In this document: in pieces, positions 1 through 64,000 of the stretch
Layout of the letters: each line of letters starts with the position of its first letter
Position numbering within the stretch: position 1 is the first letter of the stretch
DNA from: Desulfuromonadaceae bacterium
GTDB lineage: Bacteria; Desulfobacterota; Desulfuromonadia; Desulfuromonadales; JAHYIW01
Direction of reading: 5' to 3'
Assembly: GCA_019429445.1 (NCBI GenBank)
Contig: JAHYIW010000019.1
Location: 1-64,000, forward strand
Length of the DNA: 64,000 nt
Made by a program: the position numbers and the translations under genes
Notes under the pieces: model-generated
Database searches by the model: none
What the model was told of the DNA's origin: nothing
What the model saw: the letters and a program-made list of their open reading frames with translations, nothing else

Positions 1-2
1 GG

Positions 3-95
3 CTGCAACGCGCGGCGGTTTGTCGTGCTGTCAAGCGGGGAAGTGTTCTGGTGCAGCAGGATACTGGGAGGATTGAGACTATTCTTGAGAGTTGA
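3..95 (+). CDS. C-terminal end of an unidentified protein, cut by the window edge
   Basis: A frame open from the window edge reads 30 residues ending in RIETILES before a TGA at 93-95. The composition (charged and helical, with QQDTGRIETILES at the end) looks like real coding sequence. I do not recognise the family, and the rest of the gene lies outside the window. It is followed by short GTCTTACCC-type repeats and a methylase tail remnant, so it could itself be a fragment. Confidence 0.3.
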   Translation: MQRAAVCRAVKRGSVLVQQDTGRIETILES

Positions 96-114
96 ATCAA
101 CAAGTAAACAACGT

Positions 115-218
115 CCCGTCTTACCCGTCCGTCTTACCCGTCTTACCCGCGTTTTCCCCCCCCGTCTTTCCCTTACGGGCTGACGGCGGAAGAGATTGCG
201 ATTGTCGAAGGGGTATAG
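115..218 (+). pseudogene. Short GTCTTACCC tandem repeat followed by a methylase C-terminal tail remnant
   Basis: Three imperfect copies of a GTCTTACCC unit lie at about 115-150, then a C-rich run. From 174 the frame reads YGLTAEEIAIVEGV and stops at 216-218. That peptide is the usual extreme C-terminus of type IIG / Eco57I-like DNA methylases, and the same peptide occurs again at 2080-2127. Only about 14 codons survive here, so this is a relic and not a gene. The family assignment is from memory of that conserved tail. Confidence 0.35.
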
Positions 219-301
219 CCGGTTTTCAAGGGTAGACCTCTGAGAGAATTTCGCTTGCAATAAAGGCATGTTAAGCTACAATGGCTACAGCCGAGGCCCC
301 C

Positions 302-694
302 ATGACACGAGACCAACTTGTAACTCACTGGCAGGAATCAGCCGAAGACAATTACCGCTCCATGCAGAATATGTTTAGCAGTGGCGAATATGTCTGGTCT
401 TTGTTCGTGGGACATCTTTGCATCGAAAAGTTGCTGAAAGCTTGCTATATCCAGAGGGTCGATTCCACCGTCCCCCGGATTCATGACCTTTACAAATTAG
501 CTGATCGCTGTGGACTGGAGATGACCGAAGATCAGAAGGATGCCCTTCAGTATGTAAACCTGTTTAACATCGAGGCCCGTTATGAAGAATATAAACGGGA
601 TTTCCACCGAAAATGTACAAAAAGCTTTGCCGCAAAGAGCATCGTCACTATAGAGGAACTGCGATCATGGCTGCTGAAAAAGACAAACAGCTGA
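302..694 (+). CDS. HEPN domain protein of a HEPN/MNT toxin-antitoxin pair
   Basis: A protein of about 130 residues. It has the mostly helical HEPN pattern: an N-terminal W-QESAEDNYRSMQ helix, the central GHLCIEKLLKACYI segment and the later RIHDL motif, followed by a RYEEYKRDF region. HEPN proteins of this class are RNases or the toxin half of two-gene modules. The start at 302 is preferred because the family usually begins just before the helix and a GAGG lies upstream; an in-frame ATG at 281 is the alternative. It overlaps the downstream nucleotidyltransferase by 28 bases, which is typical of translational coupling in this module. Which partner is toxic cannot be told from sequence. Confidence 0.85.
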   Translation: MTRDQLVTHWQESAEDNYRSMQNMFSSGEYVWSLFVGHLCIEKLLKACYIQRVDSTVPRIHDLYKLADRCGLEMTEDQKDALQYVNLFNIEARYEEYKRDFHRKCTKSFAAKSIVTIEELRSWLLKKTNS

Positions 695-990
695 TTTACA
701 GAGAAATCAGGGAATACCTGGCGCTGTTGCGCGACCGGAACATTCCGGTTCATCAAGCGTATCTTTTTGGCTCTTACGCCACCGGTCGTGCCGACGAGTG
801 GAGTGATATCGATCTGGCCATTGTTACTGACAAGTTTGTCGGCGATGCCTTTGATTTCCGATTTATGCTGACCAAACTGGCCCGGACAATTGATGCCGAT
901 ATCGAGCCGCATCCTTACAGGATTACCGAATTTAACGAGAGTCATCCATTTGCAGACGAGATTTTGAAAAGTGGGGAACGCGTTGCATAA
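667..990 (+). CDS. MNT-type minimal nucleotidyltransferase, partner of the HEPN protein
   Basis: A 107-residue protein with the nucleotidyltransferase signature GSYATGRADEWSDIDLAIV at about residues 32-50. The paired aspartates of SDIDL are the metal ligands. A third acidic residue follows in the DADIEPH stretch near residue 80. MNT antitoxins are known to modify (AMPylate) or neutralise the HEPN toxin. The ATG at 667 has AGAGGA upstream and lies inside the end of the HEPN gene. An upstream in-frame start at 613 would add residues that only shadow the HEPN gene and is rejected. Confidence 0.87.
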   Translation: MAAEKDKQLIYREIREYLALLRDRNIPVHQAYLFGSYATGRADEWSDIDLAIVTDKFVGDAFDFRFMLTKLARTIDADIEPHPYRITEFNESHPFADEILKSGERVA

Positions 991-1065
991 AAATCTCTTC
1001 TCACCGCGAGTTTACTTATCTCCTCAAATACTTGATTTGGTTCGACCCCGCACGAATAGTGAGCA

Positions 1066-1151
1066 CTTCCCAAGTTGCAATCCTGACACCATAGATTCTG
1101 ACACCATAGATTTTAGATTCTTCCCAAGTTGCAATCCTGACACCATAGATT
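1066..1151. repeat. Two direct copies of a 32-bp sequence with an extra half copy
   Basis: A 32-base stretch beginning CTTCCCAAGTTGCAATCC occurs at 1066-1097 and again at 1120-1151. The inner part CTGACACCATAGATT also appears a third time between them at 1097-1111. The repeat lies in the gap between the MNT gene and the convergent RelE gene. Two copies with no regular spacer do not make a CRISPR array; tandem duplication is the simplest explanation. Confidence 0.8.
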
Positions 1152-1164
1152 TTATTCGCATCAG

Positions 1165-1431
1165 CTACTTATAGATTTGTTTCCGGTGGCCTGCCTCAAC
1201 CACCAGAATCCGCATGGCATTGTCCTGAATTTCGCAAATAACCCGATAATCCCCGATCCTGTACCGCCACAGCTCTCCGAGAGGGCCAGACAAGGCTTTT
1301 CCACGGGTACGGGGATTCTCAAGTGACGCTATATTGTCATCCAGATAATCAAGGATGCGCCTGGCGACCTGCTTGTCCAGTTTGCGAAGCTGGGTCTCCG
1401 CTGTTCGGGTGTACTCAATTGTCCAGCTCAA
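1165..1431 (-). CDS. RelE/StbE family mRNA interferase toxin
   Basis: An 88-residue protein with the RelE fold signature: SWTIEYTRTAETQLRKLDKQ at the N-terminus, then LSGPLGELWRYRIGDYRVICEI and the C-terminal VEAGHRKQIYK. RelE-type toxins cleave mRNA in the ribosomal A site. The basic R and the HRKQIY tail are the residues expected around the active site. It is the second gene of a minus-strand pair, overlapping the antitoxin gene by 17 bases. Confidence 0.9.
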   Translation of the reverse strand: MSWTIEYTRTAETQLRKLDKQVARRILDYLDDNIASLENPRTRGKALSGPLGELWRYRIGDYRVICEIQDNAMRILVVEAGHRKQIYK

Positions 1432-1642
1432 GAGACTTCCTCACCTCGGCAGACGAAAGGATCTCTTCCTCGCCCTTGCGAACTCTTTCCAGGACATCGG
1501 CAGCCAGGTAGTAATCTTCCAGATCCTCCATCCCCCGGGTGATCAGTTCGCGAAGGTAGAAGGCCTTGGTGCGACCGGTTTGCCCTGCAAGAAAGTCCAG
1601 TCTTTTTTCAACTTCCGGGTCCAGACGAATGGATGTAGCCAT
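1415..1642 (-). CDS. RelB-like ribbon-helix-helix antitoxin
   Basis: A 75-residue protein. Residues 1-45 form a ribbon-helix-helix domain (MATSIRLDPEVEKRLDFLA then a GRTKAFYLRELI helix). The acidic C-terminal part (RKGEEEILSSAEVRKSLELD) would wrap the RelE toxin. The start at 1642 is chosen because AGGAG sits just upstream and the RHH strand begins there; the frame is open further upstream but without coding character. Such antitoxins usually repress their own promoter, expected in the 1643-1700 region. Confidence 0.88.
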   Translation of the reverse strand: MATSIRLDPEVEKRLDFLAGQTGRTKAFYLRELITRGMEDLEDYYLAADVLERVRKGEEEILSSAEVRKSLELDN

Positions 1643-1779
1643 AGCATTCTCCTGTTGAATATCGGTATTCACTGCATTCAAGATATCACAGGAGCTGAGG
1701 GAAGGGAACAGGCAATCAATGCGGGTCACGGGTAGAGAGGTAAGATTTCCATCCAAACGCGCTGGCGAGCTCTTTTTTC

Positions 1780-1863
1780 TTTCACCCCAGGACACGAAGA
1801 TCACGAAGAAGTCGTTATGCTTTTGCTCTTTCTCCGTGTCCTCCGTGCTCTCCGTGGTGAAAG
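1780..1863. repeat. Dispersed hairpin repeat, TTTCACC...GGTGAAA type, copy 1
   Basis: The left arm begins TTTCACCCCAGGACACGAAG and the right arm ends CTCCGTGGTGAAAG. The arms are imperfect inverted repeats rich in CACGAAG / CTCCGTG. Related copies lie at 2676-2723 and 58165-58245. Elements of this kind recur between genes in many Gram-negative genomes; no protein is encoded. Confidence 0.6.
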
Positions 1864-1969
1864 AACTCCGTTCCGAGGCGGGTGGCTCTCAGCGAATCGG
1901 CAATTTCTTTCACAACTCCCGATTCCAGCCCCCAACCCCGATTCCCCGATCCCGGCCCTTGCCACCCAG

Positions 1970-2131
1970 ATGCTCACCCTGCACCAACGTCTCGCCGCCG
2001 CCAAGACCGAGCAGGACAAGACCATGCTCCAGCGCGAGATTGCCGCTACCGACAAACAGATCGACAAGCTGGTCTACGAACTTTACGGGCTGACAGCGGA
2101 AGAGATTGCGCTTGTCGAAGGGGGGGGCGTT
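1970..2131 (+). pseudogene. C-terminal coiled-coil tail of a type IIG restriction-modification methylase
   Basis: The frame reads MLTLHQRLAAAKTEQDK, then LQREIAATDKQIDKLVYELYG and LTAEEIALVEG. This is the conserved closing helix pair of Eco57I/TaqI-like class I methylase-specificity proteins. Only about 50 codons are present and nothing upstream in the frame continues the gene. A run of eight G bases at the end (about 2120-2127) removes the normal stop, so the frame runs into the RhuM fragment. It is a decayed remnant, related to the shorter tail at 174-218. Confidence 0.55.
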
Positions 2132-2446
2132 ATGACCAGCAAAAAAATCGCCAATGTCCCGCCCACCCCCACCACCGGCGAATTTCTCCTCTACACCACT
2201 GCCGATGGCCGCATCCGCATCGAAACCCGGATGCAGAACGAAACAGTCTGGCTAAACCAGAAACAACTGGCCGAGCTCTTTCAGACGTCAGTCCCCAACA
2301 TCAACATGCACATCAAAAACATCTACGCTGAAGGTGAATTGCGGCCGGAAGCAACTATTCAGGATTTCTTAACAGTTCGCCAGGAAGGGCAACGCGAAGT
2401 TCAACGACATGTCGCCTGCTACAATCTCGAGACCAAGGGGACGTAG
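2132..2446 (+). pseudogene. RhuM family protein, N-terminal fragment
   Basis: 104 codons from ATG 2132 match the start of the RhuM (virulence-associated) family: GEFLLYTTADGRIRIETRM, then NETVWLNQKQLAELF, then NINMHIKNIYAEGEL. These proteins often sit beside restriction-modification genes. Intact members are about three times longer. Here the sequence leaves the family after CYNLE and stops at once, so the gene is truncated. Function in the full protein is poorly known. The downstream 2447-2675 stretch shows nothing I can assign. Confidence 0.6.
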
Positions 2447-2675
2447 CCGATATTTTGACATTTTGGGCACTCCAGGGGACATCCACTTATTTGCTTATGC
2501 ACTTCGCTCCAGCGATAGGCCACCATCAGGGGGCCAGGTTATTCCCATGGGAATTTCCTCTAGCAGTTTGCCTTCAGGCACGACCCATTCGCGACAGGGA
2601 TGTCGCTCCTGCAACAATACCATTATCGCAGCCCAGTCCCTGTGGGAGCGGCTTTCAGCCGCGAAGGGTCTGCGT

Positions 2676-2723
2676 TTATGCTTTTGCTCTTTCTCCGTGT
2701 CCTTTGTGCTCTCGTGGTGAAAG
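2676..2723. repeat. Dispersed hairpin repeat, copy 2 (right half)
   Basis: Shares with the 1780-1863 element a block beginning TTATGCTTTTGCTCTTTCTC and then a GTGGTGAAAG end. Only the right half is recognisable. It lies just upstream of the TrmH-like gene. Confidence 0.5.
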
Positions 2724-2788
2724 GACTTGTGGTTTTTATCCCCCGCTCAGTATACTGCCGCTTCAACAAATCAACCTCAGGAGGGTCG

Positions 2789-3313
2789 ATGCGTCGCGGA
2801 TATAAACAGATCGTCACCGCCTATCAGAAAGAACGCAACCGTAACCTGCTGGCCCAGCCGGGTCCGCACGAATGCGTGGTGGTGCTCGACACGCTCAAAC
2901 CGGGTTATAATGTGGCGAAGATCTTTCGCAGTGCCGAGGCGTTTGGACTTCATGCCGTGCATCTGATCAATATTGGCCCCTTCGACCCCGCTCCCGCAAA
3001 AGGTTCTTTTCGCAAGGTCCCGACCCGGTTTCATGAGGCGTTTGAGGACTGTTATGCCGATTTGACAGCACAGGGATATGTCTTCTTTCTCCTTGACGCA
3101 AAAGCCAGGGAATCGATTATAAAAATCGCGCTGCCGCGCAAGACGGCATTTGTGTTTGGCCACGAGGAGTTCGGGTTCAGTTTCGATGCAGCGGATTACC
3201 CCGCTGTGCGCGCGGTGTCGATTCCTCAGTTTGGTAACGTTGAAAGTTTGAACGTAAGTGTCGCCGCCTCGGTGGCCATATATGAATATGTGCGGCAGTT
3301 CGGGGCGCTTTGA
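2789..3313 (+). CDS. SpoU/TrmH family RNA 2'-O-methyltransferase
   Basis: A 174-residue protein with the three SPOUT motifs. Motif 1 is the LKPGYNVAKIFRSAEAFGL region (about 34-52), where N and R are the conserved pair. Motif 2 is FVFGHEEFGFS (about 119-129). Motif 3 is IPQFGNVESLNVSVAASVAIYEY (about 144-166). These enzymes methylate the ribose 2'-OH of tRNA or rRNA using SAM bound in a trefoil knot. The short length and lack of an N-terminal L30e-like substrate domain fit the TrmL/TrmH-like subgroup, so the target is not clear. The start at 2789 follows a strong AGGAGG at 2779-2784; the open frame upstream overlaps a repeat. Confidence 0.9.
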   Translation: MRRGYKQIVTAYQKERNRNLLAQPGPHECVVVLDTLKPGYNVAKIFRSAEAFGLHAVHLINIGPFDPAPAKGSFRKVPTRFHEAFEDCYADLTAQGYVFFLLDAKARESIIKIALPRKTAFVFGHEEFGFSFDAADYPAVRAVSIPQFGNVESLNVSVAASVAIYEYVRQFGAL

Positions 3314-3450
3314 TGCCGAGCTCAGGCCATTTTTGACGCCCGCAGATAGGGTTGGTGGGGACCGTTCTAAAATCATTTTAAAACCTTGTTTGTAAAATTT
3401 AATAATGATACATTTATCCGATATCGCCCTCGAAAAAACTGCGGAAATTT

Positions 3451-5691
3451 ATGAAAATACGCATCAAAATCACTCTGATTGCAGTTTTGCCGATCATACT
3501 GACGGCGTTCGTTGTGCTTGGTATCAGTCTTTATCAGAAATCCCTGCTGAACGATTATTTTTCTACCGAGATTGATCTGCAGGCGCGCAGTGAGGCGCAA
3601 AAGATCGCCCAGAGCGTCTATCTGATGTGCCGTTCGGCCCAGGAATCGGTGCAACAGACGGTCGATGCCAGTCTGCGCGTTGCATCTGATATCCTGACCC
3701 GTAGTGGCGCGGTGACGTTCGGTGCAGAAACGGTCGACTGGGAGGCAACCAACCAGTTTACCCGGAGTACGCAACGCGTCACTCTGCCGCAGATGCTGAT
3801 CGGTGATAGCTGGGTCGGGATGAATCGCGACATCTCCCGCCCGACGCCGATCGCCGATGCGACCAAGCAGCTGGTCGGTGGGACCGCGACCATTTTTCAG
3901 CGGATGAATGACGCCGGTGACCTGTTGCGGGTGGCAACAAATGTCGAGACACTTGATGGCTCACGGGCGATCGGCACTTATATCCCGGCCATCAACCCTG
4001 ATGGTAAACCGAATCCGGTCATTACCGCGTTACTGCGCGGCGAAACTTTCCGGGGACGCGCCTATGTTGTTAATGCCTGGTACATCACGGCCTATCAACC
4101 GATCTGGGATGCAGCACAGAAACGTGTGGTCGGCGCCCTTTATGTTGGAGTCAAGCAGGAGAATCTGCAGAGTCTGCGCCAAGGAATCATGGATATCGTG
4201 GTCGGTGCGACCGGCTACGTCTGGGTGGTGGGGGGGAATGAGGATCAGGCCGGACGCTACATCATCTCAAAAGATGGCGCGCGGGACAATGAGCTCCTGC
4301 TCGATATCGTTGATTCCCAGGGGGAACCCTTTGTTCGACGGATGATCGACAAGGCCCTGGCCCTGCCGGTCCCGGACGACCGGGGGGCCGTCCCGGTCAC
4401 TTTTGATCGTTATCCGTGGAAGAATCCGGGAGAAGCACACGCCCAATATAAATCGGTGGCGATCAGCTATTTTGCTCCATGGGACTGGGTGATCGGTGCC
4501 GCCTATAACGAGAGCGACTTTGATCATGTGCATCAGCGTGCCGCAAATGTTCTAAACCGAATGGCCATCTGGGTTACCGTGGTCGCACTGATCATGGTTT
4601 TACTGGCGGTTCCTGGTGGGCGATTGGTGGCCGAAGGGATCCGCTCCCGCATCGACTGTATCCTCAATTCAGTCCACGACGTTCTGATTGTTACCGACAT
4701 TCATGACCATATATTCCTGCTCAGCCGGGCGGCGGAACAAATGTTCGGGGCAAAGCTGAAGACGGTCAAGTCCCGTCCCCTTTCGCGCCTGATCGCGGAC
4801 CAGGATATCTGTGCAACGATTGAGACCGCACTGGCCGAACGCGACAGCGGGGTGTTGTTTCATTTTGAATGGCCCGGAGAAAAGCCAGGGCAACCGCGTT
4901 TGATGCAGGGACGCACATCGGTTGTAAAAACCAGGAAGGGTGGTCCGGTCGGCATGCTGCTGACCATTCATGATGTCACCGGGGAGCGTGAATTAGAACG
5001 CTTGAAGAGAGAACTGCTCTCGACGGCGGCCCACGAGCTCAACACCCCTCTCACGGCGATTATCGGCTACACTGATCTGCTGTTGGCCGATTCATCGGCA
5101 AGCCTTCAGGAACGCCGCGAATCGTTGAACTACATTCACCAGAAGGCCTGGGCGTTAGCAAAAATTGTCGACGACCTGCTTGATGTCAGCCGCATTGAGG
5201 CAGGGAAAGATATTCCGATCAACTGTGCTGCGCAGGACATTAATGAAATTATTCGTCAGCTGCTCTATCATGTTCAGCACATGACGAGCGCGCATCACAT
5301 CACGGTCGATATCCTGTCTGCGCCGGTAATTTTACCGATTGATCGTACGAAGATCGAGCAGGTCCTGGAAAATATCCTTAGTAATGCGATCAAATATTCC
5401 CCCGATGGCGGCACCATAGCGGTTTGCGGCTGCATGGAAAACACCGGTTTTCATCTGCGTATCGAAGATCAGGGAATCGGCATGACGCCGGAGCAGACAT
5501 CCCGGGTCTTTGACAAATTCTACCGGGCCGACAGTTCCGCCACTGCCGTGAGCGGCACCGGTCTTGGCATGACTATCGCCAGGCATATCATCGCGGCACA
5601 CGGCGGCAGGATATGGATCGACAGTACCCCGGCTAAAGGGACGACCGTGCACCTGTTCCTGCCAGCGACCGTAGCAGGAGCGAGCGTGTAG
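3451..5691 (+). CDS. Membrane sensor histidine kinase with double Cache and PAS domains
   Basis: A 746-residue protein. TM1 is at about 7-27. A large periplasmic Cache_3-Cache_2 type sensor (about 40-340) contains VGTYIPA-like and GxAYVVNAWYITAYQPI stretches. TM2 is at about 370-392. A PAS domain (about 400-500) begins IDCILNSVHDVLIVTD. The HisKA phosphoacceptor His is near 528 in STAAHELNTPL. The HATPase has its N box in NILSNAIKYS, G1 in DQGIGM and G2 in GTGLGM. It autophosphorylates in response to a small extracytoplasmic ligand (inferred from Cache). No response regulator gene is adjacent, so it is an orphan kinase. The upstream gap 3314-3450 shows no clear Shine-Dalgarno. Confidence 0.9.
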   Translation: MKIRIKITLIAVLPIILTAFVVLGISLYQKSLLNDYFSTEIDLQARSEAQKIAQSVYLMCRSAQESVQQTVDASLRVASDILTRSGAVTFGAETVDWEATNQFTRSTQRVTLPQMLIGDSWVGMNRDISRPTPIADATKQLVGGTATIFQRMNDAGDLLRVATNVETLDGSRAIGTYIPAINPDGKPNPVITALLRGETFRGRAYVVNAWYITAYQPIWDAAQKRVVGALYVGVKQENLQSLRQGIMDIVVGATGYVWVVGGNEDQAGRYIISKDGARDNELLLDIVDSQGEPFVRRMIDKALALPVPDDRGAVPVTFDRYPWKNPGEAHAQYKSVAISYFAPWDWVIGAAYNESDFDHVHQRAANVLNRMAIWVTVVALIMVLLAVPGGRLVAEGIRSRIDCILNSVHDVLIVTDIHDHIFLLSRAAEQMFGAKLKTVKSRPLSRLIADQDICATIETALAERDSGVLFHFEWPGEKPGQPRLMQGRTSVVKTRKGGPVGMLLTIHDVTGERELERLKRELLSTAAHELNTPLTAIIGYTDLLLADSSASLQERRESLNYIHQKAWALAKIVDDLLDVSRIEAGKDIPINCAAQDINEIIRQLLYHVQHMTSAHHITVDILSAPVILPIDRTKIEQVLENILSNAIKYSPDGGTIAVCGCMENTGFHLRIEDQGIGMTPEQTSRVFDKFYRADSSATAVSGTGLGMTIARHIIAAHGGRIWIDSTPAKGTTVHLFLPATVAGASV

Positions 5692-5695
5692 CAAC

Positions 5696-6559
5696 TCACT
5701 GTTTTTTCCTCTGCACGGCCAACCCGATTCCGCCCAGAATCAATGCCGAGGCCACCACCAGCCGCGGCGTCACGTCCTCCGCCAGAACCAGAACGCCTCC
5801 ACACGCGGCCAGCACCGGTACCGCCAATTGTACCAGTGCCGCACGGGCGGCAGTGAGCCCGCTCAGGGCGACGTACCAGACGGCATACCCGACCCCCGAG
5901 GCAAGTGCCCCGGAGAGGGCGGCCAGCAGCAGTCCGGTTGCTGATAGGTGCCCCTGCGAAAAGAACAGCAGACTGAACAGCAGTGTTAGCGGAATCGAAC
6001 GTAAAAAGTTGCCGGTGGTCTCGTGCAGCGGTTGTGTTGCCACGCGTCCACGGAGGGAATAGATGCCCCAGGCGATCCCGGCGATGAGCATCAGCACCGT
6101 GCTGCCGAGTGGCGGGGTACTGATCCCCGGCAGCACCAACCAGACCAGGCCGCCCGCGCAGAGGAACAGACCAGACCATTCGGCACGGCGCGGGCGTTCA
6201 CCACTCCGAAGGGCCGCGCACAGCATCGTCAGCTGAACCGCCCCGAAGAGCAGCAATGCACCGGTTCCGGTTGGCAGTTTGAGGTATGCGAAGGAAAAAG
6301 TGCTGGCGTAGAGAAAGAGCAGTGCTGCTGAACCCCAGCCACCACCGGTCGGCAGTCGTCGTTCGCGCAGGATCACCAGCAGTAACAGGGTCAATGCGCC
6401 GCAGATCAGCCGGACACTGGTGAAGCTTGCCGCATCGATTGTCGCAGGGGTGTGCGATTCTGTGGTCAGAGCCATACGACAGAGGAGTGAATTTGCTGCG
6501 AAGGCGAGTAACGCCAACAGCGTATATAAAAATGTTCGTAAGCGCTGTTCTGTTGTCAC
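5696..6559 (-). CDS. EamA/DMT family transporter
   Basis: A 287-residue, very hydrophobic protein with about ten predicted membrane segments in two repeated EamA halves, each of about 130 residues. The first half runs from LYTLLALLAFAANSLLCRMAL and the second from STVLMLIAGIAWGIYSLRGR. The pattern LxxLxGALxSGVGYAVWYVAL is typical of the second half. These carriers export or import small metabolites or amino acids; the substrate cannot be inferred. It is convergent with the kinase gene, 4 bases apart, with no room for a terminator. The end RKKQ is normal. Confidence 0.88.
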   Translation of the reverse strand: MTTEQRLRTFLYTLLALLAFAANSLLCRMALTTESHTPATIDAASFTSVRLICGALTLLLLVILRERRLPTGGGWGSAALLFLYASTFSFAYLKLPTGTGALLLFGAVQLTMLCAALRSGERPRRAEWSGLFLCAGGLVWLVLPGISTPPLGSTVLMLIAGIAWGIYSLRGRVATQPLHETTGNFLRSIPLTLLFSLLFFSQGHLSATGLLLAALSGALASGVGYAVWYVALSGLTAARAALVQLAVPVLAACGGVLVLAEDVTPRLVVASALILGGIGLAVQRKKQ

Positions 6560-6726
6560 GTGCGTATTTCCAAACCTGATAAGCCCAAGTGCGCAGAATT
6601 CTTGTGGTGGGACATTTTAATGGTAAATAAGAAAATAGTATACATTCATGCAGTAACGCAGTAAAAATGAGATAAACCTGGTAATGTATTAACGCGCTTG
6701 TTTATTGTCACACGGGAGGTGTCTCT

Positions 6727-7785
6727 ATGGCGGATCTCACTACTACTTACATGGGACTGAAACTGAAAAATCCGTTGATTGTCGCCAGCTGCGGTCTGAG
6801 TGGTTCACTGAGCTGCGTTCGTCAGTGTGCGGCCGCGGGCGCCGGAGCGATTGTGCTGAAATCGCTCTTTGAGGAACAGATCGCCGCGGCGGCCCAGGCG
6901 CTGAGCCCGTCGGCCGAGCTTGACCCCTACGGCGAGGCGGCGGAATATATCGAGCAGTACGGGATGGCCCTCGGTCCGCACGATTATCTGAAATTGGTCA
7001 AAGAGGCCAAAGCATCGGTCGATGTACCGATTATTCCCAGCCTCAACTGCGTATCCTCCCGGCGCTGGTCCGATTATGCCTGTCAACTGGAGGACGCCGG
7101 CGCCGACGCGCTGGAGCTGAACGTGGCGCTGATGCCGACCGATGCGCGGCAGGAGGGGGCGGCCGTCGAGGAGATCTTCTATCGTATCCTGCATGACGTC
7201 AAGAAGCAGGTCGGCATTCCGGTGGCGATGAAGGTCGGCCCCTTCTTCTCCAACTTTGTTCATTTCGCCGAACAGCTGACTCGCGACCGGGCCGAGGCAC
7301 CGCCGTTCATGGTCGGTTGGTGCGGGCCGGGGGAGACCAGGGCCAAGATTGTCTGGTCGGGGGCCGATGCGCTGGTGCTGTTTAATCGCTTCTATCAGCT
7401 GGATATCGATCTTGACCGGTTGCGGCTGGTGGCCGGGAACCCTTACAGCTCGTCGGCGGAAATCCATACCGCCCTGCGCCTGATCTCCCTTCTGGCGGGG
7501 CGGATCGAGGGGGACCTGGCCGCCACCACCGGCATCCACAGCGGTGCCGACATCGCCAAGCAGCTCCTTGCCGGGGCGACCGTGGTGCAGGTTTGCTCGG
7601 CACTCTATCAGCACGGTCTCGGTCGGATCACCGCCATGCTTGCCGAGCTGGAGGACTGGATGGCCGCGCACGATTTCGCCACCCTCGATGAGTTTCGCGG
7701 TCGGCTCAGCCAGCAACGCAGCGCTGAACCCGCCGGTCATGAGCGGCTGCAATATATCAAGCTTTTTTCCTCTGATCATTTATGA
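6727..7785 (+). CDS. Dihydroorotate dehydrogenase-like flavoprotein
   Basis: A 352-residue TIM-barrel oxidoreductase. It opens with ADLTTTYMGLKLKNPLIVAS, the class 1 DHOD-like start. Further motifs are SLNCVSSRRWSDYACQLEDAGADALELN, the KVGPFFSN lysine region, and the FMN phosphate-binding stretch TTGIHSGADIAKQLLAGATVVQVCSAL. The family is annotated dihydroorotate dehydrogenase-like and is common in anaerobes. Whether it acts in pyrimidine synthesis or on another substrate is unknown. No PyrK partner is adjacent. A strong GGGAGGTG lies upstream of the ATG at 6727. Confidence 0.85.
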   Translation: MADLTTTYMGLKLKNPLIVASCGLSGSLSCVRQCAAAGAGAIVLKSLFEEQIAAAAQALSPSAELDPYGEAAEYIEQYGMALGPHDYLKLVKEAKASVDVPIIPSLNCVSSRRWSDYACQLEDAGADALELNVALMPTDARQEGAAVEEIFYRILHDVKKQVGIPVAMKVGPFFSNFVHFAEQLTRDRAEAPPFMVGWCGPGETRAKIVWSGADALVLFNRFYQLDIDLDRLRLVAGNPYSSSAEIHTALRLISLLAGRIEGDLAATTGIHSGADIAKQLLAGATVVQVCSALYQHGLGRITAMLAELEDWMAAHDFATLDEFRGRLSQQRSAEPAGHERLQYIKLFSSDHL

Positions 7786-7933
7786 TGGCGTCGCAAAAAG
7801 TCCGCCCTACGGCGTTACACTGGTTTTTCAGGACCTCGACCTACCTGATGTAGGCCTTCGCCCCTGAAAAACCACCAAGCCTTGTAGAACGAAATTTTTG
7901 CTTAGCCACTTAATTCTTTTTTGCGAGTGCAAC
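7784..7933. repeat. Dispersed repeat GATGGCGTCGCAAAAA...TTTTTTGCGAGTGC, copy 1
   Basis: About 150 bases beginning GATGGCGTCGCAAAAAGTCC and ending TTTTTTGCGAGTGCAAC. The ends are inverted to each other, so the whole can fold back. An inner GGACCTCGACCTACCTGATG stretch and the CCCCTGAAAAACCACCAAGCC block recur in the copy at 13604-13748. It starts within the last codons of the DHOD-like gene, suggesting use as a 3' transcript end. It encodes no protein. Confidence 0.8.
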
Positions 7934-7982
7934 ATTTATGACTGAGGCCGTGACCGGTCGCTGTCCCCTGCACAGCTCAAAA

Positions 7983-8025
7983 AACCGCCGGGAGCCATCG
8001 CGAGGCGACCGGTTTCCGGCGGTTA
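7983..8025. terminator. Possible hairpin AACCGCCGG / CCGGCGGTT
   Basis: Nine-base arms AACCGCCGG and CCGGCGGTT flank a loop of about 24 bases. There is no T run on the plus side, though AAAAAA precedes the left arm. It lies between the DHOD-like gene and proS. It may be a weak terminator or a leader structure of proS. Confidence 0.4.
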
Positions 8026-8115
8026 GATCCATTGCGCGCCGCTGATCTCCTTGCATTTGCTGCGGAAATACGCTAGTTTATGCCGCTAAATTAATTCATG
8101 AGACGAGGTCCGACT

Positions 8116-9840
8116 ATGCGCTATACCGAGTACTTGCTTAACACCCTCAAAGAGACTCCGGCCGATGCCGAAGTGATCAGCCATCAGCTGATGCTGCGCA
8201 CCGGAATGATCCGCAAGGTGGCGGCCGGGATTTACAGTTATCTGCCCTTCGGTCTGCGGGCGGTGCGCAAGGTTGAGCAGATTGTGCGTGAAGAGATGGA
8301 TCGTGCCGGAGCGATCGAGCTGCTGATGCCGATGGTGACCCCTGCGGACCTGTGGTCCGAATCGGGGCGCTGGGAGCAGTACGGCAAGGAGCTGCTGCGG
8401 CTGAAGGATCGTAAAGATACGGAATTCTGCCTCGGACCGACTCACGAGGAAGTGATTACCGATATCGTCCGTCGCGAGGTTAAATCGTACCGCCAGGTGC
8501 CGCTCAACCTCTATCAGATTCAGACCAAATTTCGCGACGAGATTCGCCCCCGTTTCGGTCTGATGCGCGGGCGTGAATTTATCATGAAAGACGCCTATTC
8601 GTTTGATGTTGATGAAGCCGGAGCGGATATTGCCTATGATAAAATGTACCAGGCTTACCGACGGATTTTTGAGCGTTGCGGGCTGAAGTTCCGCGCCGTC
8701 GAGGCCGATACCGGCAATATCGGCGGCAGCGCATCGCACGAATTCATGGTTCTGGCGGAGTCCGGGGAAGACGCCATCGTTTCGTGTGACAGCTGTGAAT
8801 ATGCGGCCAACGTCGAGAAGGCCGAGATTCTGTTCACCGCAGGAGCGACCCCGCCGGCAACGCACCCGCTGACCGAAGTTTCGACCCCGGCTCAGCGGTC
8901 GATTGCCGAAGTTGCATCGTTCCTCAAGCTAGATCAATCGCAACTGGTCAAGACGTTGATTGTCAAGACCGATAGCGATGAAACGCTGGCAGTGCTCCTG
9001 CGCGGAGACCACGAACTGAATGAGATCAAGCTCTGCCGTATGCTCGGCTGTAATGAGGTACTCATGGCCGATGACGCGACCGTCACCCAGGTGACCGGTG
9101 CGCCGGTCGGGTTTGCCGGCCCGGTGGGGCTTAAGCTGCGGGTCATTGCCGATCATGCGGTGAGTGCCATGGCCGATTTTGTGGTCGGTGCCAATGCTGT
9201 CGATACCCACTACACCGGGGTCAATAGCGGCCGTGATTTTGCCGTCGAGACCTTTGCCGACCTGCGTCAGGCCGAGGCGGGTGATCGCTGTCCGCGCTGT
9301 GACGGGGGGACGTTTGAAAGTTGGCGCGGCATTGAGGTTGGCCACGTTTTCAAGCTCGGCCACAAGTATTCCAGGGCGCTCAACGCCGTGGTCCTGGACG
9401 CTGACGGGAAAGAGCGAACGCTCTTCATGGGCTGTTACGGGATCGGTATCGGCCGTTCGGTGGCTGCTGCCATCGAGCAGAACCACGATGAAAACGGCAT
9501 TATCTGGCCGCTGCCAATTGCACCGTTCCAGGTGATGATCACCATGCTCAATCCGAAAGATGATGATGTGCGTCAAACCTCGGAGCAGCTCTACACCGAT
9601 CTCCGCTCAGCCGGGATCGAAGTCCTGCTCGACGACCGCGATGAACGTCCGGGGAGCAAGTTCAAGGACGCCGACCTGCTCGGTATTCCGTTGCGGGTGA
9701 CGGTCGGAGGACGCGGTATCAAGGAGGGTGCGCTGGAATTGCAGGTGCGTGCCGATGGCAGCAAGGATGCGTTGCCGCTCGCTGAAGCGGCGCATCGGAT
9801 TGTGGCGAGAGTCCGTGCCGAACTTGCCGCCTGGCGCTGA
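8116..9840 (+). CDS. proS: Prolyl-tRNA synthetase, bacterial type
   Basis: A 574-residue class II aminoacyl-tRNA synthetase charging tRNA-Pro. It begins [20 protein letters not shown]. Motif 2 lies in [27 protein letters not shown], and motif 3 in [26 protein letters not shown]. Between them is the YbaK-like INS editing domain (about 220-390, with [12 protein letters not shown]). The C-terminal anticodon-binding domain has [22 protein letters not shown]. The length is normal. The ATG at 8116 has GACGAGG upstream; an in-frame ATG at 8098 would add six residues. Confidence 0.97.
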
Positions 9841-9850
9841 AACTGAAGCG

Positions 9851-11077
9851 ATGAAAAGCTTCAAACTGGATGATCAGGGGCGTATTGTCCTTCCTGCGGG
9901 TGAATGTCGTGCCTTTACCGGGGGGGCCGCGTTGGTCTCGGCGACCTCTAGCCATCTGTTGTTGACTCCGGGTGACTCTGCGAGGGAACTCTGTCTGGCG
10001 GGAAGATTCGGTGAAGTCTCGACCGTCGATATGCTCTCGTTTTTGAACATGTTCCGCAAGACCGGGGTGCTGCGGGTGCTGTTGCCCGGCGGGGAAAAGG
10101 CCATTTACCTGCAACAGGGGGAAATCGTCGCCGCCAGCAGTACATTGTTGGCGGAAAATCTCGGTGACTGCCTGTGTGAACTGGGGAAGGTCGAACGGGA
10201 AACACTGCTGCGCATGCGTAAGGGGCATCGCTCGGAGCAGACTCTTGGCAAAGAGCTCGTTGCCGCCGGGCTGATCGCATCGAAAGATCTATGGCAGGCC
10301 GCCAGGTACCTGGTCGAGAAGATCGTTTATGATCTTTTTACTCACTCGGGTGGGGGGTTCAGTTTTGTTGCGGCAGTGCTGCCCGGTGCCGAGTTGACCA
10401 AGTTGTCGATGTCAACTCAGAATATGATCATGGAAGGGTTGCGCCGGACAGATGAATCTGAATTGTTCCGGCGGCGCATTCCCTCCCTTGATATGCAGGC
10501 AATCGTTGATCTCGATCGACTCGATGAACTGGGCGGTGGTGAGGCGACGATTGCGCGCTTGGCGGCCGAGGGAAAAGTGACCGTGCGCGATATCCTGCGC
10601 CGGGCCGGGATGGGCGAATTTGAAGCGCTGCGCATGCTGCATCAGTTGATCGAGAAAAATTGCATTACGCTTGAGGACGCGCCGTCGGTTGATGTCGGCG
10701 GCGTATGCGGCGAGGTTGTGCAACTCTATAATGGTGTGCTGGCATTGTTGACGCGGCGGTTGTTGGATCTCGATGTGGATGTGGGGCGTGAGGTTCACCA
10801 GTTTTTGCGGGCTCTGCCGCAGCCGTATGCGCATGTTTTTGGCGACCTGGAACCGGCGCGTGACGGGATGTTTGATGCCGCCCGGCTGCTCGGTCATTTG
10901 TCCGGACTGGCGGAAGGGGATCGCCGCACGCTGTTGGTCGATGCTTTCAACGAGCTGGTATTTATGTACTGCCTGTTGGTCCGGCGTGAACTCGCCGGAG
11001 TCGAGGCGGATGCGCTGACTCGCCGGGTCCAGGATATTACGGCGCGGGTCAAGCATTTGATCGGGAGAAATGAATGA
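9851..11077 (+). CDS. DUF4388 (PATAN-like) domain protein
   Basis: A 408-residue soluble protein. Residues about 50-190 contain the DUF4388 pattern: GRFGEVSTVDMLSFLNMF, RKTGVLRVLLPGGEKAIYLQQGEIVAASS, then a helical hairpin and QAARYLVEKIVYDLFTHSGGGFSF. In Deltaproteobacteria such domains act in cytoplasmic signalling or gliding-type regulators, usually without known ligand. The C-terminal half is helical and unrecognised. The gene starts 10 bases after proS and overlaps pyrF by 4 bases, so it is co-transcribed with both. Confidence 0.8.
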   Translation: MKSFKLDDQGRIVLPAGECRAFTGGAALVSATSSHLLLTPGDSARELCLAGRFGEVSTVDMLSFLNMFRKTGVLRVLLPGGEKAIYLQQGEIVAASSTLLAENLGDCLCELGKVERETLLRMRKGHRSEQTLGKELVAAGLIASKDLWQAARYLVEKIVYDLFTHSGGGFSFVAAVLPGAELTKLSMSTQNMIMEGLRRTDESELFRRRIPSLDMQAIVDLDRLDELGGGEATIARLAAEGKVTVRDILRRAGMGEFEALRMLHQLIEKNCITLEDAPSVDVGGVCGEVVQLYNGVLALLTRRLLDLDVDVGREVHQFLRALPQPYAHVFGDLEPARDGMFDAARLLGHLSGLAEGDRRTLLVDAFNELVFMYCLLVRRELAGVEADALTRRVQDITARVKHLIGRNE

Positions 11078-11808
11078 ACGAAAAGGTCCGGGAACGGCTG
11101 ATTTTTGCCCTCGATGTCGATAGTTTTGCGGCGGCGGAAAAGTGGGTGCGACAGCTGCATGACAAGGTCGGAGTTTTTAAAATCGGCAAGCAACTCTTTA
11201 CCCGCTGCGGTCCCGAAGTGGTCAAGATGGCACGTGCGGTGGGCGGAGATATTTTTCTCGATCTCAAATATCATGATATCCCCAACACGGTCGCCAAGGC
11301 GGCTCTCGAAGCGGCACGGCTCGGGGTCAGGATGTGCAACGTCCATGCGCTCGGCGGGCGGGCGATGATGGAAACAACTGTTGCTGAAATTGATGCGCAC
11401 TATCCGCGCGGCAGTGCCGACCGCCCTCTGTTGCTGGCCGTGACGATTCTGACCTCCTCTAATGAAGAGACGTTGCGCGAGGTTGGTATCGACCGTCCGG
11501 TGGACGAGATGGTGGTGCGGTTGGCGAAGCTGGCGCAGTCCGCCGGGATGGACGGCGTTGTTGCCTCGCCGCGCGAAGCGGCGCTGATTCGTGCCGCCTG
11601 TGGCCCCGATTTTGTCATCGTCACCCCCGGTGTGCGTCCGGCCTGTGCTGCCCTTGACGATCAGAACCGGGTCATGACTCCGGCTGAAGCAATCGCCGCC
11701 GGAGCCGACTATCTGGTGATCGGTCGCCCGATTTCCGCTGCTGCTGATCCGGCGGCTGCTGCTGATAAGATTCGCGTCGAAATGGCACAGGGGCTGCGGG
11801 CATCCTGA
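11074..11808 (+). CDS. pyrF: Orotidine 5'-phosphate decarboxylase
   Basis: A 244-residue TIM-barrel enzyme converting OMP to UMP. The catalytic tetrad pattern is visible: FALDVDS at the start, KIGKQLF, and the DLKYHDIPNT motif near residues 62-71. The phosphate-binding end reads VTPGVRP and then ADYLVIGRPI. The length is normal. It overlaps the DUF4388 gene by 4 bases (ATGA) and rlmB by one base, so these form an operon. Confidence 0.96.
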   Translation: MNEKVRERLIFALDVDSFAAAEKWVRQLHDKVGVFKIGKQLFTRCGPEVVKMARAVGGDIFLDLKYHDIPNTVAKAALEAARLGVRMCNVHALGGRAMMETTVAEIDAHYPRGSADRPLLLAVTILTSSNEETLREVGIDRPVDEMVVRLAKLAQSAGMDGVVASPREAALIRAACGPDFVIVTPGVRPACAALDDQNRVMTPAEAIAAGADYLVIGRPISAAADPAAAADKIRVEMAQGLRAS

Positions 11809-12545
11809 TGAGTGAATATGTTTACGGGATCAACCCGGTCCACGAAGGATTGAAGAACCGTCGGCGCAAGCCGCTTGAACTATTGTTGCAGCGCGACCTC
11901 CGCTCCCGGCGAATCGATGCGTTGCGAGAAGCTGCGGCCGCCGCCGGTGTCCCGGTGCGTAGCTGTGAAAAAGTTCAGCTGGAGCGCCTCGCCGGGAACC
12001 CCCATCATCAGGGGGCGATTCTTAAAGTTACGCCGTTCAATTATGCCGCGCTGGACGAATTACTCGATTGCTGGCATGCTTCGGCCCGCCCGGCATTCTT
12101 CCTGATCCTCGATGGCATCACCGATCCGCATAATTTTGGTGCCTTGTTGCGTAACGCTGACGGTGCCGGTTGTCACGGGGTGATCGTGACCAGAGATCGT
12201 GGTTGTCCGGTGACCGGGGTGGTGGATAAAACCGCCTCCGGGGCGATCGATCATCTGCCGATCTGTCAGGTGACGAATCTGGCGCGGACCCTTGATGAAC
12301 TGAAAAAGGCTGGTGTGTGGATTTACGGCCTGGCCGGAGAGGCCGCCGCCGATCTCTATGCCACTGATCTGCGCGGGGATATGGCGCTGGTGGTTGGCAG
12401 TGAAGGGAAGGGATTACGTCCTCTGGTTCGCGAGCATTGCGATCATTTGCTGGCAATTCCGATGGCCGGCGGGGTTGAATCGCTCAATGTGGCTTCGGCC
12501 GCGGCTGTTGCGCTCTATGAAATTTTTCGCCAGCGGCACCTTTGA
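11808..12545 (+). CDS. rlmB: 23S rRNA (guanosine-2'-O-)-methyltransferase RlmB
   Basis: A 245-residue SPOUT enzyme of the TrmH family. The N-terminal L30e-like substrate domain begins YVYGINPVHEGLKN (about 4-75). The knot domain has FLILDGITDPHNFGALLRNADGAG, VGSEGKGL and IPMAGGVESLNVASAAAVALYEI. It methylates G2251 of 23S rRNA in E. coli. Placement one base into the pyrF stop indicates translational coupling. Confidence 0.93.
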   Translation: MSEYVYGINPVHEGLKNRRRKPLELLLQRDLRSRRIDALREAAAAAGVPVRSCEKVQLERLAGNPHHQGAILKVTPFNYAALDELLDCWHASARPAFFLILDGITDPHNFGALLRNADGAGCHGVIVTRDRGCPVTGVVDKTASGAIDHLPICQVTNLARTLDELKKAGVWIYGLAGEAAADLYATDLRGDMALVVGSEGKGLRPLVREHCDHLLAIPMAGGVESLNVASAAAVALYEIFRQRHL

Positions 12546-12574
12546 CCGTTTCCGGTTGCTGCCGGTCACACCCC

Positions 12575-13507
12575 TCACAACACGGTCGAAAAATGTGCCT
12601 TGACGCGATCGACGATCCCGTCACGGCGCAGATGACGTGACGGGAAATCCGTCGCAACTTTCATGATTTTCTCCAGGTAGGTGCGTTGACGCTCAATACC
12701 CTGTCGATAGAGGTTGCCCTCAATATTCCAGCGTTCGCGGAAATGGATCGTCAGAAACCCGTCGATGACCGGAGCAAGGACTCTCAGCCGTTGCTCGACC
12801 AGAGCATAAAAGTCCGGAGTTTTTGTCAGTAGATCCTCCTCATCCAGAAACACGTTGATTCCCCCCTCGCGCAGTTCAAAATAGAGAAAAAGAAGTTTTT
12901 CGAGATAGACCCGATCGGCCATTTGTGCCCAGAGGTCGGCGGCGGCCAACATCCTTGCCGTCAGGGCGCTGGCTGCTTCGGGAAAATCGACCTTTTCCGG
13001 TTCGATTGCGAGGTCGGTACAATCGATCAAACGACATCCCAGCGACAGTTCTTCGGGGGACCGTTGATGCGCGGTGGTGAAAAGCTGAAAAAACATCTGA
13101 CTGCGCTGAACGTGAACCTTGGTGTGTTTTGCCCCGGTTCCCTGCACGTCCTTTGCGTTCTGGATGAATCCGGCATCGTGCAGTAATGCCGCCGCGATCG
13201 AGATTTGCGCAATTGCCGCAGGGACTGCGATGCCGAAACGGGCTGCACCGTGAATCATGCGCATCAGCGCCAGGGCCGTGTCCGTGGCGTGCTGCAGATC
13301 ATGATACTCGGTGCGACATGCGGCGTATCCTGCAACTTCACCCCGGTAGAGACGCACTGTCCATGCCCACGCCGAGGAAATTTTATCTGTATTTTCAGTG
13401 GGATAAATTTGTTTCCAGATCAACAGGACTTCGTTGAGAATGGATTGCGGATCGCGATGATCGAGCAACGCGGCAAGGTCAAGGGGTTTGTTTTGTGCAA
13501 TCGACAT
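12575..13507 (-). CDS. HD-domain hydrolase of unknown substrate
   Basis: A 310-residue protein. The metal ligands of an HD domain are visible: the YHDLQHATDT stretch at about 67-76 and AALLHDAGF at about 106-114, with a later LIDCTDLA. The order (H...HD...D) resembles the metal-dependent phosphohydrolase and cyclic-nucleotide phosphodiesterase superfamily. No GGDEF or sensor domain is fused. The start at 13507 is the family-like MSIAQNK; upstream in-frame codons to 13579 have poor coding character, but no strong ribosome site is seen at either. Convergent with rlmB. Confidence 0.65.
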   Translation of the reverse strand: MSIAQNKPLDLAALLDHRDPQSILNEVLLIWKQIYPTENTDKISSAWAWTVRLYRGEVAGYAACRTEYHDLQHATDTALALMRMIHGAARFGIAVPAAIAQISIAAALLHDAGFIQNAKDVQGTGAKHTKVHVQRSQMFFQLFTTAHQRSPEELSLGCRLIDCTDLAIEPEKVDFPEAASALTARMLAAADLWAQMADRVYLEKLLFLYFELREGGINVFLDEEDLLTKTPDFYALVEQRLRVLAPVIDGFLTIHFRERWNIEGNLYRQGIERQRTYLEKIMKVATDFPSRHLRRDGIVDRVKAHFSTVL

Positions 13508-13603
13508 CGTTGACTTGATCCATATCGGGGAAATATTAACACCAGGATTGATGGTAGTTAATGTTCGGGCCGATTGCAAGTTGAAATTTCAGACGCTATC
13601 GTT

Positions 13604-13748
13604 GATGGCGTCGCAAAAAGTCCGCCTTACGGCGTTGCGCTGATCTCGACCTGCCTGATGCAGGCCTTCGCCCCTGAAAAACCACCAAGCCGTGGAGGAC
13701 GAAATTTTTGCTCAGAAGCCATCTCGTTCTTTTTTGCGAGTGCATCAT
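13604..13748. repeat. Dispersed repeat GATGGCGTCGCAAAAA...TTTTTTGCGAGTGC, copy 2
   Basis: About 145 bases, sharing with copy 1 the opening GATGGCGTCGCAAAAAGTCC, the CCCCTGAAAAACCACCAAGC block, GACGAAATTTTTGCT and the TTTTTTGCGAGTGC end. It fills the space between the start of the HD gene and the end of the ketoacyl synthase gene. Confidence 0.8.
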
Positions 13749-13756
13749 CGTTGTCG

Positions 13757-14902
13757 TCAAACCACTGTCAGTTGGACAAAACAGGTTGCGAAACGCCCGC
13801 TTTCCGGAATATAGCAGAGGATCCGTTCGCCTGCTTTAAGCCTCCCGGAGTGGAGCAGTTCCTCCATGATGACAAAGATCGAGGCTGAACCGGTATTCCC
13901 CTTCTCGTACAAATTGGTGAACCAGCGCTGATCAGGAATTTCACAGCCAACAGCCTTCATCTGATCGTAAACCGGCTGACGAAAATAGTGCGATGAAAAG
14001 TGGGGCAAAAACCAGTCAAAGTCCTCTCCGCTGATACCGTACTTTTGTATCAGGCTGGTGAGTGGGCGTCCCACCGTCAGCGGAATGACCTTTTCATTCA
14101 GCAGCTTGACATCCTGCTTCAAAAGAAGCATCCGGTCGCGAATAATATCCTGTGGAGAAGCGGAATCACGCCAGAAGGTCAGGGAACCATCGGGGTTTTT
14201 GTTTGCCCCCATATACATACAGGTTTCCATCTCACTGGCATAGGAGATGATTTCAATCCAGTCAATGCGCAGGGCCAGACGATCGGGCGGGCGTTCAGCG
14301 GTGAGATAGGCTGCCCCGGCACCGTCGGAAAGCATCCAGCGGAGAAAGTCGGCATTGAACGCCAGTTCAGGATTTTTTGCCAGATCACCATGCGGGGGGT
14401 CGGGGAATTCTGACATGCGTCCCCGCATGGTCGGCGAAGCCAGCTCGGAGGCACAGGCGACCGCACTGGCGTGCAACCCCTGGGCGACATTCATGAACGC
14501 ATATTTGAGCGCCATCATTCCGGAGACGCAGACTCCGGCAGTGCTGACGATTTCACACGGGCGGCTGGCCAGTTCGCCGTGAACCATGGAGGCATGTCCC
14601 GGCATCAATTGATCTGCTTGTGATGTTGCGCAGCACAGACAGGTAATGTCATCAGGAGAGAACCCTGGGTATGGATGCAACGCACGAATCGCCTCCGCAG
14701 CCAGCTGTGCATTGGAGTGCGTTGTTGCGCCGGTAGCGGGGTCGATGGCATAGTAGCGCCGTTTAATCCGGTTGTTGCGGAGGATTATATTTTTGGTGCG
14801 GGAGGGTGTGTCATGCACCATCCCGAGGATATTCTCGATAGTATCGTTTTCAACCGGAGCGTTGGGCAAGAATACCGAGATATCGGAAATAAAGACATCC
14901 AT
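13757..14902 (-). CDS. Beta-ketoacyl-ACP synthase III family protein
   Basis: A 381-residue thiolase-fold enzyme. The active-site Cys is at about 125 in STAGVCVSGMMAL, His near 313 in WFLPHFSSHYF, and Asn near 345 in YEKGNTGSASI. This Cys-His-Asn triad is the FabH type. It differs from housekeeping FabH in length (FabH is about 320 residues) and in the first 60 residues, which read like secondary-metabolism members (DarB and OleA-like relatives). It lies 23 bases downstream of the radical SAM gene in the same direction. The inferred role is condensation of an acyl chain for an unknown lipid or small molecule. Confidence 0.82.
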   Translation of the reverse strand: MDVFISDISVFLPNAPVENDTIENILGMVHDTPSRTKNIILRNNRIKRRYYAIDPATGATTHSNAQLAAEAIRALHPYPGFSPDDITCLCCATSQADQLMPGHASMVHGELASRPCEIVSTAGVCVSGMMALKYAFMNVAQGLHASAVACASELASPTMRGRMSEFPDPPHGDLAKNPELAFNADFLRWMLSDGAGAAYLTAERPPDRLALRIDWIEIISYASEMETCMYMGANKNPDGSLTFWRDSASPQDIIRDRMLLLKQDVKLLNEKVIPLTVGRPLTSLIQKYGISGEDFDWFLPHFSSHYFRQPVYDQMKAVGCEIPDQRWFTNLYEKGNTGSASIFVIMEELLHSGRLKAGERILCYIPESGRFATCFVQLTVV

Positions 14903-14925
14903 GAGAATAAATTCCCTTTTTACTA

Positions 14926-16272
14926 CTACAGTTTGGCACCGTGGAGGGTCCGCTGCAGAATGTTTGCATAGCGCAGATAAAATTCTTTTTCGGACAACCT
15001 GGTCGGCATGACAGCGTTCGTCAGGGTGTAATAGTCGAGATCATGGTTGGTGATTCGATCCCTCATTTTATAATAAACCGGCGTTCCGGGCAACGGGGTT
15101 AACACGGTCAGAATCGGCAAGTCGATTATATTGTCGGCAAGGTACTGCTCGAGTAAATCAAAGTCGGTGTGATCGTAGCCGGGGGAGACGATAAAATCGC
15201 CGACGATGGAAATGCCGATTTCGTGAAGGATACGAATTGCTTCGGTGTTGTGGTGTGCGGTATTGCTTTTGTTCAGGGCCTCCAGCCCCTCATTGTTAAT
15301 ATTCTCAAAACCGACGATGACGGAACGCAATCCAATCTCTTTCCAGGCGCGCATCATCTCCGGGTGCTTGACGATTGTGTCAGAGCGGGCATCGGCCATG
15401 AATTGCTTACGGATGCCGCTTTCGCGCAGAGCCGCGCACAGAGCCATTGCATGGTCCGGATCGCCGAACGAATTGGCATCGACCAGGCGAATAAAATTAA
15501 CGTCGGGGAGCAGTTTTATGTCTCTGACGGTGGATGCGATTTCATTGGTCAGGTAACGTCCCCCGGTGAGCGGTTCTATACAACAGAAATTGCACCGATA
15601 GGGGCAGCCGTAAGCGGAGGCAACCATCCCGAACTGGGCACCGACAGCGGAAAGGAGGTATTTGGAACGGTATTTTTCGACCAGGTCGTAACGCGGCGGA
15701 TAGTCTTCATCCAGGTCTGCTTTTCCGTACTGGCGCGGGGTGAACGACAACGTGCGACCGGGTGCGGTGCGGGCAATACCGTGAGGAACGGGGGAGGTCG
15801 AATCGTTTCCCAGCAGCTTGACCAGATCGCGAAAGCTGCGCTTGCCGAGGCCGATAACAATAAAATCGATTTCTTCACGATTAAAAAATTCGGGATCGTT
15901 GCTGGCGTGAATCCCCCCGACGACAATCCTGGCCTGGCTGACTGCGCGAATTTCGCGGGCGATTTTAAGCATGGTGTTGGCTTCGCAGGTCATGCCGGTG
16001 ATGCCGACAATGTCCGGAGCGAAGGTGTTAACCTCATCGACGACAGGATCTGCCGTCGATTTCATGTCGAAGATGCGCACCTCATGCTCGGGAAGAGCAC
16101 CGGCAAGGGTTTCGAGCCCCAGTGGTTCGCCGCGAAAAATAGCTTTTATCGCATCGATTCCATACTCTTCCTCGGGGATGCTGCGGCCACTGTTGGGAGG
16201 ATTGATGAGAAGGACGCGCATGACCGGGAGTGCGGCAGATTCCGGTGTCATTTTGTGATTACACTGCAACAT
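14926..16272 (-). CDS. B12-binding domain radical SAM protein
   Basis: 448 residues. The N-terminal cobalamin-binding-like Rossmann domain spans about 18-155, starting MRVLLINPPNSGRS, with VGGIHASNDPEFF. The radical SAM barrel has the cluster cysteines C223, C227 and C230 in CPYRCNFC. The canonical DxHxxG cobalamin motif is not evident, as in many members. Such enzymes do methylations, ring contractions or other radical chemistry on unactivated carbons. True start is uncertain: ATGs at 16272, 16251 and 16221 all lack a clear ribosome site; the domain begins at 16221. First gene of a pair with the ketoacyl synthase. Confidence 0.87.
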   Translation of the reverse strand: MLQCNHKMTPESAALPVMRVLLINPPNSGRSIPEEEYGIDAIKAIFRGEPLGLETLAGALPEHEVRIFDMKSTADPVVDEVNTFAPDIVGITGMTCEANTMLKIAREIRAVSQARIVVGGIHASNDPEFFNREEIDFIVIGLGKRSFRDLVKLLGNDSTSPVPHGIARTAPGRTLSFTPRQYGKADLDEDYPPRYDLVEKYRSKYLLSAVGAQFGMVASAYGCPYRCNFCCIEPLTGGRYLTNEIASTVRDIKLLPDVNFIRLVDANSFGDPDHAMALCAALRESGIRKQFMADARSDTIVKHPEMMRAWKEIGLRSVIVGFENINNEGLEALNKSNTAHHNTEAIRILHEIGISIVGDFIVSPGYDHTDFDLLEQYLADNIIDLPILTVLTPLPGTPVYYKMRDRITNHDLDYYTLTNAVMPTRLSEKEFYLRYANILQRTLHGAKL

Positions 16273-16579
16273 ATCAGATAAAATCCGTTAACTGTCATTA
16301 GGATTGTTTGAAAACACGCATAATCGCATATTTTGTGATAAATTGTAAATCTCTTTCATGCGTGCGTGGCAATCGATCCGCAGTACCGGATGTTGTCATC
16401 AGCTATCGTTTGCGGCGTCGTATCAGGAAGGAGGGATGGGTTGTGGGCCCCCCCTGTGGGTGCAGGGCTTTATGTTGCGGAGGATTTATATTTGTTGTAG
16501 AATTCCCCTACGAAATATGCATCTTTATCGCTGACAGGATTTTTTCAGTTTGACGCGGTTGAGTGTACTGGAGGACGTG
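16273..16579. other. Intergenic region between divergent genes
   Basis: About 300 bases between the radical SAM gene (minus) and the caspase gene (plus). It is AT-rich near 16300-16350 and has a GGGCCCCCCC run near 16445-16455. Promoters for both directions are expected here, but I see no convincing -35/-10 pair, riboswitch or conserved hairpin. A GGAGG at 16570-16574 serves the caspase gene. Confidence 0.4.
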
Positions 16580-17926
16580 ATGAAATGGTTGGCACAAGGG
16601 ACAGAGGCTCGAATGATGGTCAGAAATGCCGTTTTGTGTATTGTAGCGTGCTTGTTGGTCATTACTTTTCCTGCGCAAAGTGAGGCACGGCGGCAGTGGT
16701 ACGAGGCCTACGGTATTCATGACAAGCATGAACTGACGGCTCCCTCCGCCGTGCCGAAGATGATCGAAGCGCTGGCAGATCGTAACGCCGCCGTGCGCAA
16801 ATCCGCTGTGGGTGTCTTGAGCAAGATTGGCCCGGCTGCCGAGAGCGCCGTGCCGCGCCTGCTCCAGGTGATGGCCGATGATCGTGATGCCAATACGCGC
16901 AAAGCGGCTCTGGTTGCGATCTACAAGATTGGTTATCGCGGTGCAGATTATTTCGCGGCGTTACAAAAATCCGGGCAGCAGGATGCCCACCCCAAGTTGC
17001 GCGCTTATGCCGCAAAGCTGGCGGGGAAGGTTGAGGCGGAGGTTGTGCCGGTGGGGCAGATCGCCCGTTCAGCACAGGCGTCCCCCGGCGGCACCGGAAA
17101 ATTCACTATCAACTTGCCGAAGGCCGCGGAGCAGAATCGTTACGGTATCGCGGTTATTGTTGGCAATCGCAACTATGCCGCCGTAAACAAGGATGTTCCC
17201 AATGTCGATTTTGCGATTAACGACGCCGATGCCATGTACCGTTACGTCACCGAAACGCTCGGTTATCGTGAGGGGAATGTGATCCTGCTCAAGGACGCCA
17301 CCCAGGCCGATTTGATCAGTACGTTCGGGGCCAAGGGAAATTATAAAGGAAAGCTCTACGATTGGCTGCGCCCTGATGAATCGGACGTTTTCGTTTTTTA
17401 TTCGGGGCATGGTGCGCCTGGGCTCAGGGATGGTCGCGGCTATCTGTTGCCGGTCGATGCCGACCCGATGAAGGTTGAACTGAACGGCTATCCTCTCGAT
17501 ACGCTCTACGCCAATATTGGTCAACTCCCCGCCAGGAATGTGACCATGGTCATTGATGCCTGTTTCTCCGGCGGTTCAGCGAGCGGGTCCGTGGTGAGCA
17601 ACGCATCGTCGATTTCGCTTAAAGTGGTCAAGGCGGAGGCCAGTGTACCGCGAGCGACGGTGATCACTGCCGCCGGACTTTCGGAAGTTGCGTCATGGGA
17701 CAAAGAGGCTGAAATGGGGTTGCTGACCAGGAATTTTCTTGAGGGAGTAACCGGGGCAGCAGATGAAGACGGGTACGGCAACGGGGATGGTCGCGTTACG
17801 GTCGCCGAGTTGAAAAAATTTCTCAGTGAGGAAGTGACCTACAAAGCGCGTCGACTCTACGGGCGTGATCAGACGCCACAAGTCACCGGGGATGCGAAGA
17901 AAGTCATCTTTGTCGGTGAGCAATAA
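16580..17926 (+). CDS. Secreted caspase-like (peptidase C14) protein with HEAT repeats
   Basis: 448 residues. The N-terminal hydrophobic segment VRNAVLCIVACLLVITFPAQSEA is a signal peptide or anchor. HEAT-type helical repeats at about 45-150 include AVPKMIEALADRNAAVRKSAV and AVPRLLQVMADDRDANTRKAAL. The caspase domain (about 185-440) starts RYGIAVIVGNRNYA, with catalytic His in VFYSGHGAPG and Cys in IDACFSGGSA. A DEDGYGNGDGRVTVAEL stretch near 405 is an EF-hand-like calcium loop. Such proteins cleave after Arg or Asp and are often regulated by calcium. The start at 16580 follows GGAGG. First gene of a four-gene plus-strand locus. Confidence 0.88.
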   Translation: MKWLAQGTEARMMVRNAVLCIVACLLVITFPAQSEARRQWYEAYGIHDKHELTAPSAVPKMIEALADRNAAVRKSAVGVLSKIGPAAESAVPRLLQVMADDRDANTRKAALVAIYKIGYRGADYFAALQKSGQQDAHPKLRAYAAKLAGKVEAEVVPVGQIARSAQASPGGTGKFTINLPKAAEQNRYGIAVIVGNRNYAAVNKDVPNVDFAINDADAMYRYVTETLGYREGNVILLKDATQADLISTFGAKGNYKGKLYDWLRPDESDVFVFYSGHGAPGLRDGRGYLLPVDADPMKVELNGYPLDTLYANIGQLPARNVTMVIDACFSGGSASGSVVSNASSISLKVVKAEASVPRATVITAAGLSEVASWDKEAEMGLLTRNFLEGVTGAADEDGYGNGDGRVTVAELKKFLSEEVTYKARRLYGRDQTPQVTGDAKKVIFVGEQ

Positions 17927-18073
17927 GCCAGTGTTTGTTTCTTGCCAGGGTCATTCCTTTACGAAAATCGGAATTCAGCTTGTTGATCAACCCTTGATGC
18001 AGTTTTCTGCCTGCCTGTGAATGGATCTGTTGCTTGCGTTGTCGTTTCAACTTTTTTTGTTGGGGGATTTTCG

Positions 18074-20167
18074 ATGTTATTTTTCAGATTGAGCCTGTGC
18101 TGTTTGCTGCCCGTTTCGGTATTACTCGCGTCCTGCGCATCGGCCCCTCACCCGGTCACAAAAAAAGAACTGCAGATTGCCACGCAGTATCCGCCGGTAA
18201 AAACACTGCTCCGTGCAGTGCCGACAGATAAACCTGCGTGGGTTTTCTCTCCTCCCGAAAAAAATGATTACTACGAGTTTTTCGTCGGGGTTTCTTCTGA
18301 AGGGGTTGTCTCCGAGAAAGAGGCGCGCAGTGATGCGTTGCGTGATGCGGTTGAACAATTCGTCAATTACACCGGGGTGAACGTGTCTGTTAAGGAAACG
18401 ATCCGCAAGTCGATTTCCGGGCAACTCAGTCAGGGGCTTGATGGGTCTGTATCTGGTGAAAAAATGGTCAAAATGGGGGCCGATGCCTTTGTCAGCCGGA
18501 TCAAGGCCACGGACTTCTATTTCGAACAGTATGATATCTCCCGCAACGGTATTCATGAAAAAAATGTCTACAAATATTACGTCAAGGCCTCCGTGCCATT
18601 GACTGAGTATGACCGGGTCAGGGAGTGGGCACGGCAGCAGGCGGAGGCCCAGAATAAATCACGCAGTGAAAAAGTTGCCGCAGTCGTCGCTGCCAATGCG
18701 ACAGGATTGTCGCAAGTGGATAATTATATTACCAATGGGCAGGCGCTGGCGGCGTTGTCCGCGATTAGCGCTGAACACCGTCGTTTGCAGTCGCTGATAG
18801 ATTCCGGTGCAGAAGATGCGCTGATCGCCAAAGCGCGCGAACTTCAGGCGCTTCTGCCTGGCCGGGCGAGGGCCGTAAGTTCGCGGTTGATATTGGATTC
18901 AGGGCGGTTCGGGACGACCGAGATCGGTGCTGCGCAGGATGTTGTTTTTAAAGCCTGGGTATGGTTCAAAAGTGATGACGGGGCGTTGCTCCCGGTTGCC
19001 GGACTGCCGCTGAGCATCAATACGGCACGCGGGGCAGAGATCGCCGATACCAGAACCGGTCGTTCAGGTGAAGCGACGTTTTATTTGCCGGCGATTGAAC
19101 CTGGCCAGTATTACGTAAACATTGACTTTGAAAAAGAAGATAATCTCGAGCCGATGATTGGTATCGCGCTGAGAAATGTCGGCACCGAATTTTTAGTGAT
19201 TCAGGGGCAACCGGGGATCGATCTCGCAGTCAAAATCATGGTGAGAAAGTTGTTTGCTGGCTCCACTTACGAGAAACTGGCCGTGAAAAAACTGGAAATA
19301 GGTTCGATCACCTATGGTGACACCCATCGCGGCAGCGGTTTTGCCCTGGAACTCAAGCGGCGCATCAACGAACAGTTGGCGAATATCAGCGGCCTGGAGG
19401 TGATCGTTCCGCAAACCGATGATCGTCAGGAAATGATTGAGCATGCAATTAAAACGCGCGGGATTAGCGCCGTTGCCAAAGGTGGGCTGGGTGCCGCCGC
19501 GACCCATGCCGCGGTTGATGGTGCCGATGCGGCCCTCAACGCAATTTATGCACTGAACGGTCGCGACGTTTTTCTCAATATGGAGTTGAAGGAGGCCGGG
19601 ACTGATCGGCTGCTGGGGGCAGCAAATACCAGCTTTGACAGCTCCCTGCTCCCCCCTGGAATCGACCTTGTCCCGCAGCAGGCAAGGCAGACGTTTGACA
19701 CCGCTGCGCCCCCCACAGTCAACGCGATCAAACTTGAGGTGACCTCGCATCTTGGCGACGGTCAGACTTACCGTTCCGGGGAGACGATTTCCTATCTGGT
19801 CAACTCTGACACCGATGCTTATCTCCTGCTGATTTATGAGGATGTTGCCGGAAATCTGATTCAGCTGCTGCCGAACCATTATTCCGGCGCGGGGTTCTAC
19901 CCAAAGGGGATCTATCTCGAAGTGCCCGACAAAGCAGATCGTGAGCGCTTTGAATTCACCATTGCCGAGCCTTTCGGGCTGGAACACGTCTGGGCTTTTG
20001 CGGCGACGCAAAAATTTCCGGAATTGGCTGGAGACGAGCTGGAAAATGGTCTGAAACTGTTGCACGGTTCTTTCAGCTCAATCCGGGACAAACTCAGAAA
20101 ATCAGCAGAACTTAATGGTTCTGCTTACGGCGAAGCGCATTCGATGATCACGACTGTTGCCAACTAA
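18074..20167 (+). CDS. Large lipoprotein with LPP20 and DUF4384 domains
   Basis: About 697 residues. A lipoprotein signal ends in the lipobox LLASC near residue 17. A LPP20/FlgP-like domain (about 35-200) has KPAWVFSPP and then FFVGVSSEG..EKEARSDALRDAVEQF. A beta-rich middle part follows (about 280-420). Near the C-terminus SHLGDGQTYRSGETISYLVNSDTDAYLLLIYEDVAGNLIQLLPN is a DUF4384 domain, which elsewhere occurs next to or fused with caspase and kinase domains. The start at 18074 follows GGGGGA. Likely outer-membrane anchored; function unknown. Confidence 0.8.
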   Translation: MLFFRLSLCCLLPVSVLLASCASAPHPVTKKELQIATQYPPVKTLLRAVPTDKPAWVFSPPEKNDYYEFFVGVSSEGVVSEKEARSDALRDAVEQFVNYTGVNVSVKETIRKSISGQLSQGLDGSVSGEKMVKMGADAFVSRIKATDFYFEQYDISRNGIHEKNVYKYYVKASVPLTEYDRVREWARQQAEAQNKSRSEKVAAVVAANATGLSQVDNYITNGQALAALSAISAEHRRLQSLIDSGAEDALIAKARELQALLPGRARAVSSRLILDSGRFGTTEIGAAQDVVFKAWVWFKSDDGALLPVAGLPLSINTARGAEIADTRTGRSGEATFYLPAIEPGQYYVNIDFEKEDNLEPMIGIALRNVGTEFLVIQGQPGIDLAVKIMVRKLFAGSTYEKLAVKKLEIGSITYGDTHRGSGFALELKRRINEQLANISGLEVIVPQTDDRQEMIEHAIKTRGISAVAKGGLGAAATHAAVDGADAALNAIYALNGRDVFLNMELKEAGTDRLLGAANTSFDSSLLPPGIDLVPQQARQTFDTAAPPTVNAIKLEVTSHLGDGQTYRSGETISYLVNSDTDAYLLLIYEDVAGNLIQLLPNHYSGAGFYPKGIYLEVPDKADRERFEFTIAEPFGLEHVWAFAATQKFPELAGDELENGLKLLHGSFSSIRDKLRKSAELNGSAYGEAHSMITTVAN

Positions 20168-20213
20168 TCTTATTAACACATCGGCTTTGGCCGAAACTAC
20201 TCAGGAGGAAAAA

Positions 20214-20867
20214 ATGAAGAAGCTTAGTGGATTTTTAATTGCCGGTCTGGCGATGTTTCTGCTCTTTGGCTGCGGCGGCGGTACCGTTCAGCATGAAATG
20301 AAAGCTGCGATGGATACTGAGGAGCTGATTCAGACCTCGCAGCCGCAGCGTCCGGTCTGGACGATGTCGATTCCTGATGCCGAGGGGGGCAAGATGTTCT
20401 TTGTCGGCACCTCCGATCGGTACAAGACCGAAGCTTCCGCGCGGGAAAGTGCCGGGCGCGGTGTGACCGAGGAAGTTGTCAAGTATATGGGGACGCTGGT
20501 CAAAAAGAAGTTTGAAGAGGCCAAAGTTTCCTATGGTCAGGAAAGTGACGCTATCGATCCGACCGCTGCTGCCCGCGAGTTTACCAAGCAACTTGCCACC
20601 AATATGGCGAAACGGGTCAAGGTCAAGGAATATTACTTTGAAAAATACCGCAACCCCACCGGGTCGTATTTTCAGTACTTTGCGCTTGGCTATGTGCCGG
20701 CCGAAGAGATCGATCTGGCCTACAAGGACACCGTGAAGAACATGGCTCGTGAAGCAGACAAGGCAGCGCAAAAAGCCAAAGAAGAGAATGATGAGTTTGC
20801 CAAAAAACAGGCTGAAAAGCAGGCTTCCTTCTTCAAGGATATGCAGGAACAAGGTCTGATCGAATAG
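20214..20867 (+). CDS. LPP20 family lipoprotein
   Basis: 217 residues. The signal with lipobox is MKKLSGFLIAGLAMFLLFGC, Cys near residue 20. The LPP20-like core has RPVWTMSIPDAEGGKMFFVGTSD, then YKTEASARESAGRGVTEEVVKYMG, which parallels the corresponding part of the preceding lipoprotein. The C-terminal 50 residues are a charged coiled coil (NMAREADKAAQKAKEENDEF). A strong AGGAGG precedes ATG 20214. The paralogy with the upstream gene suggests the two interact or form a mixed oligomer. Confidence 0.82.
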   Translation: MKKLSGFLIAGLAMFLLFGCGGGTVQHEMKAAMDTEELIQTSQPQRPVWTMSIPDAEGGKMFFVGTSDRYKTEASARESAGRGVTEEVVKYMGTLVKKKFEEAKVSYGQESDAIDPTAAAREFTKQLATNMAKRVKVKEYYFEKYRNPTGSYFQYFALGYVPAEEIDLAYKDTVKNMAREADKAAQKAKEENDEFAKKQAEKQASFFKDMQEQGLIE

Positions 20868-20881
20868 GTTTGATGGTTGAT

Positions 20882-20915
20882 GACGCCCCCTTGCCCCTTC
20901 TGGTGAGGGGGCGTC
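20882..20915. terminator. GC-rich hairpin between lipoprotein and transglutaminase genes
   Basis: Nine-base arms GACGCCCCC and GGGGGCGTC enclose a 16-base loop. No T run follows. It may attenuate or stabilise the transcript upstream of the 20979 gene. Confidence 0.45.
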
Positions 20916-20978
20916 CGCCCTGTCCAGGTTGCCGACGCGCGACGATGCGCGAAAATGATTTGAATGAGGAGCTTTGCA

Positions 20979-22739
20979 ATGAGGTTTAAATTGTGGCATG
21001 GCATTCTGATGATTGTCTGCATGAGCAGTTTGGCGTACGCACAGGGCAGTGATGTTGACCGGTTTTTTTCAGATACTGATCAGGAAACGGCGCATTTTGG
21101 CAGCATTGAGGATGAAATGCGGCGCGAGATGGATGCGTTCTATGCTGAATCAGCCCAGGAAATCCAGTCGTTCAAGGATGAGCGTGACCGCGATTTTGCT
21201 GAATTTTTGAAAGAAAAATGGCAGGCGTTTGACGAGTTCGAGGGGTTGGTCAAAGATCCAACCCCCAAACCGGTCAAGTTGCCCAAAGCGGCTAAAAAAC
21301 CTGACGACAAGATTGCGCCGCTGGGACAGACGGTCCCGCCACCTTCTGCCCCGGTTCTTCCACCACCACCGGTTGTTGTCCTGCCACAAGCTAGACCTGA
21401 ACTACCGGTTGCTGTTGTCCCGTCACCGCCTGAACCTGAACCACCAGTTATTGTTGTCCCGTCACCGCCTGAACCTGAACCACCGGTTATTGTTGTCCCG
21501 TCACAGCCTGAACCTGAACCACCGGTTATTGTTGTCCCGTCACAGCCAGAACCTGAACTACCGGTTATTGTTGTCCCGTCACAGCCTGAACCTGAACTAC
21601 CGGTTGTTGTTGTCCCGTCACAGCCTGAACCCCCGACCGACGTTCCGCAGCCAGCAACGCTTGAGGTTGCATATCTGGGGCGTATGCTGCGTGTGGTGTG
21701 CGATCCATCGTTGGCGGTTACGACTGGAACAAAGATCACCAATCGTGAAATCAGCGCTTACTGGGAAAAAATTGGTACGGCCGACTTTGGGCCGATGCTG
21801 TCCAGCCTGTTGACAGTCAAGGAAGCCTTGCAGTTGAACGACTGGGGCTACTTCCAGTTTGTGCAGGAAGCGGGAGAAGCGTTGCACGGTCCGGGGAATG
21901 ATGCGCAGCTCTTTGCCTGGTTCGCACTGACGAAGTCAGGCTATCGAGTCAGGGTTGGCTACAGCGACAATCGCGTTTTTCTGCTCGCTCCGATCGACAG
22001 TCTGGTTTATCAGGCACCCTACTACACGCTCGATGGAACCAGATATTACAACATCAGTTATTTTCGTGATCAGCGCAAGCCGGGCAAAGTTTACACGTAC
22101 AGTAAAGACTATCCCCGCGCCGAGCGCCTGCTGTCACTCAAGTTGCCTCTCGTGCCGCGGGTTGGCGAGGGACGTGAAGTGCGGAGCTTGCATTTCCTTT
22201 ATCAAAACAAGGAATTTACCGTTCCCGTTAGCTACAACCGGAACGCCCTCGTTTTTTACGATAGTTATCCCCAGACTGAATGGGCAATCTATTTCGCCGC
22301 TCCGTTGGCCACCGAGGCTGAACAAAGCTTGATTGATGGCCTGGGCAAACTGGTCGCTGGCAAGAGTGAAACTGAAGCGGTTAATATGCTATTGCGCTTT
22401 GCGCAGACGGCCTTTGAATATCAAACGGACGATGAGCAATTCGGTCGTGAAAAATACATGTTTGCCGAAGAGACGGTTGCGTTTCGTTATTCCGATTGCG
22501 AGGATCGATCAATTCTGTTCAGCTATCTGGTGACCAGGATTGTTGGACTGGAAGTGGTTGGCGTCCACTTCCCCGGACATATTGCGACCGCAGTCAACTT
22601 TACCGAAAAGGTCGAAGGGGATGCTATCCTTGTCGATGGAAAACGCTTTGTCGTTTGTGACCCGACCTACATCAACGCGAATATCGGGATGATGATGCCA
22701 CAGTTCAAAGAGGGGAATCCAGAAATCATTCGCTTCTAA
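20979..22739 (+). CDS. Exported protein with proline-rich repeat stalk and transglutaminase-like domain
   Basis: 586 residues. The signal peptide is MRFKLWHGILMIVCMSSLAYA. A charged helical region (about 20-90) follows, with DEMRREMDAFYAESAQEIQSF and KDERDRDFAEFLKEKW. Then comes a proline stalk with repeats of PEPEPPVIVVPSQ (about 130-220). The C-terminal part (about 230-586) ends in a transglutaminase-like core: YSDCEDRSILFSYLV supplies the Cys and HFPGHIATAVNF the His, with a later DPTY. Such cores act as peptidases or crosslinking enzymes, or are inactive binding folds. The start at 20979 follows GAGGAG. Last gene of the locus. Confidence 0.8.
   Translation: MRFKLWHGILMIVCMSSLAYAQGSDVDRFFSDTDQETAHFGSIEDEMRREMDAFYAESAQEIQSFKDERDRDFAEFLKEKWQAFDEFEGLVKDPTPKPVKLPKAAKKPDDKIAPLGQTVPPPSAPVLPPPPVVVLPQARPELPVAVVPSPPEPEPPVIVVPSPPEPEPPVIVVPSQPEPEPPVIVVPSQPEPELPVIVVPSQPEPELPVVVVPSQPEPPTDVPQPATLEVAYLGRMLRVVCDPSLAVTTGTKITNREISAYWEKIGTADFGPMLSSLLTVKEALQLNDWGYFQFVQEAGEALHGPGNDAQLFAWFALTKSGYRVRVGYSDNRVFLLAPIDSLVYQAPYYTLDGTRYYNISYFRDQRKPGKVYTYSKDYPRAERLLSLKLPLVPRVGEGREVRSLHFLYQNKEFTVPVSYNRNALVFYDSYPQTEWAIYFAAPLATEAEQSLIDGLGKLVAGKSETEAVNMLLRFAQTAFEYQTDDEQFGREKYMFAEETVAFRYSDCEDRSILFSYLVTRIVGLEVVGVHFPGHIATAVNFTEKVEGDAILVDGKRFVVCDPTYINANIGMMMPQFKEGNPEIIRF
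21429..21623 (+). repeat. Five tandem 39-bp units encoding the proline stalk
   Basis: Units start at 21429, 21468, 21507, 21546 and 21585, each 39 bases and encoding 13 residues of the type PEPEPPVIVVPSQ. A degenerate unit precedes (from about 21390) and a partial one follows. Differences between units are mostly single bases, so the array is recent and likely variable in length between strains. Confidence 0.9.
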
Positions 22740-22770
22740 ATCGAGTGACGTTTAGGTCGCCCGCATGAGG

Positions 22771-22825
22771 GACGACACGGAGATCATGCGGGCGTCAGTC
22801 CCGCCCGCATGATCTCCGTGTCGTC
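22771..22825. terminator. Perfect 24-bp stem hairpin after the transglutaminase gene
   Basis: The left arm 22771-22794 (starts GACGACACGGAGATCATGCG) and right arm 22802-22825 are perfect reverse complements with a 7-base loop. No T run follows. It closes the 16.6-22.7 kb locus. The remaining bases of the 22740-23048 gap show nothing further I can assign. Confidence 0.75.
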
Positions 22826-23048
22826 TATATGTCCATTCGATAAATCAAGGCTTTGTCGGTTTTTTTGCTCTCACCTTTTCAAATATTCTTCAACGACCTC
22901 GCATAACGCAGGTAATGATTGACGAAACGTTATTTAGCAGTTATATTAAAAAAAGTTAATTATGCGCAGGATTCTGATTCGTCCCCCTCCCACGTAATTC
23001 AGCCACAGGACGTCTGTGCCATAAGCCTGAACGGCACGGTAAGATGCA

Positions 23049-25364
23049 ATGAAAAAACTGACCTTCTCGCAAAAAATCCTGAAACCCTGGCTTACGGCCT
23101 TTTTCATCTGTCTTGTCTATACCATTGTCGGTGGAATGTGGGTGTTTTTCTCCGAACCTGTTTTGTCAAAATGGATAGTTGATCCCGAGACCTTTCGCAC
23201 CGCAAAAATTATCAGTCAGTGGTTATTTATAGTCATCTCGGCACAATTGTTGTTTGTGCTGATCCGCCATCGTGAGTTAGCGTTTATCGATGCAGAGGAG
23301 ACGCTGTTCCGGGCAAATCGAGCTTTGAGAGTTTTTAGTGAGTGCAAAAAGGCAACCACCTGGGACATGGATGAATATGATCTTCTGCGGAAAATATGCC
23401 GGATTCTGGTCGTTCTTGGCGGTTATCGACTGGCCTGGGTGGGCTATGCCTCTGATGATGAAGAGAAGAGTGTCAAGCCGGTTGCCCACTGGGGTTATGA
23501 GGAAGGCTACCTGAATGCTCTAAACGTGCGATGGGATAATTCTGTCTATGGGCAGGGCCCGGCCGGGACGACAATCAAAACCGGTCAGACCGTGATTGTG
23601 CGTAACATTATGTCCAACCCGAAATTCAAGCCGTGGCGCGAGATGGCTCTGGCGCATGGCTTTTGCTCGGCGATCTCCTTGCCCCTGCACAAAGGACGCA
23701 AGGTTTATGGTGTCCTGGTTATTCTCGCCTCTGAAGCCGAATCTTTTGACCCGGAAGAGGCCAGCCAGCTGGAAGAACTCACCGAAGACCTGGCTAATCG
23801 AATCATGGCGATTCATAGTAAAACCACACAAAAGAAAGCCAGGGAGGAGCAGCTACTTCTGACCAAGGTGATTCATCAGGCGGCAGAAGGAATTCTGACT
23901 TTTGATCAGGACGCCCGTGTCCAATATCTCAACCCTTCATGGGAGCACATCTGCGGGGTTAATGCTGAGGATGTTGTTGGCGGAACTCTGCATGAACTGT
24001 TTTGTGACCACCACAACGATAGCTTTTATCTGGCTATCAAAAGTGTCCTGAAGACCGGAGAAGCCAGCACAGGCCGGTATCAGAATGTGCGCGAAGATGG
24101 CTCCCATTACGAGATTGAAGCCAATATATCGCCAGTCATGGCCGAGGATTCAGAGGCCGTTCGCTATGTTGCCGTTGTCAGCGACGTGACCCATGAAGCC
24201 GAGCTGGAGGAACAGTTGCGGACGGCACAAAAAATGGAGGCCATTGCCACCCTTGCCGGGGGGATTGCCCATGATTTCAATAACATTCTTGCGGCTATTC
24301 TCACCAATACAGAACTGGTTCTTGACGATCTGCCCAACAATGACAGTATGCGGGAACACCTTGAAATCGTTTATCAGGCAGGCAATCGGGGGAAAAGCCT
24401 GGTGAAGCAGATTCTGACTATTAGCCGTCAGAATCTTAAAGAGCGCGTTCCAGTATCCGTCGAAGTTATCACAACTGAATGCCTCAATCTGCTGCGAGCA
24501 TCACTCCCTTCAACCATTGAGATCCGCAATCGCATCAAACCGAATCTGGCTCGGGTGGATGCTGATCCGACCCAGATTCATCAGGTCATCCTCAATATTT
24601 GCACCAATGCAGCTGACGCCATGGCTGAGCAGGATAGTGGTGTCCTTGAAATAAGTATGGAAGAGGTCACAAGCGCTTCGCGATCCGATAATGTTCATGC
24701 CCGATTGCATCCGGGAAATTTTCTGAAACTTTCGATCAGGGATACCGGCCATGGTATGAAACGCGAAATTCTTGAGCGGATATTTGATCCGTTTTTTACC
24801 ACCAAGGGCCCTGGTAAGGGGACCGGCCTGGGGCTTTCTGTTGCGCACGGTATCATTGGGAATCATGGCGGACTCATTAATGTAGAAAGCACGCCGGGGC
24901 AGGGAACCGCGTTCCATATCTATCTACCCCAAAGTTACTGCATCGAAGAGCTGCCCGAGGTGAACGATAACCTGATGGCTGCAAATGGTCACGAAAAGAT
25001 ATTGCTTGTCGATGACGAGCCGGCGTTGGCCTTTGCTGGCAAAAAGATGCTGGAAAAACTGGGTTATGATGTTATCGCCAGCACTGACAGTCGCAAGGCT
25101 CTGCAGTTGTTCCTGGCACAGCCAGCCAGCTTTGACATGGTGATTACCGACCAGACCATGCCGTACATGACCGGTGATATGTTGGCCAGAGAAGTCCTTA
25201 AAGTGCGTGCTGAAGTGCCAATCATCCTCTGCTCCGGCAAGGCCCTGACAAACGGTTCAGGGATATCGATAGCCAAGTCGCAAGCGATCGGCATCAAAGG
25301 GTTTATGACCAAACCTTATGAGCGCCGCGAGATGAGCCAGCTTATTCGTCGAATGCTCGATTGA
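23049..25364 (+). CDS. Hybrid histidine kinase: two TM, GAF, PAS, HisKA, HATPase, receiver
   Basis: 771 residues. TM segments lie at about 13-35 and 56-75. A GAF domain follows (about 100-260, with YRLAWVGYA and [20 protein letters not shown]), then a PAS domain (about 280-395). The kinase core has its His near 408 in [10 protein letters not shown] and ATP-binding motifs DTGHGM and GTGLGLS. A C-terminal receiver begins [13 protein letters not shown], with the phospho-Asp near 701 in [12 protein letters not shown]. The HisKA type is that of NtrB-like kinases which commonly feed sigma-54 activators. The activator gene 21 bases downstream is the evident partner. Confidence 0.9.
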
Positions 25365-25385
25365 CCAGGCCCGGGAATATTCACA

Positions 25386-26798
25386 ATGGCAAATGTCCTG
25401 ATTATTGACGACGACGACTTGATGTGTGCCACTCTGTCGAGACTGGTACAGCGCTGTGGTCATGAGGTCGCCTGCGCGGTTTCGATGCACGACGGGCAAA
25501 AACAAGTGGCAACCCGGCAGTTTGATGTGATCTTTCTGGATGTCCACCTGCCTGATGGTAATGGACTCGATTTTTTGCCCAGGCTTGAAGCCCTCTCCTT
25601 GGCCCCGGAAGTGATCATCATTACCGGTTTCGGCGAGCCCAACGGCGCTGAACTGGCAATCAAGAGCGGAGCCTGGGACTACATTGAAAAAAGTTCTTCG
25701 GCCAAGGAAATCAGCCTTGCTCTGGAACGTGCCCTGCAATATCGAAATGAAAAGCATGCCGTCCGGCAAAAGGGTTCAATCGTCGCTCTCAAACGGGAAA
25801 ATATCATTGGCGACAGCCCCAGATTGCAGGCCTGCCTTGATATGGTCGCCCAGGCCGCCAGCAGTGATGTCAATGTCTTCATAACAGGTGAAACCGGCAC
25901 CGGTAAAGAGCTGTTTGCCCGGGCCATCCATGAGAACAGCCAGCGCGCGCGCGGAAATTTTGTCGTGGTTGATTGCACGGCGCTACCGGAAACTCTCGTG
26001 GAGAGTCTGCTCTTCGGTCATGAAAAGGGGACCTTCACCGGGGCAGAGAAGGCCCGCGACGGCTTGGTGCGCCAGGCGCATTGTGGCACTCTCTTCCTTG
26101 ACGAAGTCGGTGAACTGCCGCTCATTACGCAAAAATCGTTTCTGCGTGTATTGCAGGAACGCCGGTTCAGACCTCTCGGGGGCAGTCGCGAAATAGAGAG
26201 CGATTTTCGTCTGGTCGCGGCAACCAACCGAAATATCGACCAGATGGTTAAAACCAGCCAGTTTCGTGAGGACCTGCTGTTCCGGTTGCGCTCTTATGCG
26301 ATTGAGCTGCCACCACTGCGGGAACGGCTTGAGGATTTTCAAAAACTGGCCAGATTCTATGCCGACAGCTTCTGTGATCGTTACGGACTTTTGCCCAAAG
26401 GCTTCTCGCCAGATTTGATCAATACTCTGCGCGCCTATCCGTGGCCGGGGAATGTGCGTGAATTTGTGCATACCATGGAACAAGCTCTGGCCTCGGCTCG
26501 TTATGAACCAACCCTTTTTCCCAAGCATCTGCCGACCGGTATCCGTGTTGAAGTGACCCGTGCTTCAGTGGGACAAGAGCCTCCTCTTGATATTGCGCCA
26601 GGTAATGGCACCATTCACAACTTGCCAAAACTGCATGTCTATCGCAATGCGATCTATAATGAAGCTGAGAAGGTTTACCTGCAGGATCTGTTGACCCTCT
26701 CAGATCGGAATATTTCTCAAGCGTGTCATCTTTCCGGTTTGTCCCCATCCCGCCTCTACGCATTGATGAAAAAACACGAAGTTACGCGTGACAAGTAA
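25386..26798 (+). CDS. NtrC-type sigma-54 activator with receiver domain (BccR-like)
   Basis: 470 residues. The receiver (about 1-120) has DDDD near 8-11 and the phospho-Asp near 52 in IFLDVHLPDGNG. The AAA+ domain (about 140-370) has Walker A GETGTGKE and LFLDEVGELP. The sigma-54 contact loop reads GTFTGA instead of the usual GAFTGA. The C-terminal Fis-type helix-turn-helix is NISQACHLSGLSPSRLYAL. It is phosphorylated presumably by the adjacent hybrid kinase, then opens sigma-54 promoters. By position upstream of a CbcBA-like operon it resembles BccR of Geobacter sulfurreducens; that name is inference. Confidence 0.92.
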   Translation: MANVLIIDDDDLMCATLSRLVQRCGHEVACAVSMHDGQKQVATRQFDVIFLDVHLPDGNGLDFLPRLEALSLAPEVIIITGFGEPNGAELAIKSGAWDYIEKSSSAKEISLALERALQYRNEKHAVRQKGSIVALKRENIIGDSPRLQACLDMVAQAASSDVNVFITGETGTGKELFARAIHENSQRARGNFVVVDCTALPETLVESLLFGHEKGTFTGAEKARDGLVRQAHCGTLFLDEVGELPLITQKSFLRVLQERRFRPLGGSREIESDFRLVAATNRNIDQMVKTSQFREDLLFRLRSYAIELPPLRERLEDFQKLARFYADSFCDRYGLLPKGFSPDLINTLRAYPWPGNVREFVHTMEQALASARYEPTLFPKHLPTGIRVEVTRASVGQEPPLDIAPGNGTIHNLPKLHVYRNAIYNEAEKVYLQDLLTLSDRNISQACHLSGLSPSRLYALMKKHEVTRDK

Positions 26799-26841
26799 CC
26801 CTTTGAACTCCTGGCCTCCATGGCCTATTCCTCCGCCCCAA

Positions 26842-26887
26842 CAGGAAATTTCCTGCCAGACAGGAATAAATTCTGCCCCACAACGCC
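26842..26887. promoter_or_regulatory. Activator binding sites (UAS) upstream of the second sigma-54 regulator gene
   Basis: A perfect dyad TTCCTG-CCAGA-CAGGAA lies at 26850-26866, preceded by an extra CAGGAA at 26842. A weaker copy, TTCTGCCCCACAA, starts at 26871, 21 bases further on. The same dyad is repeated at 28460-28515 before the cytochrome operon. The distance to the -24/-12 element is about 90-110 bases, as expected for an upstream activating sequence. Confidence 0.7.
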
Positions 26888-26952
26888 GACCTGTGACCCT
26901 AATAAAAAGCTAAGTCACTGATAACCCTCGATTTAAAAGGCAAGTCCTCTTT

Positions 26953-26968
26953 TGGCACAGCTCCTGCT
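26953..26968 (+). promoter_or_regulatory. Sigma-54 promoter TGGCAC-N5-CTGCT
   Basis: TGGCAC (26953-26958) and CTGCT (26964-26968) are separated by 5 bases, against the RpoN consensus TGGCAC-N5-TTGCW. The invariant GG and GC are both present with correct spacing. It would transcribe the second activator gene (ATG 27186) with a leader of roughly 200 bases. Confidence 0.75.
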
Positions 26969-27024
26969 TTGAAAATGGTTCAAACACCGAACCTGAGCGC
27001 AAGCAACCAGGAGGCCGCCCGAGA

Positions 27025-27195
27025 ATGAATGCCCGGCTGAAAATCCTGCTGTGTGGACCATATTTCAGCTCCTTTTCAGCTTGTTGCCACGGCCATGAAC
27101 TTTCAAACGAGTCAAAATCTGATCTTAAACTTCTGGGTTCTTGCTTTACTCCTTATTCTCGGACAGTCTCCAGGGGGGAGATAGCATGGAACTGA
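27025..27195 (+). CDS. Possible 56-residue leader ORF before the second activator
   Basis: ATG 27025 follows AGGAGG at 27009-27014 at good spacing. The frame stays open for 56 codons (starts MNARLKILLCGPYFSS) and stops 10 bases inside the 27186 gene. No family is recognised. It lies within the long leader of a sigma-54 transcript, so it could couple translation of the activator, or be chance. Confidence 0.3.
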   Translation: MNARLKILLCGPYFSSFSACCHGHELSNESKSDLKLLGSCFTPYSRTVSRGEIAWN

Positions 27196-28433
27196 AACAT
27201 CCAGGGCGAACTCCTGTTTCGAATATTTCAGGAGTAAAACTTTCATCATCGGCCAACATCGTGGAAAAGGGCAATCGGACTTGTGCCAAGGGGGCTTTTG
27301 TCGACGCCAATGCCAATGGCGGTGAAATCGATACCGGGATGTCTGATGGTTTGTTCAATCCTTCTATTGAACGCGCAAACATTGATCCGGGCGGGGTTGA
27401 TTCCGACGAGTCCGACAACGCAGCGCAACGTTTCGCCGGCATTGTCGGCGGCAGCAAACAGCTCGCAACCTGCCTGAAATCGTTGGCAGAGGTAGCGGCA
27501 ACTGATACCAGCGTGTTGTTGTACGGGGAAACCGGCACCGGTAAAGAACTTTTCGCACAAGCCATCCATAAAAACAGTTCTCGTGCACAGGGCTGTTTCG
27601 TTGCTGTTGACTGTACGGTATTGCCTGAAACGATTGTCAGCAGTCTTCTTTTCGGTTATGAAAAGGGTTCATTTACCGGCGCGGACAAAACCTGCGAAGG
27701 GTTGATCCGCCAGGCGCACCGTGGAACACTCTTCCTTGACGAAGTAGGCGAGTTATCACCAACCCTGCAGAAGCCTTTCCTGCGGGTGTTGGAAGAGCGG
27801 CGTTTCCGGCCGATCGGCAACAGTTTTGAAGTCGATAGCGATTTTCGCCTGGTCGCGGCAACTAACCGTGATTTGCAACAGAATGTTGCGCGCGGACAGT
27901 TTCGCCAGGATCTGCTTTACCGCCTGCAGTCCTGTCTCATCGAATTGCCGCCATTACGTTGCCGTATCGATGATATCCAACCACTGGCCAATTACCATGT
28001 AGAGCGCTTGTGCCAGAAATATGGTTTTTGCTCGAAGCAACTCACCCCTGAATTCATCAAAACTCTTACCCTTTATGCGTGGCCAGGCAATGTCCGTGAA
28101 TTGATTAATTCCCTGGAGCAAGCCCTCATTATGGCGCAACAGGAAACGACCTTGTTTCCAAAGCATTTGCCACAGTACATTCGTATTCAGGTTGCCAAAT
28201 CCATTATCAGATCAAATCTTCCCGACAAAGACAGTCGCCCCGCGTCCGCATCGCGCATTTTGCCGTGTCTGCAAGATTTCCGCTCAGGAATATTCAGTCT
28301 GGCGGAGAAGCGCTACCTGGCGAGTCTTGTGCGCTACGCCGGGCAGAATGTCAGTCAGGCATGTCGGCTTGCTGGCCTGTCCCGATCACGCCTTTACTCC
28401 CTGTTGAAAAAACATCAGATTTCACTTCACTAA
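27186..28433 (+). CDS. Sigma-54 activator without receiver domain
   Basis: 415 residues. The first about 90 residues are low in structure and match no sensor domain I recognise. The AAA+ domain (about 95-325) has Walker A GETGTGKE near 115, a GSFTGA loop near 161, LFLDEVGELS and the arginine-containing FRQDLLYRL. The C-terminal Fis-type helix-turn-helix NVSQACRLAGLSRSRLYSL is nearly the same as that of the upstream activator. It is therefore a paralogue that lost or replaced its receiver. The start at 27186 follows GGGGGAG. It is itself preceded by a -24/-12 promoter and UAS sites, suggesting a cascade. Confidence 0.88.
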   Translation: MELKHPGRTPVSNISGVKLSSSANIVEKGNRTCAKGAFVDANANGGEIDTGMSDGLFNPSIERANIDPGGVDSDESDNAAQRFAGIVGGSKQLATCLKSLAEVAATDTSVLLYGETGTGKELFAQAIHKNSSRAQGCFVAVDCTVLPETIVSSLLFGYEKGSFTGADKTCEGLIRQAHRGTLFLDEVGELSPTLQKPFLRVLEERRFRPIGNSFEVDSDFRLVAATNRDLQQNVARGQFRQDLLYRLQSCLIELPPLRCRIDDIQPLANYHVERLCQKYGFCSKQLTPEFIKTLTLYAWPGNVRELINSLEQALIMAQQETTLFPKHLPQYIRIQVAKSIIRSNLPDKDSRPASASRILPCLQDFRSGIFSLAEKRYLASLVRYAGQNVSQACRLAGLSRSRLYSLLKKHQISLH

Positions 28434-28459
28434 CCACTCCTCCTCTAGACAACGGGTTA

Positions 28460-28520
28460 TTCCTGCCGGACGGTAATCTTCCTGTCGGACAGGACACTTT
28501 CCTGCGAGACAAGATTCCTG
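28460..28520. promoter_or_regulatory. Tandem activator binding sites (UAS) before the cytochrome operon
   Basis: Three to four copies of the TTCCTG-N5-CAGGAA dyad occur at 28460, 28479 (TTCCTGTCGGACAGGAC, the best), 28499 (TTCCTGCGAGACAAGA) and a half site at 28515. Spacing is 19, 20 and 16 bases, close to two helical turns for the first two. They lie about 85-140 bases upstream of the -24/-12 element at 28600-28615. Confidence 0.75.
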
Positions 28521-28599
28521 TTACGCCCTCTGATTTGACGACAGTAGTGTAACTATCTGAAATAAAAGATAAATAACAGTTTTGTAAGCATTCAGTCAT

Positions 28600-28615
28600 T
28601 GGTATGGCGGTTGCT
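28600..28615 (+). promoter_or_regulatory. Sigma-54 promoter TGGTAT-N5-TTGCT
   Basis: TGGTAT (28600-28605), 5 bases, then TTGCT (28611-28615). The GG and GC dinucleotides and spacing match the RpoN consensus. It is about 45 bases before the first gene of the small-protein and cytochrome operon. Confidence 0.75.
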
Positions 28616-28658
28616 CTTATTGAGGGACAACAAAACAACTCAAACCGAGGAGGCTGTT

Positions 28659-28883
28659 ATGAAACCAAAATTAGTCAGCACATTGATCATTATCGTCGTT
28701 GCCACCGGAACAGCCATCATTCCTTTTGCCGGTGGCGCCTCGATCGGCACGGAACCGCTGCGGAGCATTTTTTTCGCCTTCGTCTCCGCCATTATCGCAA
28801 TCCAGTTAGTGCCAGTCATCATGCTGCTGGGGTGCGTGATCAAATCTGCCTTCTTGGGCAATGAAAATAAAGAGGAAAACTGA
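28659..28883 (+). CDS. Small membrane protein, first gene of the cytochrome operon
   Basis: 74 residues with two hydrophobic segments: LVSTLIIIVVATGTAIIPFA (signal or TM1) and IFFAFVSAIIAIQLVPVIMLLGCVIKSAF (TM2), and a charged tail NENKEEN. The layout parallels the proteins at 29389 and 29677: short N-terminal helix, a central loop, then a helix with the pattern IVxxQLxPxxxLLxxxxK. Not a family I can name. GAGGAGG precedes the ATG. Possibly an accessory subunit of the membrane cytochrome complex. Confidence 0.75.
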   Translation: MKPKLVSTLIIIVVATGTAIIPFAGGASIGTEPLRSIFFAFVSAIIAIQLVPVIMLLGCVIKSAFLGNENKEEN

Positions 28884-28936
28884 GGTTGTGAAGAATATTC
28901 GAGCACGTTCAATCCAATCAGCAGCACGAGGCCGCA

Positions 28937-29392
28937 ATGCTTGAGCCTAAAGTCATAATCGCTGACAAGAACCTGATCAGCCGCGCCGGGATGGCCAGGG
29001 CGTTAGCTGCAAAGATCTACACCGTCGAATACACCGGGTCCGCAGCATCCTTGATGGAGAGTCTTCTGCATGACGGGTCGTCAGTTGTTGTCCTTGGTGA
29101 CGGGCTCGAAGAAGGCTTGTCGGTGGCGTCTCTTGTCACGTTGCTGAAAAGCTGTAGCCGACACTCAACCATCATTCTTGTCGCAGACGAGGTGTCGGCA
29201 TCAGAAGAACTTAAGGTGCGTCAGCAGGGCATTTTTTACCGCACAAATCGACCAGTATGTGCCTTGGGGTGGGACGAACTGCAACAGGCTATCGACTGCG
29301 CCCGTAATAAGGTGATGCTCGCGACCAGAGCCTTTCGTCCACACTGTAACCGTCAAGGGGTTGAACAACCTGAAAAAGGAGAGCGAAGATGA
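28937..29392 (+). CDS. Receiver-like protein with degenerate phosphorylation site
   Basis: 151 residues. The first about 120 follow a response-regulator receiver fold: KVIIADKNLISRAGMARALA, then a VVVLGDGLEEG strand-loop, then STIILVADE and GIFYRTNRP. The acidic pocket has one Asp instead of two. The conserved Thr/Ser after strand 4 is Ala, and the usual Lys-Pro is Arg-Pro. No output domain is fused. It likely works without phosphorylation as a binding partner (inference). Its stop overlaps the next start (ATGA). Confidence 0.65.
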   Translation: MLEPKVIIADKNLISRAGMARALAAKIYTVEYTGSAASLMESLLHDGSSVVVLGDGLEEGLSVASLVTLLKSCSRHSTIILVADEVSASEELKVRQQGIFYRTNRPVCALGWDELQQAIDCARNKVMLATRAFRPHCNRQGVEQPEKGERR

Positions 29393-29634
29393 AAAGCACA
29401 ATGACGATTTTGATTGTTCTGGCAACCCAGTTAGGTCTGGCCTCGAATCTTATTGCCGCAACCGGAGGCAGGGAGGATGGCAGCATGTTCTTGGTCTGGA
29501 TATTCCTTGGCATGTGCGCCTTGATCGTGATCGTGCAGCTCATGCCAGCCATGTTTCTACTTTTTGGCGTGCTGAAGTCATTTTATACCGGCAACAAGGG
29601 CCAGACCAAAGTGGATGCAATCAGCGAGGAATAA
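29389..29634 (+). CDS. Small membrane protein of the cytochrome operon
   Basis: 81 residues. The N-terminal segment STMTILIVLATQLGLASNLIAA looks like a signal peptide or TM. The second helix is FLVWIFLGMCALIVIVQLMPAMFLLFGVL. The tail is charged. It resembles the 28659 product in the QLMPAMFLLFGVLKSF region, so the two are probably paralogues. GGAGAG lies just before the ATG, inside the end of the previous gene. Confidence 0.75.
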   Translation: MKSTMTILIVLATQLGLASNLIAATGGREDGSMFLVWIFLGMCALIVIVQLMPAMFLLFGVLKSFYTGNKGQTKVDAISEE

Positions 29635-29676
29635 ACAACTGGTCCACGAGTAAAAGGGTGAGAAAAGAAGGTCATC

Positions 29677-29925
29677 ATGAAAATCGGCGTGAAACTACTT
29701 GTTCTGTGGGCTGCGAGTCTGACCCTGTACATCTGTGCCGGTCTCGCAACCTGGCAGGCTATGGAGATGATGGATGGTGTCACTGGCTTGGCGATCCGCT
29801 TCTTCCTCGGCTACTGCGGAATCATCGTCGTGTCTCAGGTCTTTTCGTCGCTCACAGCTATCAACCAGCTGTTTCGTGACATTGCTGAAAAGCGACCGGA
29901 ATCCATCAGAGCTTTACTTCGCTGA
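29677..29925 (+). CDS. Small membrane protein of the cytochrome operon
   Basis: 82 residues. The first helix is VKLLVLWAASLTLYICAGLATWQAM and the second IRFFLGYCGIIVVSQVFSSLTAINQLF, followed by a basic tail RPESIRALLR. Same two-helix design as the genes at 28659 and 29389, less similar in sequence. Function unknown; likely an inner-membrane accessory protein. Confidence 0.72.
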   Translation: MKIGVKLLVLWAASLTLYICAGLATWQAMEMMDGVTGLAIRFFLGYCGIIVVSQVFSSLTAINQLFRDIAEKRPESIRALLR

Positions 29926-29956
29926 AATTTGCTGAGCAGCAATTAAGGGGATTGAT

Positions 29957-31012
29957 ATGGTCAAGCGAATACTTAACAAAATTGTCCACGTTGGATTACT
30001 GATCTTCCTCCTGGCCCTGTTGCCAGCCATGGGTGTCGCCATGGACAGCAGCGATTGCACGAATTGCCACGGCGATAAAGACGTGGTCGGCGAGGATTTG
30101 GTGATTAATTCACTCACATTTGACCATACAGCTCATGCTGAAGTTGGTTGCCATGGCTGTCATGTCTCGATCACAGAACAACATCCGGATGACGGTTTCC
30201 CCCCTTCTAAAGCCAGCTGCGCCGAGTGTCATGGTGATGTCAGTAAAAGCTACAGCAACAGTAACCACGCTCAGAATGCCGTCTGCAGTGACTGCCACAA
30301 TCCTCATCAGGTGTATGGCCCAACGGCAGTTTCCGGACAGGATATGAACCTGCAATGCACCTCGTGTCATGAGCGTGTCGAAATACAGGAAAAACATGCC
30401 GAGTGGCTGCCACAGGCTGACTTGCACATCAACAATCTGCCCTGCGTGACCTGCCATTCGACATCAAACGAGTATGTCATCAGCCTCTATATTATTAAAC
30501 GTCGGAGCGGATCGATGTTCAGCAGGTTCGACCTCGCAACGTACGCCGAGTTGAACGCCCTCTCCGGGGGCAAGCCGATTGTGCAACTGGTCGATACCAA
30601 CGCCGATGGTTATATCTCGATAGCCGAGCTCCGGCTGTTCAATCTCGACCCGGAGAATAAGCCGTTGCGTTTGCAGGGCATGATGACTCCGGAACGACTC
30701 AGCCACAACTTCTTGACCCAGGATAACCGCTGGGATTGCTCCTTTTGCCACTCCTCCGGTCCGGAAGCGATGCAGGTGAGTTACTTGTCACTCGCAGAGC
30801 GTGATGGTGGTTTCAAGAGGATCTCTGTAGAGAAGGGTGCCGTCCTTGACGCTCTGTATGGCACGCCTGATTTCTACATGGTTGGAGCAACCCGCAGCAA
30901 GGCTCTCAATTACGTGGGGCTGGTAGTCCTTGCCGGGGGCATGGTCGTGCCGATCGGACACGGAACCTTACGTTTCCTGACCCGTAAAAACCGCAAGAAT
31001 GAGGAGAAATAG
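29957..31012 (+). CDS. cbcA: Seven-haem cytochrome c, membrane anchored (CbcA-like)
   Basis: 351 residues. The signal segment is at about 8-28. Seven CxxCH haem sites start at residues 34, 65, 88, 110, 134, 163 and 261. Between sites six and seven lies DTNADGYISIAE (about 213-224), a textbook EF-hand calcium loop. A C-terminal helix (about 316-340, YVGLVVLAGGMVVPIG) anchors the protein with a basic cytoplasmic tail. A seven-haem c cytochrome followed by a dihaem b cytochrome under sigma-54 control matches CbcA of Geobacter, which takes electrons from menaquinol near the low-potential limit. The symbol rests on this layout. Confidence 0.88.
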   Translation: MVKRILNKIVHVGLLIFLLALLPAMGVAMDSSDCTNCHGDKDVVGEDLVINSLTFDHTAHAEVGCHGCHVSITEQHPDDGFPPSKASCAECHGDVSKSYSNSNHAQNAVCSDCHNPHQVYGPTAVSGQDMNLQCTSCHERVEIQEKHAEWLPQADLHINNLPCVTCHSTSNEYVISLYIIKRRSGSMFSRFDLATYAELNALSGGKPIVQLVDTNADGYISIAELRLFNLDPENKPLRLQGMMTPERLSHNFLTQDNRWDCSFCHSSGPEAMQVSYLSLAERDGGFKRISVEKGAVLDALYGTPDFYMVGATRSKALNYVGLVVLAGGMVVPIGHGTLRFLTRKNRKNEEK

Positions 31013-31014
31013 CC

Positions 31015-31671
31015 ATGTCGCCAAAAATCAAGATATACCTGCAACCGACTCCTGTGCGTATCTGGCACTGGCTGAATGCCTTGGGGATCATCACCCTGTG
31101 TGTTACCGCTATCCATATCCGCTTCCCTGAGCATGTTCACATGTTTACCAGTTACAAAACAGCCATTTTACTGCACAACGCAGCCGGGCTGGTCGTGACC
31201 TTCTCGTTCACGCTCTGGTTTATCTACTACGCCCTGATCAGCCGTGACATGTTCAAGGTCTATGTGCCGAGCAAAGACGACTTGCAGGACGGACTGTTGC
31301 GTCAGGCCAAATTCTATTTACTGACCTACTTCCTGGGCTGGGAAAACCCGCACCACCCGACCCCTGAAAACAAGTTCAACCCGATGCAAAAATCGGCTTA
31401 CCTCGCCATCATGTTTCTGCTCGTGCCATTGGTCAGTCTGACCGGTCTGCTACTGACCAATGTCAGCCCGATGCGCGATCTGGTGCTGATGTTTGGCGGT
31501 TTGAAGATTTTGATTGCCACCCATTTTCTGCTCGCTTGCAGCCTCTGCGCGTTCCTTTTCACGCACGTTTATCTTGCCACCCTGGGCAAGACGGCGATGG
31601 CCTATATCAAGCCCATGTGGACCGGTTGGGAAGAAGAGGATGCCGAGGAGCATCCCCACAAAGCACCTTGA
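31015..31671 (+). CDS. cbcB: Dihaem cytochrome b, HydC/FdnI type (CbcB-like)
   Basis: 218 residues with four membrane helices. Candidate haem ligands are His in VRIWHWLNALGII (helix 1), ILLHNAAGLVV (helix 2), and IATHFLLACSLCAFLFTHVYLA (helix 4). The layout is that of hydrogenase or formate dehydrogenase b subunits, which exchange electrons with the quinone pool. It starts 3 bases after the cytochrome c stop. Together they would form a quinol-oxidising complex of the inner membrane. Confidence 0.87.
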   Translation: MSPKIKIYLQPTPVRIWHWLNALGIITLCVTAIHIRFPEHVHMFTSYKTAILLHNAAGLVVTFSFTLWFIYYALISRDMFKVYVPSKDDLQDGLLRQAKFYLLTYFLGWENPHHPTPENKFNPMQKSAYLAIMFLLVPLVSLTGLLLTNVSPMRDLVLMFGGLKILIATHFLLACSLCAFLFTHVYLATLGKTAMAYIKPMWTGWEEEDAEEHPHKAP

Positions 31672-31738
31672 CGAGGCAGCTCTTAATGCAGGGCAGAAGG
31701 TTGTTGATCAATTGTGACAGAGTGACAAGGAGGACAGC

Positions 31739-32299
31739 ATGAAATACCTCAATCCGATGACTCATAAGAACCACCGCAAACATGCTGACAAGTCACAGAA
31801 GATACATTCAGTTCCTGTGGACAACCATTGGGCTGATGATGACATCCTTGAGCAACAAAGCACGGGGCCTCGTCTGAGCTCCTCTGCACTGTATGCCCTG
31901 TCACGTAAAGGTCTCTGGGGTTTGCTTCTGTTCCTGCTGGCGAGTGTCGCAGCATTGACAGTCCAGGACTTCAACATTTACAAAAGCTTCCCCGAAGCAG
32001 TGCTTCAGATTCTTGGTTGTCCGCTGCCAGCGATCCTGGTTCATCTGGCACTCACCGGTTACAGCTTCACCGTGGTTGTCCCGGTTCTGATCCGCATGGC
32101 AACTGGAGAGAGCCCGGTGGTACGCTGGTACCATCTGTTCTGTCGATCAGTTTTTTTCCTGTTCTACCTGGCATCAATGACCTTGCCGGAAAATTTCGTT
32201 GTTGTGATCATTATCGGCGTCCTGCTTTATGCGGTCGAGCAAGCAGGAATCTGGTCGTATATGTATAAAAATCCGCACGGGGCTGAGGTTTCAAACTGA
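31739..32299 (+). CDS. Four-helix membrane protein at the end of the cytochrome operon
   Basis: 186 residues. A basic N-terminal region rich in His and Lys (about 1-50) is followed by about four hydrophobic segments: GLWGLLLFLLASVAAL, ILVHLALTGYSFTVVVPVLI, SVFFLFYLASM and NFVVVIIIGVLLYAV. No family is recognised. A strong AAGGAGG precedes the ATG. It may be a third membrane subunit of the complex. Confidence 0.72.
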   Translation: MKYLNPMTHKNHRKHADKSQKIHSVPVDNHWADDDILEQQSTGPRLSSSALYALSRKGLWGLLLFLLASVAALTVQDFNIYKSFPEAVLQILGCPLPAILVHLALTGYSFTVVVPVLIRMATGESPVVRWYHLFCRSVFFLFYLASMTLPENFVVVIIIGVLLYAVEQAGIWSYMYKNPHGAEVSN

Positions 32300-32412
32300 G
32301 GCATCCTCCCCAAAGAACAAGGGCTGGTTCGAAGCTGCTTTTCAGCATTGCGGAAGGTTGGTTCTTCAGGTAAAACATTGACTATCTAACTTCTCCTGCT
32401 AGTCTTCTTTTC

Positions 32413-33021
32413 ATGACAAGCTCTGTTCGTGTAGATATCCCGAATCTATTACAGCATGTTATTATCCGCGGTATAGACCGGCGTGCGATTTTTACCGGCG
32501 ATGATGATCGCTACAATTTCGTCCAACTCCTCTCTGACCAATTAATCACAACTGAAACCAATTGCTTTGCCTGGGCGCTTCTTGACAACCATGCCCATCT
32601 CCTGCTCTGCCCGCGACTGATTCCCTTGACCAAATTTATGCGCCAACTGTTGACCGGTTACGCCGTAGCTTTCAACCTTCGTCATCAACGTTCTGGCTAT
32701 CTCTTCCAGGACCATTACAAGTTAACTGTCTGTGACGAAGATGAGTATCTGCTTGAATTGGTGCGCTATATCCACTTGAATCCACTGCGCGCTGGACTCG
32801 TTTCAACCCTTGAAGCGCTGGATCGGTATCCGTGGTGTGGGCATGCGGTATTGCTGGGGCAAGCCGCTCTGCCGGGGCAGGTGACATCCGAAGTTCTGGC
32901 CTGTTTCGGCAAAACCATCAAAACTTCACTACGGAGTTACCGGACCTTTGTCGCGGATGGCATCGCCACGGGACGCAGAGATGATATGATCAGTTGGTTC
33001 ATCCGCAGAATCTGCGAGTAA
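32413..33021 (+). CDS. REP-associated tyrosine transposase (RAYT, Y1 family)
   Basis: 202 residues. The HUH-type core shows the histidine pair in LLDNHAHLLL (about 57-66), and the catalytic Tyr region in LVRYIHLNPLRAGLV (about 115-129). RAYTs are domesticated single-strand transposases that bind REP hairpins. Upstream are the family features IPNLLQHVIIRGIDRRAIF and DRYNFVQLL. The sequence around its 3' end recurs in part at 34973-35003. It borders the mobile-element debris that runs to the tRNA cluster. Confidence 0.88.
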   Translation: MTSSVRVDIPNLLQHVIIRGIDRRAIFTGDDDRYNFVQLLSDQLITTETNCFAWALLDNHAHLLLCPRLIPLTKFMRQLLTGYAVAFNLRHQRSGYLFQDHYKLTVCDEDEYLLELVRYIHLNPLRAGLVSTLEALDRYPWCGHAVLLGQAALPGQVTSEVLACFGKTIKTSLRSYRTFVADGIATGRRDDMISWFIRRICE

Positions 33022-33567
33022 CTTTCAGACCCTTGAGCCGTCAAGGAAAGCTGGCTTGTTCCCTTTCTATCGCATCAATAATGCGTCCTCACCTCTTTTT
33101 CGGCTTGTAAATACTTTCCCCCCGATTTGCCGCCAGACTCACACCTGACGAGCCGACATAGAGGTCGTTGTCGACTTCGCTGCCCGAATAGCCTGTCTCG
33201 CGTCAACAAGATTTTTATTAGACAGCAGGTTGTTCAGCCGCTGTCAGGGGAGTTGTCCACACGCGATGTGGATAACTGGCAGAAGAGCATTCTTTTGACC
33301 CGGATAACTCGTTACAACCAGTAGGTTGATAGCCTTTTGCCTAATTTATATGCAACAAAAAACGTATATAAATCAATACCTTATATATAAATGCCGTAAA
33401 ATCAAGGGGTTCTGAAGGTGGACGGAAACGGTCCAGATTAGTCGGCCCCTCAAATGGTGAAATTAATCCCATGTCTGGAAAATAACGACCACAATAGATG
33501 GGATAAATGTGATTAAAATTGGTTTTTTCCATGAGTTTCCGGTGAGTGTGGGGAGGGTGCAGTGCAA
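33022..33567. other. Gene-free stretch with paired DnaA boxes and an AT-rich block
   Basis: No protein frame here looks convincing. At 33253-33261 is TTGTCCACA and at 33267-33275 TGTGGATAA, an inverted pair of DnaA-box sequences, the second a perfect match to TTATCCACA on the other strand. About 60-140 bases further is an AT-rich block (33335-33405, with TATATAAATC and TTATATATAA). The arrangement resembles a small replication origin or its remnant; chance is possible. Confidence 0.4.
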
Positions 33568-33699
33568 TTATACAGGTGTTCGTTCCGTCTGTTGCCTGGC
33601 AGCGGGCAACCATTGTTGTGCCTCGCGACGCAGCGCCTCAATAGTGTCGTCAAGTGGCCAGCGCCGGTTGGCGACCACGCGTTGACACACGTATGGCAT
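33568..33699 (-). CDS. Short ORF, probably a C-terminal gene remnant
   Basis: 43 codons, starting MPYVCQRVVANRRWPLDDTI and continuing EALRREAQQWLPAAR. The composition is clearly protein-like and resembles the end of a longer protein. No ribosome site precedes the ATG, and the frame has a stop 4 codons upstream of it. I cannot name the family. It lies within mobile-element debris. Confidence 0.3.
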   Translation of the reverse strand: MPYVCQRVVANRRWPLDDTIEALRREAQQWLPAARQQTERTPV

Positions 33700-33798
33700 T
33701 GTGTACCATCATAACGAGGCAAACGATGAGTTGATAATCCTTGCCGTTATGCACCTTCATCGGGAGCCGTGCTATTGGATTCACAGAGATTAATGCTG

Positions 33799-33813
33799 GG
33801 ACTAAACTGTTAC
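33799..33813. repeat. 15-bp direct repeat GGACTAAACTGTTAC, copy 1
   Basis: GGACTAAACTGTTAC occurs here and at 34873-34887 in the same orientation, about 1.07 kb apart, flanking the truncated transposase and its companion ORF. Read on the minus strand it begins GTAAC, and IS66-family termini are known to begin GTAA. This copy supplies the last codons and stop of the truncated transposase. Confidence 0.7.
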
Positions 33814-34476
33814 CTTTCGGTAGGAGATGCCGATCTCGTACCGGAGATAGCTGGCGGTGGACTTGGCGAGCGGTCCGATCGGGGCGTTGGGAATCTCGTC
33901 GGCGCCCGCCCCCACGACCGCCCGGTTACAATGATGACAGAAGGCCTCCTCGTGAACATATTTCGTCACCACGGGTTGAGGCATGAGCACAATGTCTTCC
34001 TGGAGATGTTCGTGCTGCGTTCCCCTGGGCGTTACGTCCTCCGAGCCGCAGTGAGGGCATGCGGCCGGGGCCGGCACCGAAACAATCCGATCTACCCGCG
34101 TCGGCGTCGGACGCGACCACCCCGGATGGCCCACCGGCGCACCACGTTTCTTCTTGTTCGCAACCGCTGCTTTCGCCTGGCCGTTGTTAATCTCGGAATC
34201 GCCCTTTTTCTTACAGTTGGCTTTGAACTGTTTCTGGTGCAAGGCCTGATACTTGGCCCGAAGCTCGGCGTTTTCCCGCTCCAAAGCCCGCACCCGCTTC
34301 TCGCTTGCCCCTAACGCCTCGGAAAAATTATCAATGATCCGCAGGTGCTTCTGATACACATTGTCGGCCCGTCGATATTCCCCAAAAACCCATGTTGTCG
34401 ATAAGCCGTTCAGGTAGGGGCAGGTATGCTCATAAAGACAGACAAAATCATGGGGTGGCCAGGGATAGCGCGACAT
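33802..34476 (-). pseudogene. IS66-like transposase, C-terminally truncated
   Basis: 224 residues remain. A coiled coil is at about 45-85 (EKRVRALERENAELRAKY), then a Lys-rich stretch and GAPVGHPGW. A zinc-finger region follows with CPHCGSEDV and CHHCNRAV (about 135-195), as in zf-IS66. The end SYLRYEIGISYRKV is where the DDE catalytic domain should begin, but the frame stops 2 codons later at the 15-bp repeat. No DDE domain follows, so it is inactive. Confidence 0.75.
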
Positions 34477-34478
34477 GC

Positions 34479-34757
34479 TTACGAATGCTCCAGCCGCAGA
34501 ATCTCCAAATTCACCTTAGAAAGCTCCTGCATACGCGACCAGAGAACCTTGTATCGACCGCTCATCTCCAGAGCCTTCGGCACGATATCCTTCCGCACGT
34601 AAAGAGTAACGGTCTTTCCTTGCACCTTGGTCGTCAGATTGTGCCCTGACATGGAAGGCGACCTTGCCACCGAGCCGATAAGAAAACTGTCGAGCATTGC
34701 CGCAATATCCTCCGAAAGCCTGGCCTGTTGTTCCTTTAAAATATCCAATCGGGTCAT
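34479..34757 (-). CDS. DUF6788-type small protein of the insertion element
   Basis: 92 residues, starting MTRLDILKEQQARLSEDIAAM, with a middle MSGHNLTTKVQGKTVTLYV and helical tail. Such small proteins accompany certain transposases of this class as the first ORF of the element. It ends 2 bases before the transposase start, so the two are one transcription unit. Family assignment is from memory; function unknown. Confidence 0.55.
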   Translation of the reverse strand: MTRLDILKEQQARLSEDIAAMLDSFLIGSVARSPSMSGHNLTTKVQGKTVTLYVRKDIVPKALEMSGRYKVLWSRMQELSKVNLEILRLEHS

Positions 34758-34775
34758 GTGTCCTCCCAGCGTAAA

Positions 34776-34791
34776 TGAGTATTTATACTCA
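34776..34791. promoter_or_regulatory. Palindrome TGAGTAT-TT-ATACTCA upstream of the element genes
   Basis: Perfect 7-base arms, 19 bases upstream of the start of the 34757 ORF on the minus strand. It could be an operator or part of the promoter of the insertion element. Confidence 0.4.
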
Positions 34792-34872
34792 CGTAATTAA
34801 ACCAAAAAAACGCCCACAATTCAAGGAAAATGTGAGCAGACAATCAGAATACCAGCAGAAAAAAGTTGAAAA

Positions 34873-34887
34873 GGACTAAACTGTTAC
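34873..34887. repeat. 15-bp direct repeat GGACTAAACTGTTAC, copy 2 (outer end of the element)
   Basis: Same 15 bases and orientation as 33799-33813. This copy lies upstream of both element genes and likely marks the left terminus of the IS66-like element. Between here and 35196 I see only an imperfect inverted repeat near 35000-35033 (GGTGACC...GGTCACC) and no gene. Confidence 0.6.
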
Positions 34888-35195
34888 TGTCGGTAACCAG
34901 GAGGAATGGGGGACGTCCATGAAATTATGCGTTGCTCTTTTTTCAGCATAACACCATTCGGTACAGATATATTAGTTTGGTTCACCCGCAGAATCTATGG
35001 GTGACCACCGGCACAGGTGCGTCACCGGTCACCGAAGTTTGACACTTTCAAAGACATGAATTCTGTATTATCAGAAACTTAGTACAACCGACAACCACTT
35101 TTTTTACACTACAACGTTATTGGTCGGGAACTGGGCAGGGATCGATTTGACGCCCAGCCGGTTAAGAATCTCCTTTTTCGGCGGTCACATCTGGG

Positions 35196-35480
35196 AATCA
35201 ACATTGGCAGTCGGATTCGTTCTATACCGACGCCCTGCTGCGTGCCTTCCCGATTGTGCTACGGGAAGTCCCCGAGTCAATGAGCTATGAGACCCCGGAA
35301 CAGCATGTCGGCCATTGCTACAGCCTGCGCTGTCTCAAGCACTTTGCCGAGTTCTTCGGTCTGGTCGAGATCGAAAAAATCCGAATGATCGCTACGGCAG
35401 GGAATTTCGCCTGCGCAAGCTACCGCTCCTCGATCAATGTGTCCGGTTTCACGTCTGATCGGCCCATAGTGGTTCGCTGA
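35196..35480 (+). pseudogene. Remnant of an unidentified protein gene
   Basis: An open frame reads QSDSFYTDALLRAFPIVLRE, then ESMSYETPEQHVGHCYSLRCL and KHFAEFFGLVEIEKI. The protein-like quality is high up to about 35380, then the sequence becomes uncertain. A start can only be GTG at 35256 or lie further upstream, where the frame loses coding character. I do not recognise the family. Position suggests a fragment left by the mobile element activity. Confidence 0.35.
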
Positions 35481-35643
35481 GAAAACAGGCCAACATTCTT
35501 CATCTGTTCAAGATAACTGCACCCGGTCCGGAGCAACGCTTCGCAAACCGTCATTTTTTCATTTTGGCAGAGTCGATGCTCGGGTGTCGAAACCATAATT
35601 GCCTTGCGGGCATAAAGGCTGTTGACGGAAGAACAGAACAATG

Positions 35644-35674
35644 AAAAGGCCAACCTTGGGAAGGTTGGCCTTTT
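35644..35674. terminator. Bidirectional terminator downstream of tRNA-Pro
   Basis: AAAAGGCCAACCTT-GGG-AAGGTTGGCCTTTT, a 14-base perfect stem with A and T tails. It lies 24 bases beyond the 3' end of the minus-strand tRNA-Pro gene. Confidence 0.85.
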
Positions 35675-35697
35675 CGCATGCAACGTATGAAGAAAAA

Positions 35698-35774
35698 TGG
35701 TCGGGGCGAGAGGATTTGAACCTCCGGCCCCCTGCTCCCGAAGCAGGTGCGCTACCAGGCTGCGCTACGCCCCG
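35698..35774 (-). tRNA. tRNA-Pro (anticodon CGG)
   Basis: A 77-base cloverleaf on the minus strand. The acceptor stem is CGGGGCG/CGCCCCG, the anticodon loop TTCGGGA in a CTGC/GCAG-type stem, and the T loop GGTTCAAATCC. CCA is encoded (TGG at 35698-35700 on the plus strand). Its 3' end faces the mobile-element region, the usual orientation for an integration site. Confidence 0.95.
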
Positions 35775-35935
35775 ACATTCTTTTTTATTCTGCCAGCGGA
35801 GGGAAGAAATACCATGAAGCATAAGCAAAAGCAAGTATTTTTGGGGCTTATTTTGGATTTAATATAGCCGTTTTCTTCGCTCTCATTCACCCATGCGCAG
35901 ATAAGAGTGAACGTAGCATTTTCTGTCACAGCGGC

Positions 35936-35975
35936 AAAAAAAGACCATCTTCGTTGAGGAAGATGGTCTTTTTTT
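35936..35975. terminator. Terminator downstream of the tRNA-Lys/Glu/Glu cluster
   Basis: The stem AAGACCATCTT / AAGATGGTCTT has an 8-base loop and A and T runs on both sides. It lies 4 bases beyond the 3' end of the first tRNA-Glu on the minus strand and separates it from tRNA-Pro. Confidence 0.88.
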
Positions 35976-35979
35976 AAAT

Positions 35980-36057
35980 TGGCGTCCCCAAGGGGATTCG
36001 AACCCCTGTCGTCGCCGTGAAAGGGCGATGTCCTGGGCCAGGCTAGACGATAGGGAC
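35980..36057 (-). tRNA. tRNA-Glu (anticodon TTC)
   Basis: 78 bases on the minus strand. The acceptor starts GTCCCTA, the anticodon loop is CTTTCAC, and the T arm has GGGGTTCGAATCCCC. CCA is encoded at 35980-35982. Nearly identical to the copy at 36135-36212. Confidence 0.95.
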
Positions 36058-36134
36058 AGCAACTTTGTAAAGCGTGAAACGCGGTGTAACTGAACAGAAA
36101 CAACCCCGCTGATTGACAACGGGGCCGTTCCAAT

Positions 36135-36212
36135 TGGCGTCCCCAGGGGGATTCGAACCCCCGTCGCCGCCGTGAAAGGGCGGTGTCCTGGGCCAGGCTA
36201 GACGATAGGGAC
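36135..36212 (-). tRNA. tRNA-Glu (anticodon TTC), second copy
   Basis: 78 bases on the minus strand with the same anticodon loop CTTTCAC. It differs from the first copy at a few compensated stem positions (for example ACCGCCC/GGCGG against ATCGCCC/GGCGA in the anticodon arm region). CCA is encoded at 36135-36137. Confidence 0.95.
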
Positions 36213-36267
36213 TTAAAACATCAAGTACCTAGCAGGAAATGTCCCCGCTAATTACTGCCTGTAAAAA

Positions 36268-36343
36268 TGGTGTGCCGCGTAGGGATCGAACCTACGACCA
36301 TCTGATTAAAAGTCAGATGCTCTACCTACTGAGCTAGCGGCAC
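36268..36343 (-). tRNA. tRNA-Lys (anticodon TTT)
   Basis: 76 bases on the minus strand. The acceptor is GTGCCGC, the anticodon loop CTTTTAA, the T arm GTAGGTTCGATCCCTAC, and CCA is encoded at 36268-36270. First gene of the minus-strand tRNA cluster Lys, Glu, Glu, terminator, Pro. Confidence 0.96.
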
Positions 36344-36506
36344 ACAAGAATCAGACTTATACTTGATTAGTGCGGGCAAGTCAACCCCATTTTTCAATTA
36401 TTTTTGGCGCTCAGTGAGTGCCCAAAAACAGTCTGGAACGACGTCTTTACCGTTTGTAAAGGGGCATGTTATAGTGTGCGAAAATCATTAAAGACAGGAC
36501 AAGATC

Positions 36507-37376
36507 ATGCTGCCACACGATTACACCAGCGCGGTGCATCTGCCGTTCAACGCCGCTGCGTTGCATAAACGCCTCGATTTTCAAACGCCTGATCGCGATC
36601 CCGGCGGGGCCGGGTCGCTGCTGCTGCTGCAAGGCAGCTCCCTGTTGCTGAATCCTGCTGCGCAATTATTTGATTCCACGGTTGTGACTGACACCCTGGG
36701 TTCCCCGCCGCTCTATATCGGCCAGTGGGACGGTCGCCCCTGCCGCGTTGCACGTTCGTTGGAGGCAACTCCTCCCCACGGGGCGATCATCGCGGCATTG
36801 CTCTCCCCCGAACCACAGTTGCCGATCGATCTGCTGAGTCTTGGTGCGCTTGGCCGTCAGATTCTGCTTTGGGAACGACACAGCCGCTTTTGTGGCAAGT
36901 GCGGCAAGGCCACCCGCCGCATAGACGGTCACTGGGGCGTGTATTGCAGTGTCTGTAATTTTGAACGTTTTCCCGACCTTCATCCGTGTGTCATTGTCCT
37001 TATTCGCCGTGCTGACGAACTGCTGCTGGTGCGCAAAGCAGAATGGCAGACGGGGCGCTACGGACTGGTCGCCGGGTTCCTTGATTTAGGTGAATGCCTC
37101 GAAGAGGCTGTCGCTCGCGAGGTGGCGGAGGAGACGGGGATCCGGGTCGAAAATATTCACTACGTCGGCAGCCAGGCGTGGCCTTTTCCAAGTCAGTTGA
37201 TGACCGGGTTCCGTGCCGACTATGCGGGGGGAGAAGTATGTACTCAGGATGACGAACTGGAGGAGGCGCGCTGGTTTGCGCTCGACAAACTGCCTACTCT
37301 GCCACCGAAACGGAGTATCGCCCGTTATCTGATTGACCGTGAGGTGGAGCGACGTTGCGCGGATCGCGACTGCTGA
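36507..37376 (+). CDS. nudC: NAD(+) diphosphatase / RNA decapping Nudix hydrolase NudC
   Basis: 289 residues. The N-terminal NUDIX-like domain is at about 1-125. The zinc ribbon has CGKC near 130 and CSVC near 150. The Nudix box GFLDLGECLEEAVAREVAEETGI is at about 192-214, with REVAEE as the metal site. The SQAWPFPSQLM motif near 223 is the NADH pyrophosphatase signature. It hydrolyses NAD(H) to NMN(H) and AMP and removes NAD caps from RNA. Confidence 0.95.
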   Translation: MLPHDYTSAVHLPFNAAALHKRLDFQTPDRDPGGAGSLLLLQGSSLLLNPAAQLFDSTVVTDTLGSPPLYIGQWDGRPCRVARSLEATPPHGAIIAALLSPEPQLPIDLLSLGALGRQILLWERHSRFCGKCGKATRRIDGHWGVYCSVCNFERFPDLHPCVIVLIRRADELLLVRKAEWQTGRYGLVAGFLDLGECLEEAVAREVAEETGIRVENIHYVGSQAWPFPSQLMTGFRADYAGGEVCTQDDELEEARWFALDKLPTLPPKRSIARYLIDREVERRCADRDC

Positions 37377-37386
37377 AGGTGAACGA

Positions 37387-37632
37387 TCAGCAGGGGAGCA
37401 TTGCGGTTTCGGTAAAAAAGGATGCGAAACTGGCCCGGCGTTCCGGTTTGCGGGGTTCTGCTTGCGGAAGCTTTTCACGCAGGGTGTCGATGCCGACAGT
37501 CGCCCAGCCATCGGCGCGTTTGAATTTAAGAATGCGATTGACGGACAGAAATAAATTCAGGGCTTTCGGTGCCATGCGACACTTGGTGCCATCGACCATG
37601 ATAACTTCGATCAGGTTTTTTTCTTCTCTCAT
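37387..37632 (-). CDS. Small conserved protein, GSU3473-like
   Basis: 81 residues, starting MREEKNLIEVIMVDGTKCRM and continuing APKALNLFLSVNRILKFKRADGWATVG. A coherent short protein with a mixed alpha-beta pattern. I recall a Geobacter family of this size named after GSU3473, but that match is from memory. No function is known. A GAGG lies before the ATG. Convergent with nudC, 10 bases apart. The 37633-37836 gap shows nothing else. Confidence 0.6.
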   Translation of the reverse strand: MREEKNLIEVIMVDGTKCRMAPKALNLFLSVNRILKFKRADGWATVGIDTLREKLPQAEPRKPERRASFASFFTETAMLPC

Positions 37633-37836
37633 GCGGCTGCCTCGTTATGTGAAAGCTAAAAATCTTCGGCATATTAGTGATATTTAAGTTGTTTGTCAAT
37701 GGAAAATTGGTGATTTTTTCACGGGCTGGAGGTAGCACTCATGAGGGGTGCGATTCAGGCGTTTCAGGGGTGGGTGCAGAGCAGAGGCTCGCAACGGTGC
37801 AATCCGCACTGCGGGCAGTTCATCGTTTAGCTTCTT

Positions 37837-38643
37837 TCAGGACGATAAATCCCCTTCCACTTTAGGGAGTTGCTGCAAATCACCGTAGAGATACTGGAGG
37901 ATCGTGGCGACGGTGAATCCGGCGGTTTCGGTGCGCAGGATGCGTGGCCCGCAACCGACCGGGATAAACCCCGCCTGCCGGGCAGCGCCGGCCTCTGCCG
38001 CACTGAAACCGCCTTCGGGCCCGATCAAAAGCGCGACGCTGCGCGGGGGGGGGGAGGGGAGTGCGGTAGCGAGTGGTTGCGAGGCATCTTCCCACAGCAA
38101 GAGTTTCAGCTCGGCAGTGCAGTCGGCGAGGACCCGGGAGAGGGGCAACGGCGCGACAACTTCGGGGAGAAACAGGCGGTGTGATTGACGCGCCGCTTCG
38201 CGAACAATCAAGCGCCAACGCTCCAGCCGTTTTTCACCGCGCTCAGCGGCCTTGCGATCAATCACCCGCTCACTGATCAACGGGACAAACTGCCGGATGC
38301 CCAGCTCGGTACCTTTTTGCAGGATCAGCTCCATTTTATCGGCTTTCGGTAGCCCCTGATAGAGATCGATCGGCAGCGCCGTTTCGCTGCTGGTGTGACG
38401 TTCCTGGATTGTCGCAGTGACATGCTGCCCAGCGGTGGTTTCGAGCAGGCAACGACACAGTGTGCCCCGACCGTCGAGCAGGGCAATTTCGGTCCCCGCC
38501 TTGAGGCGCAGGACGCGGCTGATGTGATGAGCGATGTCTGCAGGGAGGTGAACCCGGTCGCGGGTCAGCTGGTCGGCGGGGACGAAAAAGCGGCGCACGT
38601 CATCGTTCCCGGCGGAACTGAATGCAGGACCATTCATCTTCAT
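37837..38643 (-). CDS. rsmE: 16S rRNA (uracil(1498)-N(3))-methyltransferase RsmE
   Basis: 268 residues. The N-terminal PUA-like domain reads RRFFVPADQL...IAHHISRVLRLKAG. The SPOUT domain has LYQGLPKADKMELILQKGTELGI, AARQSHRLFLPEV and LIGPEGGFSAAE. The C-terminal knot is CGPRILRTETAGFTVATILQYLYG. It methylates U1498 of 16S rRNA. It overlaps prmA by 44 bases; a start at 38637 (second Met) is equally possible. Confidence 0.94.
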   Translation of the reverse strand: MKMNGPAFSSAGNDDVRRFFVPADQLTRDRVHLPADIAHHISRVLRLKAGTEIALLDGRGTLCRCLLETTAGQHVTATIQERHTSSETALPIDLYQGLPKADKMELILQKGTELGIRQFVPLISERVIDRKAAERGEKRLERWRLIVREAARQSHRLFLPEVVAPLPLSRVLADCTAELKLLLWEDASQPLATALPSPPPRSVALLIGPEGGFSAAEAGAARQAGFIPVGCGPRILRTETAGFTVATILQYLYGDLQQLPKVEGDLSS

Positions 38644-39520
38644 GACGGATGATCGGGGCGCTCAATCCGTGATCATGAAACGCCGCACAGACCTGTGGTT
38701 CTTTCTCAATGAGAATCCCCGAGAGGACCAGCACCCCTTGCGGGTTCAGGCGGTCGAGAAATTCCGGGAGCAGGCGGATATTTTCCTCGGCGAGAATGTT
38801 GGCCAGAATCAGATCGAATCCGCCGGGAAGATTTTCCAGCGGCGTCGCGGTAATTTCGATGCGCTCCGCAACCTGGTTAAGGCAAGCATTTTCACTGGCG
38901 ACGTGGCACGCACCGGGATCAATGTCGCAGGCCACAACGTGTTGCGCACCGAGCGCCGCAGCCGCGATGGCGAGGATTCCGGAGCCGGTGCCAACATCAA
39001 GGACACGGGGCCTGGGGTGAGTGTCAATAAACGTGACCAGTGCTTCGAGGCAGAGTCGGGTGGTGGCGTGGGTGCCGGTGCCGAAAGCCATGCCGGGGTC
39101 GATATTGATGACCGTTTCGTCGCGTGTGGCGTGGTGATCTTCCCAGGAGGGTTTGACCACCAGGCGGTCACCGATGTGAAAAGTGAAGAAATTCTGTTTC
39201 CAGTTTTCGGCCCAGTCGAGCGGCTGAAGACGTTCGACCCGGGGAGGTGTCATCGCCAGTTCCGGAAATTCTCCGGACAAAGTACGTAACGCCCGGTTAA
39301 TGCTGTCAAGCAGCGCATCAACGTCGGTTGTCGCTGAGAAATAGGCCTTCAGCTGTTGCGTCGTCGTGACCTGTTCATCGGGGTCCGGTGGCACGAAGGT
39401 ATCGAGTTCGCGTTCTTCAACAGTAACACCGGTACTGCCAAGCTCATTGAGCACGGCACAGAGCGGGTCGATGGCGTCATTGGGGACAGGGAGATGGATT
39501 TCGAGCCAGTCATTATTCAT
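38600..39520 (-). CDS. prmA: Ribosomal protein L11 methyltransferase
   Basis: 306 residues. The N-terminal L11-recognition domain (about 1-60) starts NDWLEIHLPVPND. The SAM-binding Rossmann fold has DPGMAFGTGTHATTRLCLEAL, VLDVGTGSGILAIAA, ACDIDPGAC and LANILAEENI. It trimethylates lysines and the N-terminus of L11. Upstream gene of the prmA-rsmE pair, a common pairing. Confidence 0.95.
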   Translation of the reverse strand: MNNDWLEIHLPVPNDAIDPLCAVLNELGSTGVTVEERELDTFVPPDPDEQVTTTQQLKAYFSATTDVDALLDSINRALRTLSGEFPELAMTPPRVERLQPLDWAENWKQNFFTFHIGDRLVVKPSWEDHHATRDETVINIDPGMAFGTGTHATTRLCLEALVTFIDTHPRPRVLDVGTGSGILAIAAAALGAQHVVACDIDPGACHVASENACLNQVAERIEITATPLENLPGGFDLILANILAEENIRLLPEFLDRLNPQGVLVLSGILIEKEPQVCAAFHDHGLSAPIIRHEDEWSCIQFRRER

Positions 39521-39739
39521 GGAAGAGATTTAGCAGAGCCAGCCAGGTAAATGCAATAAAAACCGTGTTGTGAAAAAATCACAGGGAATGCCGCTCTCTC
39601 CGGTCGGAGGATGCTTTGGAGCGATTAAATGCAACATATCGTTCGCTGAATCGGGCAGCAACACCGGCAATGCAAAAAAAAAGTTGCCTTCTCATTAGGA
39701 TTTAGTATAGTCTGGGCCTAATTTTAATGAGGATTGTTA

Positions 39740-40546
39740 ATGGCGAGCGCGCGGCAGGTTTTTTTATTATCAGATGCAACCGGAGAAACGGCTGAAAAGA
39801 TCGCCATGGCTGCGCTGACCCAGTTTTCAGCCGAAGCGGTTCGGTTGCGCAGAATCAGCAATGTGCGCGACAAAAACCAGGTTTATGAGGCGCTTGATGA
39901 GGCGCTTCAGGAACGCGGACTGGTCATATACACGATTGTCAATCGCGAACTCGCGAAGTTGGTGCATGACGAATGTGATGCTCTCAGCCTGTCAAGCCTT
40001 GATCTGCTCACCCCTTTACTGATCAGGCTGACAGAGTTTTTTGGTTATTCACCGCGCGAAACGCCGGGATTGTTGCACGGCGTCGGTGAGGCTTATTTCC
40101 GGCGCATAGAAGCTGTTGAGTTTACCGTCAAACATGACGACGGTCAGGAGACCCGCGGCATACACAAGGCGGACATCGTCCTGACCGGCATCTCCCGAAC
40201 CAGCAAAACCCCGATATCGGTCTATCTCGCACACCGGGGATGGCGCGTTGCCAATGTTCCGCTGGTTACGGGGATCGCCCCGCCGCCCGAATTACTTGAG
40301 GTCGATCCGCAGCGCGTGGCGGCATTGACGATCGACGCGCAGCGTCTGGTTGAATTACGCGCGGCACGACTGCGGAATCTTGGGCAGGATCCGCGTTCGG
40401 CTTACGCTGATTATGAGGAAATTGAACAGGAATTGCGTCAGGCGCGGGCGCTGTTCCGGCGTCAGAAATGGGTGATAATTAACGTCACGGGCAAGGCGGT
40501 CGAGGAGACTGCCAATGAAGTGCTGGAAAAGCTTAAACTTAAATAG
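39740..40546 (+). CDS. PEP synthase / PPDK regulatory kinase-phosphorylase (DUF299)
   Basis: 268 residues. It starts [19 protein letters not shown], the DUF299 signature. The P-loop-like [22 protein letters not shown] and [20 protein letters not shown] follow. Such proteins reversibly phosphorylate a Thr of pyruvate phosphate dikinase or PEP synthase using ADP and remove it with Pi. The target is not in the window. The ATG at 39740 has GAGG upstream; a TTG at 39734 is an alternative. Confidence 0.92.
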
Positions 40547-40653
40547 GATGGCGTCGCACAAAGCCTGCCCTGCTGCGTTACGTTGATTTTTCAGGACCGC
40601 TCTTGTAGGACGAAATTTTTACAGCCATCCCATGAGTTTTTGCGAGAGCATCA
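40547..40653. repeat. Dispersed repeat GATGGCGTCGCA...TTTTTGCGAGAGCATC, copy 3
   Basis: A shorter (about 107 bases) relative of copies 1 and 2. It keeps the GATGGCGTCGCA opening, GATTTTTCAGGACC, GTAGGACGAAATTTTT and the TTTTTGCGAG end. It begins directly after the DUF299 stop codon. Confidence 0.75.
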
Positions 40654-40761
40654 AATAGGCGGTACGCACATAATAAGAAATGGATGACCACGCTATCAAT
40701 GTTTGCCGGATATACGGGGATAAACTAAAGAATCGCTGAATTTTGCGAAAAGGAGAACACC

Positions 40762-41433
40762 ATGCGTATACTTGTTGTCGAAGATGAAAAAAAGGTCGCC
40801 AGTTTTATCAAACGGGGGATGGAAGAAGAGGAATTCAGCGTTGACCTGGCCTATGATGGCGAGGAGGGTCTCGACCTTGCTGAAGCGAATCCCTACAACC
40901 TGATCATCATGGACCTGATGTTGCCGAAAATGGGCGGTCTCGACGTCATTCGTCAGTTACGCAAAAAAGAGATCAATGTTCCGGTTTTGTGTTTGACCGC
41001 TAAAGACACCGTTGACGATATTGTTGCCGGGCTTGATTCGGGCAGCGACGATTATCTCACCAAGCCGTTTGCTTTTGCCGAGTTGCTGGCCCGGGTGCGG
41101 GCGTTGTTGCGTCGTGGCAGTCAGGACCGTGGGGCCGAAATCGTCTTTGCTGATCTGCGCCTCGATCCGGTGACCCACCGCGTCTGGCGGGGAGACAAGG
41201 AGATTGATCTGACCGCCAAGGAGTACGGTCTGCTGGAATATTTCATGCGCAACCCCAACCAGATTCTGACGCGGACGATGATCGCAGAGCACGTCTGGGA
41301 TTATACGTTTGACTCCTTTACCAATATCATTGATGTCTATGTCAACTATCTGCGGAAAAAAGTTGACCGTGATTTCAGCCTCAAGCTGATCCATACTGCT
41401 CGCGGCATGGGTTATATCCTCAAGGAGGGATAG
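40762..41433 (+). CDS. OmpR/PhoB family response regulator
   Basis: 223 residues. The receiver has acidic residues in VVEDEKK and the phospho-Asp near 51 in IIMDLMLPKMGG. Thr near 79 (CLTAKD) and Lys near 102 (LTKPF) complete the site. The winged-helix DNA-binding domain (about 125-220) has LTAKEYGLLEYFMRNPNQIL and IIDVYVNYLRKKVD. AAGGAG precedes the ATG. Its kinase partner follows at once. Confidence 0.94.
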   Translation: MRILVVEDEKKVASFIKRGMEEEEFSVDLAYDGEEGLDLAEANPYNLIIMDLMLPKMGGLDVIRQLRKKEINVPVLCLTAKDTVDDIVAGLDSGSDDYLTKPFAFAELLARVRALLRRGSQDRGAEIVFADLRLDPVTHRVWRGDKEIDLTAKEYGLLEYFMRNPNQILTRTMIAEHVWDYTFDSFTNIIDVYVNYLRKKVDRDFSLKLIHTARGMGYILKEG

Positions 41434-41434
41434 C

Positions 41435-42895
41435 TTGTTTCGTCGCTCTATCCGTTTCCGGCTGACCCTCTGGTATGCCTTCACCCTGGCCGTCGTTCTG
41501 GCGGCCAGTGGTCTTTTCTGGGACATCTATTTCTCTCGTGAATTGCGCGAGCATCATGACACCCGCCTTCATCTGGTTGCCGAGGATATCGCAAATCTTT
41601 ACTTTGAAGACGGTCGTGGCGCACGATTGCCCCTCGATAATGCCGATCCCGAACGTTGTAGCCGTCTTGAAGAATACGTTCGTCTGCATAATTGGGGGGA
41701 ATTGGTGCAGATCCTCAATCGTGACGGGTCGGTTACCTGTGCGTCGATTAATTTGCGAAAATATCGCTTGCCGCTGAGCAAGCAGGCTCTGCTTGCGGCA
41801 AAAAACGGGCAACCTTATTTTGAAATGGCCAGCTCTGAATCCGAAATTCCGTTGCGCTTGCTGACCTACCCGGTGCTGGAGAAAGGACAGATTGTCAGCC
41901 TGATCCAGGTCGCGATCAGCCTTTCAGAAGTGAACCGGGCCGTTCACCACCTGCGGCTGGTGCTCTTGACCTTCAGCCCGCTGGTGTTGCTTGGGTTGAG
42001 CTTCGGCGGGTGGTTTTTGGCCGGACGCGCCTTGTCGCCGATCCTGCGGATCGCCCGCGAGGCAGGACATATCGACGCCGAAAATCTAACCAGACGTCTC
42101 CCTGAAGGGGAATCGAACGACGAGTTGGGGCAGATGGTGAGGTCTTTCAATTTGATGTTGGGACGTCTTGAAGAGTCTTTTCAAAAAATCAAGCAATTTT
42201 CCGGCGATGCTTCGCACGAGTTGCGGACGCCGCTGACCATTTTAAAAGGGGAAACCGAGGTCGCCTTGCGCTGGGCGAAGAGCCCTGACGAATATCGCAA
42301 TGTGCTTGAATCGAATATTGAGGAAATTAACCGCATGGAGCGGATTCTCGAAGATCTCCTGTTGCTGGCAAAGAGTGAGGCCGGGGAATTGCCGTTACAG
42401 AACGCCGAACTCAGTCTCAGCGACCTGTTGCAGGAACTCTACCTCCAGGCGAATTTGCTCGGGGAGTCGCGGCGAATCAAAGTGCTGCTGCATCTGGCTG
42501 TTGACGGTGAAGTGCGGATCATCGGTGATGAATTGCGTTTACGGCAAATGTTTTTGAACCTTATTATTAACGGAATCAAATATACCCCCGAGGGAGGGCG
42601 GGTCGATATTGGTCTGGGGCTGGACGACAGCAACGCTGTTGTCAGCATCAAGGATAACGGGATCGGCATCGACAAAAACCACCTGCCACACATTTATGAT
42701 CGTTTTTACCGGGTGGACGCCGCCCGTAATCGGGAAGACGGTGGCACCGGTCTGGGGCTGGCTATTGTCCGCTGGGTTGTTGATGCGCATGACGGGGTCA
42801 TTAATGTTGTATCGAAGCCCGGTGCCGGGACGATTTTTACTGTAACGCTGCCGATTGGCGGCAATGCAGCGTATCGCCAGCGGCAAGAAAATTAA
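41435..42895 (+). CDS. Sensor histidine kinase, heavy-metal sensor (CusS/CopS) type
   Basis: 486 residues, TTG start at 41435 with AAGGAGGGA upstream. TM1 is at about 7-27, then a periplasmic domain (about 30-170), TM2 (about 175-198, LLTFSPLVLLGLSFGGWFLA) and HAMP (about 200-250). HisKA has its His near 265 in FSGDASHELRTPLT. The HATPase has NGIKYTPEGG, DNGIGI and GGTGLGLAIV. The layout is that of copper/silver sensors, but no metal gene lies nearby, so the signal is unknown. Starts 1 base after the regulator stop. Confidence 0.92.
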   Translation: MFRRSIRFRLTLWYAFTLAVVLAASGLFWDIYFSRELREHHDTRLHLVAEDIANLYFEDGRGARLPLDNADPERCSRLEEYVRLHNWGELVQILNRDGSVTCASINLRKYRLPLSKQALLAAKNGQPYFEMASSESEIPLRLLTYPVLEKGQIVSLIQVAISLSEVNRAVHHLRLVLLTFSPLVLLGLSFGGWFLAGRALSPILRIAREAGHIDAENLTRRLPEGESNDELGQMVRSFNLMLGRLEESFQKIKQFSGDASHELRTPLTILKGETEVALRWAKSPDEYRNVLESNIEEINRMERILEDLLLLAKSEAGELPLQNAELSLSDLLQELYLQANLLGESRRIKVLLHLAVDGEVRIIGDELRLRQMFLNLIINGIKYTPEGGRVDIGLGLDDSNAVVSIKDNGIGIDKNHLPHIYDRFYRVDAARNREDGGTGLGLAIVRWVVDAHDGVINVVSKPGAGTIFTVTLPIGGNAAYRQRQEN

Positions 42896-43016
42896 CTTCG
42901 ATCGTTTCCCGTCGGGCACAGCCTTTGTCGCTCCCTCCAGGCTTTGTTCTTGACAGGGTCCCCTCCCGGTTGTTAACTTGTCGAATTGCTGAATCGGATA
43001 ATCAACGGGGACCGTT

Positions 43017-44618
43017 GTGACTGCTGTGAAATCGAAAAAAGTACTTGTTGCCGACATGTTTTCGCCGGAAGGTCTGCGGGTCTTCGAGGCGGCCGAGGGC
43101 ATTGATCTCGATTATCGCCCGGAGCTTACCGCGCAGGAGCTGTGCGTTGCTGTTGCCGACGCTGAGGCTCTGGTCGTCCGGGGTGGAACTCAGGTTGACG
43201 CTGCTGTCATTGAGGCGGCATCACAGCTGAAAGTCATTGCCCGCGCGGGGATCGGCGTTGATAACGTGGATATGGCCGCGGCCAACCGGCGGGGGGCGGT
43301 TGTCATGAATACTCCGTTCGGCAGCACGACGACGACGGCGGAACATACCCTGGCCATGCTCCTGGCGCTGGCCCGGCAGATTCCTGCGGCGAGCAACGCC
43401 ACCAAGAGTGGCCGGTGGGAAAAAAATCGTTTCATCGGGGTCGAGGTGGCAGGGAAAACCCTGGGGATCGTCGGTGCCGGAAAGATCGGGCGACTGGTCG
43501 TGGAACGTGCGCTGGCCCTCAAGATGAAAGTCCTGGTCTATGATCCGCACCTGTTTGAAAAGGTCGTTCGACAGATGGGGGCCGAGCAGGTCGAGTTCGA
43601 TGAACTCCTTGCGCGCAGCGATTTTCTCAGCCTGCATATTCCGCTTAACGCCGAGACGGCCAATCTGCTTGATGCCGAAACCCTGAACAAGGTCAAACCC
43701 GGCTGCCGGATCATCAATTGCGCGATCGGCGGGTTGATCGACGAGCAAGCCCTGGCCGCGGCAATTCGTTGCGGACACATTGCCGGGGCGGCGCTTGACG
43801 TTTTTGCCCAGGAGCCTCCGGCAACGGACAATTCGCTACTGGCGCTGGAGAACGTGATTTGCACGCCGCATCTGCGGGCATCGACTGTCGATGCCCAGAT
43901 TAACGTGACCGTACAGGCGGCCGAACAGGTTGTTGAGTTTTTGACCCGGGGGGTGATTGTTAACGCGTTAAACGTACCTTCCGTGCCGACCGATCTGCTG
44001 GAAAAACTGCGTCCCTACGTCGAGTTGTGCGAACGTCTCGGCACATTTGAGGCGCAGGCTTGTGGCAAAGGGATACAACGGGTTGAAATTGAGTTTGCCG
44101 GACAGGTGACAGAGCATCCCCTTGAACCGCTGACGATGGCGTTACTGAAAGGGCTGCTGACGCCGATGCTCGGCTCGGCGGTCAACTTTGTCAATGCCCA
44201 CCATCTGGCGCGGGAACGTGGCATTCGGGTGGCTGAAACACGCAGCGATATGTCCGAAGGTTATGCCAGCCTGATCCGCTTGACGGTTTACGGGACGGAG
44301 GGAAGTTCCGCGGTGTGGGGAGCACTCTTTCGTGAAAACGATTACCGGATCGTCCAGGTCGACGGTTATCCGGTCGAAGCCGCACCGGATGGGCACATTT
44401 TGATGTTGCGCAACGATGATCGTCCAGGGGTGGTTGCCTATGTCAGCCGTCTATTGAGTGAAGCTCAGGTCAATATTGCCATGATGAACCTTTCCCGACG
44501 CAAGATTCAGGGCAAGGCGGTCTCGTTGATCAACGTTGACAGTCCGATCCCTGAAACGGTGCTTGAACAGTTGCGTGCCCATGAATATATTCGGAGCGCG
44601 ACCCAGATAATTTGCTGA
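43017..44618 (+). CDS. serA: D-3-phosphoglycerate dehydrogenase
   Basis: 533 residues, GTG start. The catalytic and NAD domains (about 1-310) carry VRGGTQVDAAVI, the GIVGAGKIGRLV nucleotide loop and the LRASTVDAQ stretch in place of the usual active-site His region. The allosteric substrate-binding domain is at about 320-450, and a C-terminal ACT domain at about 455-533 (VEAAPDGHILMLRNDDRPGVVAYV). First step of serine synthesis. In the usual family the region around 285 reads PHLGAST; here PHLRAST. Confidence 0.95.
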   Translation: MTAVKSKKVLVADMFSPEGLRVFEAAEGIDLDYRPELTAQELCVAVADAEALVVRGGTQVDAAVIEAASQLKVIARAGIGVDNVDMAAANRRGAVVMNTPFGSTTTTAEHTLAMLLALARQIPAASNATKSGRWEKNRFIGVEVAGKTLGIVGAGKIGRLVVERALALKMKVLVYDPHLFEKVVRQMGAEQVEFDELLARSDFLSLHIPLNAETANLLDAETLNKVKPGCRIINCAIGGLIDEQALAAAIRCGHIAGAALDVFAQEPPATDNSLLALENVICTPHLRASTVDAQINVTVQAAEQVVEFLTRGVIVNALNVPSVPTDLLEKLRPYVELCERLGTFEAQACGKGIQRVEIEFAGQVTEHPLEPLTMALLKGLLTPMLGSAVNFVNAHHLARERGIRVAETRSDMSEGYASLIRLTVYGTEGSSAVWGALFRENDYRIVQVDGYPVEAAPDGHILMLRNDDRPGVVAYVSRLLSEAQVNIAMMNLSRRKIQGKAVSLINVDSPIPETVLEQLRAHEYIRSATQIIC

Positions 44619-44631
44619 AAAATAAATCTCT

Positions 44632-47227
<2,596 letters not shown>

Positions 47228-47247
47228 CGTCGCCCGGCAGCAAGATT

Positions 47248-47286
47248 GATGGCTTAGCCACTTAATTCTTTTTTGCGAGTGCAACA
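47248..47286. repeat. Dispersed repeat, copy 4 (3' end only)
   Basis: About 35 bases (GGCTTAGCCACTTAATTC then TTTTTTGCGAGTGCAAC) are identical to the 3' part of copy 1 at 7900-7933, fused to the GAT start. An internally deleted copy just after purA. Confidence 0.75.
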
Positions 47287-47291
47287 AGATT

Positions 47292-47328
47292 AAAAGAGCC
47301 CGGACGATCACTCGTTCGGGCTCTTTTT
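47292..47328. terminator. Bidirectional terminator between purA and trxA
   Basis: AAAGAGCCCG and CGGGCTCTTT arms flank a 14-base partly paired loop, with T run on the plus side and A run on the left. It serves convergent purA and the thioredoxin gene. Confidence 0.85.
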
Positions 47329-47354
47329 CTGAATCAATTTTCGTAAGTAAATCC

Positions 47355-47684
47355 CTACAGCACCTTCTGCAACAGAGTTTCAAGCTGGCTCTTCGGAACG
47401 GCTCCGACAACCTGATCAATCACCTTGCCGTCCTTGAACAGAATCAGGGTTGGAATGCCGCGCACCCCGAACTGCCCCGGAGTGGCAGGATTTTCATCAA
47501 CATTCAATTTGCCAATCTTGACCTTGCCTTCATAGTCTTCCGCAAGACCGTCGATCATCGGGCCGATAGCTTTGCAGGGGGCGCACCACGTGGCCCAGAA
47601 ATCAACCAATACCGGCACGGTAGACTTAAGCACATCCGCTTCAAAAGAATCGTCAGTTAATTGCACGACTTTGTCGTTTGCCAT
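47355..47684 (-). CDS. trxA: Thioredoxin
   Basis: 109 residues, standard length. Active site WCAPCK at about 32-37, cis-Pro in RGIPTLILFKDG near 76. It reduces protein disulfides using electrons from thioredoxin reductase. AAGGAGA lies before the ATG. Confidence 0.96.
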   Translation of the reverse strand: MANDKVVQLTDDSFEADVLKSTVPVLVDFWATWCAPCKAIGPMIDGLAEDYEGKVKIGKLNVDENPATPGQFGVRGIPTLILFKDGKVIDQVVGAVPKSQLETLLQKVL

Positions 47685-47795
47685 GATACTTCTCCTTTAC
47701 TGATACACGTAAAAAGAATGAATTCTACCCGCCAATCATAAGAACCCCGACGGCAAAATGCAAGTTGATTGTTGCTCTTTTGCAGGGCTGAATAG

Positions 47796-49040
47796 TTATG
47801 GTTTGCTGCGTCGGCCAGCCAAAAAATACCACAACGCGGCAAGGAGTTGCAGTCCCAGAATGACCCCGAACCCGGCACTGTAGCCGTGTGGAGAGTAGTT
47901 CCCGGCGATCACTGGCCACTGGTTGATAATGATGCCGGTCACCCATTGCGCCACAAATGCAGCACTGAAAACAAGCAGGTTAAGCCCGGTATTGGCCCGT
48001 CCGCTGAGGTGCCTCGGAAAGGTCTGGGAAAGAGCTGCATAAGGGAGGATGCAGGAGGCCCCGAAGAATCCGAACCCCCACCAGAGGAGCGACGTCAAAG
48101 ACGTGATGCGCAGAACAAGAAAAAACTGGATAATGGCGAACAAGCCCATCCCTGCCGCAGCAACATTCATTGACGCAATGCCCTGGCGGCCCAGTCTGGT
48201 CGCCAGGGTTCCGAAAACAAAGTAGCCGCAGATCATGGCCAGCGCCACGCCCATCAACGTGTTGGCGATTGTCATCGCATCGTAGCTGGCCACATCCCGC
48301 AGCCATGGACCCGACCAGAGACCGTAGATCGACAGGTAGGCGGCTTGTCCGGTCACTGCCCAGGGGGCAATACGCCAGAAGGTCCGATCAGTAAAGACCT
48401 CGCCGATCCCGGTTAGCTGTTCACGCAAGGTTTCCCCGCTACCGGGAAAATTTTTTTCCGGCACAACCAGCCAAACGATGAATGCGACGATCAGGGTTAA
48501 AACACTGATCGTCAGGAAGACGCCGCGCCAATCGGTATACGCCAGCGCACTCGCGACCGGGACGGTGGCGACCAGTGCCCCCGCCCCGCCGGAAATCATC
48601 TGTACGCCGTTGACGAATGGCAGGCGTTGCGGTGGAAACCAAAGGGTAAACGCTTTAAATGCCGCCATCAGGCAAGCCGAAACCCCCAGACCGATCAAGG
48701 CGCGCCCGATCACCAAACCACCCAGACTTTCGGCTCGCGCGAAAACAAATGCTCCGAGCGCGGCAAAGAGCAACAGCGCTGCTTCAACCCGGCGCGGTCC
48801 GAAGCGATCAAGCAGGACACCGAGGGGCAGCTGAAACGCAGCAAAAGTGAGGAGATAGGTCGCGGTCAGCAAGCCGAGATCGGCCGGGGCGATGCCGAGT
48901 TCATGCGTTAGCTCAGGGGCAATGACCGCATTGATGGTGCGAAACAGGTAGGAGACGAAATAGCCCAGCGCAAAGGGGAGAAAGACTCTGAGCAAAGTGC
49001 TGATCGGGATCGATTGTTGTGCTGGTTTCCAGGTTTGCAT
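47796..49040 (-). CDS. MFS family transporter
   Basis: 414 residues, about 12 membrane segments. The MFS motif A variant is GVLLDRFGPRRVE near 75-87, with GRALIGLGVSACLMAAFKAFTLWFP after it, resembling nitrate/nitrite or sugar-phosphate antiporter relatives. Substrate unknown. The start at 49040 (MQTWKPA) is chosen over the open frame that continues upstream through a hairpin. Confidence 0.87.
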   Translation of the reverse strand: MQTWKPAQQSIPISTLLRVFLPFALGYFVSYLFRTINAVIAPELTHELGIAPADLGLLTATYLLTFAAFQLPLGVLLDRFGPRRVEAALLLFAALGAFVFARAESLGGLVIGRALIGLGVSACLMAAFKAFTLWFPPQRLPFVNGVQMISGGAGALVATVPVASALAYTDWRGVFLTISVLTLIVAFIVWLVVPEKNFPGSGETLREQLTGIGEVFTDRTFWRIAPWAVTGQAAYLSIYGLWSGPWLRDVASYDAMTIANTLMGVALAMICGYFVFGTLATRLGRQGIASMNVAAAGMGLFAIIQFFLVLRITSLTSLLWWGFGFFGASCILPYAALSQTFPRHLSGRANTGLNLLVFSAAFVAQWVTGIIINQWPVIAGNYSPHGYSAGFGVILGLQLLAALWYFLAGRRSKP

Positions 49041-49125
49041 GATCAGGCAATGATGGCGGAAGGAGAGGCTGGTGGCCAGTAAAAAATAGCGGCAAGGGGT
49101 GTTGTGCAGAGGTGTGCTCGTCGCA

Positions 49126-49166
49126 ACGTCGAACACCCCCGACAATGCATCGGGGGTGTTCGACGT
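49126..49166. terminator. 17-bp perfect hairpin downstream of the ccs genes
   Basis: ACGTCGAACACCCCCGA and TCGGGGGTGTTCGACGT arms with a 7-base loop. No T run on either side. It lies 18 bases after the ccsB stop on the minus strand and before the MFS gene. Confidence 0.75.
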
Positions 49167-49184
49167 GAAGCACAACAGTAAAAG

Positions 49185-50015
49185 TCAGCTCCCGTAAGAA
49201 TGCAGTCCGGAAAGCACCAGGTTAACGCCGAGGTAGCAGAAGATCGTTGCCGCAAAACCGAAGATCGATAACCACGCAGCCCGTTTTCCCGCCCAGCCGC
49301 GGGTAAAACGCGCATGCAGGAATGCCGCGTAAATAAACCAGACGATCAGACTCCAGGTTTCCTTGGGGTCCCAGCTCCAGTAGGTTCCCCAGGCATAGTT
49401 CGCCCACGCTGCCCCGGTAACGATGCCGAGGGTCAGCAGCGGGAAACCGATCATGATCGACTTGTAGTTGATGTCGTCAAGCACCTTGCTGGAGGGGAAA
49501 ATACTGAAAAATCCACTCTCCTGGTTTTTGTTGACGATAAGCAAATACATGATCGACGCGCCGCAGGCCACGGCGAAAGCTGCGTAGCCGAGGAAGCAGG
49601 TAATGACGTGATAGGTCAGCCAGTTGCTCTGCAGTGCCGGAACCAGTGGTTCAATCGCATCGTTAAGTCCCAGCTGCGCCCAGGTCATGCCGAGAAACGC
49701 AAAAGGCATAACGAAAGCACCGATGGCCCGCTGACGATATTTCAGGTCCATCAGCAGATAGATGAACAGAATTGACCAGGAGAAGAACACGATCGATTCA
49801 TACAGGTTCGACAGGGGAGCCTGGCTGTAACCCATGGCGCGCCCTTCGAACCAGCGCAGGGTAATCGCTGCAGTATTGGCAGCAAAGCCGGCCCACGCAA
49901 CGATTGTCGCGGTCAGCGCAATGACGCGGCTGCGGGTAACCAGATAAGCGATAAAAAGGATCATCGCCACGAAGTAGCCGATTGTGGTGAGGTTAAAGAG
50001 TTGCACACTGGTCAT
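49185..50015 (-). CDS. ccsB: Cytochrome c biogenesis protein CcsB/CcsA type (haem handling)
   Basis: 276 residues with eight likely membrane segments. The tryptophan-rich WWD domain is [19 protein letters not shown] near 213-231. Conserved His residues sit in [15 protein letters not shown] and in [11 protein letters not shown]. It works with ResB to carry haem across the membrane and attach it to apocytochromes (System II). This fits the multihaem cytochrome in the window. Symbol usage for this family varies (CcsA, CcsB, ResC). Confidence 0.93.
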
Positions 50016-50030
50016 CGGTAAAATCTCCTT

Positions 50031-51410
50031 CTATTTCTCGCCCACAGGGGCGTTCAAGGTGGAATTGATTGCGGTGGTCAGTTCGTCCAGATAAAGGTCA
50101 AAGGCGGCGCGGTTGCGGTGGGTCGTTCCACCGAAGCGCACGGTGCAGCCGTTACCCCGCGCGACAATGGCTATCCAGATGCGGCGGTGGGCAAGCATGA
50201 AAGCGGCCATCGAGCCGAAAATCATCAGGAAGCAGCCTGTCCAGACAACCCAGACGCCCGGATCTTTTTTAACTTGCAGACCGGTGTATTGTAACTCGTT
50301 ATACTCCAGCAGGGCGAAAGCGTAGTCGCCGCCGCGGCGGGCATCGAATTCCGGGTGACGTTGGAAGACAACGAAGGGGTTACCATGCTTGCCGTCCGGG
50401 GTGTTGACATGCATCTGCACCGCCGGGCCGAACCCCTGATACTCGGCAGCGTAACCATTGACCGCGAACGATCCTCCGTTGGGCAAGGGGATATGATCAC
50501 CTTCCTGTCCGGTGACAATCTGTCCGCTGCCCCCCTTGGGAGTAACGCGCATTTTAAACGTTGCCGCTCCGGCCGAACCGTAACTCGATTGATAGAAGGT
50601 GATGCCTTTGTAGGATAACGGGTCGTTGACGACGATCTTGCGGTTACTGATCACCTCCTGGCCGTTGTCGATAACGTCCAGTACGCTGGCAAACTCCTTG
50701 GGGCGTTGTCCTCCCTCGTAAAAAGTCACCGAGAAATCATCGCAGCGTACCTCGAAGCCGAGTTTGAGCGGATTTTTTTCGCCTTGTTTCCAGACCTGGT
50801 CAACGGAAGTGCCCTCGACGATATTGACGTAAGCCTTGAATCCCCAGATATTACCGATAATCGCCCCGATAAAGATCAGCAGGATCGAAAAGTGGGTGAC
50901 ATAGACACTGAACCGCGCCCAGGGCATCTTCTGCGCAAACAGGTGAATCGTTCCGTCCGCTTCGGTTGTTTTCGCCTTGGCAAAGCGCTCGCCCAGCAGG
51001 TTGCTCAACCGTTCACGTGCCTGATCAGGACTCAGTTTGCTGTCAAACGTTGCCGCCCCGGTGAGGCTTTTAAAATAACTTTCGTCGGGGGTAAGCGGCG
51101 GATTGTTGACTGACGTGATGATCTGCGGGAGACGTTTGATCGAACAGGAGATCAGGTTCATGCAGAAGAGGAACAACAGGCCAAGGAACCACCAGGCGTG
51201 ATACATGTCAATAATCTGTAACTTCTCAAAAACATTTGTCAGATTTTCACCATAAACCCGAATATACTCCCCGCGAGGTTTGTTCTGTTGAATCACCGTG
51301 CCGATGATCGAAGTCACTGCCAGTGAAATAAGGCAGAAGATGGTGAGCTTGAGTGAACAGAAAAAATCGGCAACTTTTTTTGCAAATGTGGTTTCTTTTT
51401 GATTTGCCAA
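50031..51410 (-). CDS. resB: Cytochrome c biogenesis protein ResB
   Basis: 459 residues. Three N-terminal membrane segments include LTIFCLISLAVTSIIGTVIQ and AWWFLGLLFLFCMNLISCSIKRL. A large periplasmic domain with DPLSYKGITFYQSSYG follows, and a last helix VWVVWTGCFLMIFGSMAAFML. The TTG at 51410 is preferred because GGGAG lies 7-8 bases upstream; an earlier TTG at 51440 lacks one. Upstream partner of ccsB, 15 bases apart. Confidence 0.93.
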   Translation of the reverse strand: MANQKETTFAKKVADFFCSLKLTIFCLISLAVTSIIGTVIQQNKPRGEYIRVYGENLTNVFEKLQIIDMYHAWWFLGLLFLFCMNLISCSIKRLPQIITSVNNPPLTPDESYFKSLTGAATFDSKLSPDQARERLSNLLGERFAKAKTTEADGTIHLFAQKMPWARFSVYVTHFSILLIFIGAIIGNIWGFKAYVNIVEGTSVDQVWKQGEKNPLKLGFEVRCDDFSVTFYEGGQRPKEFASVLDVIDNGQEVISNRKIVVNDPLSYKGITFYQSSYGSAGAATFKMRVTPKGGSGQIVTGQEGDHIPLPNGGSFAVNGYAAEYQGFGPAVQMHVNTPDGKHGNPFVVFQRHPEFDARRGGDYAFALLEYNELQYTGLQVKKDPGVWVVWTGCFLMIFGSMAAFMLAHRRIWIAIVARGNGCTVRFGGTTHRNRAAFDLYLDELTTAINSTLNAPVGEK

Positions 51411-51582
51411 GGAAAACTCCCATTGTTTCAAGGATGTCAAGGGTTGTCAGGATCGCTGCTTCAGGCGGATGCTTCGCTGTTGATTAACCCATAGGTTGAA
51501 GCAGCCCAAATATTATCGATGGAAACTTAATGCAGATTGCAAGCCAATTCAAGCAGATTCGACATCATTGTCTGTGCAGCGC

Positions 51583-52677
51583 TCAATCGAGCAAGGCATC
51601 AATGGCATCAAAATCAAAACGCTTTTCAGCCAACTCCTTGACCAGTGAAATTTTGTGGGTATCCTCAACGGTCAGCTTGGAAACATCTTCCTTGATAATT
51701 TCAAAGACCGAGGTCGAGGTTCGTCCGGCGCGCATGAAAGGGATGCCGCTGCGGAGCACGATCTTGTTGGTAATATCGCTGGGATCGCCACGACCGGGAA
51801 TAATGATGCCGACGATTTTTTTGCGATATTCATCTAGCTGATACAGGTTGGCCAGCGTTACCAGCAGCTCATCGCGGCTGCTGTTGACAATAATCAGCGT
51901 TGAATCCTTGAGCAATTCCGCGACGCGCTGGGTCGCGGCCGCGCCGATCTGGACATTGTGGACAATCCGCTGGGCCTCCTCCGCCGTAGCCCGCAGCTCG
52001 ATCTCCAGGACATTGGCGATGCGTTGCAGCGTCGGGTCGGCGAGGGTCGGCTGGAAGTTGAAGCCGCCGATTACTTTGAACGACTCGTCAGCAAACGCCC
52101 GGTTGAGGTAGTCAAGGGTGCGTTCACGTTTTTCGGCGATGATCTTGTTGATCAACACCGCGGCGACCGGCACCTGTTCTTTTTCAAAGAGCGCCAGATT
52201 CATGTGCACCGCGTCGACGACATTTCCCAGCCCCCCCCCGGCCACCATCAACACCTTGGCACCAGCGGCCCTGGCAATGCGGGCATTGCCGAAGCCAAGC
52301 ACCGACCCGACTCCTGAGTGGCCCGCCCCCTCGATAATGAGAAAGTCACATTTGGCGTCAAGGGCGGCAATGGCCGCGAGGATATCGGCGCGGATGATCT
52401 CCATGTTCAGGGCACCATCAAAAAACCGCCGGGTATCGCCTGGGTGAAGGACAAACGGGGACATCAGCGGCAGGTCCGCTTCCAGACCGAAAACGCGGGC
52501 CATGACAATGGCATCTTTATCGGCACTGATGCCGTCAAACACCGCCGGTTTTGGTCCGATCGGTTTGATGAACCCGACGCGCCGGTATTTTTTTCGCGCC
52601 ATGTGCATCAACGACAGTGAAGTGGTGGTTTTACCGCTGTTCTGGCCGGTAGCGGCGATGAAGATTTTGCGCGCCAT
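51583..52677 (-). CDS. BioD-like P-loop ATPase with DRTGG domain
   Basis: 364 residues. The N-terminal P-loop AATGQNSGKTTTSLSLM and the LIIEGAGHSGVGSVLGF motif are those of dethiobiotin synthetase-like ATPases (about 1-215). The C-terminal part (about 220-345) resembles the DRTGG domain found at the front of bacterial phosphotransacetylase. The catalytic acetyltransferase part is absent. Function is unknown; a regulatory or sensing role is suggested for this architecture. Stands alone between the ccs genes and the UbiD gene. Confidence 0.78.
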   Translation of the reverse strand: MARKIFIAATGQNSGKTTTSLSLMHMARKKYRRVGFIKPIGPKPAVFDGISADKDAIVMARVFGLEADLPLMSPFVLHPGDTRRFFDGALNMEIIRADILAAIAALDAKCDFLIIEGAGHSGVGSVLGFGNARIARAAGAKVLMVAGGGLGNVVDAVHMNLALFEKEQVPVAAVLINKIIAEKRERTLDYLNRAFADESFKVIGGFNFQPTLADPTLQRIANVLEIELRATAEEAQRIVHNVQIGAAATQRVAELLKDSTLIIVNSSRDELLVTLANLYQLDEYRKKIVGIIIPGRGDPSDITNKIVLRSGIPFMRAGRTSTSVFEIIKEDVSKLTVEDTHKISLVKELAEKRFDFDAIDALLD

Positions 52678-52794
52678 GGATCTTTCCTCACTCGGCGAAG
52701 GCCGGTCAAAAGATAACCGAATCAGTCTAACAAAGGTTTGTAAAATAACGCAAACTGAAAATACTGAAGCTGTACCGCAGCGGACAACTGGAAA

Positions 52795-54636
52795 TCAAAT
52801 CACCCCGTGCAACACCCCGCCCGATCCTCCCAACGCATCGACCTTTTTCTCAATCGCCGGGTCATCGATCAACGGCGGTGCATGATGCGGCTTGAGGCGG
52901 GCATCGATCACCAGTGACCCTTTGCAGCCCCAATGTTTACAGCGGGTGAAAGCGTCGATACCGTAGAGATCAACCGCCGGGTTGGAACGGGTGAAGACGG
53001 TCCAGAGCAGGTTCCCCAGCGTGCGGGCAACGAATGCGCTGTCGTCGACGATGACAATCAGCGGCATCCGGTTGATGCTATCGGCGGCGATGTAACAGCG
53101 GGTAAAGATGTCGAGGAGCGCATCGGCGTGACCGCGGCGGGTGGTGCAGGGGGGGCCTTCGATGGCGAGGATGCCGGGGAAGGCGACGCGCGGGGCGCTG
53201 AACCCTTCCGGCAGACCGAGGTCGCTCGGCAGTTCGATCGGCAGTTCACGTCGCGCCGGGCCGGTGGCGGCAATCACAACTTTGGACCCGGCGTTGAGGG
53301 CGGTGCCGGAATAATCGAGGGTGTCGATCGTGGTTTCGGTCTGAAAATGCAGGTCACGGCGCCAGTCGACGCGTTGCAGAATGTGGCGCAAAAAAGCGCC
53401 GATGTCATGGATATCGAGGGCGGGAGCGTCCTGTTCGGCGGCGATCAACAAATATTTGGCGAGGGAGAGTTGCCCCTGGCCGAGGATCGCGTTGGCCTGG
53501 GTCAGCAGCTCACGGGGGCGGCGCTCTGCCTCGTAGGGGGCGTAGCGCTCGCTGCCGATAGCGAGGAGCAGCGGGTGAACCCCGGCGGCGTCAACAGCGT
53601 GAACCGCCTTGACCCCCGGCAGCACGTCGGGGATCAGCGGGCCGGTCAGCTCATGGATGAAGGCGCCGAAGGTGGTGTCTTCCTGCGGCGGACGCCCGAC
53701 GGTGGTGAAGGGCCAGATCGCGCCGGGACGATGATAGACGTGGTCGACGGTCAGCACCGGAAAGTCGTGGGTCAGACTGTAATAACCGAGATGGTCGCCG
53801 AACGGGCCTTCCGGTTTGGTGCGTAGCGGGTCGATCGTGCCGCAGATGCAGAAATCGGCTTCCGCCGGAATCGCCAGACCGTTCGCCCCGCTGATGGTGC
53901 TCAGCCGCCGCCCGCCGAGGAGTCCGGCAAACGCCAGCTCGGGCATCCCCTCCGGGAGCGGCATCACCGCAGCAACGGAGAGGGCCGGTGGGCCGCCGAC
54001 GAAGATATTGACCTTGAGTGGCTCGTTGCGCTCAATCGCGGCGGCGTGATGGACGCCGATACCGCGATGGATCTGATAGTGGAGCCCGATTTCATGATTC
54101 GGTCGGTAGTCGTTGCCGGAAAGCTGCACCCGGTACATGCCGAGGTTGGACGCACGCAAACCGGGACGGCGCGGATCTTCCGAATAGACCTGTGGCAGGG
54201 TGATAAAGGCACCGCCGTCGTCGGGCCACGAGACGACGTGCGGCAGTTGGTCGATAGTCGTCTGGTGACCCAGAATCGGCCCGCCAGAGACCTTGTGCGG
54301 CAGCAGATGCCAGGCCCCGCGCGGTGCCCTGAACAGATCCTCGGGATGCTTGAGCAGGTGCATGGGGTTGAGTTTCAGGTCAACCAGGGTGCGAATGGTG
54401 GCGAGGGTGTCGCGAAACAGGAAACGGGCGCGCTCCAGCGTACCAAAGAGGTTGCCAAGGAGCGGGAAATCGCTGCCGATGACATTGGTGAAGAGAAGCG
54501 CCGGGCCCTGCGCCTGATAGACGCGGCGCTGAATCGCCCCCGCCTCCAGAAGAGGATCAACGGGGGTGTCGATGCGAATTAATTGGCCATGCCGCTCAAG
54601 GTCGGCGACAGTTTCCTGCAGATTGCGATAGCCCAT
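52795..54636 (-). CDS. UbiD family decarboxylase, menaquinone type
   Basis: 613 residues, longer than E. coli UbiD (about 490). It starts MGYRNLQETVADLERHGQLI. Conserved blocks include NLGMYRVQLSGNDYRPNHEIGLHYQIHRGIG, and PEGPFGDHLGYYSL with the EGPFGDH catalytic Glu-Arg region. These enzymes use prenylated FMN. The long form is the one assigned to menaquinone biosynthesis in the futalosine pathway or to UbiD-like menaquinone decarboxylation. The symbol is left blank because several subfamilies share this length. Confidence 0.88.
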   Translation of the reverse strand: MGYRNLQETVADLERHGQLIRIDTPVDPLLEAGAIQRRVYQAQGPALLFTNVIGSDFPLLGNLFGTLERARFLFRDTLATIRTLVDLKLNPMHLLKHPEDLFRAPRGAWHLLPHKVSGGPILGHQTTIDQLPHVVSWPDDGGAFITLPQVYSEDPRRPGLRASNLGMYRVQLSGNDYRPNHEIGLHYQIHRGIGVHHAAAIERNEPLKVNIFVGGPPALSVAAVMPLPEGMPELAFAGLLGGRRLSTISGANGLAIPAEADFCICGTIDPLRTKPEGPFGDHLGYYSLTHDFPVLTVDHVYHRPGAIWPFTTVGRPPQEDTTFGAFIHELTGPLIPDVLPGVKAVHAVDAAGVHPLLLAIGSERYAPYEAERRPRELLTQANAILGQGQLSLAKYLLIAAEQDAPALDIHDIGAFLRHILQRVDWRRDLHFQTETTIDTLDYSGTALNAGSKVVIAATGPARRELPIELPSDLGLPEGFSAPRVAFPGILAIEGPPCTTRRGHADALLDIFTRCYIAADSINRMPLIVIVDDSAFVARTLGNLLWTVFTRSNPAVDLYGIDAFTRCKHWGCKGSLVIDARLKPHHAPPLIDDPAIEKKVDALGGSGGVLHGVI

Positions 54637-54759
54637 CAGATACCATTCCTCATTGGTTTCAATCCTTGTTGTGCGGCTTTCCTGTAGACGGAGCAGTGCA
54701 AACGGTTCCGCTCTTAGTCCTCAGGGACTTTCATAACCGGCTTGTTTTCCTGCCGACAC

Positions 54760-55188
54760 TTAGTCTTGTCCGAGAAACAGACGGATCTCAATCAGGGACT
54801 CATCCACCTTCTTGAACCCATGGTCGTTGGTGTAGAAGATCGTCGCGTTGGCATGAGTTGCGCTGGCCAGATGTAATGCGTCCGGGGTCTTCAGTCCGTA
54901 GTCGGCTCGATAGCGGGCAGCTCCGGCGGCGGTGGACTCAGCGATCGGGACCAGATGAAGATTCGGGAAATTTTGCAGGGTGCGAATCAATTTAATCGCG
55001 TCCTGCCCCCGGCCCGCCCGGTACAGCGGTACGAGCAGTTCAGTGAGTGCCAGCATGGAAACGACAGCCTGGTACTCACCGGCCTCGATCTTCTCAAACA
55101 GATCCGCGACCCTCTTGAAGTAGTTCGGATGCCTCTCAAGATAGTAGACGAGGACACAGGTGTCCAGCCCGATGGTCACCGATCCCAT
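54760..55188 (-). CDS. vapC: PIN domain ribonuclease, VapC-type toxin
   Basis: 142 residues. The four acidic residues of the PIN fold are seen: D9 in LDTCVLVYYLE, E near 49 in ALTELLVP, D near 102 in KTPDALHLAS and D near 121 in YTNDHGF. VapC toxins cut initiator tRNA or rRNA. It overlaps its antitoxin by 13 bases. Confidence 0.9.
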   Translation of the reverse strand: MGSVTIGLDTCVLVYYLERHPNYFKRVADLFEKIEAGEYQAVVSMLALTELLVPLYRAGRGQDAIKLIRTLQNFPNLHLVPIAESTAAGAARYRADYGLKTPDALHLASATHANATIFYTNDHGFKKVDESLIEIRLFLGQD

Positions 55189-55406
55189 TGATCACGCTCC
55201 TGCCGCAGCTCGTCAGCGTAGCCGCTGAAGATATGCGCTGGCTGCTCAAGCAATTGGCTGGCATACGATTTTACAGCCTTGTCAATGATCGCCTTGCCGT
55301 CAACCACACTCACTTCCAGTTCGTCCCCGGCATGGAGACCGAGTTGTTCGCGTACACTGCTCGGGATGACGATCTGGTTTTTGCTGCTCAGTTTTACCAG
55401 TGGCAT
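55176..55406 (-). CDS. vapB: AbrB/MazE-type antitoxin, VapB
   Basis: 76 residues. An N-terminal swapped-hairpin DNA-binding domain reads MPLVKLSSKNQIVIPSSV, then REQLGLHAGDELEV. The acidic and aromatic C-terminal tail would bind VapC. The ATG at 55406 directly follows a GGGGAGG; an upstream Met at 55421 is possible. Likely represses its own promoter between 55407 and 55450. Confidence 0.88.
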   Translation of the reverse strand: MPLVKLSSKNQIVIPSSVREQLGLHAGDELEVSVVDGKAIIDKAVKSYASQLLEQPAHIFSGYADELRQERDQWDR

Positions 55407-55897
55407 AACGCACCTCCCCATAAAGCCCTTTACGTTATTGTAAAGCGCTTCCGGTTGAAAAACAAGAGGGTCAGTAAGTTTCAGGAAGCAAGTCCGTAAG
55501 CTTCGCTGCGAACAGATATTGGCACATTAGAGTTGGAAATACGAAACCGCTGGTCCTCGCTAGGAGGAAAGCAGCGGTTGGTTCTATTCTCAATGTTGAT
55601 TTTCGGGTTTGGCGTTCTGCATTCGTCTTGCTGGATTTCATCCATCCCCAAATTCCAACTCGCTGGTTTTTACAGCGCCTGCATTCGTTAAAAATTCCGC
55701 TTGGTCGTCAGTCAATGTGCAGACCTGACAATGCGTTCTGGGGACAGTATACGCAACCCTCGCATTTCAATTCAATAAACTGTTTGAATGCATAAGTATC
55801 AGAAAGAGGAAGCCTCCTGGTGGCAAGATAGCTATCATATAGCTGCTGGACCGAGATGGTCTCGCCCAGAATCTTTGCCAAAGAACAGGAGGCTCCC
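55407..55897. other. Gene-free stretch before the IS110 remnant
   Basis: About 490 bases without a convincing coding frame. A few short open frames exist but have no family resemblance. The end near 55880-55890 holds the ACAGGAGG ribosome site of the IS110 fragment, so part of this may be the left non-coding end of that element. Confidence 0.4.
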
Positions 55898-56065
55898 ATG
55901 CAATCTATTTACTACATCGGACTGGATATTCACAAGAAAATCATCGCATTCTGTATCAAAGACCAGATGGGAAATCTCGTTAGCCAAGGAATGATTGATG
56001 CTAATCGAGAGGATGGGGTTGGTGATTTCAACGGTCTGGATTCTCATTCCAGTACCTCCCAGTGA
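55898..56065 (+). pseudogene. IS110-family transposase, N-terminal fragment
   Basis: The first about 38 residues (MQSIYYIGLDIHKKIIAFCI, then KDQMGNLVSQG) match the start of DEDD transposases of IS110, with the first Asp in GLDIHKK. After about 56012 the frame reads DGVGDFNGL and other non-family residues and stops at 56065. The catalytic domain is missing. It abuts a fragment of another gene in the opposite direction. Confidence 0.7.
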
Positions 56066-56352
56066 CCACCTTTTTTGGGGCCGACATAGCGCAGCTTTCC
56101 GGCATCAACCAGTTTGGCGCTGGATCGTTCAACGGCGCTAACCGATTTACCAATGGTGGCCGCCACCTCGGCCAGGGTGGAACTCGGCGTTTCCCGGAGG
56201 ACTGCCATGATCAGGTCGGACGTTTTTACCGGCGTTTTTACTGAACCTTCAATCAGGTCCAGTTCTTCCACGGGGCGCCGATGGATGATTGTCGTAAACA
56301 GGCAGCCGTCATGGTCATCTATAAAGTCGATAGCGGACCACTTCTCCAGCGC
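56044..56352 (-). pseudogene. C-terminal remnant of an AlbA/Schlafen-type ATP-binding transcriptional regulator
   Basis: On the minus strand the frame reads ALEKWSAIDFIDDHDGCLF, TTIIHRRPVEELDLI, then a winged-helix ending (LAEVAATIGKSVSAVERSSAKLVDAGKLRYVG). This is the usual end of AlbA_2-domain putative DNA-binding proteins. A stop codon interrupts the frame just upstream at about 56353, so only about 100 C-terminal codons survive. Confidence 0.5.
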
Positions 56353-56597
56353 CCGCTATGTACACCGGCAAACTCGTTTTCTCCCAGGTAATGGAGCATC
56401 TTCCGCTCCACGTTTTTCATCAATGTGTCAATCGTTACAATGGCAATTTCAAGGTCAAGGAGTTTACCTGTCTCGACCAATATTTCTGTATGGCCTTCGC
56501 CCATAAAATGTTGGGGCACCCACGATTTTAAACGTTTCTTTCCTCGCTGGCAGAGGAAAAGCATAAATTTCATGGCCCCCCGAATAGCCCGGCCCAT
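56319..56597 (-). pseudogene. Unidentified gene fragment
   Basis: 92 codons on the minus strand. The middle part GEGHTEILVETGKLLDLEIA, then IVTIDTLMKNVERKMLHYLG and ENEFAGVHS, looks like real protein. The frame loses quality after VHS, where the neighbouring AlbA-type fragment begins in another frame. No family recognised. Possibly two different gene pieces joined by deletion. Confidence 0.35.
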
Positions 56598-56628
56598 TAT
56601 GCCACAGGGTGATCTACTGCGCCAGCCG

Positions 56629-56997
56629 CTATGCGTCTGCTTGGGGGGTAGAGAAGCCCTTTCCCCATTCGCACATCATGTGCAGAATCGGCTGCAAACT
56701 GCGGCCGCTGTCGGTCAGCGAATATTCGACGCGCGGCGGAACCTCGGCGAAGACTTCGCGGTGAACGACGCCATTGCGTTCCAGCTCGCGCAGCTGCTGG
56801 GTGAGCATTTTCTGGGTGATGCCGGGGAGGCGGCGGCGTAGTTGACTGAAGCGGAGGGTCTTGAAAGTCAGCTGCCAGAGGATCACCGCTTTCCATTTGC
56901 CACCGATAACATCGAGGGTAACGGCGACGGTGCAGCGATAATCGCCGGCAGCTTGACCGTCGTTCAGTTCTACCGGCTGACAGAGAATTTGCTTCAC
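56629..56997 (-). CDS. HxlR family winged-helix transcriptional regulator
   Basis: 122 residues, GTG start at 56997 with GGAG upstream. The core has CTVAVTLDVIGGKWKAVILW, then LRFSQLRRRLPGITQKMLTQQLRELERNG, the HxlR helix-turn-helix. A Cys near residue 8 (QILCQPV) and another in YRCTVAVT could sense redox or electrophiles. It is divergent from the YhdH-type reductase and shares a palindromic operator at 57010-57029. Confidence 0.88.
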   Translation of the reverse strand: MKQILCQPVELNDGQAAGDYRCTVAVTLDVIGGKWKAVILWQLTFKTLRFSQLRRRLPGITQKMLTQQLRELERNGVVHREVFAEVPPRVEYSLTDSGRSLQPILHMMCEWGKGFSTPQADA

Positions 56998-57009
56998 GTT
57001 GGTCTCCAA

Positions 57010-57029
57010 TAGTATCTTTAAAGATACTA
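57010..57029. promoter_or_regulatory. 20-bp perfect palindrome between hxlR-type and reductase genes
   Basis: TAGTATCTTTAAAGATACTA is a perfect dyad, 13 bases upstream of the HxlR start. It is the likely operator for autoregulation and control of the divergent reductase. A TATAAT at 57060-57065 is a candidate -10 for the reductase promoter, without a clear -35. Confidence 0.75.
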
Positions 57030-57163
57030 CCAAACTAAAAAGTAGGTACTTGACTAATAGATATAATGTTCCTAGGGTGAGGCACAAGTCAATACCGTTG
57101 TTGCGTTTAGGTGTAAATCTGTTTAACGCGTCAAGCACATTCATCTTTAGGCAGGAGGATACT

Positions 57164-58159
57164 ATGGCGATTCCGTTCAAGGCCATGCTGGTCGAAGAAT
57201 CCGCACCAAAAGTTTATACCCGTTCGATTGTCGAGCGCACGACCGATGATCTGCCTCCGGGCAAGCTGCTGGTGCGGGTGCGCTACTCGTCGTTGAATTA
57301 TAAAGATGCACTTTCGGCGATCGGCAACAAAGGGGTTACGCGCAATTATCCGCATACTCCAGGGATTGACGCTGCCGGTGATGTGGTTGAGTGCAGCGAT
57401 GACAGTTTTGTCCCAGGTGACGAAGTGGTGTTGACCGGCTTTGACCTCGGCATGAATACGCCCGGCGGTTACGGCCAATATGTGCGTGTCCCTTCGACCT
57501 GGGCGCTGAAAGTGCCTGAAGGATTGACTGCCCGTGAGTGCATGATGATCGGTACGGCGGGGTTTACCGCCGGGCTCTCGGTGCTGCGGTTGACCCATCT
57601 GGTCAAGCCGGAGGACGGCGAAATTCTGGTTACCGGGGCGACTGGCGGAGTCGGTTCGGTGGCGGTGGCGATTCTCGGCAAGCTTGGTTACACTGTTGTT
57701 GCGGCAACGGGCAAGGCGACGGAGGCCGCGTTTCTCAAAAGTCTCGGTGCAACTGAAGTCATCGACCGCGCGGCGGTCCTTGCCGGGCAGGAACGGCCGA
57801 TGCTCAAGGAGCGCTGGGCGGGGGTGATCGATTGCGTCGGTGGCGACACCCTGGCGACGGCGCTCAAGGCGACCAGATATGGCGGGGTGGTGACCTGCTG
57901 CGGACTGGTCGGTTCCCCCGATCTCAACGTCAACGTCTTCCCCTTCATTCTGCGCGGCGTCCGCCTGATCGGGATCGATTCGGTTGAGTGTCCGCTCAAG
58001 CCGCGGCACAAGGTCTGGGACAAACTGGCGGCAGAATGGAAACCGGCCCAGCTGGAAGCGTTGACCAGCGAGTGTGGTCTGGGTGAACTTGATGACAAAA
58101 TCGCTGCGATCCTCAAGGGAGGGTTGCGCGGCCGGACTTTGGTTAATCTCGACAAATAG
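57164..58159 (+). CDS. YhdH/YhfP family quinone oxidoreductase (MDR)
   Basis: 331 residues. It opens with PFKAMLVEESAPKVYTRSI, then SSLNYKDALSAIGNKGVTRNYPHTPGIDAAG. The NADPH-binding loop is VTGATGGVGSVAVAILGKLGY. Zinc ligands are absent, as in this subfamily. E. coli YhdH reduces acrylyl-CoA; others act on quinones or electrophiles. A strong AGGAGG is before the ATG at 57164. Control by HxlR suggests response to reactive carbonyls or quinones. Confidence 0.92.
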   Translation: MAIPFKAMLVEESAPKVYTRSIVERTTDDLPPGKLLVRVRYSSLNYKDALSAIGNKGVTRNYPHTPGIDAAGDVVECSDDSFVPGDEVVLTGFDLGMNTPGGYGQYVRVPSTWALKVPEGLTARECMMIGTAGFTAGLSVLRLTHLVKPEDGEILVTGATGGVGSVAVAILGKLGYTVVAATGKATEAAFLKSLGATEVIDRAAVLAGQERPMLKERWAGVIDCVGGDTLATALKATRYGGVVTCCGLVGSPDLNVNVFPFILRGVRLIGIDSVECPLKPRHKVWDKLAAEWKPAQLEALTSECGLGELDDKIAAILKGGLRGRTLVNLDK

Positions 58160-58164
58160 GTTTT

Positions 58165-58245
58165 TACCACCCGTTCGCGTTGCTCACTGAAGAGCACAAA
58201 GCACACGAAGATTTTTCTTTTTCTTCGTGTGCTTCGTGGTGAAAC
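58165..58245. repeat. Dispersed hairpin repeat, copy 3
   Basis: Arms with AGCACAAAGCACACGAAGA and TCTTCGTGTGCTTCGTGGTG form a long imperfect hairpin with a T-rich loop, ending GTGGTGAAAC. The same family as 1780-1863 and 2676-2723. It separates the reductase and hydratase genes. Confidence 0.7.
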
Positions 58246-58270
58246 TCTTTAAAGAAAATCAGGAGCGAAT

Positions 58271-59053
58271 ATGAACTACAAAAATTTTCAGGTTGCAATC
58301 GATGGCCGCGTGGCCAGCGTGACGATTGACAATCCCAAGGCGCTCAATGCCATGTCACAGCCGATGATGGAGGACTTTGGGCGCATCATGACGGAGCTTG
58401 CCGGAGCGACCGACGTCGGCGCGATTATCCTCACCGGGGCCGGGGAAAAGGCCTTCATGGCGGGGGGCGATATCGCCGGGATGCAGCCGCTGGGCGCTTT
58501 TGAAGCGCGCGCGGTCGCGCTCAAGTCACAGGATATTTATCGCCAGATTGAGGGCTGCGCAACCCCGGTGATCTGTGCAATCAACGGCTATGTCCTGGGG
58601 GGTGGCTGTGAGCTGGCGATGTGCTGCGATATCCGTATCGCCGCCGAGCATGCCCGGTTCGGGCAGCCGGAAATCAAGATCGGCATCATCCCCGGCTTCG
58701 GCGGCACGCAGCGGCTGGCGCGGCTGGTCGGCCTCGGTGCGGCGCGTAAAATGATCTACACCGGCGAGATGATTGACGCCGCCGAGGCGCTACGCATCGG
58801 TCTGGCGGACATCGTCGTTCCGGCGGCCGAGCTGATGAGCGAAGCCCGGAAATTGGCGGCGTCAATTGCCGAAAAAAGCTCCGTCGCCATCGGCCTGGCG
58901 AAACAGGCGATCAATAACGGCTATTCGATGGATCTCAATCGCGCCTGCGCCTACGAGGCCGAGCAGTTTGGGCTGTGTTTCGCGTCCTATGATCAGAAGG
59001 AAGGGATGCTCGCCTTTCTGGAAAAACGCCCGGCAAAATTTGAACATCGCTGA
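58271..59053 (+). CDS. Enoyl-CoA hydratase/isomerase family protein
   Basis: 260 residues. Crotonase fold: oxyanion-hole residues in EKAFMAGGDI and YVLGGGCELAMCCDIRIA, catalytic Glu candidates in GQPEIKIGIIPGFGGTQRL. It hydrates enoyl-CoA in fatty-acid breakdown or butyrate-type pathways. The ribosome site AGGAGC lies upstream. No other beta-oxidation gene is adjacent. Confidence 0.92.
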   Translation: MNYKNFQVAIDGRVASVTIDNPKALNAMSQPMMEDFGRIMTELAGATDVGAIILTGAGEKAFMAGGDIAGMQPLGAFEARAVALKSQDIYRQIEGCATPVICAINGYVLGGGCELAMCCDIRIAAEHARFGQPEIKIGIIPGFGGTQRLARLVGLGAARKMIYTGEMIDAAEALRIGLADIVVPAAELMSEARKLAASIAEKSSVAIGLAKQAINNGYSMDLNRACAYEAEQFGLCFASYDQKEGMLAFLEKRPAKFEHR

Positions 59054-59073
59054 GCGGTAAAAAATCAGCAACG

Positions 59074-59112
59074 CAGGGGCCGTTCCGGATGGGGCGGTCC
59101 CTGTTTTTTTTT
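59074..59112 (+). terminator. Rho-independent terminator after the hydratase gene
   Basis: CAGGGGCCG and CGGTCCCTG arms pair with one G-U, a 12-base loop and a run of nine T on the plus strand. Confidence 0.85.
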
Positions 59113-59233
59113 GCAGACGCGTGAGGAGTTCGGTCACAGTTGACAGGTGACAAAATGCGGTTATAAGGATGAGGGGCTTACCAACGGGCAACGGTTACAT
59201 CTGGCGGCTATTTCTCCCCTGAGAGGTATTGAC

Positions 59234-60159
59234 ATGTTTCGGATCCGCCGTATTTACGATGACCTGCGTCCGGTCAACCAGGCAGCTTTCAGCCAGATTC
59301 GCCAGATTCTTCGCGAGCAGTTTCCGCTCCTTGCCCAGCGTGATATCGACAAGATTCCCGAGCTGCTGCACAACCCGCGCAAACAGGGGTTTCGTTCGGT
59401 TCTTTATGTGGCCGAGGACGGGCGTCAGCGGGTGCAGGGGTTTGCCCTGCTTTCGCATGAAGCGGATCTGAAGTTCTGCTTTCTCGATTACATCAACGCC
59501 TGGAAGGCGACCAAAGGTGCGGTCGATTGTGCCTGACCGCCGCGACGCTGTTGCTGGAGGGGTTTCGCCTGGCTTACGCGCTGGTGCGTCCGCCGGGGCA
59601 TCATGCCGAGCGGCGCACGTTCGGCGGTTTCTGTTATTTCAATAACGCCGCCATTGCTGCACATTTTCTGACTGATTTCGGGCGGGTCGCGATTCTCGAT
59701 ATCGACTATCATCACGGCAATGGCCAGCAGGTCATTTTCTATCAGCGCAGCGATGTGCTCACCGTGTCGTTGCACGGTCATCCCCGTTTTGCCTACCCCT
59801 GTTTCAGCGGTTTTGAAGACGAGATCGGCGAGGGGGAAGGCAAGGGCTTCAATCTTAACCTGCCGCTGGCAGAGCAGCTCACCAGCGACCATTATCGGCT
59901 TACCCTGGCCAGGGCGATTAAACAGATTGAGCGTTTCAAGCCTGACTATCTGGTGGTCTGCGTCGGTTTCGATACGGCCAAGGGCGATCCGACCGGAAGC
60001 TGGAGTTTAAACGCCGCTGATTTTACGCTGATCGGAGAGCAGATCGGGCGGGTAAAATTGCCCACATTGCTGGTTCAGGAAGGCGGCTATCGCACCCGCA
60101 GTATTGGCGTCAACAGCCGCAGTTTTTTTAGTGGAATCTGGAGCGGTTTTTTTACCTGA
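59234..60159 (+). pseudogene. GNAT-histone deacetylase fusion gene, broken by deletion and frameshift
   Basis: The first frame (59234-59536) encodes a GNAT-like N-terminal part: MFRIRRIYDDLRPVNQAAF...VLYVAEDGRQRVQGFALL. The second frame (59527-60159) encodes the C-terminal half of a class II histone deacetylase/acetylpolyamine hydrolase. Motifs are RPPGHHAER, GGFCYFNNAA, ILDIDYHHGNG, VSLHGHP, VCVGFDTAKGDP and GGYRTR. Related full-length proteins are several hundred residues longer. Here the middle is missing, and TGTGCCTGACC lacks one C needed to join ...AVDC to LTAATLLL. The Zn-binding Asp and His remain, but the protein cannot be whole. Confidence 0.8.
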
Positions 60160-60225
60160 ATTTTGCCGATGATTTTTTTGCAAGCACTCGATATATATAG
60201 TGTTTTTTTGGGTCGTTTTTTTCTG

Positions 60226-60254
60226 TTGACAAGCCAAAAACAGCGGCGTATAGG
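60226..60254 (+). promoter_or_regulatory. Sigma-70-type promoter TTGACA-17-TATAGG
   Basis: TTGACA (60226-60231), 17-base spacer and TATAGG (60249-60254). It lies about 175 bases upstream of the ATP-grasp operon start at 60429. The intervening leader (60260-60428) shows no clear riboswitch. Confidence 0.6.
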
Positions 60255-60428
60255 AGCAGATAGTTAATGGCGTTCAGGGGTCGGAATCCACGACATGCCC
60301 GCTGAAAAAGTTAACCCCTTACTACCAGCCGCACGCCACAAGGCGGTTCGGCCCTGAAGACGCCATGATCCTCTTCCTGCGGGAAGAATTCTGTTCAAGC
60401 AGCTGGACGATTTTACGGGGTTAACACC

Positions 60429-61511
60429 ATGCATATTGCACTTTCCTTCAACCTGAAGGACGCTGCGGACAATCTCAACGAAGATACGGCCGAACCTCCG
60501 TCGGAACCTCCTGAGCTCCCCGCCGCCGATCTCTACGCCGAGTGGGACGACGTTCACACCATCCAGGCGGTCGCAGCCGCCCTGGTGACACGTCATCAGG
60601 TCTCTCTGGTCGAGGCCAATCTGGACGCGTTTGAACGCTATCGGCAGCTGAAGCCCGATCTGGTTTTCAATATCGCCGAAGGGTTGCACGGCACCAGCCG
60701 TGAAGCGCAGATCCCGGCCATCCTTGATCTGTTGCAGATCCCTTACACCGGCAGCGACCCGCTGACTCTCGGTCTGTGCCTCGACAAACGCCGTACCAAG
60801 GAAATCCTCTCTCACCACGGTATTGCGACGCCGCGCTTCAGCGTCGTCCACTCCCTGCTGGAGATCCCCTCCCGGTTACGTTATCCGCTGATCATTAAAC
60901 CCACGCTGGAAGGATCGAGCAAAGGGGTCACCGATAAAGCCCTGGTGCGAAACCGGCAGGAATTGATCCGCCAGCTTACATGGGTTCTGGATACCTATCA
61001 GCAACCGGCGCTGATCGAGGAGTTCCTCCCCGGTCGCGAGTTCACCGTGGCAATGATTGGCAACGGATCCAGCTTGACGGTTCTGCCGATTGTGGAAATC
61101 AATCTGGATATTCTGCCCGCCGGAGTTCAGCCGATCTATTCCTATGAAGCCAAGTGGCTGTGGGATCAGGAGGAGGATCCGTTGCAGATCTTTACCTGCC
61201 CGGCGGCCCTTGAACCGCTGTTGCGCATGCAGATTGAAGAACTGTGCAAAGCGGCCTTCAACGCCCTCGGCTGTCGTGACTGGTGCCGGATTGACGTCCG
61301 TCTTGATGCCCAGGGGCGTCCACAGGTGATCGAACTCAACCCGCTGCCAGGCATTCTGCCCCGTCCAGAGCAGAACAGTTGTTTCCCCAAAGCGGCGCGG
61401 GCATTCGGGCTGTCTTACCCTGAGATGATCCTGGCAGTGGTCGATGCCGCTGGTGAACGGCTGGCGTTACCCTCCTGGGGGGTGGATGATGCACGTTGCC
61501 GTATGCTTTAA
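60429..61511 (+). CDS. ATP-grasp ligase, D-alanine-D-alanine ligase-like (first copy)
   Basis: 360 residues. The N-terminal region is rich in acid and proline (about 10-35). The D-Ala-D-Ala ligase-like fold follows: LVFNIAEGLHGTSREAQIPAIL (substrate and N-domain), YTGSDPLTLGLCLDKRRTKEIL, KPTLEGSSKGVTDKA (glycine-rich ATP loop), EEFLPGREFTV, and RIDVRLDAQGRPQVIELNPLPGI (Mg-binding). It would join a carboxylate to an amine with ATP. The sequence is divergent from true Ddl, which is shorter (about 310), and a second copy follows. Confidence 0.87.
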   Translation: MHIALSFNLKDAADNLNEDTAEPPSEPPELPAADLYAEWDDVHTIQAVAAALVTRHQVSLVEANLDAFERYRQLKPDLVFNIAEGLHGTSREAQIPAILDLLQIPYTGSDPLTLGLCLDKRRTKEILSHHGIATPRFSVVHSLLEIPSRLRYPLIIKPTLEGSSKGVTDKALVRNRQELIRQLTWVLDTYQQPALIEEFLPGREFTVAMIGNGSSLTVLPIVEINLDILPAGVQPIYSYEAKWLWDQEEDPLQIFTCPAALEPLLRMQIEELCKAAFNALGCRDWCRIDVRLDAQGRPQVIELNPLPGILPRPEQNSCFPKAARAFGLSYPEMILAVVDAAGERLALPSWGVDDARCRML

Positions 61512-62493
61512 TCTTGTTCCTCACGTTGCCGCTCGCGGTGAGGCGATCGATCGCATTGCCGAGGAAGGTGCGGAGCTGGAAGCACAGGCGGTTGCCGCAG
61601 CGCTGACCGAGCTGGGGCACCGTCCCGTACTGGTGCCGCTGGGTGACGATATCACGGCCTTTGCAACCGAATTGCGCCGTAACCGGCCCGCGCTGGTCTT
61701 TAATCTTTGTGAAGCGTTCTGGGGCGACAGCCGCAAGGAAATGCACGTCGCGGCGCTTTATGACCTGTTGGGGCTCACCTTTACCGGTTCGACGGCGCTC
61801 GCGCTTGGCCTGACCCAGGACAAGGCGCGCACCAAGGATCTTCTCGCCAGACATCAGTTGCCGACCCCCAAATATCATGTGGTCAAACTCGGTGAACACT
61901 ACCCCCGCATCAGAGATATGCTCTACCCGCTGATCGTCAAGCCGCGTTGGGAAGACGCGTCGCAGGGGATTACCAACGAAAGCGTGGTCGAAAATGAGCG
62001 TGAGCTTCACGTCCGGATCGACTACATCCATCGGGTCTATCAACAGGGGGCGCTGGTCGAGGAATTCATCGACGGGCGCGAGATCAACGCCGCCATCATC
62101 GGTAATGGCCCCCATGAGGTGCTACCACTCTCCGAAATCCAGTTTCACCCCGATCTGGTGCGCCCGATTGTCAGTTATGAAGGGAAATGGCTGGAGCAGG
62201 ATCGGCAGTATCAGTTGACGGTGCCGATCTGCCCGGCCCCGTTGAAGAATCGCAGTGCCATGTTGCTGCGCGATGTTGCCCTGCGCGCCTGCAAGCTGCT
62301 CGAATGCCGCGATTACGCCCGCGTCGATTTCCGCCTGCGCGACGGCATTCCCTATATTCTGGAAGTCAACGCCAATCCCGATATCAGCCCTGATGCCGGT
62401 CTGGCCCGCAGCGCCGGGGTGGCCGGATTGAGCTATCCGCAACTGATTGAACGTATTTTACAGTTTGCTAGCAAACGCCAACCAAGAGGTTAA
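61489..62493 (+). CDS. ATP-grasp ligase, D-alanine-D-alanine ligase-like (second copy)
   Basis: 334 residues with the same order of motifs as the upstream gene: VFNLCEAFWGDSRKEMHVAALYDLLGLTFTGSTALALGL, KPRWEDASQGITNES, EEFIDGREINAAIIGN, and RVDFRLRDGIPYILEVNANPDIS. The start overlaps the end of the first copy by 23 bases; ATG 61486 and 61489 are both usable, with GGGGGG upstream. Two unequal ligases side by side suggest sequential amide bonds on one product. Confidence 0.87.
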   Translation: MHVAVCFNLVPHVAARGEAIDRIAEEGAELEAQAVAAALTELGHRPVLVPLGDDITAFATELRRNRPALVFNLCEAFWGDSRKEMHVAALYDLLGLTFTGSTALALGLTQDKARTKDLLARHQLPTPKYHVVKLGEHYPRIRDMLYPLIVKPRWEDASQGITNESVVENERELHVRIDYIHRVYQQGALVEEFIDGREINAAIIGNGPHEVLPLSEIQFHPDLVRPIVSYEGKWLEQDRQYQLTVPICPAPLKNRSAMLLRDVALRACKLLECRDYARVDFRLRDGIPYILEVNANPDISPDAGLARSAGVAGLSYPQLIERILQFASKRQPRG

Positions 62494-62498
62494 TATCC

Positions 62499-62963
62499 AT
62501 GCGAAAACTGAGACGCGATGACATCCCCCAGATTGAAGAGATCCTCGTGGCCACCGATGCTTTTACCGACGAGGAAATTGCGATTGCCCTCGAACTGCTG
62601 GAGACGGTGGTTGCCACCCCGCAACAGCAGGACTACGCGGTCGTGGTGAATGAAATCGGCGAGCATGTCGCCGGTTACGCGCTCTTTGGACCCGTGCCGC
62701 TGACCGTCGGAAATTATGATCTGTACTGGATTGCGGTTGATCCGGCGCGGCAGGGGAGCGGTGTCGGACGGCGGCTGATGAAGTACGTTGAAGATGTTGT
62801 GCGGCAGCGCGGTGGCCGCATGCTCTGCCTGGAAACCTCTTCTCAAGGGGGCTACCAACGCACCCGCCAGTTTTACGAGCAGGGCGGCTATGTCGAGGAA
62901 TCGCGGATTCGTGATTTTTACAAGCCGGGCGATGACCGCCTGACTTATGTTAAACGCTTCTGA
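62499..62963 (+). CDS. GNAT family N-acetyltransferase
   Basis: 154 residues. The acetyl-CoA site motif A is IAVDPARQGSGVGRRLMKYVE (about 79-99), with LETSSQGGYQRTRQFYEQGGY following. Substrate unknown. Lying directly before a KamA gene it could acetylate beta-lysine or a related amine, as AblB does beside AblA, but AblB is larger, so this is only a suggestion. Confidence 0.85.
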   Translation: MRKLRRDDIPQIEEILVATDAFTDEEIAIALELLETVVATPQQQDYAVVVNEIGEHVAGYALFGPVPLTVGNYDLYWIAVDPARQGSGVGRRLMKYVEDVVRQRGGRMLCLETSSQGGYQRTRQFYEQGGYVEESRIRDFYKPGDDRLTYVKRF

Positions 62964-62987
62964 TCGCGCCAAAGGAGAGCGACAGCG

Positions 62988-64000
62988 ATGGAGACGTGGC
63001 AACGATTGTTGCAAAGAAGTGTGACCAGACCGGGCGATCTGACGCGCCAGTACGGCATTGATTCGCGTCCGCTGGAGGCGGTGGCTGAACAGTATCCGAT
63101 GCGGGTCAATCCGTATTACGCCAGCCTGATCAAGTCGGTCGATGATCCGATCTGGCGGCAGGCGGTGCCGTCGGTGCAGGAAGTGCAGGATATGGTCTGT
63201 CCCGCCGATCCGCTCGACGAGGAAAACCAGAGTCCGGTACCGAATCTGGTGCATCGTTATCCGGATCGGGCGCTCTTCCTGGTCTGTTCCGAGTGCGCCA
63301 TGTATTGCCGCTTCTGTACCCGCAAGCGCAAGGTCGGCGGCGAGCATATGGTCGTCAACCGGGAAACGATCGTAGCGGGGCTGGACTACCTGCGCGCGCA
63401 CACCGAAATTCGTGACGTGATTGTGTCCGGCGGCGACCCGTTGCTGCTCTCCGACGAGAAGCTCGACTGGATCCTTGGCGAACTGCGCGCCATCCGGCAC
63501 ATCGAAATCATCCGCATCGGCAGTCGCGTGCCGGTGGTACTGCCGCAGCGCATCACCCTGGGGTTGATTCGCGTGTTGCGCAAGTACCATCCGCTCTATA
63601 TCAATACGCACTTCAATCATCCGGACGAGATCACCGCGACTGCCGCCAAAGCCTGTGCCCGGCTGGCCGACATCGGTATCCCGCTGGGGAACCAGACGGT
63701 GCTACTGCGCGGCGTGAACGACACCCCGGCGGTGATAAAGCTGCTGATGCAGAAGCTCCTCGCCATTCGCGTTCGCCCCTATTACATCTATCAGGCGGAT
63801 ATGGTGCAGGGGACCGACCACTTTCGCACCAGTGTCGAAGAGGGGATCGAGATTATCCGTGCGCTGCGCGGGCACACCTCCGGTCTTGGCGTACCGGCTT
63901 ACGTGATCGACGCCCCCGGTGGTGGCGGCAAGATACCGCTGTTGCCCGACTACCTGCAAAGTATCGGCGCTGAGGTGGTGCTGAAAAATTATCGCGGTGA
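62988..64000 (+). CDS. KamA family radical SAM protein (lysine 2,3-aminomutase-like), cut by window end
   Basis: 337 codons are present and the frame is open at the edge. It starts METWQRLLQRSVTRPGDL. The radical SAM cysteines are in CSECAMYCRFCTRKRKVG (CxxxCxxC). Then come VSGGDPLLLSDEKL, the PLP-region-like sequence IRIGSRVPVVLPQRI, INTHFNHPDEIT, and PAYVIDAPGGGGKIPL with the usual Asp-Ala-Pro-Gly-Gly-Gly-Gly-Lys PLP lysine motif. These enzymes move an amino group between carbons 2 and 3 of lysine or glutamate. AAAGGAGA precedes the ATG at 62988. Confidence 0.93.
   Translation, partial: METWQRLLQRSVTRPGDLTRQYGIDSRPLEAVAEQYPMRVNPYYASLIKSVDDPIWRQAVPSVQEVQDMVCPADPLDEENQSPVPNLVHRYPDRALFLVCSECAMYCRFCTRKRKVGGEHMVVNRETIVAGLDYLRAHTEIRDVIVSGGDPLLLSDEKLDWILGELRAIRHIEIIRIGSRVPVVLPQRITLGLIRVLRKYHPLYINTHFNHPDEITATAAKACARLADIGIPLGNQTVLLRGVNDTPAVIKLLMQKLLAIRVRPYYIYQADMVQGTDHFRTSVEEGIEIIRALRGHTSGLGVPAYVIDAPGGGGKIPLLPDYLQSIGAEVVLKNYRG

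Follow-up and report, generated by a model that had tools for sequence, protein, structure and literature searches.

A StlD/DarB-family ketosynthase and a B12-type radical SAM protein occupying the DarA slot in the Desulfuromonadales

The Gene Pair and Its Surroundings

The window considered here, a stretch of 64,000 nucleotides from a Desulfuromonadaceae genome (contig JAHYIW010000019.1 of assembly GCA_019429445.1), carries on its minus strand a gene for a B12-binding/radical SAM protein (14926–16272, hereafter rSAM), followed by a gene for a ketoacyl synthase III (KAS III; 13757–14902, 381 aa). The original prediction had placed the synthase 23 bases after the radical SAM gene, and both open reading frames as well as the gap (14903–14925) are found as described; in relatives the gap measures 8–65 nt, and once 186 nt. 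Conservation of the pair, which had been named as a check, is evident across the order: among 136 genomes, KAS III occurs in 44 and rSAM in 42, with rSAM present in 41 of the 44 KAS III genomes (p = 5e-30). Where the loci of this group are long enough to judge, the rSAM gene lies directly upstream of the KAS III gene, and a mirror-tree comparison shows correlated distances for both proteins (r = 0.85, permutation p = 2e-4), a value to which the shared ancestry of the genomes contributes. One rSAM-DarB locus assigned to a Verrucomicrobia MAG (L116) is nested in the Desulfuromonadales clade, suggesting misbinning or a recent transfer.

The product of a minus-strand gene 177 nt after KAS III (12575–13579) weakly resembles an HD domain (Npun_R2479-like, 32 bits, below the cut-off); only within the same genus is this gene kept in the same position. 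Divergent from the rSAM gene, the plus strand encodes a HEAT-repeat and caspase-like (Peptidase_C14) protein (16550–17926), then in a row a DUF4384-containing protein (18017–20167) and a lipoprotein-like protein (20157–20867), and further on a 591-aa protein (20964–22739) with several near-identical proline-rich repeats of the VVVPSPPEPE type and no Pfam match. Besides DarB, the only conserved neighbor of rSAM in relatives is a PNPOx-like FMN protein of 134 aa, which was not seen at the window locus; it lies directly upstream of rSAM in about nine relatives (L052 11031–11435 and equivalents) and could have a role in electron transfer.

The KAS III protein reaches 542.6 bits against the NCBIfam StlD/DarB profile NF005293 (cut-off 450) and 448.5 bits against the narrow DarB exception model NF053539 (cut-off 550), and is therefore a member of the StlD/DarB family, whose enzymes supply the 1,3-cyclohexanediones for dialkylresorcinols, outside the narrow DarB model. 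The closest solved structure is StlD (5gk0; PDB search, E 5.6e-121), with 48% identity over the whole length, while identity to the other KAS III proteins of the host genome is 21–32% only. The predicted Cys-His-Asn triad is present as Cys125 (14528–14530), His301 (14000–14002) and Asn336 in the motif KGNTGSAS (13895–13897), all encoded on the minus strand and invariant in the alignment including StlD, as is E153, the counterpart of a StlD glutamate. A housekeeping FabH function is rejected by the profile scores (57.6 bits against TIGR00747, cut-off 292); this agrees with the predicted non-FabH N-terminus, and the protein does not cluster with FabH and is placed near DarB.

The rSAM open reading frame spans 448 codons, but orthologs begin at Met18 (16221), so this is the probable true start and the protein probably has 431 residues. 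Upstream, a consensus scan gave a weak extended -10 promoter-like match (16320–16349, minus strand), and a search of the upstream region for RNA structure or Rfam elements found none. Pfam identifies a B12-binding domain (70.9 bits, cut-off 32.1) and a Radical_SAM domain (50.5 bits, cut-off 29.5), the latter with the CX3CX2C [4Fe-4S] motif (C206, C210 and C213, numbered from Met18; 15583–15606, minus strand) invariant in 41 orthologs, so that both hallmarks of a cobalamin-dependent radical SAM enzyme are present. A Cys79-Glu80 pair (15982–15987, minus strand), found in 41 of 41 sequences, is located on the loop that follows strand 3 in the B12-type domain, the place where the residue under the cobalt is found in class 1 enzymes (PMC13331322); that the pair plays this part here is speculation. 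The AlphaFold model (pLDDT 91.7) shows a full-length fold of the AprD4/MgmA/TsrM/OxsB type, matching AprD4 best and then MgmA, TsrM, OxsB and CysS. AprD4 reportedly needs no cobalamin.

No NCBIfam family cut-off is reached by rSAM. Its nearest profiles are the hopanoid C-3 methylase HpnR (TIGR04367, 177 bits) and then the anaerobic cyclase BchE (TIGR02026, 116 bits, cut-off 481), and its nearest paralogs within the order are likewise HpnR-like. Given that most characterized cobalamin-dependent radical SAM enzymes are methylases (PMC13142503), these similarities would suit a C-methylase or a rearranging enzyme acting on a DarB product that need not, or cannot, be aromatized, to give an altered head group such as a C-methylated cyclohexanedione or resorcinol. 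Against this, the HpnR cut-off of 650 bits is far from reached and the best solved fold is that of the non-methylating AprD4 (Z 33.9, compared with 27.8–29.9 for the methylases and OxsB), although fold is no proof of function.

Alternative Partners of DarB in One Genomic Slot

A fact that the original prediction did not include is that rSAM takes the place of DarA. In Azoarcus the darA gene, encoding a “DAR-aromatase,” lies directly before darB (PMC3949708), and darA mutants make no resorcinol (PMC6403133). In the window genome a search for DarA gave a best match of E = 0.13 and found no such protein, the slot being occupied by rSAM. Among 80 named DarB loci from a scan of GTDB genomes, the gene beside DarB is rSAM in 34 and DarA in 42, with no locus having both; in the other four the upstream sequence is missing at a contig end or no partner is recognizable, and in Brenneria (L191) neither is found near DarB. 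The same picture emerges across the phylum, where all 32 of the DarB genomes among 395 have exactly one of the two (rSAM 19, DarA 13, together 0), counting as DarA one genome (G181) that seemed to have neither, since its DarA is interrupted by a contig end. Within the order, a single genome of 136 (G098) encodes DarA, with DarB and without rSAM.

The two partners have also been exchanged repeatedly. Mapped onto the DarB/KAS III tree, the partner label requires about four changes, at least three of which are forced by the starred branches. A single origin of the rSAM partner in this tree is rejected by the AU test: holding all rSAM-type DarB sequences as one clade costs 100 log-likelihood units (p-AU 4.1e-5). 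The DarA-bearing Desulfatitalea, Desulfoluna and a Flavobacteriales MAG fragment branch inside the rSAM clade, and in one genus (g281) both partner types occur, in one genome each. The exchange cannot be put down to a lack of oxygen alone, since strict anaerobes such as Desulfocapsa and Desulfatitalea have DarA.

Functional replacement would be expected to leave such a pattern of recurrent exchange in one slot, and since rSAM sits where relatives have DarA, it is probably the DarA step that it has replaced. The DarA model has a WrbA/flavodoxin-like fold with additional C-terminal helices, which makes it plausible that this step is a redox reaction. The mutual exclusion identifies alternative partners and is not proof of identical chemistry; it would fit equally well if rSAM channeled the ring into another product that is not aromatic. 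However, DarH (see below) is kept whichever partner is present, and DarA-type genes have returned to the rSAM clade; both points speak for a product that is interchangeable. On balance we favor functional replacement of DarA as the most likely reading, and hold it to be fairly probable, while methylation, rearrangement or diversion of the ring by rSAM appears rather unlikely.

A Probable Flexirubin-Like Pathway Elsewhere in the Genome

The absence of acyl carrier protein (ACP) and other lipid genes beside the pair, as remarked in the original prediction, is true within the window but misleading for the genome as a whole. In many relatives the pair is convergent to an operon for an ACP, an ABC permease, an ABC ATPase, a BtrH-like protein, a small conserved protein, PagL, two ketosynthases, a further ACP, an acyltransferase and a glycosyltransferase. 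The window genome has the same operon on a separate contig (C1), so the lack of such genes is only local. The BtrH-like protein of C1 is DarH, an acyltransferase known from flexirubin-type clusters (NCBIfam, 473 bits, cut-off 300), and the small conserved protein is DarG (149 bits, cut-off 70); both of these components of the DarA-DarB dialkylresorcinol operon are therefore encoded there.

The C1 region further encodes an ammonia-lyase-family protein, an AMP-dependent (CoA-ligase-like) ligase, a phytoene-desaturase-like protein, an ApeI-like dehydratase, a thioesterase, LolA and an MMPL protein, and so holds the flexirubin/aryl-polyene set of ketosynthases, dehydratase, ACP, thioesterase, acyltransferase, LolA and MMPL exporter. 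The ammonia lyase scores below the cut-offs both of the FlxA tyrosine ammonia-lyase equivalog (477.8 bits, cut-off 700) and of the histidine ammonia-lyase subfamily (505 compared with 524), and is accordingly placed only in the ammonia-lyase family. Three consecutive further radical SAM genes with B12-type domains lie inside the polyene cluster (L102 9828–13917), the middle one encoding a full member of the TIGR04072 “ladderane” family (640 bits, cut-off 360).

The association between the pair and this cluster is strong. Across the 136 genomes of the order, KAS III and DarH are found together in 41, each without the other in 3 and neither in 89 (p = 1.5e-27), the discordant genomes being mostly fragmented assemblies, and KAS III co-occurs near-completely with the polyene ketosynthase as well. 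DarG, DarH, ACPs and ketosynthases make up, together with the pair as its resorcinol arm, a larger aryl-polyene/dialkylresorcinol pathway, and we regard the assignment of KAS III to the DarB family and its placement in a flexirubin-like pathway as well supported and very probably correct. A stand-alone pathway of two genes finds no support.

Two further readings can be weighed against this distribution. Independently of the polyene cluster, the pair might produce a free small molecule that acts as a signal, either a cyclohexanedione or a dialkylresorcinol, as in Photorhabdus asymbiotica. Such compounds are signals in Photorhabdus (PMC4414361), and in the window genome and one family (f7) the pair and the DarH cluster lie apart; the pair's near-complete co-occurrence with DarH and the polyene ketosynthase, and its position adjoining the polyene cluster in many relatives, nevertheless make this improbable. 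An OleA-type head-to-head condensation toward a hydrocarbon, for which only the KAS III fold speaks, is rejected by the match to the StlD/DarB model at 542 bits and by the linkage to DarG and DarH, and we consider it to have hardly any chance of being correct. The general expectation of an unusual lipid, hydrocarbon or signal thus survives in part: the pair is a conserved unit, and an unusual acyl-derived metabolite remains the expected product, whereas the hydrocarbon is to be dropped.

Proposed Pathway and Comparison with Known Systems

We suggest, with somewhat better than even confidence, that the pair builds the ring in an anaerobic flexirubin-like lipid pathway and that rSAM there replaces DarA. 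Head-to-head joining of two acyl units from fatty acids by the DarB-family KAS III would give a (4-carboxy-)2,5-dialkylcyclohexane-1,3-dione, consistent with a 4-carboxy-cyclohexanedione as the DarB product (PMC5515871) and with cyclohexanediones as intermediates of the dialkylresorcinol pathway (PMC4414361). An action of rSAM on the KAS III product fits the data. The radical SAM protein may then take the DarA step, converting the cyclohexanedione to a dialkylresorcinol by two-electron oxidation, possibly with decarboxylation: a 5'-deoxyadenosyl radical would abstract a ring hydrogen, and oxidation, perhaps with loss of CO2 as in HemN, would give the resorcinol. The conversion of a cyclohexanedione ring to a resorcinol is a two-electron oxidation. 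DarH would esterify the resorcinol with an aryl-polyene acid from the C1 cluster, and the ester would be exported by the ABC/MMPL/LolA system.

More tentatively, rSAM could be a B12-type radical SAM aromatase of a kind not described before, converting the (4-carboxy-)cyclohexanedione to the resorcinol through abstraction of a hydrogen and either oxidation or oxidative decarboxylation; to this specific chemistry we give slightly less than an even chance. This would be a non-orthologous replacement of the flavodoxin-like DarA, parallel to HemN/HemF and BchE/AcsF. Within the literature that was searched, no paper was found to connect a radical SAM protein with DarB. The gene pair provides a testable prediction for an uncharacterized radical SAM family, namely that it does DarA's job; if true, cyclohexanedione aromatization would be added to the chemistry of B12-type radical enzymes, and flexirubin-like lipids would extend to strictly anaerobic Desulfuromonadales, Syntrophaceae, some Desulfobacterales and one Nitrospirota MAG.

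The components of this scheme have relatives in several known systems. The StlD of Photorhabdus (5gk0) shares with KAS III its whole-length similarity, the same triad and the glutamate, while its partner enzyme and genomic setting differ. Like HpnR, BchE and AprD4, rSAM combines a B12-binding-type N-terminal domain with a radical SAM barrel, but it has the invariant Cys-Glu after strand 3, a new genomic partner and scores far below the family cut-offs. The dar locus of Azoarcus sp. BH72, which makes arcuflavin, has DarB, a small conserved protein (DarG in NCBIfam), a BtrH-like acyltransferase (DarH in NCBIfam), the ABC ATPase and permease, ACP, ketosynthase and the coupling to an aryl-polyene cluster in common with the genes described here (PMC3949708); its order is darA-darB-darD-darE-darF-..-darI-darC-darJ (PMC3949708), whereas here a B12-type radical SAM gene stands ahead of darB in place of darA and, in the window genome, the pair and the rest of the cluster are on different contigs. 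The flexirubin clusters of Chitinophaga pinensis and Flavobacterium johnsoniae (PMC3992019) share the ammonia lyase, LolA, acyltransferases, ketosynthases and DarB; they differ in having darA, and the cluster described here differs in an ammonia lyase below the FlxA cut-off (478 against 700) and in the extra B12-type radical SAM genes of its polyene part.

A likeness to the C1 polyene cluster in content is seen in the “ladderane-like” FASII clusters of Geobacter, Pelobacter and Desulfotalea (PMC2649909), which have radical SAM proteins including TIGR04072, phytoene-desaturase-like and CoA-ligase-like proteins, a glycosyltransferase and multiple FabF in common with it. To these the present order adds DarG, DarH and the ammonia-lyase-family protein, a combination that points to aryl-polyene/resorcinol lipids over ladderanes. 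If the proposed pathway is true, the “ladderane-like” clusters of Geobacter and Pelobacter (PMC2649909) may likewise make aryl-polyene/resorcinol lipids.
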